Source: Plicaturopsis crispa FD-325 SS-3
Taxonomy: Eukaryota > Basidiomycota > Agaricomycetes > Amylocorticiales > Amylocorticiaceae
DNA length: 64,000 nt
Direction: 5' to 3'
Assembly (NCBI GenBank): GCA_000827205.1
Contig: KN832558.1
Coordinates: 1,317,110 to 1,381,109, forward strand
Below, piece by piece: positions 1 to 64,000 of this stretch; positions within the stretch are counted from its first letter, which is position 1; the number at the start of each line of letters is the position of its first letter. The translations under genes were made by a program, and so were the position numbers. Below the pieces are notes generated by a model. The model was not told the DNA's origin and did not search any database. It saw nothing but the letters and a program-made list of their open reading frames with translations.

Positions 1-877
1 ATAATAACCAATATGTGATATGTACATGGATGCCTATCTCTGTAATACGATGCTGCTGTTCCCTGTGCTATTTATAAGCACTTTTTTGGTCCAAAAATCT
101 CCCTTGCACCTCAGGTAGGACGGCAGGGTCTTATAACTGGTCGAATTTTGCTCATCCGTTGAGTGCTCGTCGAGCCAAAAATCAAAAGTTACTGGCAGAG
201 AAAGCTGTGGCTGAACCACCTGCCATTTTGGGTCGAATACAATCCTCGCTCGTTTCTCAAAATTCTGCTTGGGCGCACCTCGGCATGCAATGGGGCATCT
301 CAGATCAGTTTGAATTACGGAGAAAGGTGTGGTATTCGTAGAGATAAAAATCGAAAGTTGTTTGAGCGTACCGCGCGCAAAAGTTATTGAAATCGGCGCG
401 ACCGCCAACATATTCGCAAACAGCAATAAAGATGTGCTTTCATGTCCTGATCATTGTGTACTGATTTTCTCTTTTGCGAATGGCAGACATACCTTGGACT
501 TGACCATAGCTGTACGATTTCTCGAGCTCGACGACGACGAGGACCCCAAAGGGCGCTACCTGGTCTTTCTCGGTGGATCCTTACACCCTGGGCGAACCAC
601 TCTCAGGCTCAGGCACTCTAGCAGACTCTCGTCGTCTACTCAACTCCTGGATTGCAATGGCGCTTCGACTTATCGAGATAACGACATCGCGCGCGATACC
701 TCAACGATAGCTGACCAATTGCTTACTGAGCGCCAGCCAACGTCAAGGCTGACTGAGACGGGGAACCACCAACGGCAGGCTATAAAACTATATAAAAACT
801 GCGCATTGCATCGTATGCGCCCGTAACCTCCCCCAGTAGCCACCAAACCGATTGCAAACCTCATACGCGACTCCGCC
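1..877. other. Upstream region of the OYE gene
   Basis: No convincing coding sequence is seen. Open frames on both strands lack family motifs and overlap each other. The last 100 bases hold the TATA-like core of the OYE promoter, listed separately. Confidence 0.5.
781..795 (+). promoter_or_regulatory. TATA-like core promoter of the OYE gene
   Basis: Two TATA-like elements (TATAAAA and TATATAAAA) lie about 85-100 bp before the ATG at 878, a usual distance for fungal core promoters. The assignment rests on motif and position only. Confidence 0.5.
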
Positions 878-2151
878 ATGACCACGTCCGCACTCTTCCA
901 ACCTGCGCAGGTTGGTGAACTCACCCTCGCACACCGCGTCGTGCTCGCGCCGCTCACGCGCCTCCGCGCAAGCGACGACGGGGTACCCAGCGAGCTCGCT
1001 GCGGAGTATTACACCCAGCGTGCCAGGACACCGGGATCGCTCCTGATTTCGGAGGCCACAATTATTTCCTCGCAAGCAGGTGGAGTCCCAAACACTCCTG
1101 GAATTTACAACGACGAACAGATTGCCGCATGGAAAAAGGTGCGTTGCTTTACAAATCGTGGTTACTTCGCACTCAGGAATCTTGTCCTTGCAGATCACAG
1201 ACGCCGTTCATGCGCAGAGGGCATATATTTATCTTCAAATTTTTGCCATCGGCCGTGGTGCTGACCTCCAGTGGCTAGCTGACAGGGGTCATCCCTTAGT
1301 CTCGTCCTCCGATCTGCCCTTGACTGGAAAGACCGTTGCTCCTCATCCCCTCACCGTGCCTGAAATACAGCAATATGTCGCGGACCACGCGACCGCCGCA
1401 GCGAATGCTATCACCGCCGGCTTCGATGGCGTAGAGGTGCATCTTGCGAACGGATATCTCGTCGACCAATTTTTGCAGGACAACGCCAATAAACGCACCG
1501 ACGCATACGGTGGCTCCGTGGAGAATCGCGCCCGCTTCCCCCTTGAAATCGTTGCCGCTGTTGTGAAGGCTATCGGCGCCAGCAAGACAGGAGTGCGCAT
1601 CTCCCCGTGGAGTCGATACCAAGGTCCGTCGCGCGTGCTAGTATCTCGGCCAGCGACTCACATAGCAATCCGCAGACATGTGCATGCAGGACCCCAAGCC
1701 GACATTTTCATACCTCGTGCGGGAACTGCGCGCCGCGCACCCGACCCTGGCGTACGTGCACGCCGTGGAGCCACGCATCGACGGGGCGGTGGACCGCCAG
1801 GAGCCCGTATCGGCAGAGGAGTCTAACGACTTTGTGCGTGAAGCATGGGCACCGCTGCCCCTGATCGTAGCAGGTGGGTACGACCGTGCAAGCGGCATCA
1901 AAGCGGCCGAGAGGGGCGAGCTCGTCGCGTATGGGCGGCTATTCATCTCGAATGTATGTGCACACCGATTATTGTCGTGTGCGTGACTGACGGTGCCCTT
2001 TCACTGTTAGCCGGATCTCCCGTACCGCTTGGCGCACGATCTGCCATTGACGAAACCGAACCGGAGTACGTTCTACCGTGCACCTGGCGGCGATGCTAGG
2101 ATAGGATACACCGACTACGCATTTGCGGAGGCGACTGTAGCTAGTTCGTGA
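878..2151 (+). CDS. Old Yellow Enzyme family NADH:flavin oxidoreductase
   Basis: FMN-dependent ene-reductase that would reduce activated C=C bonds of enones using NAD(P)H. Four exons are read: 878-1138, 1194-1623, 1676-1953 and 2011-2151, all with GT-AG introns of 52-57 nt. The protein opens with the TIM-barrel start (ALFQPAQVGELTLAHRVVLAPLTRLRA). It carries HLANGYLVDQF, with the substrate-binding His and Asn of the family's H-x2-N pair and the following Tyr, then YGGSVENRARFPLE and the GVRISPW...QDM...FSYLV block. The C-terminal IVAGGYDRASG and [30 protein letters not shown] match the phosphate-binding end of OYEs. Length and order are normal and the frame is intact. In the usual LQLWALGR motif this protein has LQIFAIGRGAD. 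Family assignment is firm; the physiological substrate is unknown. It has its own TATA box and is not part of a cluster that can be recognised here. Confidence 0.93.
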
Positions 2152-3834
2152 AACTACTAGAGTCTGGTCTGTTAGATACTCTCAACCAATGGACCTGAAA
2201 TCAACGTTCGACGTTCGACCCTTATCCTTCGCTCAAGATTTGAATACACGACGACTCAGAACGACCGCGGATCTTGCGCTATCGCATTACAACTACGAGA
2301 CTCAATGAATCCTGAGTCAAAAGGCGCTTTCATCAGACAGCACTGGCCACAATCCAGATGGCACCGGCATGATTTGCACCGAGAGGAACGTGGAGACGTC
2401 CTGCATCGCGATGCATGGTACCACCGCTGCCTATCACATCGTTCAAGATATTGTCGTCGGGGCTCCAGCCATGTTCAAGGTTACCTCATTTCATCCTAGT
2501 GGTGAACCGTACCTGTTCTGACCCGAATTTGTTATCTGAATGGTGTCTCCTCGGCAGTGGGCACAACGTACGGTCCATCGCTACTCCCTCCTGTTGAGCA
2601 GCATACGCTGGCAATACGGCGTCAACGAACGGCAAGCCAGGACGGGCGCCTGCGGCAAGCCCCGGCATTGCCTTTTGCCCTCGTCTATCGCATCCGAACA
2701 ACATGTTTGGACAAATGTAGCCAACGCTACACCAAAATCACGACCGGCTGAGATTGATATACAAGCCCTGTTGATTCAATTCGGATCGTGAACCGCAAGT
2801 ACTGTACCCTTTCCAGTACTTGCATCCCATCGCCGCGCAGTGTCGATCCCCCAGATAGGTTACAGATACCTGAGATAGGTCTCTTTATCTTGCTGCTCCT
2901 CCGTTTACTTGATGAGTATCGGTCTTCACAGTCCGAGGATCACGTTGCACACGCACGGCCAGCACTCTTTTCTTCCAATACTGGGCTGGGCATATATGTT
3001 CTGTCTTGAATTCCTATGGTGATGGGGCGAGACGGCCACTGGACCCCTGGCCTACGGAGTGACTTGCCCGCTGTCTCTTCGTGCTAACTTTGCGTGTGAG
3101 TTCTGTTTGAGCAAGGTTCATTTTGACTACGTTGACTAATGCTAAGTGTGCCTCGGGCTGGCCTTAAGTGATAGTAGGACAAGTTTCAAAGCGGAATGAA
3201 TCCGCAGCCGGCGCAATGTCGCTAGCGCTCAGGCCCCCAAAGCTACACCTGACCGAATCAGACCCATCGCGAGCAGTCGCGGGCGGTAGTGGTGTTTTTC
3301 CAGGCACAGAGTCCGAATACGTCAGTACCGCTCGCTTTCAACGGCAAGTTGTACGCCGTGAACGGAACATCAGGACTCAGGCCCAACTCAGGCCTCAGGC
3401 TTCATCAAACCTTCACGTCGAGTACTCATTCTGCCCTTGCTTTTATTGATATTAGGATCTCAATTGCATGGCAAGGAGCGCTACAACATCGCCATGTTCG
3501 GGAGGCAAGGTTGCCACGCCGCTGCAGTATGCCAGCGATCCCCGTACTGCACGGCGATTTTATCAGATGCTCTTCTCGAGCAAGACATGGCTTCATTCCC
3601 ACAATAATAGGCGCAAATTGACGTTGCTCCTTCTTTCGAGATGCTATAGACGCCTTTCGGTCGTCTGACTATATGGATCTTGATGGCCATCTCAAGTGCC
3701 ATCTGCTATGTTGCATGTACCCCGAGGTCAGCTGATTGCGGGGGTGTATATAATATCTCTGCACCAGGAACAGCTCGATACCCCGCATCGCCGTTCACTT
3801 TTTTACCCCGCAGACGTGCTCAGTCGTCGACACG
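2152..3834. other. Intergenic region with a short protein-like fragment
   Basis: No complete gene is recognised. In one + frame near 2331-2520 about 60 codons read GHNPDGTGMICTERNVETS... and then AYHIVQDIVVGAPAMFK before a stop. This looks protein-like but matches no family I know and has no clear start or splice partner. Near 2195-2222 there is a short repeated TTCGACG/TTCAACG motif also seen near 10650-10700 and 21560-21595. Confidence 0.35.
3747..3754 (+). promoter_or_regulatory. TATA box of the sugar transporter gene
   Basis: TATATAAT lies about 80 bp before the ATG at 3835 and is followed by a short C/T-rich leader. Motif and spacing support a core promoter. Confidence 0.55.
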
Positions 3835-6022
3835 ATGGCGAAAGGTGTAAGTGCGCTGCTGTGACTTTCTGTGCCATGTACTGACCAAAAGTGAACGTCC
3901 CAGTACAATGCAGCCATTGCCTCTAATCCCGTATGTTTTTCTATGTTGGTTCTCACTCGTGGCGAGGCTGAAATGTTGCCCTGCAGTACATAGTGGGCTC
4001 TTTCGCATGTATTGGTGGTGGATTGTTCGGTCTGGACATCTCGTCCATGTCCGGGGTGCTGAGTGTGAGTTCCAGTGACACTCTCAATCTGCGCTATCCG
4101 TAACTTACGCGCTCCTTTCAGAATGAATATTACAAACGCACATTCTCGAACGTACGTTTGTTCTTGCCCAGAACACGGGGAAAAGACTGACTCACATGCC
4201 GTCGACTGTAGCCGGACTCAAATGCTCAGGGCGCTATCGTCGCGTCTATGCCCGCAGGTATAGCATTTCTGATTTCCACCGAAGATCCGACGTTGAAGTG
4301 TTGCTCGTAGGATCTCTCGTGGGCGCATTGCTCGTCACGTCCCTCGCCGACCGTATAGGGCGGAAAAAAACCGTCATCCTCGCCGGTCTGGTCTGGGTCA
4401 TCGGCTCCATCCTTCAATGCGCGGCCGTTGTAAGTCCCCTCCATGAAATTTCACATGCTCGCTATCTGATCACTCCATCTTCCTACCCCAGAACCGCGGC
4501 ATGCTCGTTGTCGGCCGTATCGTCTCTGGTATCTCCGTTGGTCTCGCATCCGCCGTCGTCCCCATCTACCAGTCCGAAATCACCGCACCCGCCATCCGTG
4601 GGCGCATGGTCTCTCTTCAACAATGGTCGATCACATGGGGTATCCTGATCCAGTACTTTGTCCAATTCGGCTGCTCGTACATCAAGGGTGTCGCGTCGTT
4701 CCGAATTCCGTGGGGTCTCCAGATGATTCCTGCCATCATCCTTTCTGCGGGCATGTTGTTCTTCCCCGAGTCTCCGCGTTGGCTCGTGGACAAAAACCGG
4801 GAACCGGAAGCACTCGAGATTCTGGCCGACTTGCATGGCGGCGGCAATCAACAGGATGAGCTCGTCGTTCTCGAATTTGAGGAAATCAAGCAACAGGTGT
4901 GCACTCATTTACTACATGTCAGCGTTCGGATCGCTAAGTAAGCTCTTTTCTAGGTGTACTTCGAGCGTACCGAGGGTGCAAAATCGTATGCGGATCTGTT
5001 CAAGCCTGGCATTTTCCGTCGTGTCGGTCTTGGTTGCGCCCTCCAGATGTGGTCTCAGCTCTCCGGAATGAATGTCATGATGTACGCGTGCCCTCTCCAT
5101 TGCTCTGCGTTCACCGTTCTAAACAAACACAACTTAGGTACTACATCATCTACGTCTTCCAAGGCGCCGGTCTCACGGGGACGCGCGGCAACCTGATCGC
5201 CGACTCCGTGCAGTACGTCCTCAACGTCGCGTTCACCATCCCCGCCATCTACTACATCGACAAGTGGGGACGTCGGCCCATGCTTATCATCGGCACGCTT
5301 CTGATGGGCTTCTGGCTCATGCTTGTCGGTGGCCTCCAGGGCCGCTTCGGACACTGGGGCGAGGTTGACGGTGCGCGCGTCTGGGTCATCGAAGGCCACG
5401 ACTCGGCGACGAAGGCCATTATCGTCTGCTCGTACCTCTTCGTGTGCTCTTTTGCCATCACTATGGGCCCCGTCAGCTGGACATATCCCGCCGAAATCTT
5501 CCCCATGCGTGTTCGTGCCAAGGCCGTGTCGCTTGCCACCGGTATGCCTCTTGTGATGTTTGTCTGTATATCGTGGATGTCACTCACTTTGCCTCTGCAG
5601 CTGCGAACTGGGTGTTCAACTTTGCCCTCGCCTGGGCCGTGCCCCCTGGTCTCGCGAACATCGCATACAAAACTTGTACGTAGTGTAGCTCCTCGGACCG
5701 CGGTTATGTATACTGACGTGCCTCCAGACTTCATCTTCGCGACGTTCAACTTTGCGGCGTGCATCCATATCTTCTTCATGTACCCCGAGACCGCGCAGCG
5801 CACGCTGGAAGAGATCGAGGAGGTCTTCGCACAAGGCCACGTCTTCACCGCATGGGCCGTCAAGCGCGACGTCGGCAAGAAGACCCTCGAGGATGTTGTT
5901 GGCGGAAAGGAAGCTGTGAGTATTCACTGCCTGGCCCGCTTCTGCATGATTGTTCACTAACCTGACATGTTCCCCAGCCGCGCGAGGATTACTCTACCAT
6001 CGACGACAAGGCGTCGACATGA
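3835..6022 (+). CDS. MFS sugar transporter (hexose/STL1-like family)
   Basis: Plasma-membrane sugar:proton symporter of the major facilitator superfamily, sugar porter family. The gene is broken into about eleven exons by short GT-AG introns; the first encodes only MAKG. Visible motifs in order: GGGLFGLDISSMSGVL in TM1; DRIGRKK between TM2 and TM3; VGRIVSGISVGLASAVVPIYQSEI (TM4); PESPRWLVDKNREPEA at the end of the first half; the QLSGMN motif (as QMWSQLSGMNVMMYYIIYVFQ, TM7); DKWGRRP between TM8 and TM9; and PAEIFPMRVRAKA followed by PETAQRTLEEIEEVF at the end of TM12. The stop is read after ...STIDDKAST. All sugar-porter signatures are intact. Which sugar it carries cannot be told from sequence. 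Together with the LPMO 2.3 kb downstream it fits growth on plant polysaccharides, but the two genes are not co-oriented and share no promoter. Confidence 0.93.
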
Positions 6023-6527
6023 TGTGTTTCACTATCTTTCACTTTTACGACCGGTTGCGGTTCACCGCTGTACTTGTATCGACTGATTTACTTGTTGTTC
6101 AAATCAGCTCGTTGAGGAAGGCGTCGATCTATGAGGTGGGGGCAAGGGCTAACGTTCGCCGTATGCTGCACAAACCTACGAAATCGTACTGTAGCCACTA
6201 AAGGCGAGGTTGTCTGAGGGATCTTTCTTTTTCTTGAAGTGCTTCCTTCATCGAACCACTGATCATGACATTGGAGCTTTCGCCGCGGCGCGTATGTGGG
6301 ACTCCCCTGATGGACGCGACGCACTTATACAGAACGCTCGTTCTACAAACGACCATGCCGAATACACCCAATTGACCGCTTTGTACCTTTCAAAGGAGGA
6401 GGCGTCAAACGGGCAAGGCGACAAGGCGACGGGCGCTAAAGCTTAGCACCCGCGTAACATGAACAAACGACGCCTCTCATCGATAGCGGGACCGCGATTT
6501 TTTTTTCTTTCTTACCCCCAATTCTCT
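6023..6527. other. Intergenic spacer between transporter and kinase-like gene
   Basis: It holds the 3' flank of the transporter and the leader of the next gene, including a T-rich stretch just before the ATG at 6528. An in-frame ATG at 6459 would add 23 residues of lysine/phenylalanine-rich sequence unlike the body of the next protein, so it is not used as the start. Confidence 0.4.
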
Positions 6528-8133
6528 ATGCAGTCCATCGTCTCACACACAGGCCGCGTTCGCGTCGTCGCCCGCCAGTGGCGACGCGACCCCCATGGCC
6601 CCATCCTGCCGCGCGACGACGACGCGCCACACGGCCACCGCCCGCGGAACAGCATCATCTGGGCCCCCACCGTTGCCGACTTTTTCTGGGTCGAGCGCGT
6701 CCCCGGCCTCAACATGCTCACTATGTGGTCCGTCAGCATGCTCGCGCAGTACGGCGAGGTCGCGGGCGAGCCCGGCATCACGCGCGTGGACATTGAGCGC
6801 TGCTTCCCCGCCGCACGCGCTGTGCCGCGGAAGCGCCGCGTGTGGCCTGTACTGCAGCTGCCCAAGGTGCATGCGGACGGGGAGTACGAATTCCAAAGTG
6901 CGTTGTATGAAGCGATTCCGGACGAGTATGAGGCTCCAGAGCAAGATGACCTCTCTGCGGGTGAGACTGTGGCGCCAACTGACCACTCGCCGGACGTGAT
7001 TATCTGCGACTCGGACTCGGACTCGGATATGCGGGTTTCCAGGCCGCCCACCCCATCGGCTGCTGGCGACCCGTTCTCGCTCCGTGGCGTCCCAAAGCTC
7101 GAAGAATTTATCCCTGAGGAGTTCCTACCCGACATCCTCATGGTGCACGACCCAAACGACGTCTGCCTCGGGACGTACAGTACAACCACCTCCGGCGAGC
7201 CGGTCGTGCCCAAACGCTACCGCCGCCTGCTGCCCGCCACGGGGCCCGACACCGCCAACATGAATACCGCCGAGGTCTTCCTCGCCTCATCAAACCTCAA
7301 GGGCAGCGGCAACCACTCGCACGTCTACTCCGCGTCCGTATGCCTCCCCTTGCCCCTCCGTGCGGCTCACTCGCGCAACGGGCACGCGCGCGTGGCGCTC
7401 AAGACCGCGATGCGCGAGCGCGGGGACCGCGAGATGCTCGCGCACGAGGCGCGCACGTACGCCGCGCTCCCGCGGCACCTCATGCAGGCGTACACCGGCC
7501 TCAACCTCGTCACGCCGCTCAAGTTCCCCGTGCCCGTCGGCGCGGTCGTGCCCAAGTTCTTCGGCTACTACGTTCCCGACTTCGCGGAGGACGTCGGTAC
7601 GGACGCGGAGCCCTGGGAGAAGTCGAGCCCCCTGCTGCTGCTCGAGGACTGCGGCACCCCGCTCGACGTCGCAGGCGAGCACGTGTTGTCTATGGACCAA
7701 AAGTGCGTGCACCTAGTGAAACGCATGATCTGTTGCGTCCACGGCGCGCTGACTGACTGACTGACTGACTGAGCGCAGGACGGAGTGCTACTCGCTCTTC
7801 ATGCGCCTGCACTACGAGCACATCGCGCAGCACTCCCCCGCTGCGCGCAACATCCTCGTGCAGCCGGGCCCGCTCTCCCGCGCGCCGCACCAGCGCAGCA
7901 TGGCGCACCCGAGCTTCCGCGTGATCGACTTTGGGCGCGCGGAGGACTGGCGGCCGCGCTTCCGCGCGGGGTGCATGGGCAGGTCGGGCGCGGAGGAGGA
8001 GGAGGAGGAGGAGGAGGAGGTGAAGGAGGGCGATCGCGAGGGGCAGCGGCAGGTGCTGGAGCGGCAGTGGGGGCTCTGTGCGTGGCGCGAGCTCGTGGGC
8101 GCGGGGCAGGCGCTCGACGTGTCTATCGTATAA
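6528..8133 (+). CDS. Fungal kinase-like domain protein
   Basis: Two exons, 6528-7702 and 7779-8133, give 509 residues in one frame. The N-terminal half (about residues 1-250) is a basidiomycete-type region without known motifs, with an acidic serine/aspartate run near residue 160-170. The second half resembles a protein kinase fold: a HARVALKTAM strand (candidate Lys), RGDREMLAHEARTYAALP (candidate C-helix Glu), VVPKFFGYYVP, SPLLLLEDCGTPL (hinge), HIAQHSPAARNILVQ (catalytic-loop position with RN) and FRVIDFGRAEDW (intact DFG). The usual HRD is replaced by HSPAARN, so activity is uncertain. A glutamate run (EEEEEEEEE) lies in the C-lobe. The 76-nt intron contains five GACT repeats. This is a common but poorly characterised Agaricomycete family; substrate and role are unknown. 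It ends tail-to-tail with the LPMO gene 218 bp away. Confidence 0.8.
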
Positions 8134-8351
8134 GCGATGTGGCCGCACCGACACTGAATCTTTGTTATATCATCGCAACCTGTATACTTGACGCGATCCT
8201 TCACCTGTACTCATGATCTTGTAGTGTACAGCAGCAATAACACCCAAATTTATATTCCAAAATTCAATTCCACGCACACAGGGGACCCAGATACGACATA
8301 CATACAGTAAAACGCGAAGTGGTACAACCACAACCAGTGGCGCGGGTATCC
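8134..8351. other. Short convergent spacer between kinase-like gene and LPMO
   Basis: This 218-bp spacer holds the 3' ends of two convergent transcripts. Nothing else is seen. Confidence 0.4.
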
Positions 8352-9800
8352 TCAACATGTGAACACGCTCGGCCCGGGGATCGTGTAGTTCGCGAGAGTC
8401 TGGTAGATGTTGATCTTGATGCCCTGTGGAATGAGCAAGGCGCATGAGCAGCAGAACATCATGATTCGGCGGCCCAAGAATCCAAGGAGCACTCACAGGG
8501 TCCGTGCCTGTCGAGAGCACCACCACGCCCGGTCAGAATCATGTATGGGCAGAATTGCGGTAAGGATACGCAGTGCTCACCGGCGTATGCACCCGGGAAG
8601 CTGACGGTCGAGGGCGCGGTGCTGCCCCCGCCCGTGATCTGCAGCTGCGCGCACTCCATCTGCACGCCGTGTCAGCGAGTCCGCTACTCGAGGAGCACGC
8701 GAGAATGACATGACTACTCACGTAGAACTGCGCGCCGGGGTACGAGCTCGCCGCGTGCAGTGCTGTGCGTGACACACCAGCATCCATGAGCATTCGTCAG
8801 CGATGAGCGCAGAGCAGGCTAGCGGACGCACCGATGATCTCGTGGCGCAGGAGGTACTGCCCGGGCTCGATGCACGCCGGGATGCTGAACGTCACCTTGC
8901 CTTTGTTCGCGATGAGGCGATCCACGGCCCACGTCTGGTCCGACACCGTCAAGCCCTGCGCGTGCGCCGTGGAATTAGCTTTGGTTTCTCCACTGCCCAC
9001 GGACACCATGGTGCACACGTGCACGCGAGACTGTTCAGGAGACACGCGCACTTACATCTTCGTAGATCTTGAACCACTGCAAGCCCGTCACGTCTGTCTG
9101 CGTCGCGTCCGGCACCTTTGCACTGCACGGCCGTTAGCTTATGTAGCCAAGGAGGAAGGGGGAAGCACGAAAGCATGCACAAAGGCACCCAAACCCTCAA
9201 ATAAAGCCTCCACGAACTCACAGATACGTCAAAACAGGCCCCTTATGCGAGGCGTCGATTGGGTCCGCCGAGTCGCTCGGGTCCGCGCCCGCGAGCGTGT
9301 GGTGCCACTCCGTCGTGACGGTCTCGCCCGCCGCGACGGGGATCACCACCGTCGAGACGGGCTCCACGTAGGGGTTGATGCCGCCGTTGCAGATCAGGTC
9401 TGTGGGCGGTGTGTCAGCGAGTGTTGGTGGGCGGGACTAGGGCGGAGAGGAGGGAAAGGGCGCACCGTTGGAGGTCACGTCCGTGATCGGCTGTGTGTAT
9501 ATGTCGCGCAGCTAGTGAGTACTTGAACGCAAGTCACTGGACACGGGGACGCACGCCGTCGTACGAGGGCACGCGTATGCCGACCTAGTACACGCGCTCA
9601 GGCTAGTGAGCATAAAAAGACGGACCAACGACGCACCTCGTGCCCCGCGGACACGCCGTTGACATAGAATTCCTGGTGCGCTGCTTCAGCGATGGGGCTC
9701 GGTGGACGGTAGACGATGTGGTACTGAAGAAACGCACCTGGAATATCGTGTGCGCGGAGGCAGATGCGGCGAACGCGAGGAGAGAAGGGACGAGGATCAT
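8352..9800 (-). CDS. AA9 lytic polysaccharide monooxygenase (cellulose-active family), secreted
   Basis: Secreted copper enzyme of family AA9 (formerly GH61), which cleaves cellulose or related glucans oxidatively. The protein starts [16 protein letters not shown], a signal peptide, then His1 (HTIFQEFYVNG), the amino-terminal His of the copper 'histidine brace'. The second copper His is in [38 protein letters not shown], the [12 protein letters not shown]-like block (here [12 protein letters not shown]), the [13 protein letters not shown] block with the axial Tyr, and the ending [14 protein letters not shown] all fit the family. The Cys residues of LICNGG, PACIEPG and MECAQ are present. There is no carbohydrate-binding module; it stops about 230 residues in. 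I read eleven exons, several tiny: [30 protein letters not shown], and one of 11 nt at 8497-8507 (encoding part of GTDP). All introns are GT-AG. An intact, full-length enzyme is expected. Confidence 0.95.
8497..8507 (-). other. 11-nt microexon of the LPMO gene
   Basis: The exon is bounded by CAG at its 5' side and GTGAGT at its 3' side on the minus strand. It restores the frame between ...PGAYAG and [10 protein letters not shown], giving the conserved GTDPGI motif of AA9 proteins. Skipping it would shift the frame. Confidence 0.85.
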
Positions 9801-10714
9801 GATTGTGTTGCGCGATCGTTGTCAGTTTACACGGCCGACGCAGCTTTACTTATGGTAGCCCATTTCGCCGGCCAGGGCACGCGCAAGTTTTTCGGAGGAG
9901 CAGCAATGTCACGTTGCCGCGAATGAATGGCGCACGGCTCCGGGACGCGAGGTTTCGCAGAAATATATCCGGGAGCCTGCAGACTCCAGAGCGATTACTC
10001 GGCGCGAGGAGGATGCTTCGTGCACGGAAGATACCAGGGGGTCATCTGGTATGGAGTGTAGCCACGCTTATAAGTGTTTTTGACGCCTTCGCGCCGTTAT
10101 TTTGACACTTGCGCCAATCATTAGTGTTCTATACGGGTGACAAAAGATATATTGTAGCCTTGAGTGAGCGCAAACGACAGATCGGAATACTACTCACTGC
10201 CTCTTGAAGCCTCAGTTATGCATGCATGCTAGTAAGTAGATTGATTTATAACTCACGTTCGTCTGTGTCGAAATCAAAAGACAAGACTCTATGCCGGCGC
10301 CGAGTGGCAAGAGTGGCAGATCTTTTCTCTACGTTGGGCCGATTGTTGGAGGCCGTGGCCTGATGGTAAGCGCTGCGAGCGCAGCGCCGACGGTCCCTCC
10401 ACGTCGAAAGGACAAGGTGCTTAGGTCTAAATATCAATGGCGGAATGGAATGAAACGACCGCTTTCCTTCCTTGAACGTCTGAACAACTTGAAGTTGAAG
10501 CTTGAAGTTCCGTGACGCGTGCGAGCTCAAAGTTGACAGAAGCCCCCGCCGGGCCCGCCCCCGCCCCGACTCGGTGCCGACTTTTGGCAGCTTTTGGCTC
10601 TCACTATGCTACTATCATAGTAAGTAGTTGTATACTGAACTCCGTTCAGGTTTCAATGCTCAATGTTCAACGTTCAACACTCAGCGTTCAAGGTTATGTT
10701 GAACAGGAACCACG
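9801..10714. other. Divergent intergenic region with dispersed repeat copy 1
   Basis: Upstream region shared by the LPMO (-) and the kinase/nuclease-like gene (+). It carries the first copy of a dispersed repeat (about 9935-10105). At 10650-10700 there is a short array of CAATGTTCAACGTTCAAC-like words just before the downstream gene. No coding sequence is convincing. Confidence 0.45.
9935..10105 (+). repeat. Dispersed repeat family A, copy 1
   Basis: Shared words in order with copies near 12676 and 13062: CTCCGGGA-GCGAGGTT-GCAGA-ATATCCGG, then GCCTG(C/T)AG, then GGTCAT-TGGTATG, then a TAAG(T/C)-TTTGACGC end. Divergence is high, so the copies are old. There is no coding capacity; class unknown. 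Confidence 0.6.
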
Positions 10715-12518
10715 ATGATCACTCGAGTCAACATCCTCTACCGCCTCCACACCAACACCGACTGGGAATACTGTCCGCTGTTGCCGCAATCTGACGACGA
10801 CTACATCCTCGCTTTTATCGACAAACATCTGAAAGAAAATGTATTCTTGGAACACCATCTCACTGACCCCCCCCTACAACACGACCTACTACAAGCTGTG
10901 GCCCGACCGAATAAAATGTCCCCGAGACGAATCAGATCCACCTCTAGATATTGACACGAGCACCAAGCCGACGCTCGCCCTCTACATAGATATGCGCATC
11001 GAGGCCCCGTCCGACATTTTCCACCTCGCATGCATAGTCACCCCGGTCCTGCGCCCTAAGCGCATGCGGCGTTCCCCGACTCCTGATCCCGAGTCATATT
11101 ACAAGAGGGCGCGTACCGTTCTTGCTGCCCCCTCACAATCGTCTACTCACGTTACGGCGCACCAGGAAGACCCCCAAGAGCGCATATGGACCGATCGTCC
11201 AGAACGCGAGGACGACATAGCCCCCATAGCGTTGCTGTACGCAGGCTTTGGGCGCTTTCTGGATGTCTTCGAAGGACGGGAACAGGGCTGGGGCCGCCTG
11301 TCGCGCAGCGAGCTGGAGAAACGCGTCGACGCGTTTAGCGCGGCGATGAGGTCGTACTATACCGACGAAACTCCCCGAGGGGAGAAGGTCCTCCCCCTTT
11401 TGGAGAGCATATTCCGACTCGGCGTACCGTCCTGCTCATTCACGGCGGCGTCGATCGATCGCGTCAGCAGTGACGGTCACTGTATGGGACCGTTGGGTCT
11501 GCCCACTGTCGTGGTCGAGTTCAAAAACGAGACCAATTCCGGCCGCATCAACATACCCGATGAGCAGGCGCTTGCCTCCCTCCTCCATTCGTACCACCAT
11601 GCGCAGAGTACGAACACACGCAAAACCCGTCATCTCCGCACGCCCGCCCTGGGTATCGTCGTCATGGGACCGCATATCGCATTTTACGCCTTCGCCCTTC
11701 TGGACCGTCCTCGGCTGGTGCAGCTCACCCCGATGCTGTCGACCGCCGGCGGCTGGGAAGATCTAGGTAGGGCGTCTCTGGTAACAGCCTTTCGCGCTGC
11801 CGTCGGCCTCTTCCGCGATATAATGGACGACCATGCGGCAGCAGCAGCCGCGTCGCACACTCCGGCCAAATCACTTTCGCATCCGTATGTCTCTAGCGCA
11901 CCTGCTTTCCCCACGTCGTCCAATCAAGCGGACATTGAAATTGAGTTCTCGATTGAGGAGCCCATGCCCCGCGGGCGGCACGTCTACCTCGCACGGACAG
12001 CCGCCACCCACCAGCGCGTCGTCGTCAAGTTCACGCGCACGTACTCTACGTCCCTGCACGCCTTCTGCGCGGCGCGCAGTCGGGCGCCGCAGCTGCTCGC
12101 GTACGGCGAAGTGCCCGGCGGGTGGAAGGTGGTTGTGATGGAGTACATCGACGCGGTCAGCCTGGGCGTGATCAAGTCCACGCCAGGCCTAGCGCGGCGG
12201 TACCTGGAGACCTGGTGCAAGGACGTGTGGGACGTCGTGCGGGCGTTTCATGCGGAGGGGTGGGTGCATGGGGATCTCCGCTTCACGAACATCCTTGTCG
12301 CGCGTGCGGCCCCGGAGCGAGCCCTGCTGATAGATTTTGACTGGGGCGGCAGGGACGGGGAGGCGCGGTTTCCGACGACGGAACTTAACCCGTTCTTGAA
12401 GGAGGGTCGGGACGAGGATGACTTAGTCATTCGGAAGGCGGACGATGAGCGTGTGCTTGCGGGGACCTTTGAGGTTCTTGCGGCGGAGTGTCATATACAA
12501 CTGCGACAGGATCCATGA
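10715..12518 (+). CDS. Kinase-like protein with a PD-(D/E)XK-like N-terminal half
   Basis: Two exons, 10715-10840 and 10896-12518, give 582 residues. The 55-nt intron has a CTGAC branch site and a C-rich tract. The middle region (about residues 180-330) has the pattern LPTVVVEFKNE: a hydrophobic strand with E-x-K, preceded by an Asp-rich loop (SSDGHCMGP) and followed by a helix (PDEQALASLLHSYHHAQ) and the strand GIVVMGPHIAFYAFAL. This is how the restriction-endonuclease-like domain looks in basidiomycete kinase fusions related to Crinkler effectors; that link is inferred from pattern only. The C-terminal part is kinase-like: THQRVVVKFTRTYS (candidate Lys), VVVMEYIDAVSLG (hinge), FHAEGWVHGDLRFTNILV (HGD with Asn, catalytic loop) and ALLIDFDWGG (DFD in place of DFG). 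The essential Asp residues are kept, so catalysis is possible. Function is unknown. Flanked on both sides by dispersed repeats of one family. Confidence 0.82.
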
Positions 12519-12599
12519 TTTGGTTCCTGCCTCCTTTAATGTGTTATGTACATATAATTGGATGAGGAATACAGTAAGTACCGGTAATTAGTGCTAGCA

Positions 12600-12800
12600 C
12601 AGGTCGGAGGAGCGTTGCCGCGAGTGATCATGAAGGTTGCGCGGCTCCGCGAAGGGACGTGCACGCCTCCGCGACTAGAGGGGCACGGGTCCGGGAAGCG
12701 AGGTTTAGCAGACATATATCCGGTCCTGTAGTGAACCCTCCCGCGATGCGCCAATTCGTGGGCAAGTCATGCGGTATAGTCAGGGCAAGCGCGTTTTGAC
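12600..12800 (+). repeat. Dispersed repeat family A, copy 2
   Basis: It matches copy 3 through GTCCGGGAAGCGAGGTT-AGCAGA, TATATCCGG, CCTGTAGTG and ACCCTCCCGCGA. It also shares with copy 1 the preceding GTTGCCGCGA-TGA words. Noncoding. Confidence 0.65.
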
Positions 12801-13059
12801 ATCTTAGGCTTTGCCGTAATCCTGTGGTTATCGAAGGATACGCTGTTGCATTCAGTAGGAGCCAGGTCGCGGTGGACTGTTGAAGAGAAAGTGGAATGGC
12901 GAGGGCTGGGCAAGGGCACCGGTTGAAAGAAAAGTAGGAGTGTCGCCGTCAAACCTCTCTGCCCGTTTCCGATCCCCGCGGCCCCAGACACCTCAACGTC
13001 AGCGTGCCGGCTGCCATACTCATACAAGCCAGCTAGCCAGGCACGTCCGCGCAGGAAAG

Positions 13060-13240
13060 ACGTGAGACTCCGGGAAGCGAGGTTGAGCAGATGTATATCC
13101 GGCGGGCCTGTAGTGGACCCTCCCGCGAAAGTGGACAATCCGCGCGCGGAGGATCCGAGGGCGTCATGTGGTATGAACTTCCAAGGGGCAAGGCACGTAT
13201 GCTGGGCCTGTGCTAATAAGCATTTGACGCTTCTGTGTGC
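13060..13240 (+). repeat. Dispersed repeat family A, copy 3
   Basis: It shares CTCCGGGAAGCGAGGTTGAG, TATATCCGG and CCTGTAGTG-ACCCTCCCGCGA with copy 2, and the GCGCG-GAGGAT, GGCGTCATGTGGTATG and AATAAGC-TTTGACGC words with copy 1. It therefore bridges the two other copies. Family B follows at once. Confidence 0.65.
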
Positions 13241-13399
13241 GTAGGTTCAGATTATCCGCTAGGATGTCGGGGTAAGTAGTGGGGGGTCCGGGCCGACAAG
13301 ACCGTCGTGTCGACATTGGCATTCTCGCGGAAAGCTATGGACCCATCTGCGAGTAGACAGGCTACCTGAGAGTGGACAGGACCGTGCTGGTCGTGGTGG

Positions 13400-13860
13400 G
13401 CGGTGGCTGTAAGAGCGGTCTTCGCGAGCGCCGGCGACAAGGGGCCGGTTGTAAGTGTCGTGCGTGGATGTGACGAGCGGCTGCTGCACGAACGAGCTTG
13501 GGCTGGTCGAGTGGGTGGGTCGACTAAGGGAGCTGGCAGACGCGGGAACGACATGTTGGTCATGCTGTTGGCATACTGGAACCAAAGCTGCACGCGATCA
13601 TGTCGGAGCGAGAGGACGATCGTCACCTCCCCGCAAACCTGATGCAGCCGCGACGCGACAAGCCGAAGACGAATAGGATCGTACGCGGTCACGGTGGGCT
13701 GCTTCTGATGTAAGAACGGCTCGTTGAAGTTGACGTGCATCCGAATGAAGAAATTGAGAGTTGTCATACGGACAGACGAAGAGAGCATAGAGCTCAAGTG
13801 AGCTCAAGACAGTAAGATAGACGCGCCCATAGTGAGGCGATCAGACCAAGTCTAAGTATT
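13400..13860 (+). repeat. Dispersed repeat family B, copy 1
   Basis: Collinear with 29040-29510: GTGGGTGGGTCGAC, CTGGAACC-AAGCTGCACGCGA, CCTGCAAAC-CGA, GTGGGCTGC, GACGTGCA-CCGAATGAAGA, ATTGAGAG and GTGAGGCGATCAGACCAA are shared in order at 75-85% by eye. No protein is encoded consistently in both copies. Confidence 0.7.
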
Positions 13861-16209
13861 GTGCGTGGTAGATGCCAGTGCGAGCTGGATGATAAGTATC
13901 GTCGTGACCGTCGACCTCTTCCAAAGCGGGAGTATGCGCGTGTTTGGCTGCAGCCTCCGAAAAGGCATCATGATCTACGTGTCCTCCTCAATTTTCAAGC
14001 TCAAGCCAAACTCAGTCGCGTCCAACTCTCCCCTCAATGCCGCGCAAACGGCCAATTTCAACACGACTTGTCCATTCGGCAGGCCATGTCTTCTGGTACA
14101 GTGCTGGCGAATTTACCCTCTCGTCTATCGCGGCAAGTGCTCGTCCTTCCGCACCCGTCTTCCGTGATCGCACCCTCACGCGGTCTCTATCCCGCCAACT
14201 CCCATCCGAGTCTCCTTGAGCTATCTCAGCTGCACCTTCGCCCACCTCTCTCAACTCTCCACCGGTACTCCCTGCACGTACGCGCTCTTGTGGCTGGCTA
14301 AGGCGCTGGTCTGGCGCAACTTGAACACGCTCTCATGGGTACAACTACTCGGAGTTTCCGTCTGTAGATGTCTCGATTATGCGCCAATTGTGAGTACGTC
14401 TCTGCTTAGATCAAAGACGAGTCTGAACGATGTCCTATAGATGCGCTCGTAAACCACAACTCCTGGGCCTCGCGGAATACTGGACACGTCGCAGATGTCT
14501 GCCGCATGCGTTGTGGACAATCACCTGCATCTCGAGCGTGAATTGTGGAGCGTCAAGGCGGAGCTCTCATCTCGCTTCCTGAATCTCGTCCAACGTGTCT
14601 GGCGGTGGCATTCTTCACCTTTGTCTACGCGTACTAGGCTGTCCCATTATAACTCTCTGCCTGCATCACCTGGCTCGACTTTGCATTCTTCGGATCACAT
14701 GCACGAGTAGCTGTACATGTGTCATGTTTTTGTGCTCAGTGCCGTGAGTCCTTATATCACTAGTTCCTGGTTGTCTCAACCGTATCCTTCAGACTCACGA
14801 TCACATACGATCTTTCCGTCCCCCACGCGCCCCCTGCCTGCGAATCTTCTTCCCGCGCGTGCACGACCTCCCCTTGCACGCCGTCCCGCACCTTCGGGCC
14901 TGGAGAAGCGCGCGCTCGGGCATGACAGCAGAATGGTTGGCATACCAGTGTGGTGGAGTAGTAGGAGACACGACCGAAACGCGCGCCGATCAAGTCGGCT
15001 ACGAGCTAGAGCGATGAGCGAGCTTGGAGGATGGCGGAGGAGGTCAAGCGTCCAAGGAGCAGTGTCGGCTAGCGGGACAAATGCGGGCACCGTCCCTGAG
15101 CGAAGCGGGGGTTGGGTACGGAGAGTGCGGGTTCGCCGGGACTGCAGATGCATGCTGACTGAGACGTAGATGTCTGTATACACGTGCAAACGTCGTGGGC
15201 ATGACGCCGCGCGCAAGTCGTCGTCTCTACGATCATATCTGCTAGCGCCGGCGGCCGTCTCTCGGTGGCAGCGTCCCCCTGGCTCCATCGCGAGTTTCCA
15301 CCCCACTCGTTCCAATATCTCTTCCACAATGACCTGTAGGCATCCAAGCATCACCGCATCGCTTTACTACTTAAGCGTTATTGACTTGTGCAGCACTGCA
15401 CTGAACACGCAGATTCCCTCTTCGAGTTGTAATTCACTCGCAAGGGCATCATCTTCAAAAGCCGCCTATGTTCTCCTCTTCACGGACAGCTCGGATTCCT
15501 CCGCCGTCGGCGCTCCGCGAGCATCTGCCCCTGCAAGCGGCACAGTACGTCTTTCCTACCTGAGGCCTGAGCGCCGGTGTCCTTATCTCTGCGCGCAGTT
15601 GTCCTCTTGTCCCCACCGTGCTTTCTTACCCGCGCACAGCGTTCGCTCCCTTGGGTATGCAGCTTCCTTATATGCTTTGTGGAATTTGTTCTATGCATTT
15701 GCACCATAATGTGTGGGAGCTACCCTACAGGTAAGGTTGTCAGCTTATATGCTCTCCCAATCTCTGTCAGGTCAGTGAAAAAGCTAACACTTCAGAAAAA
15801 TAGGACAAACACCTGCTAACTGGATTGCATACATGCACACTTACTCTCATGCCTCTCACTGTTCCTATTTTGCTCATCTTGGCAATTTTTTATCCCCTTC
15901 GGTGATCAGGGTAGTGTCTGTGCATAGTGGAAACACTGGTGTGAATGTTCATGTATACAACAGTGTATGTAGTTTGAACAAATGACATGTGTTACCAAAA
16001 CATATTGACTTTGGAAATAATCAAAACTTAATGATGGTTACAAGTCCTAACTTGGACCCCATACAAATCTTGGAGACATTATTATCTAAGGTATGCAATG
16101 CAAAGATAATACTATTTCTGTTTTCATATAGGACCCATAGATGTGACTTGCTGTTAGGACCATTTATATAGCCATCCTTGTCCAATAGCAAGTATGATTT
16201 ATCTTCACC

Positions 16210-17990
16210 TACTAGGGCCAAAGCAAAATCTGATACTCTGACAGTTTTGTCATCTGAGCCTGACACAATTTTAGTGCCATTAGATGAAAATGCCACCGAT
16301 CGCACCCAATTTGTATGACCCATAAGAACATTTAAAGTAGCCTTAGTGTCTACATTCCATATTCTGATTGTCTGGTCACTTGAGCCTGACACAATTCTGG
16401 TACCATCAGGTGAAAATGCCACTGAGAGTACATCATCTATATGACCCTCAAGAATCTTCATAGCAGCTCCTGTTTCGGTGTCCCATATTATGATGGTTCG
16501 ATCACCTGAGCCTGACACAATGTTGGTGCCATCAGGTGAGAATGCAACTGATGGCACACGGTCTGTATGGCCATATAGAACTTTCAAGGCAGCTCCTGTT
16601 TCTGCCTCCCATATTCTGATAGACTGGTCATCTGAGCCTGACACAATTTTAGTGTCATTAGGTGAGAATGCCACTGCTGTCACCCAATCTCTATGACCAC
16701 TAAGAATATTCAAAGTAGCTCCTGTTGCTGCATTCCATATTCTGACTGTTTGGTCATTTGAGCCTGATGCAATCTTGACACCCTTGGGTGAGAATACAAC
16801 TGATCGCACCCAATCTGTATGACCCTCAAGAACCTTCAAAACAGCTCCAGTGTCTGCATCCCATACCCTCAAAGTATGGTCATGTGAACCTGACACAAGC
16901 TTGGTACCATCAGATGAAAATGCAATTGATTGAATCCAACTGGTATGACCCTTGAAATCACTTGTAACAGCTTTCCTCTCTACATTCCAGATTCCGATGG
17001 TTTCGTCATTTGAGCCTGACACAATGTTGGTGCCATCAGGTGCAAATGTAACTGATGGCACATGGTCTAAATAACCCTCTGAAACATTTAAAGAAGCTCC
17101 TGTTTTTGCATCCCATATTTTAATAGTGCAATCACCTGAGCCTGACACAATTCTGGTGCTATCAGGTGAGAATGCAACTGATGGCACACGGTCTGTATGA
17201 CCATCAAGAACAATCAAAACAGCCCCTGTTTCTGCCTCCCATATTCTGATTGTTTGGTCGTCTGAGCCTGAAACAATTTTACTACTATCAGGTGAAAATG
17301 CAACTGATGACACTAAATCTGTATGACCCTTAAGAGTGTGCACAGTAACTTTTGTTGTTATATTCCATACTCTAATTGTCTGGTCATTTGAGCCTGACAC
17401 AATTTTTGCACTATTGGATGAAAATGCAACTGATTGCACCCAATCTGTATGTCCATATAGAACCTTCAAACCAGCCCCAGTATCTATGTCCCATGCCCTA
17501 ATGGTCTGATCATCTGAGCCTGAAACAATTTTGGTGCCATCAGGTGAAAATGCAACTGATTGCACTCGATCTATATAACCTTCAAGAACATTCAAAGCAG
17601 TACCTGTTTCTATGTCCCATATTCTGATGGTTTTATCATGTGATCCTGAGACAATTTTGGTGCCATTGGGTGAATATGCAATTGATTGTACTTGATCTTC
17701 ATGACCCTCAAGAACATTTAAAGCTACCCCTGTTTCTGGGTCCCATATTCTAATGGTTTGGTCACCTGAGCCTAACACAATTCTGGTGCCATTAGGTGAA
17801 AATGCCACTGAGTGTACATCATCTGTATGACCCTCAAGAACATTTAATGAAACACCCGTTTTTGCTTCCCACATTCTGATGGTTTGGTCATCTGAGCCTG
17901 ATATGATTCTGGTGCCATTAGGTGAGAATGCTATGGATTGAACTGTGTCTGAATGTCCTAATACAGTGCACAGTAATGGTTCCCAGCCCC
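16210..17990 (-). repeat. Array of 14 WD40 repeats, 42 codons each
   Basis: Fourteen 126-bp units encode the pattern GHTDxVxSVAFSPDGTKIVSGSDDQTIRIWxxxTG. Units differ most right after GHTD (V, D, Q, R, W, L, H), at the residue before SVAFS, and in the spacer after the Trp. This high internal identity with focal variation is the signature of the HET-E/D/R family. Fourteen units would make two seven-bladed propellers. Confidence 0.92.
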
Positions 17991-18888
17991 TCTTGATGCC
18001 GGACACAATTTTTGGGATGCTTTGCTTTTGTGTGAAATATATTTATGCAGGTATGTCTCATATGGAGCCCAAAGCAAGGCTGAATAGTATATCTCCATAG
18101 GTGACACACAAATAATGTCCATGAACTCAAGCATGAATCTTTGAATGTCATAGACCAAGTTAAGATTTACATTCTGATTGTTCAATGTCTGTAAAGGTTA
18201 TATTGAGTATATTTCTCAGTCCAGTCAATCCTCAACTAACCTTATTGCCCACATAAATAAGTAGCCCTTGTATGGCTTCAGCAGCTGCTTTCATATCACC
18301 CAACAGACTAAAACACTCAAGCCAATGCAGCATATGTTTGGTAATGAACTCATCAAACTCTGCACTCATTTCAAGGTTAATGCCTGCAATGAGATGTCTT
18401 GTCCAGTAGATGCATGCATATCTCATTGTGCTTGATATCCCCCCTATTATATCTGATTTTTTAATGCTATTCAAGGGTGGACGTCCTTCAAGATTGCACA
18501 TATTCTCATGCAAATTGGCATTCATATACTGCAGGCACTTCATGGTTATAAATTCATGATGTTTTTTGGGATCACAGGCAAAACCCTGAGCACGATCTTT
18601 GCAGGTAATAAAGTCAAAGAAGGAGGCATGGAAGTATGTCACAGGACTTTCAGTAGAGTCAGGCACTTGCATAATGGAGCCAAGCATATCAAACTTTGCC
18701 TTGATTTCTTCGGCGTGTTGTCCTAACAAATTAGCAATACATGTGCTGCTTTGTGGTGTATACATCAAGAGCATTGTGTATAAGGACTGGTAAATAGCAT
18801 CCACCTCTTGCTGCAAAAGTTTTGGATTATCTAGGACAGCTTGCAGTATTTGCCTATACAACTCATCAATAGGCTGCTCTAGGGATTC

Positions 18889-19035
18889 TGTCATGAACCG
18901 ACCATTCTACTGGTTTAAGGGGATTGAACTGTGCGATCAACATATATAGCGCTCGCAAACTAATATCAGTAACCTGATATTGTGGCCTTTTGGCTCAGTG
19001 GTTCTGGGTTCATTGCGAGTGGCCCGGTTCTTACA
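18889..19035. repeat. Left terminal direct repeat of the TRIM-like element
   Basis: 147 bp, TG...CA ends, identical by eye to 19351-19497. It contains TGGCTCAGTGG, which resembles a pol III A box; see findings. Confidence 0.9.
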
Positions 19036-19350
19036 GAATATCAGGTTACAAGGACATCGGTTCAACTCCCCATGGTGTCACTTGTTTCCCCAAAAATTCT
19101 CTGCTTCCATGCGAGACACGGAGTACCGTGGGCCCCTCTATTCTTCCGGTTCCGTCCGGTGGCCTGGGAATAAGAAACAAGGTTATGTGAGGTGTCCACC
19201 CGATTCCAAATTCGGGCACTTTGGGCACCAATAACTGCCCAAACCATGACAAATGGGGTCTCTGGGTTCCGATGGCTTACATGAGCAATCATGGGGGTCT
19301 TATATAAATGTCACAGGGGCTTCGAGGGCTCAGCCCTTGCAGGGGGGTAC

Positions 19351-19497
19351 TGTCATGAACCGACCATTCTACTGGTTTAAGGGGATTGAACTGTGCGATC
19401 AACATATATAGCGCTCGCAAACTAATATCAGTAACCTGATATTGTGGCCTTTTGGCTCAGTGGTTCTGGGTTCATTGCGAGTGGCCCGGTTCTTACA
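19351..19497. repeat. Right terminal direct repeat of the TRIM-like element
   Basis: 147 bp, same sequence as the left copy, followed at once by the duplicated target GATTC. Confidence 0.9.
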
Positions 19498-21671
19498 GAT
19501 TCCTGCTCTGTGTTCTGTAGGATAAAGGCAAGGCGAGATCTTGGATCAACACCTTTGACATTCACAAATTGGCAAACTGTAAAGGCATATATGAAAAGGT
19601 TTCCAGCTCTTTTCCCCAATATATCAATCTGTGATTTGGTAGGCCACTCTTGTGGAAAGTCACTGTAATTTGTTGTGTTCTTGGCCATTTTCTTCAATGT
19701 GGTCATCAAATACAGTTGAATATCAGCCTGCACAATGTCCTCTTCGATATTGTGTAGATGTAAAATGGTGCCAACACCATCATCTAGAACTTTCCTTGAC
19801 ATATGAAGAATGTCTATCTCTGGCCTTCCTGTGACAAAGAAATATAAAGCAGACAGCTGAGACATATATTTGCAGAGAAGGGTCAATAGTTCATGTATCA
19901 CAGTGTGATCAGTACATTCATCCAGTGCATCAATCACTACAATAGTGGGAGAATGTGGCATCTGCATTTGCAAGAATGGCTTCACAATAAGCTTTTGGAA
20001 CAAACTATCACTCAAGGCATGATGCCCAACATCAGGTTCAGCTTTTAGAATCTGCACAAGGGCAGTAGAAAAAGCTGGCAGAGACAAAGCAAGTCCATAT
20101 GCAATTGTTGGAAGGATGTGCTGTGCATCCCTACGTTCTGCATCAGAGTGGCTGCAGAAAAAGGTGGCACCAAGCATTTTTTGTGCTTTGAATCTATAGG
20201 CCACAGATGTAGCCACAGCTGTTTTACCAGTACCTGCTATGCCATTAAGCCAATATATTTTGGCTTTTCCCCCAGTAGTTGGCCACTTGTCAATTTCAGA
20301 CAGCAGTGTGGTGCGTGTGCCAGCCATACATCCTGGATGAGTGCTTGATTCCAACCTAGCACTATGAAGGCATCCTAAGTCATCCAAAAACCCTGTATAG
20401 CCATGTCAGATACAGAAAGGCATAAAGACAGATGTAACAAACTTATGCTGGCAAGCTAGCATCATATTATTGGCATGTATATTCCATAGAAGCAATATTG
20501 CACTGACCTGGTCTACAGTCTTTTCAATTTGGACCATGGATCCAAGCTAAACAATTAGAGGGATGGTATATAAGAGCAGCTGTAATAAGAGACAGATAAA
20601 CTAACCATAAAGGTTTGAATGATTTGATGGATGTTACGGAAGATGTCTGTGATTTTTCCAATGTCTTGGTAGGAATCAATCATGCATCAGGAAAACCCCT
20701 TTTGCTATATAGAAACACAAAATTTGTAATAGCACATATAGTTAGAATGGTGCATTTATAGCTCCAAATACGACCTATAGCTAGCTTGACTTCTAGTGAA
20801 TTTGAGGGTCAATATATGGAAATGTAGTTAGACTAGCAGTGACCCGTGCTACGCACAGGATTTTACGCAGATGTACAGCTGCATGTACTTAGTATTCACA
20901 CTTCAAAGTCTGAGTAACTGTATTTTCGGTCATGCTGTGAAGGTCAGTCCAATGAAGGCGCCCTTCCCCGCCAACCTTCGGTTGGGCGGCTCAGGGCCTG
21001 CTGTACTGATGAGCTCAGGATGCGCTTATAACAGCTTGAAGCAGCGTCCACTAACATCCACATCCATCTTGCATGGGCATGTTAGTACAGACCCGGCCCG
21101 TGAACTTGTTATCCTACTACCCGCCACCTGTGTTTCTCCAGTGGTTTCTTCTGCCTGGAAATACTGCTTCGTGCTTGCTTGTGCGCAATTAAAGTTGCCG
21201 GTGCATTACTGTTTGATTACTGTAGCTTCAATTATATCCGTCACGGACATCCAGTAAGTCAAGTACCTTATCTACTTAAGAAAGCGGCCAGTGCACCCGT
21301 GCATTACTTACACTTATCATTTGCTACACCTATCACTTGCCTGTCTTGCCCGTCGCTCGTTGCCCGTTGTAATTTATAAGTAAATAGTGACTTAGAGTAT
21401 GTTGCGGACTTCCGGGCATGGGTGGCTATTCTGGTCCTGCGCTGTTCAAGCGGCCGTAGAACGTGTGCAATTGTGGTCGGAGTACACACATAGTATTTTT
21501 CCTGTCCCGAGAGAGTCCAGTATCCTCATGGATGGTGACTGGCGGACGGCCAACGAAAGCGTTGAACATTGAATATTGAACGTCGAATGGCCGGTTGCGC
21601 GACTGACCGGTTTCCCGGATCTGTGTTGTACTGTTTGGCGAATCCGCGTCGGTTTGTCGTCAGCCAATCAG

Positions 21672-21924
21672 GTTGTCTTTTTGTCTTGTCTTTTTGTCTT
21701 TGTCCACCCAGGTCTTTTGTATTCTAGGATAAGTAGAGGTGCTCTAATAGCTCTTATAGCTGGAAACCACATCTTTGACACCATCCTATGTTTAGGATAT
21801 AATAGCTTTAGGTGGCAGTTATGGTGTGTTACGCATGTAAAATATAGTCAATACCTCATGTTTGGAAGTACAAATACACATTCAAAAGCACAGACATAGA
21901 CTAGAAATCAAAACATCTTGTAAG
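21672..21924 (+). repeat. 253-bp direct repeat, left copy, ends at the gap
   Basis: Identical by eye to 22354-22606. The left copy runs to the last base before the N run. It starts with a TCTTTTTGTCTTG-rich microsatellite. Confidence 0.9.
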
Positions 21925-22347
21925 NNNNNNNNNNNNNNNNNNNNNNNNNNNNNNNNNNNNNNNNNNNNNNNNNNNNNNNNNNNNNNNNNNNNNNNNNNNN
22001 NNNNNNNNNNNNNNNNNNNNNNNNNNNNNNNNNNNNNNNNNNNNNNNNNNNNNNNNNNNNNNNNNNNNNNNNNNNNNNNNNNNNNNNNNNNNNNNNNNNN
22101 NNNNNNNNNNNNNNNNNNNNNNNNNNNNNNNNNNNNNNNNNNNNNNNNNNNNNNNNNNNNNNNNNNNNNNNNNNNNNNNNNNNNNNNNNNNNNNNNNNNN
22201 NNNNNNNNNNNNNNNNNNNNNNNNNNNNNNNNNNNNNNNNNNNNNNNNNNNNNNNNNNNNNNNNNNNNNNNNNNNNNNNNNNNNNNNNNNNNNNNNNNNN
22301 NNNNNNNNNNNNNNNNNNNNNNNNNNNNNNNNNNNNNNNNNNNNNNN
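21925..22347. other. Assembly gap (423 N)
   Basis: Unresolved bases. The sequence just before the gap recurs just after it, so the size and even the reality of the gap are doubtful. Confidence 0.99.
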
Positions 22348-22353
22348 TGTTGT

Positions 22354-22606
22354 GTTGTCTTTTTGTCTTGTCTTTTTGTCTTTGTCCACCCAGGTCTTTT
22401 GTATTCTAGGATAAGTAGAGGTGCTCTAATAGCTCTTATAGCTGGAAACCACATCTTTGACACCATCCTATGTTTAGGATATAATAGCTTTAGGTGGCAG
22501 TTATGGTGTGTTACGCATGTAAAATATAGTCAATACCTCATGTTTGGAAGTACAAATACACATTCAAAAGCACAGACATAGACTAGAAATCAAAACATCT
22601 TGTAAG
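22354..22606 (+). repeat. 253-bp direct repeat, right copy
   Basis: Identical by eye to 21672-21924 and begins six bases after the gap. Unlike the left copy it continues into unique sequence at its 3' side. Confidence 0.9.
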
Positions 22607-22799
22607 AAGAACAAACACAGAAATGCAGCTGTTGAAGCGGGCATGGGCGTGGACGCTGACACTGTAAGTGCAGTGTATTTGAAGATGCCATGCCAGTGAA
22701 AGCATTAATGAGACACCAGCGGGCGTTGGGGAAGTGGGGCGGTGCTGATGTGCAGGTGTGCGTGGATGGAGTTGCGCTCCTGTGCGGCGAGAGGGAAAG

Positions 22800-23510
22800 C
22801 GGCTGCGTCATGTTGTCTAGCGTGTGCACGCAAGACAGCGCGCCCGTGGTCGAGCGCTGAGGGTGGCGGTTCGGACGGATTCGCACAAGAGCGCGGTGGG
22901 AGGGAAGACGGCGGCGGTGTGTTGTCTAGCGTGTGCGCGCAAGACAGCGCGCCCGTGGTCGTGCACTGAGCACCGCTTCCTGGGTGTATTTGAGCAGGAG
23001 CGGGCGGCGGCGGGGGGAACGCGACAACGACAAGACGCCGGCTGGCGTCTCGTTTCGTCGTCGTCCTCTCGCGTGCACTGGCTTACAAGGCGCGCGAGAC
23101 GCCGGGCCCTGGAGGGTGGCGAGGAAGGCGGCGGTGCCGGTGGGTGGAGTGAAGACAACGAGACGCCTGCTGGCGTCTCGTGTCGTCGTCGCCGTCTCGC
23201 GTGCACGAGCTCCAGCGCGCGCGAGACGGCGGGCTCGCGGTGGTGTGCTGAGGGTGGAGGAGGGCGGCGGCGGGTGGAGTGACGAGGACGAGACGCCGGT
23301 TGGCGTCTCGTTTCGTCGTTGCCGTCTCGCGCACGCTGTGAGCCCGCGAGACGGCGGGCCCATGGTGGTGTGCTGAGGGAGGATGAAGGCGGCGGCAGTG
23401 GGTGGGGTGACGAGTACGAGACGCCTGCTGGCGTCTCGTTTTGTCGTCTCCGACTCGCGTGCATGGGCTCACAGCACGCGCGAGACGGCGTGCATGCGGG
23501 CAGTGAGGTC
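22800..23510. repeat. GC-rich minisatellite with hairpin units (period about 128-130 bp)
   Basis: The word (G)AGACGCC-x4-GGCGTCTC recurs at 23032, 23160, 23290 and 23418, giving spacings of 128, 130 and 128 bp. Two more degenerate units begin near 22820 and 22930 (GCAAGACAGCGCGCCCGTGGTCG). Each full unit has two inverted repeats: GAGACGCC/GGCGTCTC with a 4-nt loop, and GCCGTCTCGCG...CGCGAGACGGC with a longer loop. Confidence 0.85.
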
Positions 23511-23870
23511 ATTCAAGTTGGGCGCAGTTGGAGAGTGCGTGCAAGAGCGGCTTGTGTCCTGTAGCGTGGAAGCGCGCTCTTGCTGCACTGGTCCAGCGCG
23601 GACGTTGGCTGAGACGCGAGTAGGCGTCGTGGAAGTGGGGCTTGATGGCGTGGTGGTTATATCTACGGCTGTGGTCGTTGTGCACGGGTGCGTGGCGTGG
23701 TGTGCGGCGGCGGGTGCACGCTAGACGTGGGTTTGAGCAGCACAACACTAGGGGACATCAAAGGCGTAAGAATCAGCTAGACTGTCAGAAGTGAGTTGGC
23801 GTACCTGGGGCCGTATGCGTGCCAACCACAAGATATCCTGCTATACGCTATGCCTTGCACCGGTGCTATG

Positions 23871-23960
23871 TGCTTGGTGGCCGTGGTCGTCGAGCGCGAG
23901 TGCTTGGTGGCCGTGGTCATCGAGCGCGAGTGCGCAGTGGCCGTGGTCGCCGAGCGCGAT
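23871..23960. repeat. 30-bp tandem repeat, three copies
   Basis: Three consecutive 30-bp units with core GTGGCCGTGGTC and CGAGCGCGA start at 23871, 23901 and 23931, with a few differences between them. Confidence 0.9.
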
Positions 23961-24437
23961 GTGCTAACAAGATAGATATGCAGATTTGACAATTGCGCCA
24001 AAGACTTAGAGATATCGAGGCGAAGGTTCCGAGTGTGGGAACGAGTGCAAAGCTCTGCACTGCACCGCCACGTCAGTTTTCATTTTTCTATCTCTTCCTC
24101 ACGACACCCACCGTTGTTTTTTTTGGCTACTCCCCGACTGCAACCGCCGCGTGTTTGCCCAGACTAATGCGCATTCTGCGCCGTCCCATCGCAAGCACGA
24201 ATTGTCGCCAAATGTAGCGTCAACGTGTTCCTCGCCTGCACGCATCCCCGGCTTATCCTCCTCATTGCCGCCTCTGCAGCAGAAAAAACTCGTGGATTGC
24301 TGCCCGAACACCTCCGGAACGACCGGCGACAGCTATGCTTCTTCACACCTGCTGCCCGTCCTCAGTCCCTGCCTTGTACGTGGCTCGCGTGTTTGGCACA
24401 GGTTTTCTGAGACTGACGCGACAGAGGAACCACAGCA

Positions 24438-24890
24438 ATGTCTTTAATACATTTCCGCAGCCTACCAAACTCCCAGTCTGCGCTCTCCGATATTGTAAGT
24501 CCCACCGGGGCATCTACTATACCTAGACCGCTGACCGTTACGCCTTAGCACGGAAGTACTTCGCCGCATCCTGTGTACTCGACCTGGGACAACAACCGCC
24601 TGCGTGATGACCTAAAGGAGAAGGGCGTGCTCACGACCATGGCGGAGAAGGAGCACAGTGGGTTGCTTGCACTGGTGCACAAGGCCTACGCGAGCGCGAC
24701 AGCGGCACACGCTGCAGGCCAAGATGGCTTGTCCAGTGCGTCTCAATTCTTCTTCATCTCTCATGAATTGTATGAGTAACATGCCCCCCCCCCTAGTGAC
24801 AACTACGCAAAACCCAAGGACACACCATATTCCGCATGGTTGGACTCAGACATGCGCGGGTATCTGATCGACAACGTGTACCTGTGTTAG
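24438..24890 (+). pseudogene. Ish1/Msc1-like domain gene fragment
   Basis: Ish1-domain proteins (S. pombe Ish1, S. cerevisiae Msc1) are nuclear-envelope stress proteins built of repeated 50-residue helical units that start with a W-S/D-D-x2-L-R pattern. Here one exon encodes MSLIHFRSLPNSQSALSDI, then a GT-AG intron, then VYSTWDNNRLRDDLKEKGVL...LLALVHKAYASAT, a typical unit. After a second possible intron, YSAWLDSDMRGYLIDN starts another unit, which soon meets a stop. The second junction keeps the frame only with a non-GT-AG border, and the usual protein is several hundred residues long, so this is a truncated copy. The flanks are repeats. An alternative is a short expressed gene, which I think less likely. 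Confidence 0.7.
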
Positions 24891-25354
24891 GATGCACAGA
24901 TAAGTGGGCATGTAGTACCGTCCATACTGTTGCACGAGTGCTGCGAGGTACGAGGGTGCATACAAGGGGTGGCACAATAGTGCTGTTGTCTGTATCTTGT
25001 GTATTTAGTTAGCGAAAATAAATTGGTTTTAAACATATTTTCTGGCTCTTATAGCTCATATAGCTGCAATACCTGAGAAAGCACCCAAAATATGAAAAAT
25101 TTAGCACAGCTATACCAGCTATAAGAGCCCATAGTCGCAAACGCCTAAAAATTTGTTGTTATATAATAGGCACTTGTCTATAGTGGCTTTTGACACTATA
25201 GCAGCTATATGGGCACTTATAGTGTCATATAGCACCAAAGTACTCAAAAGATTTTTCCTGATGTGCGCCGGAAAGCACTTGCTTCTTGTTTGGAAAGGAT
25301 TTGATCACTGATATCCCCTATTTTCCTGATAACACAGATCAGCTAAGCACTATT
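24891..25354. other. AT-rich spacer
   Basis: AT-rich DNA with repeated TATAGCTCATATAGC/AGCTATAAGAGC words in both orientations, similar to the sequence beside the gap at 21.7 kb. No gene seen. Confidence 0.45.
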
Positions 25355-25863
25355 CTAGGCAGCAATTGGGAAGACAAACATGGTGAGACTCTGAATGTGG
25401 GACATCTGTGGCTCAGGCAGAGTGACTTGGTCAAATGCAGGGAGAACTGCAAGAGTATCAGAAAGGACTTCTTCAAGCTTCTTCAAGGATTCATAGTTTT
25501 CATCTGTTTGCTGTTTCACAGAATCAGACAAGCAGCTTCTGCAAATCAAAAGGGACTTACTTCAATAGTTTTCAAGATAGTGGATATGCCCGACAGTGCA
25601 ACCTTCAGTCCCGGCACACCCACACCATCTACAGCCTCTTTGGAAAAATCAAGCAAAGCTCTGAAGACTCGGTACAGAGGGTTCTCGACAAGTTTTTGGG
25701 ACATCAAGCGGCCACGGCCGCGACGCTTATTGCAGCGATCACGGATGCTTCGGAAGATCTCGCGGGGCGAGCGGATTGTAATGGGCATGGCGAGCTCAAG
25801 ATTTGCAAGGTTTGGTAGGATCGTTGTGCGATGAGAGCAAGACGATGTGATGATTCGTGTCAA
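25355..25863 (-). pseudogene. N-terminal domain relic of an NLR-like protein
   Basis: The minus strand reads VENPLYRVFRALLDFSKEAV followed by DGVGVPGLKVALSGISTILKTIE and then, after a likely GTAAGT...CAG intron, DSVKQQTDENYESLKKLEEVL. This is the N-terminal helical domain found ahead of NACHT in basidiomycete NLRs (typical 'PGLK..L.GL..IL..I' followed by 'N..A...L...L..L'). The frame on the two sides of the intron does not match, no NACHT follows directly, and the piece ends within 500 bp. It lies on the same strand and 4.7 kb upstream of the NACHT-WD40 gene, which lacks such an N-terminus. It may be that gene's displaced 5' end or an independent relic. Confidence 0.65.
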
Positions 25864-28800
25864 GGAGAGAAGCGCTCGTGAGCGAGGCGTGGCATCGATA
25901 GCGCAAACGCGAGCGCTTAGATGTAAACGCGGCCATCCACACCCTAATCCGAGAGTAGCGCCTTAGTCTGAACACGGACAGCCGCAGGACACGCATGAAG
26001 AGTAGGCGAGATGTCGAGCACCGTTGTTACAGCGAGGGTGATGTAATATTTTTACATATGGCGCGGTACACAAAAGTGCCCGCTGAGAACACGAACACAA
26101 GTCAGACGCACGGACGTCTCTGGATAGCGTCACCCTAAGCACTTGTCACGACAAGTTATCCATATATTAAGGCATAAAGGACATGCGAGTGACAGTACCA
26201 GGCTAACGGCAACGCACGGACGTCAATAACATGCAAAGAGTGTGGACAATACAAGACCTTACCCATCTTCGACTGAACGCAACGGCACGATTGCAAAGAC
26301 ATTGTCAATTGCGGAGACGTTCTGAGACCATGAGCGTGAGGTAGACCGGATGACACGGTGCGTTGCCGACTTGTCGCTCAAATGTGCTCCGGAGACGACA
26401 TGCATGCGCAGGTAACACACATACGACTATATCGACACTGTTGAAATGTTAGCTACGCAAGACACAAATCGAGAACGCTAATGAAAACTTACGTGGGATG
26501 AAATGGAAGAGCCCGTCAACCGCAGAGGTCGCGCTAACTTGGATCGACGGCGGTAGGCGGAGCTGGCACGTCGTGCGTCAGTGCAGGGTATGCTTGAGTC
26601 CTGCTCACGAATCACTCGTCCGTCTCAGCGGTCTCCTGGTCTCCTAGTTGACGCGCCGAGAAGGTCAAGCAATAAAACGTAGAACCAATGATAAACATCA
26701 TCCGCCGATGTGGCCAGTAAACTAGACGAAGCCAGGCGCATCGTCGCTAGCGAGTGTCATAGATGCTTCTAGGATGGGTCGCGAGTCCGTACAGACAGCA
26801 GATGAGAGGCCTTCCGCGAGCTTTGCGCGATCAAAGGGAGTCCGGCGACCAGGTGAGACGGGGTTCACGCGGACCAATAACGACATCGAACGACGACAGA
26901 CCATTTTGAGCGCTAACACCATTCATGATTCCGTACACGCGCGGAAGGGCTCGCATGGCACAGAGGGACGATTGCGCTTAGCGGAGCCAGTCGATCGCGT
27001 GAGTGGACCCGAGGGATTTTGCGGAGCGAGACACGCACAACGGGGATCCCACACTCGTGCACATAGAAATTTGGGTATGGTTGGAGACGCCCGGGTAAGA
27101 TACGGATTCCTTAACGGTCCCGGGGTCCCCAAACGTCGAAATCGCGTGGAGAACGGCCGGCCAGCGGAAGGAACGAGACGGCGCGGTAGGTATCTACTCG
27201 CCGGCGTCGTCCAACGAATACGGTGTCGCGGGACGAGCGAGAGGAGCATCCCGGCAAGCTACGTCGGACGCGCATGCACGCAAGCGCCCGCGAGGCTCAA
27301 CGGCAGACAGAGAAGGGTTGGGGGAGACGGCGAGTGGCCACGCACCGGGTGTGCGAGAGAAGCGAGCTTTGACATTCCTGCAAGAGAGGAAGGCCCACTG
27401 AATCTGCCCACGCGCAAAGCTGGTCGTTGAACGTCCCTCGACCCACGGTACCATCATGTAAGACAGGGCTGCGAGCGTCGTTGAGCTGCAGTCAGACCAG
27501 ATCTCCGCATGACGCGTGAGCCTCCTGAGCGCAGCGCGGATGTCAGTACGCGAACAGAAAACGAGGTTGCACGAATATCTGCATACCAGCTACCCATTTG
27601 TGAGCGCTGGGTCATCCAACGTGATTATATCTACGCCATCGCAGACTGTCCGTCGCACAGCAGCAGGACCAGTCGGTCGCTCGGAGTAGGAACCGGGGCA
27701 TGGCCCGCGGCGAGGACCAGCGGGTCGGGGACCATGGGTGCGGTCGACCGCTCGCAGTGGGGGCCAAGGGATCGCGTACGTGGAGGCCAGTCGAACACGC
27801 GTAAGCGGATGCGAGTTGAGCCCGCGTAAGCAAATGCAAATCGAACACGCGTAAGCGAATGCGAGTCGATCGGGCAGAGCGAACGTCGGTCGGGCAGAGC
27901 GAACCATGTCGAGCACGTACAGCGAGCTAGGTCGATCGTGTATACCGAGCCTAGTCGAGCACGCACAGCTGGCCCAGTCGCTCGCGAATCATGGAGCTCG
28001 ACCATGCTCGAACAAGTTGATTACGCACGACAGGGCGGCGGGACGGCGGATAGGTGCTAGAAAGGCAACGGCCATATCGCGTAGGACGTCGTGCATGGCG
28101 GCGGAGTCCCGAAACGTCTGCGCCGAGGGGGAGGCTGATACGAGAGAGGGAGGAATAAGTTGGTAAACGAATACGCGCCGGCATCGTCTCGAGAATACGG
28201 CGCCGTGGACCGGAGGTAGAACGAGCGAGGGCAACGACGCGCGGCGACGTGTGACGCGCGCGCCATCCAGGCTGCAGCGCGCGCACGGCTGTTGCGGCCT
28301 CGGATTTCGCGGGCTGCAGCAAGGTCCGCGGAAACCATTCGTCGTATTCGCACTCGGGGTCGGGTCCCGAGTCCGCTGTCTTGCATACATGCCCGTCCAC
28401 GTCCGTCGCTCTGTTCACCTGCCGAGAATGCGCATGCGGGAGCTTAAGCGTCCCTGCCGCGACACCACATCCTGTCGTCTTGCTGGGCCGTGCCTCGTAC
28501 AGCGCCGTAGACTAAATAGCCCGTCTCCTGACCGCGAGCCGATGCGCGTTGGAGGATTGGCTAGGGGACGGCGGGCCGTGCACTGCAGGATGCCGTTGGA
28601 GGTGGAGGCGCGTTCTGATAAACGTTGGCAGAGCTGTCGTGGCAGGGATTTGAACTGGGAGGGCGTGAATACGCATTGCCGTGTACGGACGAGCGAGCCG
28701 TACGCACCAGAAAGCTTGTGCTCACTGCCCTGTAGCTTTTCTTTCACCTCCTCCTTCAGCAGCTCCTGGTCCCATCCAGGTCGGTACATATGCAGTGCGA

Positions 28801-29039
28801 AAAGCGTCTTCTCCGGACTAAATCACATGTGTGCGCGTATGCGGTAGGACAGATGCCCTAGCAGTCACGGTGCATAACATACGGGACACGGCACGTTGTC
28901 CTGACATGCGCGCATCGGGCGCACCCTAGAACTGGCACTGTGACACATGTCAGTAAACAAAGAGAGGTGAGCAAAAGCATTAGTGCGTACAGAATGAACG
29001 CAAGAGGTGAGCGACTTCTGAAGGGTCTCAGACGGTGAT

Positions 29040-29510
29040 CAGTCGACGAGATGGTCCTAGCGAGGAGGGCGCGAGGCGTGGTGACACGGGGCCGGCAGTA
29101 GTAGGTGAGAGGGGGGGCTCGTGCACGAACGAGCCTGTAGACAGCTTCGCGGTCGTTTAAGTGGGTGGGTCGACAGAGGAGCTGGCACGACGTGGGGCGG
29201 ACAAGGCGGCCAAATGCCATTCTGGAACCGAAGCTGCACGCGACCGGGAGAGGACAAGCGTGATCACCCTGCAAACCCGACGCAGCCACGACGAGACAGG
29301 CCCAGCGCGAACAGGACCGTACGCGAGTGGGCTGCGGGTGATGTAAAAACGAGCTCATCATATCTGACGTGCACCCGAATGAAGAGATTGAGAGCTGTTG
29401 GATGGATGACGGAGAGAGGCCCAGAGTCCAAGTGAGCTCGATATAGGTCGATGGATGCGCCTATCGTGAGGCGATCAGACCAATTGTGAACCTACTAAGT
29501 ATCGCGCATA
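29040..29510 (+). repeat. Dispersed repeat family B, copy 2
   Basis: Collinear with 13400-13860 over more than 400 bp, ending with GTGAGGCGATCAGACCAA in both. Confidence 0.7.
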
Positions 29511-29815
29511 GATGTGACGGGCGGCTGCTGCACGAACGGGTTACGGTCGCGTCTGAATGGACATCCTTGGTAGGCGGGTGAACAGAGGGAGCTAGCGTGA
29601 CGCGCGGTTGGCCATACCGGGACCAGAGTTCTGTGCGACCATATTGGAGGGAGCCCGGAGGGGACGACCGTTGTCGCAGCCGAGCCTGTGTCGATGTCAG
29701 AATGCGACAAGCCCAAAGACGAGTCACTCCCGCCAAAGTCCGGGAAGCACGGGAGACGGCAGACGTTCACCTCAGAAGATGCACGCGTGACGCCGCGCTC
29801 AAGAAAGTCACGGTC
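29511..29815 (+). repeat. Dispersed repeat family B, copy 3 (partial), in tandem with copy 2
   Basis: It restarts with GATGTGACGGGCGGCTGCTGCACGAACGG, matching the beginning of copy 1 (GATGTGACGAGCGGCTGCTGCACGAACG), then GAGGGAGCT, ACCAGAGTTCTGTGCGACCAT and GACGACCG words, and breaks off before the glycosylase gene. Confidence 0.6.
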
Positions 29816-29970
29816 AAAGCAAAGCGACTAGTAGCCATGACATCACCAACCCCGCCAGCCATCGACCCCCGGTATCAACATACCCAAACACCCACCTCTT
29901 CCCTCTTCTCTCTAACCCTCTTTCTTCTTCCATCCTTTGCACTTTGCACTTTGCACTTTCCACCACGCAC

Positions 29971-31527
29971 ATGGCGTCCCACCCGCTCAAACGCCTCAAG
30001 CCCGGCGCGACCTACCTCTCCACATCCCCCTTCCCCGACTTCGATCACCCCTCCCACGCTGAGTGCCGGGCCGTCCACGCCCTCCTCTGCCCCGACCGGC
30101 CTTCAACTAACAAGAACTCGGCGGTGACCTCGGGGAACTCGGGAAAGTCGGTGAAGAAGAACTCGGCGGAGACGTGCGGCGCGTCGCCAGACGTTCTCGA
30201 CTCCCTCATCGGCACCATCCTCTCACAGAACACATCCTCTGCGAACTCGACTGCTGCCAAGCGTTCGCTCGATGCCGCATTCCCCTTTACCCCCAATCCT
30301 AATGACCCATCCGCTACCAATACTACTGACGGAACGAGCGACGACACCGGCACGTCAATCGACTACGCGTCCCTCGCACACGCCCCGCGTTCCGCCGTCG
30401 TCGAAGCCATCCGGCACGGCGGGCTCGCGGTGAAGAAGGCAAAGGTGATACAGGAGCTCCTCGCGGACGTGTATAGCCGCCATGGGTGTTATTCGCTTCA
30501 GCATCTCGTCGCTCAGCCCTCCATCTCCACTACTTCCCATGCCGCCACTTCCACCGCCGCCTCGTCCGCCGCCCGAGATGCAGGTGTAGACGCAGTTGTA
30601 GAGACGGGTAGGGAGGCAGACACGGACGAACTTGCAATGCGCGAACTCACCTCCTACCCCGGCGTCGGCCCCAAGACCGCAGCCTGCGTACTCATGTTCG
30701 CACTCGGCCGCCAAGTCTTTGCCGTCGATACGCATGTGTTTCGGATTTCTAAAATGCTCGGTTGGTTACCCGACGATAAGGGTGCGACGAGCAGAAAGGG
30801 TGCGACGAGCAGAAAGGGTGGGACGAGCAGAAAGGGTGCGACGAGCAGAAAGGGTGGGACGAGCAGAAAGGGTGGGACGCGCAGAAAGGGTGGGACGAGC
30901 AGAAAGGGTGGGACGAATAGCGACGGTGGGGGGAAAAAGGCCAGAAGTGGGGCACCAGTGAACCGAATAACAGCCCAAGCGCACCTCGAGACGCGCGTCC
31001 CGCCCGAGCTTAAACACGCCCTGCATGTCGCGTTTGTGAGGCATGGAAGGGCGTGTAGGGGGTGTAGGGGTGATAACGCTGCCAATATCAATAAGGGGAA
31101 GGGTAAGGAAGGGGAGGGCAAGGGCAAGGAGGAGTGCGTGCTGCTGAGGTGGGTGCGCGCGGGGAGGCCGGTTGGTGTGGGGGTGGGGGTTAAGGGGGAG
31201 GACGAGCAGGAGGAGGATGGGGTTAAGGACGAGCAGGAGGGGGATGGGGGTATGGTGCTCGTGAAGGACGAGGAGTCTGTGGACGGCAAGCCCACGCTCA
31301 CCGACAACGCGAAGCCAGTGCGCATCGACGACGCGAAGCCCGCACCCACCTTCCTTTCCGGCGCGAAGCCCGCGCCCGCGCCCACAGCCGACATCGACGT
31401 CAAGCCGACGCGGACATCCACCCGCAAACGCGCCGCCCCAGACTACGCTGAAGCCGACACGGACTACGCCGACGCCGACGCAGACGAGGAGGAAGAACCG
31501 CTGGTGGTGAAGCGCGCGCGGCGGTGA
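29971..31527 (+). CDS. HhH-GPD DNA glycosylase (endonuclease III-like)
   Basis: Base-excision repair glycosylase of the helix-hairpin-helix GPD superfamily; 518 residues, apparently one exon. Core blocks: DVLDSLIGTILSQNTSSANS (helices before the hairpin), AKVIQELLADV, MRELTSYPGVGPKTAACVLMFALGR (the hairpin, with the Lys of GVGPKT that acts as the lyase nucleophile in endonuclease III) and VFAVDTHVFRISKMLGW (catalytic Asp). HALHVAFVRHGRACRGCRG is the helix leading to where endonuclease III has its iron-sulfur cluster, but the four-Cys spacing is not complete. So this is a bifunctional-type glycosylase, probably without a cluster. Between the catalytic helix and that segment lies an array of GATSRK/GGTSRK repeats, and the C-terminus is acidic and lysine-rich with a likely nuclear signal (KRARR). 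The start is the first ATG, after a leader with four CTTTGCA units. Confidence 0.88.
   Translation: MASHPLKRLKPGATYLSTSPFPDFDHPSHAECRAVHALLCPDRPSTNKNSAVTSGNSGKSVKKNSAETCGASPDVLDSLIGTILSQNTSSANSTAAKRSLDAAFPFTPNPNDPSATNTTDGTSDDTGTSIDYASLAHAPRSAVVEAIRHGGLAVKKAKVIQELLADVYSRHGCYSLQHLVAQPSISTTSHAATSTAASSAARDAGVDAVVETGREADTDELAMRELTSYPGVGPKTAACVLMFALGRQVFAVDTHVFRISKMLGWLPDDKGATSRKGATSRKGGTSRKGATSRKGGTSRKGGTRRKGGTSRKGGTNSDGGGKKARSGAPVNRITAQAHLETRVPPELKHALHVAFVRHGRACRGCRGDNAANINKGKGKEGEGKGKEECVLLRWVRAGRPVGVGVGVKGEDEQEEDGVKDEQEGDGGMVLVKDEESVDGKPTLTDNAKPVRIDDAKPAPTFLSGAKPAPAPTADIDVKPTRTSTRKRAAPDYAEADTDYADADADEEEEPLVVKRARR
30778..30917 (+). repeat. 18-bp minisatellite inside the glycosylase coding sequence
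   Basis: Seven units of 18 bp and a degenerate eighth (core GACGAGCAGAAAGGGTG) encode G(A/G)TSRK repeats. Units differ at one or two bases, so slippage or unequal crossing-over in steps of six residues would keep the frame. Confidence 0.95.
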
Positions 31528-32570
31528 CTGTGGCGGTTGGGTACGCACGCCGTCATGCACGGCACGGCGGTTCTCTGGGAGCTCGGGCGGCGTTGCTGCG
31601 GTGTACACGACGTTCCTCGGACAACACGACGTTCCTTGGACAACACGACGCGCCACACACAACGCTCCGTCGGGATACACGAAGCCCAGGTGTACATGAC
31701 GCGCCGGACAGTGCGCGACGTCAGGCTATACACGCTCCCCGCCATAGACGACGCCTGTATATGCACGCCTCTCCTTGTACACGCCTCTCTGCTCATACAC
31801 GTCTCGGTCCCTAGCCGCACATCTCCGTCCCTGGTCGTACAGCCGCTTATCCCTCGCCGCACACGACACGCCACAAACACGCGCCGCCCACCGGTGATCC
31901 CCTCTACCGTCTCTTGGGCTTGTTCCTCCCAGATGCGTTAATCTTTTCTTGTTCCGGACCGTACCCCACACCGCATACATATGCATATGGCTCACTCGTA
32001 TATTTGTACACTCGTATAATTGCACTACTACTTGTATAATTCCACTACTACTTGTATAATTCCACTACTACTTGTATAATTCCACTACTACTTGTATACT
32101 TCCACTACTACTTGTATACTTCGACTACTCCGACTCGTATACATCTACTCCACGTACTTGTCCTACCCGCACACTCGTATACAATCATATCTGCATTTTA
32201 GTGCAAGTACTAGCAATTGAATGGACCGCAAGTGGGTGGATGGCCCGGAATCACTTGGCGTACGTTTCGGTGCGGATAGTCGTGCACTGGCTGGACATCT
32301 GGAAAGACATTTCCCTTGAAGATTATCGCGATAGGTGTGATTGTGAACAGGCGTGGGATTTCAGGTTGCGGTTGAGTGCACATAAACTTGTTCATGCGCG
32401 AACAGGTAACGCGGTGTCCTGTGGCGTCCAACAACGTTCTTCATGGGTGAACTCCACGGCCTGCAGACGACAAGCCCGCGGAGCATAACTCTGGGCTGCT
32501 CGACCTGTCCACCAGACGATCACCGTGTGAAAAAAAAAAGGTACGCACACGAAACAAACGTCGGCAGAAA
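31528..32570. other. Spacer with tandem repeats between glycosylase and SDR
   Basis: The 3' flank of the glycosylase has a CGACGTTCCT-GGACAACA duplication near 31605-31650 and CACGCCTCTC words near 31765-31800. A 20-bp array follows at 32022-32129. No gene is recognised. Confidence 0.5.
32022..32129. repeat. 20-bp AT-rich minisatellite
   Basis: About five consecutive units of CACTACTACTTGTATAATTC, the last ones with ATAC in place of ATAA. Confidence 0.93.
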
Positions 32571-34374
32571 TCAACGCGAAGATCCAGATAGGTATTCGCT
32601 GACGACGCTACCCAGCTTCGGCGTCGTCTTCGACAATATCTCGATAGTCTCGTCCTATCAAGCAGTCAGTATCAAGTTCAATCATGCCCGCATAGCGACG
32701 TAAAAAAATACGCACCCAAACGCGGTTCTGCGACTCGACCCCCTCCGGACTGAGCGCAAAGTCGCTGACCTCCTGGATTTTCGAGAGGGCGATGTACGCG
32801 CCGCGCATCGCCGCATCCTCCCCGCCGATGGCGCCGTACACGAGCTGCCGGCTGCCCTCCTCCGCCGAGTGTGCAAAGAGCCACTCCATGATCGTGTTGA
32901 AGAGCGACGTGGAGAATTCCCTCCGAAGCTCCGAGTAGACAAAGCCGGGGTCCACGGCATCGACGACGACGGGAGACGAGGCGCCGAGGCGCTCATTCAG
33001 AGCACGGACGAAGAAGACGTCGAGCACTGTCATACAGGGCGTCAACGCTATTTCCCGCAGGACCGAGAGGAAAAGACATGGGGCTCACGTTTTGTCACCA
33101 TGTAACGATCTTTCAAGGGGCTGCGTGAAATGTACCTGGTCAGCGCTTTACTTACAAGCACTGATGGAATATCGAGTTACCTCGTGTGACAGTAGTCCTT
33201 GTCACTGAGCTTTTCCAGGATCTTGGGGGATCGCATCACGTCGTCCTGGATGCGCGTCCAGTAGTGCGTCCCGCTAGCCACGACGGTCAGTCGAGGCGTC
33301 GTAGAGTGCTCCTTGGCGGTCCGCTCAAGAATGGGCAGGAGCAATAGAGAGAGTAAGGCGATAGAGAGGTGGTTTACTTGAAGCCTGTACTCATAGTTTT
33401 AGGGCCTGTACGGCAACCGGGCTTGGCTAGGTTTGGGCGGGTTAGGTTTGCGGAACACCGGCGCGCCAACCGTAAAACGTCGCTTTGTCATCCAGTCACA
33501 GAGGTGTCACTGCTCAGCCACAGCTCATCCGAAATGTCCGGACGGTCAAAATTCTTTGATCAGAATCTCTTTGCACCAAATTTAGATGGATATGAAGCAA
33601 ATAGCGATATTCCGTCTTATCTAAACCTAATCTGTCTCGGTCTGGTGAAGAATCCGCTTTGCCGTTTTGTTGCCGTTCGTCGTCCAATCCACCCGTCGTT
33701 AAGTCCGAAAGCCTCGGAGTTCTGGCGTGACGCTGAGGCGCGGGAATTTTGACACCTTTTCTTGGTGGTTTAACCCCTAAATGAGGGCAAACCCGCCTCT
33801 AACCTATTCCCACGACTTTTTGGCGGGGCGCAAACCTAACCCAGCCAAACCTAGCCCGGTTGCCGTACAGGCCCTTAGCGATTGTAGTACGGTCGGGGCT
33901 TGCAGGAAACTTACATGTTCTCCCAACCGTCCGAAGAGACTCCATACTTCTCAGTGTATAGAGCAGCATTGGCGACGACGATATCCAGTCGTCCACCGTC
34001 CTCTTCGAAGGCTGTCACGAACTTGACGACCGACGAGGACTTGTCGAGGTCGACGAGGCGGACTTGCGCGTTCTTGTACCCAGTCGCCGCTTGTACCTCT
34101 GCAAAGCGAACGGTATCAGTAATTAATGAGTACCGAAGATTTTGTCAAGGCAGACATACTAGCAATAGCGGCCTCCCCCTTTTCTTGACTCCGGCACGCC
34201 ATGATGATTCTCGCGGGGTTCATCTTCGCGAAATGGATAGTCGCTTCGAGGCCAATCCCAGTGTTCGCACCGATGAGCATGACAGTCTTGCCAGTCAGAT
34301 CAGCTTGAACAACTTCGGGCCATTTGCTGAGCCCATCGCCCAAGATTCAAGAACGCGGTGAACGGGTATTTCAT
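32571..34374 (-). CDS. Short-chain dehydrogenase/reductase
   Basis: NAD(P)-dependent oxidoreductase with a Rossmann fold. Motifs in order: LTGKTVMLIGANTGIGLEA (cofactor TGxxxGIG), VRLVDLDK, LDIVVANAALYTEKY (NAG-type motif), GWENM/LQVNHL, RLTVVASGTHYW (catalytic Ser) and DRYMVTKLLDVFFVRAL (catalytic YxxxK), then VDAVDPGFVYSELRR and the C-terminal helix WDETIEILSKTTPKL with the stop at 32571. Six or more GT-AG introns are read; one, 33385-33914, is 530 nt long because a 473-bp MITE sits in it. Without that insert and one target copy it would be 54 nt, like its neighbours. At the 5' end, an ATG at 34374 (MKYPFTAFLNLG) is one base out of frame with GDGLSKWPEVVQADLTGK; either a frame break, a sequencing error or an unseen start is possible. 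All catalytic residues are kept. Substrate unknown. Confidence 0.85.
33402..33874. mobile_element. Harbinger/Tourist-like MITE in an SDR intron
   Basis: A 473-bp element has terminal inverted repeats of about 45 bp beginning GGGCCTGTACGGCAACCGGG at both ends (one small insertion apart further in). It is flanked by TTA on both sides (33399-33401 and 33875-33877). A 3-bp TWA target and GGGCCTGT-type ends are the hallmarks of PIF/Harbinger and Tourist MITEs. The interior has no transposase, so it is non-autonomous. It lies wholly within the intron, leaving donor and acceptor intact. Confidence 0.88.
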
Positions 34375-36882
34375 GGCAGGGGGCGAGAGTACTTGGGATG
34401 GTGGGAATTGGTAGGGTTGACTGCAAGACTATCCTGCAGGACCTTTATAGGGTCCAGGAGGCTGACGAATACTCATAGGTGATTTCCTCGTCTCTGCGTC
34501 GGCTTAAGGCTTGCGTATGCGCGATACGACCCGACCCGGGCTTCACGCGACGCTCCTTGGGCACAAGAGGCGAACGAAAGTGAAAGTTCCGACCCTAGGC
34601 CTCCTGATTTGTAAGCTTGAAGCACTGCTTCATGGTATTGGGTATCCGGGGTCCTGTATCGGCGAGTTTCGTTGGCCCTTGCGTCGAGTTTTGCACGGCG
34701 ACATTTTGACCATATTACCTACTCAAAGTAAATTCACTCGTGCTTGCAGTGGTCCAAACTGCATAAGTCCAGATAAAATTTGAGACCAAAAAGACACAGT
34801 ATAGTATAGATAATCCTCAAACTGTTTATCGAGAAAAACGCTCGAGAGAGCTCGAGAGAGTCTCGAGAGTAACCGTGAGAATCTTTTTCGTTCACGCGTC
34901 AAAGACGCGTCGCGTTATTTTCTGCGGTGGCGCGAAACCTTGCTTGCTCGTACTGCTAAGAATACATAGTCTAGCTCGTTTTTGCTGCTGCTCTCCTGGG
35001 GCTTCGACAGTACTAGCATGCCTATACTGCTCTGAGACACGGGGGCTCATTTTCTAAGGATCAGCTCAAGTGAATACTTAATCTGCTGCTGCTAAGCAGT
35101 CATTTCTGCAAGTTTGGCATGTGTTCTCGTGATATTGTAACGGTTTGAGCAGATTCAAGTTAGAGTACTCATAGAAATCACTCCTTTAGTACCTCATCTA
35201 CCTTCAGAGTGGTCTATTGTACAAAATATCACATATCTGGATTGTAGTTGACATAGACAAGGCTGCAGGAAAGGCCAGATCTCAAGCCCTGACACCTCAT
35301 TCTCCTGGTGATTCGAGGGGTGTCTGACATCCAAATCTCTCTATCCATATACCGAACAAAGTTACAGATGCGCAGAATGGCGTTTGCAATTGAAATCGTG
35401 GAGAACGAACATCCACGATAACCGCTGTCTGTAGCTCATCATGTAATCCTATTTATCTTATCTACTACGGCACTCGGGGCTTCCTTATTTTCGGGACCTC
35501 TTCACATGAACCTACCCATGCCAGCAAAAATCAATTTACAGAGAAAGAGCAAGAAATGAGGGAGTAACAGCCTAAACTGTTTATAAATCTTCGAAACAGT
35601 GCGGAAAATCATGAAGAAAGTGCTTCATTCGGGGTCCCGGAGGCCTAGGGTCGGAACTTTCACTTTCGTTCGCCTCTTGCTTGGGCATACACGATCGCGC
35701 CCTCATCACGCAAGGCACCTGTGTACATAGAGTATACCTGGGGGCACCGTCCCGCCCTGGTGACCTCGCTGGTGACCGCCGCGTAAGCATAGAAGCGTCA
35801 CCATCCAAATACAGCCATTTTGCAAGGACCTGGGCGGCCGAAGGGGCGGCATTGCCCAAAGCGGCCATAGCGTGCCTCGAGGTTCGGAGCCGGTGAAATC
35901 CCGCGCAAGATTCTATTCCTTCTCTTTGCAATGTCCGTCGCCTGTCGTTGAACGTCGTCTGCGTCGCCGTGCTCCGTCTGTACCCTCTTCCCTAAGCTCT
36001 CTTTCTTGAAACTGCCCCAAGCCAAGGAAATGCGAATCTGAAGGCAGCCAACTGCTGCTGTCTATACTGTACAAAGCTCAATAATCCAACCCTGTTGCTG
36101 CGCCCCGCCCGCACTCCTTAGTCCCCGCGCTCTTTTTCATTTTTGTCACCTTCTTTCACACTCCCGAACCATTCGTTTTGAGCATTTGCTAATTGCTGGT
36201 ACGCTCACCATTGGCATTTCGACGCCGCGCGCCACCTCCTTCACGTTCCGCCGCTCACGAGGCCACGCGTTTCGTGCATCGGTCCCCGATCGCAGTGTTT
36301 CAAGACGCGCTATCCTGTTCTATCCGAGACGATAAAAGGATCTGCGTGCTCTGCGGGATATCCTGCACCTTGCTAGGTATGTATCTCTACCCGTGGAATT
36401 GACAGTGCAACTAACACAGCACCTTTCGCCCAACAGCTGCACCGTCCCTTCTCGCCCGTGGGCTCGCCTGTTTCCCATTTCGTTTGAGCCATAACGTACG
36501 TGCCAGATGTCCTTTGTCTTCGCTATGTGTCTCACCAGCTGCCCGTCTTCCAGGTGCCCTACAAACCGCGCTGTAGCTCGCGTGCTCGCACACCGCGCTC
36601 CCTCAATTTGGTCTTGAACTAGCGGTTCAAAAAATCCAGGTGAGTTGCCAGTGTTAGTGCTCAAGTCTCGGGTGCTGAACCTCCGCCTTTGCAGCCGTAC
36701 TGCCCGCCCCATTTATCTTTATCGTAACATATTATCCCGACGCGTGAAATATACTAAATCTAACTCTACATTCTTACTCTACAGTAAGTTTCTGGGCTCT
36801 CGCTGTGCAGCCTTGCCAGGAACTCATAGACTGTGCACCCTCTACAGATCTCGTTTATAACTTTTATCCTATCCCCCAAACC
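34375..36882. other. Gene-free interval before the Crypton
   Basis: It holds the SDR upstream region, a pair of perfect 41-bp inverted repeats (34564-34604 and 35639-35679), a CTCGAGAGAG array near 34850-34870, and the likely leader of the Crypton gene. A TTTATAAC word lies 25-35 bp before its ATG. No further gene is seen. Confidence 0.5.
34564..35679. repeat. Perfect 41-bp inverted repeats, 1.1 kb apart
   Basis: The 41 bp at 34564-34604 (starting CAAGAGGCGAACGAAAG) are the exact reverse complement of 35639-35679. Weaker inverted similarity continues inward (GAAGCACT words). No transposase frame and no target duplication were found, so this may be an eroded TIR element or a local inverted duplication. 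Confidence 0.75.
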
Positions 36883-39800
36883 ATGTCGCTTCGCGGAACA
36901 GGACCAGCATCCCCGTTGACTCATAAGCGTCGGCGGCTCGCCTCTAACGGTAGCGCCGGTCCTTTTCTCTCCCAGGACACTCTGGATGCCCTGGACACCA
37001 TGGACTTCAGCATGGAACTCGATTCTGTCGACCTTGGCGGCGCGTTCAGCAACTTCGGCGATCCCCTCTCCCTTCCCTCCCTCACATCCTCCTTCGATGT
37101 TCCACAGACCGAGTCTACCTTGCAACAACAGCCAGGTTCAGGCCCGTTTGCAGGTGCTGATCCCTCGCACGGCCTGCAGCTCGCCCTGTCCAACCTCGAG
37201 ACTGCATCGCAGGCAGTCCGAGCCCAAGTGATCGCAAAGGAGCAAGGGGACAAGGAGACCGCTGGCAGCTACCAGCGCCATCACAAGCACTATTTTGCTT
37301 GGTGGGACGCTGCTCAGATTGCCGCACAGAAGAAAAACCCAAACATGACCATCATCCCGGCCGTACCTATTACGCCGGCCAAGGTGGCCATGTTTCTACA
37401 GTACGAGACTACTCGCGGAAAGGTACACATCCTGCCTGCACCTTAACGATCTCACTTACTAACAACTGGTGGCAGCGCAAGCACGGTAGCTCATCGGAAC
37501 ATGTCGCGGGTACGTCACTTGGCAGATCCCATGTCTCGCAAGTGATCTCCGCACTCGAGTGGTGGCGCTGCAACCATCAGCACGACTACAAGCATGATCG
37601 CGACGCTCAGACGACGCTACGTTCTGATAATCGCATTACTGCATTCGAGTCGGCGGCCAAGCACGACGAACCGAATCGAATCAAGAAATCGCAGGCGCTG
37701 AAAGCAGCGGGAGCGACATCAGGTATGTTTCATGCTCTCTCTGCTGCTTTCGCAATGAAGACTAATCCATGCCTTCCAGATACTTACACTGTCCTAGAGC
37801 TCACGCGCTCTGCGCGTTGGTTCATGAGTGCCGACTTCGCAGGCCCGTACCATACTTTTATTGGTGTCCGTGATAGGGCGATGCTGCTGCTTGGCTCCGC
37901 AACAGCATTCCGCGGCGGTAGCAGTCGCACCCTCCTGTGGTCTGATATCTTCATAGGTCGTGTCCCGCTCAACGGCTTAGGTCTAGGCGCCACTACTCCA
38001 GTATGCTCTTGCCAGTAAATCTGGTCTGTGATGTATCTTGCTAACTTTGTGATGCAGGTGCTCGGTCTGCTGGCCGATAATGCGAAACATAACCAGAACG
38101 GGCGTGTTGACGAGCATGGGGCATTGCGACACCGGCTCCCCGAGCTTTGCCCCATCGGTAGTCTTGCAATGCTGTTCTTTGCGTACTTCCACGTTTTACA
38201 GCGCCCCATACCTGCCTTTGCCCCCGACTTCTCTAGGCCTGAGGACGGGGAATGGGGCCGACGCGACTGGTACAACTGGTTCGTCTTCTGGGGCACGAAG
38301 AGCAAGAAGAAGGGCCCCGAGGAGCCCATGACTTATGATAGTACGTCGCGTCAAGCTTGTCTCGCACTGCCCAACTCAGCTCACCCTTCGCAGATCACCG
38401 TGAACGTGTGCGCATGATGCACAAGGCAAATAATATTGACATCACAAAGGTGACACATGCGACGCGGTTCATGGCTGCGGTCGTTGCACGCGGTCACGGC
38501 GCAGATGCAGATGCAGTGAAGAGGCTTGGGGGATGGTCCTCCACTTCGGGCTCGTTTAGCTCAGTGTACGACCGTGCATTTCCGGTGAACGCTTTGCTTG
38601 GTGCAGCAATGTTCAACGCTGCTAAGCCGGAGACATACCTTCTACCTCGTGACTGTCTCGGTACGATATTTAATATACTTTGTACAGGACACTTAACTGA
38701 TTGATCGTGTGTGTATAGACCCCCCGCAAGAGCTGCTTTCGCAGATCTTTCCTTGGGTCGAAGAGCAAGATGCAGCACGTGTCGCGCGGCTGGCGGAAAA
38801 CCCGAAGAACAAGGACATCGCCCTTAGCCAGTTCCTCGCCACGCTCGTCTGGTTCCGCCGTGTTCTCCTTCAGGACGGAGCTGTTCTGTACACACAAGAC
38901 CCTCACGCGACTCTCTTCAAGTATCCACCATTCAATAATGACACATTTCGGTCGTACGCAGCCTCATCTACTTCAGCAATTGCGCGCACTGAGGAAGAGG
39001 CACGTCTTGCCTTTCAACACCTGCCGGACAACCTCGTCTCGAGTTTGCGAGGTGTTGTCACCGGGGTCAGCCTCGAGCAGGAGAGGCTTCAACAGGCCCA
39101 TGCCGGGCAACTCGACAAGATGTACGCGGAGATTGGCCGTCTTTCGGGCCTTGTAGAGCTTATGGCGGGGGCGAAAGCATCAAGTCGTTGTCGTGCTGTA
39201 CCATGTAAGCTAACTTGTATACCGTACATTTCTATGTTCTTATCACCTTCGCTGTCTTTTCTCAGGTGCTGCTCCACCTCCGCTCACAAATTCGATGTTG
39301 CCGCCGCCGACTACCTCACAGCCTTCCGTGGCAGTCCTAGCCTCGCGCGCTTGTGTTGCACCCCCGCTGCCTGAGTTGCCTACTGCGGTCCTTTCACCGC
39401 ATACACCGCAGATGCCCAGCATAACGATTAGCTTCTCTGCCTCTCCAGGTAGCCCCACCATCACCGCACATCTCTCCCCGCCGTCCATGCCCTCTTTGCC
39501 CATTGCCCCTACTGTCGCGACCGTAAGCCACCAGCCGCTGCCCACGTATTTAGCATCTTCGTCGGGTGACAACTCTGCTCGCGATCAGCAGCAGCAGAAA
39601 TGGGCCATGCTCGTCGCACGATTGAACGAAGCACGGCTTCGCCGACACGAATGGGACATTGTGGCTCATGATTGGCTACCGCGCTACTTGTACCAAGGCC
39701 TTGACCAAATCACCGACATCTGGACTGAATGGACCGTTGGGCTGAACGGCTATCTATCGGTCCGTGATCTCATCGAGGTATGGGGTGCAAAATGGAGAAG

Positions 39801-40023
39801 GAATGTTCACGCGCAGAAAACGGAGGGTGGTCGACGAAAGCGAGTCGTCGATCTTATCATTGCTCTCTCCGCCCAGCCTCACTGGAGTGTCCAGCGTGCA
39901 CTGCGGTTTTTGCGAGAGCGCTACGAGCCCGACTACAAGCCTCGTCGGTTCATGGACTTGCTTTTGCCCAAGAACAACGGCATGGCCACAGTGATGAGAG
40001 CATCGGAGACATACTATAGTTAG
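36883..40023 (+). CDS. Crypton-type tyrosine recombinase (Ndc10-like plus GCR1_C)
   Basis: Transposase of a Crypton DNA transposon, which moves by tyrosine-recombinase chemistry. Seven exons (36883-37422, 37476-37722, 37780-38000, 38058-38340, 38394-38660, 38719-39204 and 39266-40023) join in frame to 933 residues. All introns are GT-AG and 50-61 nt long. The catalytic set is visible: Arg in SATAFRGGSSRTLLWSD, the His-x2-Arg pair in VTHATRFMAAV, and the nucleophile Tyr in FSSVYDRAFP. The LPRDCLDPPQELLSQIFPWVEE block is typical of Ndc10-like proteins. A proline-rich linker follows, then the C-terminal GCR1_C DNA-binding domain (QITDIWTEWTVGLNGYLSV...WRRNVHAQKTEGGRRKRVVD). Every frame is open and all catalytic residues are present, so it looks intact. 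A domesticated host gene of this origin cannot be excluded. It converges on an unrecognised gene 273 bp downstream. Confidence 0.9.
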
Positions 40024-40295
40024 TTTACCTACACACCCCTTACCCAGAGTTTTGCATGGTCAGTACGTGTTGCGCTTTATGTACAGCAGGTCAATGAGTG
40101 CGCTACATAGTATCCAAAAAATCTATCTACGGTTGTGTGTGTATAAGAGTCTTGTGTGCATGTTGGCTAACGCTCATTCATCTCCCCGGAGAACTTGCGA
40201 CTGCATCAGTAACACCTTAGTGTAGAGCAGCTAGTCGGGATGGGTTCAGAAATATAATAGATAGCTATAATGATAATACGAAACGGGATAGTACT

Positions 40296-41927
40296 TCATG
40301 AAGATACAACGGGGTGCTCATTCTGATAAGTCTGTAGATAGTCAAGAAGTGCGACAGCACCGAGAGGCTTGTCCGTGTCGAGCTCTAGCTGCTCTATAAA
40401 GTCCTGAGAAGGATGGCTTCCTCCTGCGCCATAGATGCGGATGATACGCATTGCCTTCTCTGCTCCAAACATCCATGTGCTTTTCACGTTTAGTGCGGCC
40501 TCGATTGTCCCTTTCTTGATTGACTTGCGCCCGCCGCGAGCCTATTGAACCGATGAGCAACGTGAATACAACGTGTGAGAGAAGAACATACCGAGACACG
40601 CGAGGGACTGGGGCAACCAACATAATCGTGCACAAAAGTTACAGCAAATTCCCAAGACTGTACGATCTCCGGATTACGCTGAACGTGCCCCCGACGAGCC
40701 TTAAATTCTGCATAAAATGGACGGTGAGATACCTCTTCTACAAGCCACTGAAGCTCTGCGGCCTCTGAATCACCCGTTACCAATCGCTTGGCAACAAGCT
40801 CATCAGGTGAAACCTTCCGACGCTTTTTAGTCGGTGCATCTGAAGTGTTCAGCAGCGGCTGCTGATGCGCAAGTTCTCCCGAGGACAGTACACTTGTCGT
40901 TGCACTGGCCGCATTTGTGGTCGTCTGAAAACAAATGAGTGAAGTGAATGCACGGACAGAAGACTGGAACACACCGAGTCGACGAAGATTTTGAGGATGT
41001 TTGACGGCGGAATGACCAGTTCTGATGGGCTAGTCGGTGCCTCATGAAGCAGCTCCCCTTTTTCCATCCTTACGAAGGGGTGATCATAGCCGATTGCAAT
41101 CGGGTCTGGAAAGGATAGCTTGACGTCGCCTAGATGGAAATCAGCCGTCAGCTGATATGATTCTCGGCGAATTGCTACTTGAAGCTCACCATTGATAGCC
41201 GCACACGAGTGCTGCAATTCACGCAACATATCGTTTGCATTCACACGCCATTCCTCATATTCAGCGGCACCCAATACAATGCTACCGATCGGGGCGACGC
41301 TGATGAGACATACGGTCTTCACAGGCTCCCCAGGGCTCCGTCGATCTTCGATGCACAAGCGCACCTGTCATTACCGTGAGAACAAGTGAGTATAGGCGAA
41401 TGTTCTGCAGCACAGTGCTTTACCTCCCGGCGTGTTGGTAGTCTCACTGCGGCACCCTGCCTCGTCGGAGCTGCATTAATGTCTACTTAGTTGTGATCTA
41501 ATAAAAATCCTGCCCAGCTCTTCCATAGACACTCACAGTCGAACAGGTCCTCAGCCGGGATTGGTTGCTCCCTGGTAGGCTCGAGTGTTCTGGGATTGGA
41601 TAAACTCGGAGGCCCGGGTGAAGCGGTAGCTACGACTCGGAGTTTGGTGAATCCATAGTCGGCTTTCAGCAAGACAGATTTCATGCTTGCGATGTTGGTC
41701 TTTGATCTGCTGAATTTTCGCTTGCCATCGTTGAAGGGCCATCGTCCGGGCTGACGAAGGACGAACTGGATTAGCTCGTCCCTCGATTTCCCCTTTCTGT
41801 ACCGGTGTCGTTAGAACAGAGGCCTCGTTGACTTGTAGATTAGTTGCATAGCATCCAGGACTCACAGATCTTCTGCATTATACACCACCTCCTCGGTCTG
41901 TGGACCGAGTTCGAGTTCTTGTTCCAT
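40296..41927 (-). CDS. Unrecognised six-exon gene beside the Crypton
   Basis: I do not recognise this protein. Six exons (41866-41927, 41537-41796, 41424-41470, 40975-41364, 40592-40924 and 40296-40541) join in frame to 445 residues; all introns have GT-AG ends, and the first has a clear CTAAC branch site. The N-terminus LKGKSRDELIQFVLRQPG followed by RWPFNDGKRKFS looks like a small helix-turn-helix or SAP-like unit. Residues about 60-110 are basic, then proline-rich. The middle (VCLISVAPIGSIVL...YEEWRVNANDMLRELQH...FHLGDVKLSFPDPIAIGYD) looks like a mixed alpha/beta domain. After a basic linker (TKKRRKVSPDEL, a nuclear-signal-like run) a helical end reads ELQWLVEEVSHRPFYAEFKARRGHV and later STWMFGAEKAMRIIRIYG. 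A nuclear, DNA-associated role is plausible but not shown. It may be a partner carried with the Crypton or a host gene. Confidence 0.75.
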
Positions 41928-43093
41928 GGTCGGTAAGCTACTCGTTCTGTGTTGGGTTCAAGAGCAAAGAAAGTGGCGCGCCGCTGCATCTCAAACGGCT
42001 GCAATCCCCGTTCTTTCTTTCCTTTGCTCTTGCATTCTGTTCATTCTGTTCATTCCGTTCGTTCTGCTCTTTAGTTTCGTTCGCAGCAGCATTTTTTGTG
42101 TCTTTCTTTGATTTGTTCTTTCTGTTCTTTCCTTTTTTTTCGCAAACTCGGGGCTGGGGCTGGCTGGGACGGTGTCGTACCATAGGTACCCTCCTGAGAT
42201 CCCAACTACTCATTTTTGCTCTTTTTGTTCTATCTGTTTTTTTGTAACGAACGAAAGTAAACGGGAATCGGTGTATACGATATATTCCGTAGTAATGCAA
42301 GGGGTCACCGCGAGCGGTATACCGCGGTGCCGCAAGCGCTAGAAATGTGGCGTGGGAACGAAATAGGGGTCGGTGACCGAGCACCACGGTGGCCACCGTG
42401 CCCCAGGTATATATTATTATATTATATTATATTATATTATATATGCCTCTCTGCTCCCTCTCGGCACCGACACGCCAAAACACCCGCCGCCGCACCCCAT
42501 CCGATCCTCATATCGTGGCGGCGCCTTGTTCCTTCCTACATCCCTCCTAGCTGATTCTGGTGTTGGACAACTACGCTACTGTCGCTCGTATTGTATACTT
42601 CTGCCACTTATTACTACTTGTAAATCCCTACTACTCGACCTGTATTCTCGTAGATAATCATCCTTATAGCTAGCCAGCCATGGACTATACTGGAGTCTGG
42701 CGAGATGGGGTGCAGCGCGTTGTATTCGGAAGTCTCCTCCGTTATAGTACATGTGCGACGCTAGCTATCCTCGACGCCGTACATTGCCATGCCTGACTGC
42801 ATCCGGGAGGAACCCGCTATCAGTGAGCTTCGCACCGTTTGATATAGCCCTCCCCGGCGCACCCACTCGCGCGATACATATGTAGCCTCCTTCGGAACGA
42901 AGCTGCCACTGTCGTGCTGTCGCCACTAGTGTCGTGATGCTAGAATCACCGTAACAGCGCGCATGATCCAACTGTGCGGCCAGCATGCTTCAAGCCCCCC
43001 GTCAGCACGACATTCCCGCACTCACATAACATGCCACTACCCACTCAGATAGTTCACTCACAGAACAAACGCCCAACACCCAACGCGTGCACA
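41928..43093. other. Low-complexity spacer
   Basis: Pyrimidine-rich leader of the minus-strand gene (TTCTTTCTTTCC, GTTCATTCTGTTCATTC), self-complementary GC-rich words at 42300-42400 (ACCGCGAGCGGTATACCGCGGT; CCACGGTGGCCACCGTG) and a TATTATATTATATTATAT microsatellite at 42408-42442. No gene seen. Confidence 0.55.
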
Positions 43094-45241
43094 TCACCGC
43101 AGCCCCTCCGGCCACTCGCTTCGCCTCCTCCACCGCCCATCCGCGTCGAACCGCGGGTTCGTGGGGTACTGCAAGCCCGCGGTTGGGTTGCCGCCGATCG
43201 GCACTGCACTCGAGCAGTCAGTATAAACGTCTTGACGCGTACACCCAGGACCTCGACGCTCATGGGCGCGGATGCATAGAGATAGAAGAGCGAGAAACAC
43301 GCACATATCCACCCACCCCACCCCTCGCCCATCACCTCCTCCCAATGCGCCCTTGCGCCGCTCCCAGCCCACCACAAGTTCCCCTCTCGGCCTATGCTGC
43401 CCCACTCCGCCTCCCATGCGCGGCGCGTTGCGGTTTTCGCGCTGTGCGCAGAAGAGGTTGTTCAGTCAGCTAAATGCGCAGAGAGATGCGGGCGGCATGT
43501 AGCAGAGATGCGGGCGGCATGTAGCAGAGATGCGGGCGGCATGTAGCAGAGATGCGGGCGGCATGTAGCAGAGATGCAGGGGGCATGCGCAGAGGTTTGT
43601 CAGCGGGTATGCGCAGTGACACGGTATGCGCAGTGACACGTGCAAAGAGCTTGTAGAGTAAGGAAACGCGAGCGGGCGACGTACCGTAACCTCCAAAACC
43701 GCTGCCCCCGCCCAAGCGCGGCGTAGACCGCCTGGTTCCCCTTCTTCTCCACCGTCGTGATGTTCCGGAATATGAGCGAGAGGTGGATGGTGTAGAGCAG
43801 GACGGTGAAGAGGGTGAATAGGCCGGCGCTGGGTTCGGTGTGTTGGGTTAGTTCGTGTGTGAAGTGAATTAGTTCGTGCGGGAGGTGTGGGGCAGATGGG
43901 GAGGAGACGGGGAGGGAGAAGGGGGAGGGGGGACGGAACGAGGAGAGGGAGAGGGGGGGGGGAGAACGTACACGACGATGACGACTCCCTGCTGCGGGTC
44001 GATGCTACGTACGGGCGACGACGCATTCGCGCCGACGAGCGTGGCGAACGTCCAGAGCCAGTATAGATAGCTCCACTGGCAGAAGATCACGAAGAACTGG
44101 TTCAATTCACGATTATCAGCAACCCGCACCCACATATATCAGCTCACCAGCCCTCACCTTATGGTTCCGCGCGCCGACGCATTGCCCGATCCCTACAGGC
44201 ACGCGTCAGCACACCACTACACACCACAGATTGCCCCGGGAACAAGGGATGGGGGACTGACATGGACAGTGGTGGTCGTACTTGAGGACGCACTGCTCCA
44301 ACACACGTCAGCCGCACACCCGTTAACTAAGCACATAGAGAAAGAAGGAGGGGGAAGAACTCACAGTCCCGCAAGCACGGCAGTGGTGCGCGCGGTACGG
44401 CTTCACGATCTCGCAGTGCGCGCAGTAGCGGTGCGAGGGGAGGAGGGTGGGGGCCGTGGGCGGGGGCGGCGCGGTAGAGGGCGGGCTTAGGGTCGGGGCT
44501 ATCGTGGGCTCGGGAGTAGGCGCGGACTCGGGAGTAGACGTAGCTGGAACGTCATTGTCGTCGGCGTCCGATGGAGGGGGCGCGTCTTTCTGCTCGGGGA
44601 GTGGTGATGGGGACTGCGAGGCGGTTTCGGCTGCGTCGCCGCCGACGTGCGTGGAAGTAGAAGCGGTGTCGCTGGATACGCGCGGGGAAGGGGCGTCGGA
44701 CTCTTGGGGCGCAGGATGCGCAGACTTGGGCACGTGCTACATACGCAAGGCAAACGTCCATCAGCGAGCGGCAGAGTCTGCAATTGGGAGCACCAACCTC
44801 AATCGCGTGTCCCGGACCCGTCATAAGTATCTGGGTAAAGGTCAGAAGAAGGCTTTGGGAGATGCGAACGCCGTGTGCACGCACCACGCTGTACGACCAC
44901 GCCGCCAGGAGTAGCACGACGCAGAATACACTTAGAAAAGCGACTGCCAATGACCGTATCATCAGTATAAGAGGCAATCAGCAGTCGCTCCCGGACTCAC
45001 CGCCCATTTCCCGACTGCCCCGCGCGCCCCTCTCTCCCCGTATCATGGGCACGCACAAGCGCCCGATGTACACATACGCGGCGTATATGGCAAAGCCCGA
45101 CGCGGCGCCGACGGCGGCTTTGCGCACGAGCCACGGCTGTTTCTTCCGGCGGGCGGCCCTCTTCGCGCGCACTTCGCGGATGAGGCCGCAGCAGCCTGAG
45201 GCGCGCTCTGTCGTTTTCGCCTGTGGGTCGCTGGCTGCCAT
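43094..45241 (-). CDS. DHHC palmitoyltransferase
   Basis: Integral-membrane protein S-acyltransferase that attaches palmitate to Cys of target proteins through an autoacylated DHHC Cys. The protein has two N-terminal membrane helices (around FAIYAAYVYIGRLCVPM and SLAVAFLSVFCVVLLLAAWS), a long low-complexity Pro/Ser/Thr loop, then the Cys-rich domain [45 protein letters not shown] with all zinc ligands and the DHHC motif. Two more helices follow (FFVIFCQWSYLYWLWTFATLV and VVIVVAGLFTLFTVLLYTIHL). The TTxE motif (ITTVE), WEAEWGSIGREGNLWW and the ending PTNPRFDADGRWRRRSEWPEGLR match fungal PFA-type enzymes. About nine exons, all GT-AG. One intron, 43442-43684, is longer than the rest because of a 22-bp minisatellite. 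Enzyme class is sure; which PFA orthologue is not. Confidence 0.93.
43483..43592. repeat. 22-bp minisatellite in an intron of the DHHC gene
   Basis: Four nearly perfect units of 22 bp with core GAGATGCGGGCGGCATGTAG, then a degenerate fifth. It lies within the intron 43442-43684. Confidence 0.93.
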
Positions 45242-45648
45242 GGAGGTTGCGCGCAGGAGGCAGGGCGGTAGGGAGGTTTATAAATAGCCTGCAGCAATCA
45301 GCGCGCGTTTGAATCAATTATGCACAGGATGTCCCTGGATCTGTCCTGGGTCACGCTGGTAAGCTATATCTGTTGTCGCTGCTACGAGAGGAGGCCTACA
45401 TGGGACATTTGTGGGACATAGCGATATGTTGTGGTCATTTCGGTGTGCGGACATTGGAGGATTCCGAGGAAGCTTCGAAGTGCAATTGAGTGTAAATCAG
45501 CTCGAGTTAAGCTCGAGTACTCTATTTTACCTCCGAGTCAGGATTTCCAAATCAAAGCACAAAGTCCCAGTGCTCCAGAAGGTTCTCACACGATCGGCTA
45601 TCCAATTAATGTACATAGGTCTACGGGTATACACAATCACAGCAAGAA
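45242..45648. other. Spacer between DHHC gene and transcription factor
   Basis: It holds the upstream region of the DHHC gene and the 3' end of the transcription-factor gene. TATAAATA lies just before the DHHC start on the minus strand (about 45277-45288). Nothing else seen. Confidence 0.4.
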
Positions 45649-48600
45649 CTACAACAGACTACCAAAATCCCCAAACGAAGGATCGCCAAGCGCCTCCTTC
45701 GAAAACATCTCCCAATCTAGAGAAAAGGGCATATTTAGCATCCAGCCACAAGGAGGTACACACATGAACGCACCCGTCTGCTGCAACAGCTCGCCAGGGG
45801 GCTCCACCGACGAACTAGTCGTCGTCGGCGTCTCCGACGACACCCCCAGCGAGAGCAAAAAATCATCCCACGCCTGCACCTGCACCTCCTCCGCCACCGG
45901 CGCCTGCGCATCCCAGCTCGCCACCGGCGGCGGCGGCACGCGCACATCGCTCACCGCCGTCGCCACGCGCTTGAACACCGCCCGCAGCGACTCCGCGTCC
46001 GCCTCCAGCTGCCCCGGGCTGCGCGGGCCGCCTTTGGGCCGGCACGCGTGCGCGCTGCGCCGTAGGGCGGCCTCTTTTTGTAGGCTGTCGACGATCTGCC
46101 GTCCGCGGTGCGCGATCTCTGCGATGGCGGCGTTCCCGTCTTGGCAGAGCCGCTCGAAGAGGAAGCGCGCGGACTGGATCTGCGCTGCGCGGCCCTCGGC
46201 GTCGGGCTGGCCCGTGTCGATCCTGTTGAATGTGTCGACTGTGGGCAGCTGGTTAGTATGGAGGTAGGAGATACGGATGCGGGGATGACTCACGGAACAT
46301 GACGATGATGCCCCCGAGGGCATGAGCTGTGCTGTACCAGCTTCTCTCGATAGTGGACCCGTGGAGGAACTGCTGGGAGTCGAGAATGATCTCTGCACTT
46401 TCGAGACATGCCGCGTGTGATCGTTGATATACCGGGTTGCGGAAGCCGCGCACCCTAGAAAGGAGTCAGCGACGGATCACTTTGTCAATAGAGCCAGCGG
46501 TGTGCCTACATGAACGGTCGATGTAGGCGAAGAAGCTGGTGGCAAAAAATAAGTCACAGACACGTCGAGCAACGCTACTCAAAGGCTTACGCGATTATGC
46601 AGGGCTGCTCTTAACGCAGCCCGCCGTTCTATCCAACCTGTCAGAGGGATGAAGTAGTAGTGGCCAACTGAGGGGTTATAGCTCACGTTGCTTATCTCTG
46701 TTTTCCGGGAGCATGAGTCCCTCCCCGAGCAAAGGGCTGACTTTGGCTCTGAACTGCGCGTCGAAGGCGAGAATGGAGTCGTAGCTGATACCTTCGGGGA
46801 AACGGAGGAGCTCGGCTACCCGCAGACAATGGTCGACGAGTGCCCGCGCATACTAAATAGAGAAGCCGTCGTCATTAGGGCGGACAACAATGAGCTGGGG
46901 GCGTACAATTAAGTGCATCACATCCGTCAAACGGTGGGCGGGTTTTGGATGTACGACAATGTCCAATGTAAGGTCTTCGTCGTCGCAGTTGATGGGCAAG
47001 ACTGTGGTAACTGCAAAACGAATCCATTCAAGGTCATCAGTTGATTCAAGGTCACAAGCCAAGGACAGGGAGGTACTCACACGAGGACGGGGTGATGAGG
47101 TAGTCTCCACTCTTTACCGACGTTTTCCAATCGAGGATGACCAGGAAGTTCCATACGCGCACTCCCATCTCACGCCGCAAGCCGGATGGCCCAAGCGGGA
47201 ATGCAGCATCGTCCGGGGGCATCACGGTGATGTCGTTGCCAAGTTTGTGTAGTCCCATCATATGTGCAAGACGTATCGCAGCGGCTAATATGACATGGAA
47301 TAGATCAGAATACGCGCAGAGGCACGTTGTATCATCCAGATTCACCTAACCAGACGCTAAAATGCGAATTCATGCCCACCGAGAATCGTTTACTGGCGAT
47401 AAACGGCGAGCCAACATGGCGTATAAGGGCTCCATACAGAATCAAGGTCTGCACATATGACTTCAGGGCTACGCAGAACATATCCACGAATTCACTCACT
47501 TGTATGACGCGGAACTGCGGTTTGACGGCCCAGTTCGCGAGACCCAAAGCCATTTTGCTCGCCTCAAACCATATGATGGGCGCCTGCCCGGACGCGACCA
47601 GAGGGTACGTAGCACACTGCGGGCCTACGCGCCCCGAGCTCGCGTTCGCCCCCAGCGCCAGCGTCTGCGCGTACATCGCCAGCCACGCGGGGTCGATGCG
47701 CATGCATTCCTCCGCACCGAGCCGCCAAAATTGCACGCACTCGGACATGAACGACGGGCGATGGTGCACGTGCCACATCCAGTCGACGTGGTCAAAGTGC
47801 ACGCTGATGAGGTAGCGCGCGACAGGCACGGGCGGGAGGACGTTGTAGATGCGCTGTAACACTTGCTCGTCCGTGCCCGAAAGCGACGCTAGGGCATAGT
47901 CGAGAGACGCCGACGCTTCGTCGTCAGGTTTTTCGGACGCCTCGAGTCTGAGTATACTCGAGGTTGCGCGATTTCCGCCGGAATACGACAACGTCCGTGA
48001 GTCCGGAGTGGTCTTGTATGGAATGCGATCTCAGCAGGACTTAGTGAATTGTGCGTTCGAGTGTTCTACTCACCTGTAGAGGAGCTTCGGGGCCTTCTTT
48101 GAGTGCAGTTACACCAAGCGTACCGTAGCTACTGGCTACGCCCTGACCCCTCGCCAAATCTTCCAGCGCGAGCACGGCATCCTCTGTGTCCGAGTCGAGG
48201 CCGCTGCGCGGTGCAGACAGACTCGGCGAGGCAACTCCGCGCGGTGGTGTATGCAGATGCGGGAACGCCGTGGTGAACATTTGCTCCAAATGCGACAGGC
48301 GAGACGCTAGAGCCTGCATCGTATACGGCGGCGGGTACGCAGAAGTCTCTCTCGGAGGGGGAGCGCGGCGAGTGATGGAAGGGACAACTTCAAATTCGCA
48401 CAGCTCGATCTCACCCCGCGTCGTGCACTGGTCGCAGGGCATTTGGCGGTCGCACTGGGGGCACGGTTTCAGCGTTGACCGTACATGCCCGTTCCATTCT
48501 GCTCACCTTGATCTTCCGCCGTCTGCCCGGTGACGATGAATGAGCTACCGGCGCGTAGAATGCGCATATCCCAAAGGACTCACTCACTTGCATTCTCCAC

Positions 48601-48736
48601 ACGAAAACGTCGCCCGCTTCTTTCTCTTACGGTTGGGACCACCATTGGTATGTGAGGCAGACCCGTTTCCCTCGTGGTCGGAATCGTCGGTGACCTGTGG
48701 ACTACTTGCCCGCTTCTTGGGCCGCTCTGAGGACAT
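45649..48736 (-). CDS. Zn2Cys6 fungal-specific transcription factor
   Basis: Nuclear DNA-binding regulator of the Gal4-type binuclear zinc cluster class. The N-terminus has a basic stretch (GGPNRKRKKRATFS), then CGECKRRKIKCDRQMPCDQCTTRGEIELCEF, which supplies all six zinc Cys. This cluster is split over three exons; the middle one, 48507-48522, is 16 nt long. Residues after it are Pro/Ser-rich, with a coiled-coil-like MQALASRLSHLEQMF, a common dimerisation segment. The middle-homology (fungal_trans) region is seen in RIYNVLPPVPVARYLISVHFDHVDWMWHVHHRPSF and in AAIRLAHMMGLHKLG...GLRREMGVRVWNFLVILDW. The C-terminal part ends EALGDPSFGDFGSLL at 45649. About ten or more short introns are present; the exact borders of the later exons are tentative. 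Head-to-head with the ABC transporter at 49174, with 437 bp between the starts. Confidence 0.88.
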
Positions 48737-49173
48737 GATAGTAATAGTGGGTGTCTAAGCTCGAAAGCGAGATATAGCAAGCTGGTATGTCGTCGACAGC
48801 TTGACTCGAGTCTCACTCAACGAGATCTTGACAATTTGAATGAGACAAGCAAATGCATTCGGCCCCCGGAGATATATGTAGCCCCTGAATGATTCGTCCG
48901 TACAGAACGCGGAAACGGAGACGTGGCTAGACGTGGTGCACTGTGAGAGTAAAGAACTCATGCTGTGCGTGCACGGTCCCGCTTCCACCCCACCGAGTCA
49001 ATACTAATGCTACTTAATACATAGTGAGGCGTCGCCGTAGGAGAAAAGCGATATCAACCGATTCCTTAGGTGCCGCTCTGCAAGGTCACGGTGTCTCACA
49101 CCCCGACGCGTTTGTTCGGCAGATTCAACCATCGCGACTACATATGACAACTTAATCGGAACTGGTATAATCA
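48737..49173. promoter_or_regulatory. Divergent promoter region of transcription factor and ABC transporter
   Basis: Shared 437-bp upstream region of two outward genes, one a Zn2Cys6 regulator and one a YOR1-like transporter. Zn2Cys6 sites are usually CGG-based. Two CCG/CGG-containing words are present but no clear paired site was identified. Confidence 0.45.
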
Positions 49174-55569
<6,396 letters not shown>

Positions 55570-55980
55570 TGGCTGCATTCACCAATTGACGCTCGCTCAT
55601 ACACTCCCCCATTCTAACGTATACCTACTTACACCCCTTTAAAGATTACCCACCACTCATTTGAATCAGCACTATCAAAACACCCTCATCGACATCACGC
55701 ATTCCGCATGGTCCATCGCTATCACGGTTAACTTATATATCTCGCTGCATACCACTCCTATACCCCCGCTCACTCATTATACTTATCAATATGATCACCA
55801 CTCACTAGTTCACTCAGCTCCCATGCATAGGCTACATATCCGAAGATATCTTCTACTTGAACGTATGCGACTGATTTCCATTCCTGAGTTCACTGTGTGC
55901 TTTGGGAGGTGCCGGGAAGTTCCCATATTCAAAGATGCCACCTAGAGAAAACAACTCAGTCAGTCGTGCATTACTGCGAG
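55570..55980. other. Convergent spacer between ABC transporter and RRP6
   Basis: A 411-bp AT-richer stretch holding the 3' ends of the two genes. No further feature seen. Confidence 0.4.
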
Positions 55981-58883
55981 CTAAAATATGGCAAACAAAC
56001 CCTTATTTTGCTTTTGTTTCTTCTTCTTGCGCTGTGCAGCCTCTGGCGGAGGTGCATCATCGAGAATATTGGGAACCGCGGAGTAGTCGAACACTTCCTC
56101 AGCCTCTGCGTCCTCAGTGGGGGTCTTCTCATCCTGAACTCGTGATTTTGTCCGTTTGCGCTTTGCCGCACGCGCTTGCCCGACGACAACGATGGAATCG
56201 TCAATAACCTCGGCCTTTTTCCGCTGTGTTGCCGGAACGAATGGCATCTCTACATGACCACTAGATGCATCTTCCATCGTCGTATCATCTGGAGAGGGGG
56301 CTTCCGCAGCCTCTGCGCCAATCTGATGGACGCTTGAGCGACAAAATGGATCCAAGACGGCTGAGTGTCTCACCTTCGGTACGGAGGGGGCAATCACTAG
56401 GGTGCTGTGTATCCTGGATACAAGCTGACGGAATTGAGTGCTGTCCCGAGTCTGTTGGGATGCAAACCCGGCCATTGAGGAATTGGAACGAGCATTGGTG
56501 AAAAACTACGCACTGTGGTGGACGGCGATATACCCCCAAACAAGGAGCTCTTGGGCGCCGCATACGATACTTGCTTTGACGCTGCTGTTCGACTTGGTAG
56601 TACGACACCAAATAGCGAAGAGGACGACGCTACTGCCAGACCCTTCCGGGACACTGCAAGAAAACTCGTCTGAATGACCGGCACACGACTCCAGCGTGCA
56701 ATTGCTTACCATGTGACCATAGCTGAGACGTTGCGGCCTCCTTGGGAGCAGAAGGCACAACGCTGTCCGCTACGACATCCATCTGGGAACTTGTTTTCTC
56801 GTTCGTCTCTACTACCGCATGCATAGGCTCCGACGATTTTGTGCCCGCACGTTGCTGTACTGTTGCCTTGATAGCATCCAGTAGCTCCCGGGCCCGGCGT
56901 CTCAGCACGGGCGGCACAGACTGGAATATTGACATCAAGGCTGCCATATCTGCCGGCGGAGTTTCTGCTAGTTGGAAGAGGAAGTGGTTGGGGAGAACGT
57001 ATCTGGCCACAACAAACCGTCGATCAGTATTGAGCACGAGCCTAAATATGAGTATGCCTTATTACCGTGTACTCTCGTCCTCTTCTCGAGCTATCTGGTC
57101 CCTCCAACCATGCACACAACGATACACATCCCGGTTGATGTTATCCATCGCAGTCCGGGCCAGCGAGCTTTTGTTCCATTTACGCGCAAGCGTGTCCCAT
57201 CCCCCGGGACCTGCCCCGCCTTCGAGATCGTACATCTCCTTCTCATATGTGCGCAATGCGGTCTCTTCTGAGCGGCTCAGCGCCTCACGTAAGTAGACAT
57301 GTGCGGGATCTGCCGACGTAGAGGAGCCCGCTATGGTGGGAGATTGCGAACGCGACCGAGACCGCGACTGCGCGAGGTCGAGCAGGGCGTTCCGAAGGTT
57401 GTCATAGATGTAGAGCAGGAAGTGAGTGTCCGAACGTGCGTAGAGAAGCATTTCCTCCGGAAGCGGTCTATGGGGAAACTGTGAGATATTTATCCAGCTA
57501 AGGAGGGTGTCATCCCGACCTTATACGCCAATCGGCGAGTTGGTAGCGCTTGTCGGGTGTGAAATCGCAATACATTTCCAGCAGATTTGCGAGTCCGTGT
57601 CTAGGGAATTCTGTTCCAAGTGGCGTCAATGCATGTCGAACGAACGAGACAGAAAGCCCGCACCTAGGATTTTGGACGCGTGAAATGTGTCGAAGAGGTT
57701 CACAATAAACAAGTTAAAGTTTTGCTGCAGCCACACGATGTCACTTTCTGCTCCGTGGAAGACCTACGATACAGGTCAGGCGCATGTTTCTCGGTGTCAA
57801 TAAAGGGCACACACTTTGACTATTTCTGGATTTGTGAAGATCTCGTTAAGCTCTACTAGCTCATCTCTCAAGACGAGGCAGTCAACGATATAGTCCTCCT
57901 CCCGCGTACTGATTTGCATCAGACATAAGAACCCACTGAAGCTACGATAGCTATGGTGCTCCAAGTCCACCGCAATGTCCTTTGCTAAGCGAAGTTTCTC
58001 TAGCATCAGATTGAACAATGCAGGCGTATCGACCCATGTGAACGGCGTTTCCTCGAAGGATCTAGGGGGCGTTGGGGGTGCCGGTTGGAACATGCGTGAG
58101 GGATACGTTATGTGTTTAATTTCGTAGCGGTAAGGGTGCAGAGTTTCGATTTTCGGCTCATCGTTAATGTCGTGATCTTGTTGGTAGATATATCCCAAAG
58201 GCACTTGCGCATTATACTTATGGTCCAAGCGTGGATACCACGGTGACGCGCTGTTGTCCGCCTTGGTCTTGAACTTCGCCTGAGGTTTAGGGATGTGGGA
58301 AGCGTGTTGTATGACAGGATCCAGTCGCCCCCGAGACGCGTGGGGATTCTGGAAGATAGTCAGCGCGTCGTCATACTGAGCAGTATATCGCACGTACCTT
58401 CGAAGCGGCCGGCTTGGGGGGATTGATTGCAATGGCGGGTGCTTTAGTCTTACCGAGGTATTCATCTAGAGACATGTCCTGCGCGCAATATTTCAGTTGA
58501 GTGACCACATACGTGTTGATAGAGGGGCCCACCGCTCGCTCCAGTAGTTGATCCATCGACTCGACGATTAACGATTCAAACCGGTCTACAACATCGTCCT
58601 GACTCTGAAGCTTCTGCTTTCCCTTTCCGCGGCCGGCTTGAGATGCGTCGACCGTGGATACCAGAGCAAGGAGGTCATTTGTGACAGATAGAACACGCGA
58701 AGAAAATGCGTCGAGTTCTTTGGCGAGTTCCGAGTCGATAGAACGGTGAAAAGCAAGATCGGACGGCAGAGAGACAGAGTTCTTGATTGCTTTGAGCGCG
58801 GCTCCTTGCAGTTGCGCGTTAAACTCGTCAAAAGACGAAGACGAGACCAAACCAGTTACAACGTTCGAGTCCTCAGAAGACAT
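55981..58883 (-). CDS. RRP6: Exosome 3'-5' exoribonuclease RRP6
   Basis: Nuclear exosome subunit that trims and degrades structured RNAs, rRNA precursors and cryptic transcripts; a DEDDy-type exonuclease. It starts [21 protein letters not shown], followed by the PMC2NT region ([35 protein letters not shown]...[17 protein letters not shown]), which binds the cofactor RRP47. Then come [13 protein letters not shown] and PFTWVDTP and the exonuclease motifs: [12 protein letters not shown] (Asp and Glu), [13 protein letters not shown] (Asp) and [16 protein letters not shown] (Tyr and Asp). [25 protein letters not shown] lies between. The HRDC domain follows ([24 protein letters not shown]...[24 protein letters not shown]). 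The C-terminus is charged with a KRKRTKSR nuclear signal, then [13 protein letters not shown] and a lysine-rich end. About nine short introns; all catalytic residues are present. Confidence 0.95.
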
Positions 58884-59496
58884 GGAAGATCTAGCCAAAG
58901 TGTTACCGACGCTGCTCGCCGTCGACGTCGGCGACGCGAAAAGAAAGATCGGTAAAATGCTTGACTGGGATTACGTAACTGTGGTTGTGCATATGATGCG
59001 CTTCGTGGTTTGTCTCGCAAGTTCTTACTCTGAGTAGTAGCTGCTTGTTGACTTACAGACTGTGTATGTAGCGCTCGATACTATTGCTTGCCTCCGCCAT
59101 CCATCGTGGATTTTCCAATGAACCCGGTGACTTGGGTGTTCCCTAAAGGATAACTCTGGTACGACTTCAGTCAAGCACTCACTTGGCCTTCCTTTGAGGC
59201 GGTCTTGAGGTCTCTAAAACCAACCGTCCGTACGTATTTCTCTTGGACTCTAATGGACAGGAACAGGCTTACCGCTCTGTATAGGGCTTGGGCTGCACAG
59301 CTCCTGAGCTTGGCCCCTTGCACTGCAGGCCTTTGGCGCCGCAATTGCAATCGGATGTAAACTGGCTAAAGAACCGGTGCCGACCGGATGTAAATTGGAC
59401 GGGTACCTGCTATAGGGGCCCTCACCAAAATCGCTTTATATACCTGCGTCGTGCATATAGCACGCTATCACAGTACCAGTGCATTACCTCCACATC
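58884..59496. other. Divergent spacer between RRP6 and pseudokinase gene
   Basis: A 613-bp intergenic region. Near 59350-59400 the word CCGGTGCCGACCGGATGTAAA follows an earlier CGGATGTAAACTGG, a short local duplication. No gene seen. Confidence 0.4.
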
Positions 59497-60747
59497 ATGC
59501 AAGACTCCACTAACACTAAAGAGCTCTTGGGCTCTATATCCCCTACCCGATCCGATGGGAGCGTCTCGACGATAAATGACCTCGACGACTTTGGCGACTT
59601 TGGCGGACCTCTGCAAAGGATGGCTGGACCTCGTGACATCGTAGAGATTGCCACTCCCCCGAGTCCCTCGTCGTCGGCTTCGTCGATGACCCCCGACATG
59701 TATGTGTTTCTTCTTGAATCATTCTTTCAGTAGTACTCACATGCGACGCCTAGTGATTACGAGGAACTCATTGACGAGCTTCTCAGCCAGAGGTGCTCTG
59801 ACGACGAACTCCCTGAAATAGTGAGCACTAGACATCTCATGTATTGTTTCTCGCCGTTTAATCCCTTCTTCCAGATAGTTGTCGAGGCATCCTCAGAATA
59901 CAGTAACGACACGCTTATGATCAAGCCATTACACCAAAAATCCGAAGAACTGAGCATTCTCCTATATCTCAATCACGAAGATTTCCGCGAAGACCCGTGG
60001 AATCCGTCTCCTCGAATTCTAGCCACCGTAAAGAGAGGCGAAGTAGTCTTCGTGTGCATAGTGAGTATTTTAGCAATGCAGCTCATACGACATCTAACCG
60101 CGAATGTTTTACAGGAACGACTCCACGAGTACAATCGCCCGCTGTTCAGAACGATTGCCAACTACACAGATTTCTTCAGGCAGTGCTTAGAGGTAAATCT
60201 CTCATCCCCGGTCCTCCTACTACCGGCCTCTCAACTTACAACCGAATCCAGGGCCTTACGTTCCTGCACGAATTGAAAGTGACACAGCTAGGATACCGCA
60301 ATCCCTACTCCCTTATGATGGCCATCGGCACCCACACAGTCGAGGATTTCGACCGAACCTTATACCCGGTCCGGTACTGTCAGGTCGACTACAGCCATTC
60401 ATTTAGGCTCAGCCCGGGCTCGCCATCGCTCCCGCAGGATCGCCAAGCGAAAGCCTTCCGACGCGACATACAGGATTGCGGACTCATGATGGACAGTCTG
60501 CTGGAGGACGTATGTTTACCCACTCGTCCTGTTGCCATGTATGCTCATGGTATGCCATTCGTCTACGCAGGTTCACATCATAGCGCCTAAATTCAAGTCG
60601 CTCATGAAGGCAATGGCTAGTGGCGAGTTCAGCGCGGATGCCTCGCGCAAGCTGTTCGAGGCACTCTGTAACTCGGTCGAAAGCTCTGTGTACGCGACGC
60701 CTATCAACACGCCGGCTGTTCAGGCCCTCATCGGGCTGCTGCAATAG
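59497..60747 (+). CDS. Probable pseudokinase of a basidiomycete kinase-like family
   Basis: Six exons with GT-AG introns. The acidic N-terminus (TKELLGSISPTRSDGSVSTINDLDDFGDFGGP) is followed by a region that follows the plan of Agaricomycete kinase-like proteins. ILLYLNHEDFREDPWNPSPRI sits at the N-lobe start and EVVFVCIERLHEYNRPLF at the hinge. ANYTDFFRQCLEGLTFLHE matches the helix that leads into the catalytic loop of active relatives (VDFFRQ..EGL.F.HE..VAHRD). At the loop itself this protein reads LKVTQLGYRNPYSLMM, so the HRD triad is gone while RN is kept. Where DFG is expected it reads YCQVDYSHSFR. AFRRDIQDCGLMMDSLLE then matches the C-lobe helix (F..DV..LG). Loss of both HRD and DFG argues for a non-catalytic protein. 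Frames are open and the introns are well formed, so it is likely expressed. Role unknown. Confidence 0.75.
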
Positions 60748-61076
60748 CGGCCATGCATACGGACTATATGGACTACTTATAATGGACATGATATTCTATG
60801 TAACCTCTGTACTACTACTAATGGTCCACACGAATGTCACGATAATCAAACATGACAATCTGCTGTCCAGTTATCTGTCCCACGCCGTCATGAGTCGGAT
60901 GAATAGCATATACCAGGGTCCCTCGCCCAGCGGCCAAGTCCGTGTTGTATAACATTCGATGATGATAGTTTCCCGCACACGTCACCAGTGAGCCTGCCAG
61001 TGGCTCCTGGACTTCCATAAGCGTCCCCTTGGAATAGCGAAGGAGGTCGTTTACTATACTGCAGTTGCCCCTGCGG
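60748..61076. other. Convergent spacer between pseudokinase and velvet gene
   Basis: A 329-bp region between two convergent genes; an open frame continues from the velvet gene on the minus strand in another phase, but shows no motifs. Confidence 0.35.
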
Positions 61077-62823
61077 TCAAGTCTGACGCGCGGTGTGCTC
61101 CGGATGTTCGTCCCCGTATGTCGAAAATCGCGCCTCCTTACCTGCGGGCAATAACAGCCTAGCGCTGGCATACACCGGAACGTATGGCACGGCGTCACTA
61201 CCCGCGTAGTGCCCATCAAAGCGGGGACCTGTGCGTAGTTCGTGCGGCGACTGAGATGCGGAGTGACGCTGCGACTGCGGCTGCGGAGGGACAGGGTACA
61301 AGGGATTGTCGGCGAATGGATTGCTTCCCGCGTGTATGGACACGGGGGCCAAGAGTGGAGGCAGGCTGTGGTATGCGGTGTGGCGGTATGGTGCTGAACC
61401 TGATGAGTGCGGCGGTAATTGGCGGCGGTCGGCGTGTAGCGCTGGTGCCGGAAAAGATGCAGAGGACGCCGAGGCGACGAGAACTGCAGGGTCAATCACC
61501 ATAACGGGCCCACGTACATCAGACCACGACGGCAGTAGATTTCCGCTGCTGCCACCGCCTGCTAGGCGGCCGTCGTCGAGTGTCGAGCCCATAGCGTGGG
61601 GCGGAGGCAAAGTATAGGAATCCACACGCACGCGCCGCCGCTTTGCCTCTCGCTGTCGGTCGTTGTAGGTCGTGGTCCAGTCATCGCCGCCGCCTTTGTG
61701 ATTGTTATAGCCATTTTGCGTTCGGCTCGTACTACCACTACTCATGAGATTGTCATTGTAGTCGGAGGAGGAATTACTCGAGTCAGGAATAGCTCGCTTC
61801 TGAGGGCGAGCGTCTTTTCTGATACGTATCTTGATGCCCTGGTCCGCGAGGCAACAGGACAACGCGGTAGATTCTGTGCACGTATGCATATACCACTTAG
61901 TCAGCTCATAGATACAACAGCTAGGGATAAAGGAAACTCGGAGCAGACATTGTTTTCAAAACGCACCTTCCATGCCGGGATATCTCTTTGCGGGATATAC
62001 AGAGAACGGCGCAGTGTATACACTATCATGGTTCCGCACACTCTCCCTATAAATCAATGGATATTCGAGGGTTAGCAAAGAAGCACAGCTAGGGCCGTTT
62101 TCGAATACAATGAAAGACAACGTAGACAATGTATAGTACTGACCCGTCGAGCTCGTACAAGCATAACTTCAGTCTGAAACTACCCTCAATCCGCACCGAA
62201 AGGTCCGGGAATACAAAGAAATCCGCATTTTCGTTGTTGTCTACGTCCTATGTGAGGATGCGTCAATAGAGTTCACTGTGACGCGAGCATAAGATGAAGA
62301 CACGAACGCAAGAACGTAGCGAAAGAGAAAGCATGAAAAAAGACGCGCTCACTGTCAGATGATAAAGACTGCTGACTAAACTCCCTGAGGTACTCGGAGT
62401 CTTCCCATCTTTGAGGTAGAGCAGCTCGGTGCTGGTCTCCGCTTTGACAAGAGAAGCGAACATGAAATAGTATTGGCTTTGTGGGCAAGCTGAGTTGTTA
62501 GAAACCGGATAGGGCTCGTTCAGCTCGGAGCAGAATGGGTCCAATATGGTATCGAAAGAAGGTAATGAGGGTGATGGAGAGCATACGCGGGGCCGTTCTT
62601 GTGCAGAGTGTAGCTGCTGTGAATTCGCTCCGGGGTTGAGGACCTGGAGCTGGATGATGGGTGGAGGGTCAACCGGTCGGCAGTCACCTGTATTATCACT
62701 GTATGAGAATACTACAGTTGCGACCTCAAGGCTGGCGAACTTACCACTTATCGCACACACACGCGCGTGCTTTGGCTGCTGGCGCACTATCAGTTTGTGT
62801 TCGTATTTTTGTCCTGCAGGCAT
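61077..62823 (-). CDS. Velvet family regulator (VelB/VosA type)
   Basis: Nuclear regulator of development and secondary metabolism; velvet proteins fold like the Rel domain and bind DNA as homo- or heterodimers. The protein starts at MPAGQKYEHKLIVRQQPKHA. The velvet domain is split by about four GT-AG introns: YEHKLIVRQQPKHARVCAISG / DCRPVDPPPIIQLQV / FMFASLVKA...STSGSLVSSLYHL / DVDNNENADFFVFPDLSVRIEGSFRLKLCLYELDG / YTAPFSVYPAKRYPGME / ESTALSCCLADQGIKIRIRKD. All of these are the family's signature blocks. Between strands 2 and 3 there is an insertion rich in Ser and Pro, as in VelB. The C-terminus is a long low-complexity tail (SSDYNDN, REAKRRRVRV, then Pro/Ser/His-rich). The next ATG-free upstream extension was rejected as start. 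A MITE lies about 120 bp before the ATG. Confidence 0.93.
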
Positions 62824-63583
62824 GTTGGCAGAGGGAAAGACAGTGGGGCGACAATTTGTGATGTGAACTGGAGTCGTGACGTCACCGAGGTGTGGAGTAG
62901 GAACTTGGGGCAACAGAAGACCAAGAACCTGGTCTCCGGAGGAATACTGTACTATACCGACCAAGTCTTCGGGTCACGGGTCACAGCGCCTTTCGAAGTG
63001 AAGAGATTTTCAAAATGTCACGGTCACATTAGCGTACAAAGAGTACAGATTTTCTTAATGTCACAAATTCGCTCCAAAATAGGCTCGAAATAGCAATTTT
63101 GTTTCGAGATTTTGGACAAGTCACAGCAAAATTTCGCCCCCGAAGAGATGCCCAACTCTTCGGCCGTTGTCACAGGTCACAATGGCCGAAGACTTGGTCG
63201 GTATAGTACAGTAGTAAAACCCGGGGTGGCTTCCGACGCATATGACTCCGGGGGTGAGCTTAGACCTGTAACCGGTCTGTCTATGAGAAAGGCAAGCTTG
63301 TCGATAGACAGACCTGTCGATCTGGGCTTGAATTTGGCAGGAGACGACAATTTCCGCATACGGCTTAAGTTTTTCGACCTGCCCTGCAGCAGGAACCACG
63401 TGCGCATTCCACCGATAGCATTCTGCGTCGTCGATGTGAGTTTCAAGATTGCGCTCATGCAATATGTCTCGTCCGAGTAACCCTCTGCTTCATATTTAAT
63501 CGTCCTTGGTCTCTCGTTCTGTCTAGCCAAATGGCATCTCGTTAGCCTAGTAATCTCATTTTTTTTAACTTATTCCTCGTACT
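62824..63583. other. Divergent region between velvet gene and the terminal gene
   Basis: It contains the velvet upstream region, the TA-flanked MITE (62945-63213) and several short tandem GGTCACA words. At 63139-63162 CCGAAGAG and CTCTTCGG form a perfect 8-bp hairpin. The rest shows no gene. Confidence 0.5.
62945..63213. mobile_element. Small TIR element (MITE, Tc1/mariner-like) upstream of the velvet gene
   Basis: 28-bp perfect terminal inverted repeats (62945-62972 and 63186-63213), starting TACTGTACTATACCGACC. Both ends carry TA, as expected for a TA target. Total length is 269 bp. The interior has no transposase frame; it contains repeated TCACAGGTCACA and GTCACGGTCACA words. The family is inferred from the TA ends only. 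Confidence 0.75.
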
Positions 63584-64000
63584 ATGCTATCTTCACAAGA
63601 TATTTTATTGAGAGACGGCGCGCCGCCGCCTCCTACGCCTCGAGCATCCACCCCACCCGCGAAGCGTAGACGGAAATCCAGAAACCTAGCCTACAATGGT
63701 CCAGGAGCATCTGGCATGCACTCTTGGGCAGCCGATCCCATCCCAAACACGCCCTTCTCCCCGCCGACAAATTCATCTGCCATCCAAGTCCCGGGCCCCA
63801 GCAGTGCCCAGCATCAGCTCCCACCACATGACCAAATGCCATGGGGAGCTGAGGCATCGTTCTCGCCCCGTTCACCTTCCGGAACACCCCAATCCACCCG
63901 CGTGAGAGACCATGCTGCGAGCCAAAGCCGGACATTCCGCGAGCGCTCGCAAACCCAGACGCCGACAGATTTCCATCGGTTCTCTGAGCGCAGTGATCGC
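63584..64000 (+). CDS. N-terminal part of an unrecognised gene, runs off the window
   Basis: An ATG at 63584 opens a frame that stays open to the last base (139 codons). It reads MLSSQDILLRDGAPPPPTPRAS, then PPAKRRRKSRN, a likely nuclear localisation signal, then a Pro/Ser/Gln-rich stretch ending RTFRERSQTQTPTDFHRFSE. The composition is that of a disordered N-terminal tail of a nuclear protein. No domain is reached before the window ends, so no product can be named. The T-rich leader before the ATG fits a fungal promoter. Confidence 0.6.
   Translation, partial: MLSSQDILLRDGAPPPPTPRASTPPAKRRRKSRNLAYNGPGASGMHSWAADPIPNTPFSPPTNSSAIQVPGPSSAQHQLPPHDQMPWGAEASFSPRSPSGTPQSTRVRDHAASQSRTFRERSQTQTPTDFHRFSERSDR

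Follow-up and report, generated by a model that had tools for sequence, protein, structure and literature searches.

TRIM elements of plants, animals and fungi are less than 1 kb in length. They have short LTRs, a purine tract and no protein, duplicate 5 bp of their target and leave solo LTRs. A primer-binding site (PBS) complementary to a tRNA is listed as a TRIM feature, and bivalve TRIMs with no conventional PBS are also described (PMC6934838). According to Kojima 2024 (PMC10886601), it is not known by what means TRIMs maintain their reliance on a partner element.

The Helenus elements carry a tRNA-like sequence with both Pol III boxes in the LTR, and have a tRNA-type PBS; a Copia helper has been proposed in fungi (Kojima 2024, PMC10886601). 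Where that source treats the point, the tRNA-like LTR sequence is not complementary to the PBS, and priming by the initiator-tRNA anticodon is given as common in fungal Helenus (PMC10886601). A sequence-only reading of the DNA analysed here had TRIMs described in only a few fungi. This is outdated: there are 113 Helenus families in rust fungi (PMC10886601) and LTR/TRIM entries in three of five Boletales genomes (PMC5689174). The Amylocorticiales are absent from Table 1 of Kojima 2024 (PMC10886601).

Elements of the Tf1/sushi group (Tf1, Tf2, Cft-1, Maggy, Skippy and others) have an LTR sequence at the likely RNA start that is complementary to a site after the 5′ LTR (PMC6934838). A self-primer has been defined as at least 10 bp complementary to the 5′ LTR, starting 0–5 bp after the 5′ LTR (PMC6317226). 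Fungal GalEa Copia elements with a Conserved Hairpin Site have a hairpin at the place of the PBS and no tRNA-type PBS; both arms lie after the LTR, and the relevant text of that source reports no LTR complement as detected (PMC5445492). The bivalve TRIM paper brings up self-priming as a comparison (PMC6934838). No description of a self-primed TRIM was found among the papers listed in searches of the open-access literature; the term self-priming does not occur in PMC4717578, and the TRIM parts of PMC9674265 and PMC13041039 hold nothing on priming.

The element described here lies in a stretch of 64,000 nucleotides from the wood-decay fungus Plicaturopsis crispa FD-325 SS-3 (Agaricomycetes, Amylocorticiales; the stretch is termed the window; C5:1317110–1381109, where C denotes a contig). 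The genome searched is a 33.2-Mb assembly of 49 contigs, parts of which are masked. The element is a TRIM that inserted in a NACHT-WD40 gene; it is probably self-primed in the Tf1/sushi manner and probably depends on the proteins of a Ty3/gypsy chromovirus that is itself self-priming, such as that on C25.

The 609-bp element and its copies

Window positions 18889–19497 hold a complete LTR-type element of 609 bp (147 + 315 + 147 bp). Its features are as follows.

18884–18888, no strand: left target-site duplication, GATTC (read from the sequence)
18889–19035, plus strand: left (5′) LTR, 147 bp, TGTCATG...CTTACA (repeat comparison)
18943–18948, plus strand: TATATA box at LTR position 55, 26 nt before the putative self-primer (read from the sequence; presumed Pol II use)
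18969–18981, plus strand: putative RNA 5′ end and self-primer, GTAACCTGATATT (13/13 complementary to 19037–19049)
18991–19001, plus strand: A-box-like sequence inside the LTR, TGGCTCAGTGG (general consensus, with background counts)
19036–19350, plus strand: internal region, 315 bp (present only in the two complete copies)
19037–19049, plus strand: primer-binding site, AATATCAGGTTAC, 1 nt past the LTR end (its complement lies within the LTR of the same element)
19059–19069, plus strand: B-box-like sequence, internal region only, GGTTCAACTCC (general consensus)
19342–19347, plus strand: polypurine tract GGGGGG, separated from the right LTR by TAC (chromoviruses of the same genome have a similar junction)
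19351–19497, plus strand: right (3′) LTR, identical to the left LTR (repeat comparison)
19498–19502, no strand: right target-site duplication, GATTC (read from the sequence)

The left and right LTRs are identical over all 147 bp and have TG...CA ends. The sequence-only reading had called a TRIM-type element at 18884–19502 from these repeats, the purine tract and the GATTC on both sides, and this call holds. Both the LTR length and the total size fall within the bounds given for TRIMs (LTRs of about 100–250 bp, total below 1 kb; PMC6934838), and a purine tract and target-site duplication are both present. The longest stop-to-stop frame inside the element, in the list of frames, is 94 codons. 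There is no open reading frame of the size of a chromovirus pol; thus the element is not itself a chromovirus member of the Tf1/sushi group. It differs from TRIMs in one feature: the PBS is complementary to its own LTR and not to any tRNA tested. The name TRIM is used here in the structural sense only.

The LTR also contains a perfect hairpin, AATATCAG-TAAC-CTGATATT, at window positions 18962–18981, over the self-primer. The 3′ LTR of the RNA includes the upstream arm, and the hairpin could hide the copy of the primer there.

A genome search, of the kind that the sequence-only reading had proposed, yielded sibling copies, each with a 5-bp duplication of its own. There are at least two complete copies and at least five solo LTRs. 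Perfect 5-bp duplications are present at 7/7 insertions (GATTC, GTAAG, CTCTC, CATGC, GGGTG, GGGCC and TAGTG), which is far beyond chance. Five of these seven insertions would later have collapsed to solo LTRs. The LTR pair is identical within each complete copy (0/147 differences in both). Compared with the window copy, the LTRs on C6, C7 and C12 show one difference each, that on C38 two, that on C22 three and that on C8 five. The two complete copies (C5 and C6) differ at 10 alignment positions, gaps counted.

Both complete copies lie in coding frames. The second one (C6:617635–618243) interrupts the frame of a Plavaka transposase; the joined frame has 426 codons and PF18759 matches on both sides (E-values 6.6e-21 and 5e-69). 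The C6 copy is a retroelement nested within a DNA transposon. At the C12 solo-LTR site the joined frame has 276 codons and its left side, the part searched, has no Pfam match; this site is not called an interrupted gene. The solo-LTR sites on C7, C38 and C22 show no joined frame of more than 116 codons, and that on C8, with its short right flank, none of more than 164.

Priming layout and a candidate helper

The sequence AATATCAGGTTAC is the exact complement of LTR positions 81–93 (13/13). In the C6 copy the complementarity between LTR and PBS is 11/11, not 13. Both complete copies thus fit the definition of a self-primer in PMC6317226, with 13 bp in C5, starting 1 nt after the LTR, and 11 bp in C6. 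When the 20 nt after the LTR were shuffled, none of 20,000 shuffles reached 13 nt, and five reached 11 or 12. RNA starting at 18969 folds into a stem of self-primer and PBS (z = -4.0; 0/200 shuffles as stable). The start of TATATA is 26 nt upstream of LTR position 81, which is consistent with the self-primer forming the first bases of the RNA. The PBS complementarity together with the TATA box suggests the self-priming layout of Tf1/sushi elements. TRIM RNA would start near LTR position 81, downstream of the TATA box. By folding back, its first 11–13 nt would pair with the site immediately beyond the 5′ LTR and act as the primer of reverse transcription. Such fold-back priming would need no tRNA.

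The likeness to the Tf1/sushi group lies in this layout, and the difference in the element itself, which is noncoding and 609 bp long vs several kb. As in GalEa elements, there is no tRNA-type PBS and a hairpin at the PBS place; here the partner sequence belongs to the LTR and coincides with the likely start of the RNA.

Priming by a host tRNA is unsupported. Against 52 tRNA loci the complement extends over 8 nt at most; stretches of this length begin at offsets 9 and 17, away from the start of the PBS. The test covered the first 20 nt and also 25 nt after the LTR, and was run as well with introns removed and CCA added. The 52 loci are 51 of the 53 matches listed and one initiator-type locus on C3; the two omitted, C2:1729483 and C2:1741287, have the same score as one that was fetched. 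The set is an incomplete one (63 of 681 candidates scored), so a tRNA outside it could fit. The initiator anticodon arm was located by its general pattern; this arm, GGGCTCATAACCCCGAGG, is unlike the PBS, and priming by the initiator-tRNA anticodon was rejected.

A candidate helper is found in the same genome. On C25 there is an autonomous chromovirus with an open pol that shows reverse transcriptase, RNase H, integrase zinc finger, SH3_Tf2-1 and Chromo domains; the match to the integrase core is below the cut-off. Its 5′ LTR has a TATAAA followed 33 nt later by AGACTTTAAATT, and a 12-nt complement, AATTTAAAGTCT, lies 1 nt past the LTR end. Among 495 segments of 16 nt downstream of this LTR, only four (offsets 0–3) reach at least 11 nt of complementarity. 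Because masking hides the 3′ end of the 3′ LTR, the 5′ LTR boundary was placed from the point at which the C30 copy ceases to match and from the CACA at position 1059.

The TRIM and the chromovirus have GGGGGGTACTGTCA in common, which spans the purine tract and the LTR start. In the 36 kb searched, the TRIM matches the C24 chromovirus copy over 42 bp (83% identity, E-value = 1e-5); matches to the C25 and C30 copies are weaker (26 bp at 88%, E-value = 0.018 each). The LTR bodies of the TRIM and the chromovirus display no likeness beyond the ends. In a search for the junction pattern with three mismatches or fewer there were 24 places vs 25 in the control, and only the five places with two mismatches or fewer stand out. 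The short similarity of the ends could be a general chromovirus feature. In the partly masked genome no autonomous element with the TRIM's own PBS stood out above the control (three other places with two mismatches vs four in the control).

From these end and layout similarities, a self-priming chromovirus is the likely type of helper and would supply the proteins for the TRIM in trans.

Pol III boxes and the relation to Helenus

The A box at 18991 lies in the LTR and the B box at 19059 in the internal region, 68 nt downstream. At a spacing of 30–95 nt, the two strands of the window hold no other A/B pair, and 72 kb of control strands hold none at all (counted with the general consensus). ARAGORN predicts no tRNA in the window. 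Rfam gave no tRNA match in the region 18700–19700; its two sub-threshold matches are both outside the element. Pol III transcription of the TRIM is possible from the position of the boxes.

As an alternative to the TATA-driven start, Pol III would transcribe the self-primed TRIM, using a tRNA-type promoter in two parts with the A box in the LTR and the B box internal. An A/B pair of this kind would set the Pol III start about 20 nt upstream, which is the start of the self-primer. The element length is also within the limit discussed for TRIMp3 (Kojima 2024, PMC10886601). However, the TATA box is at the distance usual for Pol II and accounts for this RNA start as well, the C25 chromovirus likewise has a TATAAA and a self-primer, and the TTTT at 18988 could stop Pol III at once. 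Pol III transcription of a self-primed TRIM is considered unlikely on these grounds. Slightly less likely again is the fuller proposal of a retroelement that can do without a tRNA and without a protein of its own, in which the split Pol III promoter would place the RNA start exactly at the self-primer. If Pol III transcription did occur, one sequence would serve as transcription start and as primer of reverse transcription. With the B box outside the LTR, only complete copies, and not solo LTRs, would make such RNA.

A second alternative is that the element is an aberrant Helenus/TRIMp3. As proposed for fungal Helenus, its Pol III promoter would derive from a tRNA, a host tRNA would be its primer and a Copia element would mobilise it. 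The A- and B-box motifs, the size, the 5-bp duplications and the Agaricomycete hosts are points of likeness to Helenus/TRIMp3. The A box TGGCTCAGTGG in the LTR and the B box GGTTCAACTCC 68 nt downstream fit Helenus, and 5-bp duplications and size are as in fungal Helenus (PMC10886601). A loose reading of the Helenus motifs in that source (TRGCY, YGG, GGTTC) would accept the LTR alone. In contrast, the LTR here contains the A box and a bare GGTTC, and the full B box at 19059 is internal, contrary to Helenus. Neither ARAGORN nor Rfam gives a tRNA match for the element. No tRNA-type PBS was found among the loci tested; the PBS fits the element's own LTR, whereas in Helenus, as it is described in PMC10886601, the PBS has no complement in the tRNA-like sequence of the LTR. 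The ends of the element resemble those of a chromovirus, in a comparison limited to the chromovirus ends of the genome. Because the box position, the PBS type and the LTR/PBS complementarity depart from Helenus, the element is not filed there, and this second alternative is regarded as quite improbable.

Helenus-type TRIMs are present in the same genome. One, at C20:270300–271900, has 173-bp LTRs that contain a tRNA-like stretch with an A and a B box, and is flanked on each side by GCGCG. A second copy at C9:529700–530500 is partly masked; its purine tract is readable before the LTR. The LTR/PBS complementarity in the Helenus-type TRIM reaches only 6 nt. Thus, the complementarity test discriminates.

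The interrupted NACHT-WD40 gene

The gene that contains the element is read on the minus strand, and the following parts were identified.

20405–19503, minus strand: NACHT-type piece of the host gene, 301 aa, N-terminal side of the insertion (PF24883, 1.8e-28; PF05729, 0.00044, below the curated cut-off)
18883–18232, minus strand: post-NACHT piece of the host gene, 217 aa, C-terminal side of the insertion (37–56% identity to 4/4 paralog stretches; no Pfam match)
18042–16021, minus strand: WD40 repeat exon of the host gene, 673 codons open (PF00400, 14 stretches)

The order of domains is that of a NACHT-WD40 gene, a NACHT-type NTPase followed by WD40 repeats. The gap between the post-NACHT piece and the WD40 exon is taken as an intron. 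The element lies antisense to the gene, within one exon. When the flanks are joined in silico to give the empty site, a single stop-free frame of 519 codons spans the insertion point; the longest of the other five frames at the joined site has 86 codons. There are 15 NACHT matches in the genome, one of which is the split gene. Four of the other 14 were fetched, and in all four of these paralogs the exon continues through the equivalent site. Three of the four stretches match proteins of P. crispa FD-325 SS-3 at 100% identity over 202–283 residues; the fourth has no identical counterpart in the set of six proteins compared. The joined frame and the uninterrupted paralogs bear out the earlier claim that the insertion splits a NACHT-WD40 coding exon. 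The LTRs, the target duplications, the sibling copies and the split exon are read directly from the DNA. The sequence-only reading includes neither the putative self-primer and the candidate helper chromovirus nor the Pol III boxes.

An LTR-type integrase making a 5-bp staggered cut would have brought the TRIM into the NACHT-WD40 exon, in antisense orientation, and interrupted the gene.

The WD40 exon (16021–18042) has its 14 scored repeat stretches in a single open frame, and in this it resembles WD40 arrays in fungal incompatibility NLRs. At window positions 21573–22581 the same translated stretch flanks a masked run of N (about 21924–22409), as if a further repeat-flanked element lay there.

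The sequence-only reading proposed that other strains, or the second nucleus of a dikaryon, may carry the empty site. No near-identical uninterrupted protein is present among the matches listed in three protein searches (one limited to E-value = 1e-50). The sole match with 100% identity is a fragment of 176 aa from the same contig; it ends well before the insertion and so says nothing on splicing.

An alternative regarded as quite improbable is that the gene is unbroken and that the element is removed in antisense as a 590-nt intron (19496–18907), leaving eight extra in-frame codons. In its favour are splice-like ends (donor TGTAAGA at the element's first bases and acceptor CAGTAG near the other end), an open reading frame (18906–18232) open from just past the acceptor into the gene, in the correct frame by count, and no decay of the coding frame on either side of the insertion. 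Against it, an intron of 590 nt would be long by basidiomycete standards, and no good branch site is seen by eye at the usual distance.

The insertion had been described as young from the identity of its LTRs. With 147 bp free of differences, the divergence is at most about 0.02 substitutions per site (95% bound, Poisson). With a fungal rate of 1.05e-9 substitutions per site per year (PMC5689174), this bound corresponds to an insertion age of up to roughly 10 million years. Thus LTR identity alone does not establish a very recent insertion; it dates the event weakly. The undecayed frames on both sides are a better sign of youth.

A TRIM within a gene is in itself ordinary; the notable point is the self-priming layout that this element has in common with a chromovirus of the same genome. 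The insertion also shows how a single event can remove one NLR from a fungal repertoire while the remainder of the gene is still intact. If the TRIM is self-primed, its helper would be narrowed to self-priming elements such as chromoviruses, and a testable rule would follow, in which the element's own RNA start is the source for rebuilding the PBS.
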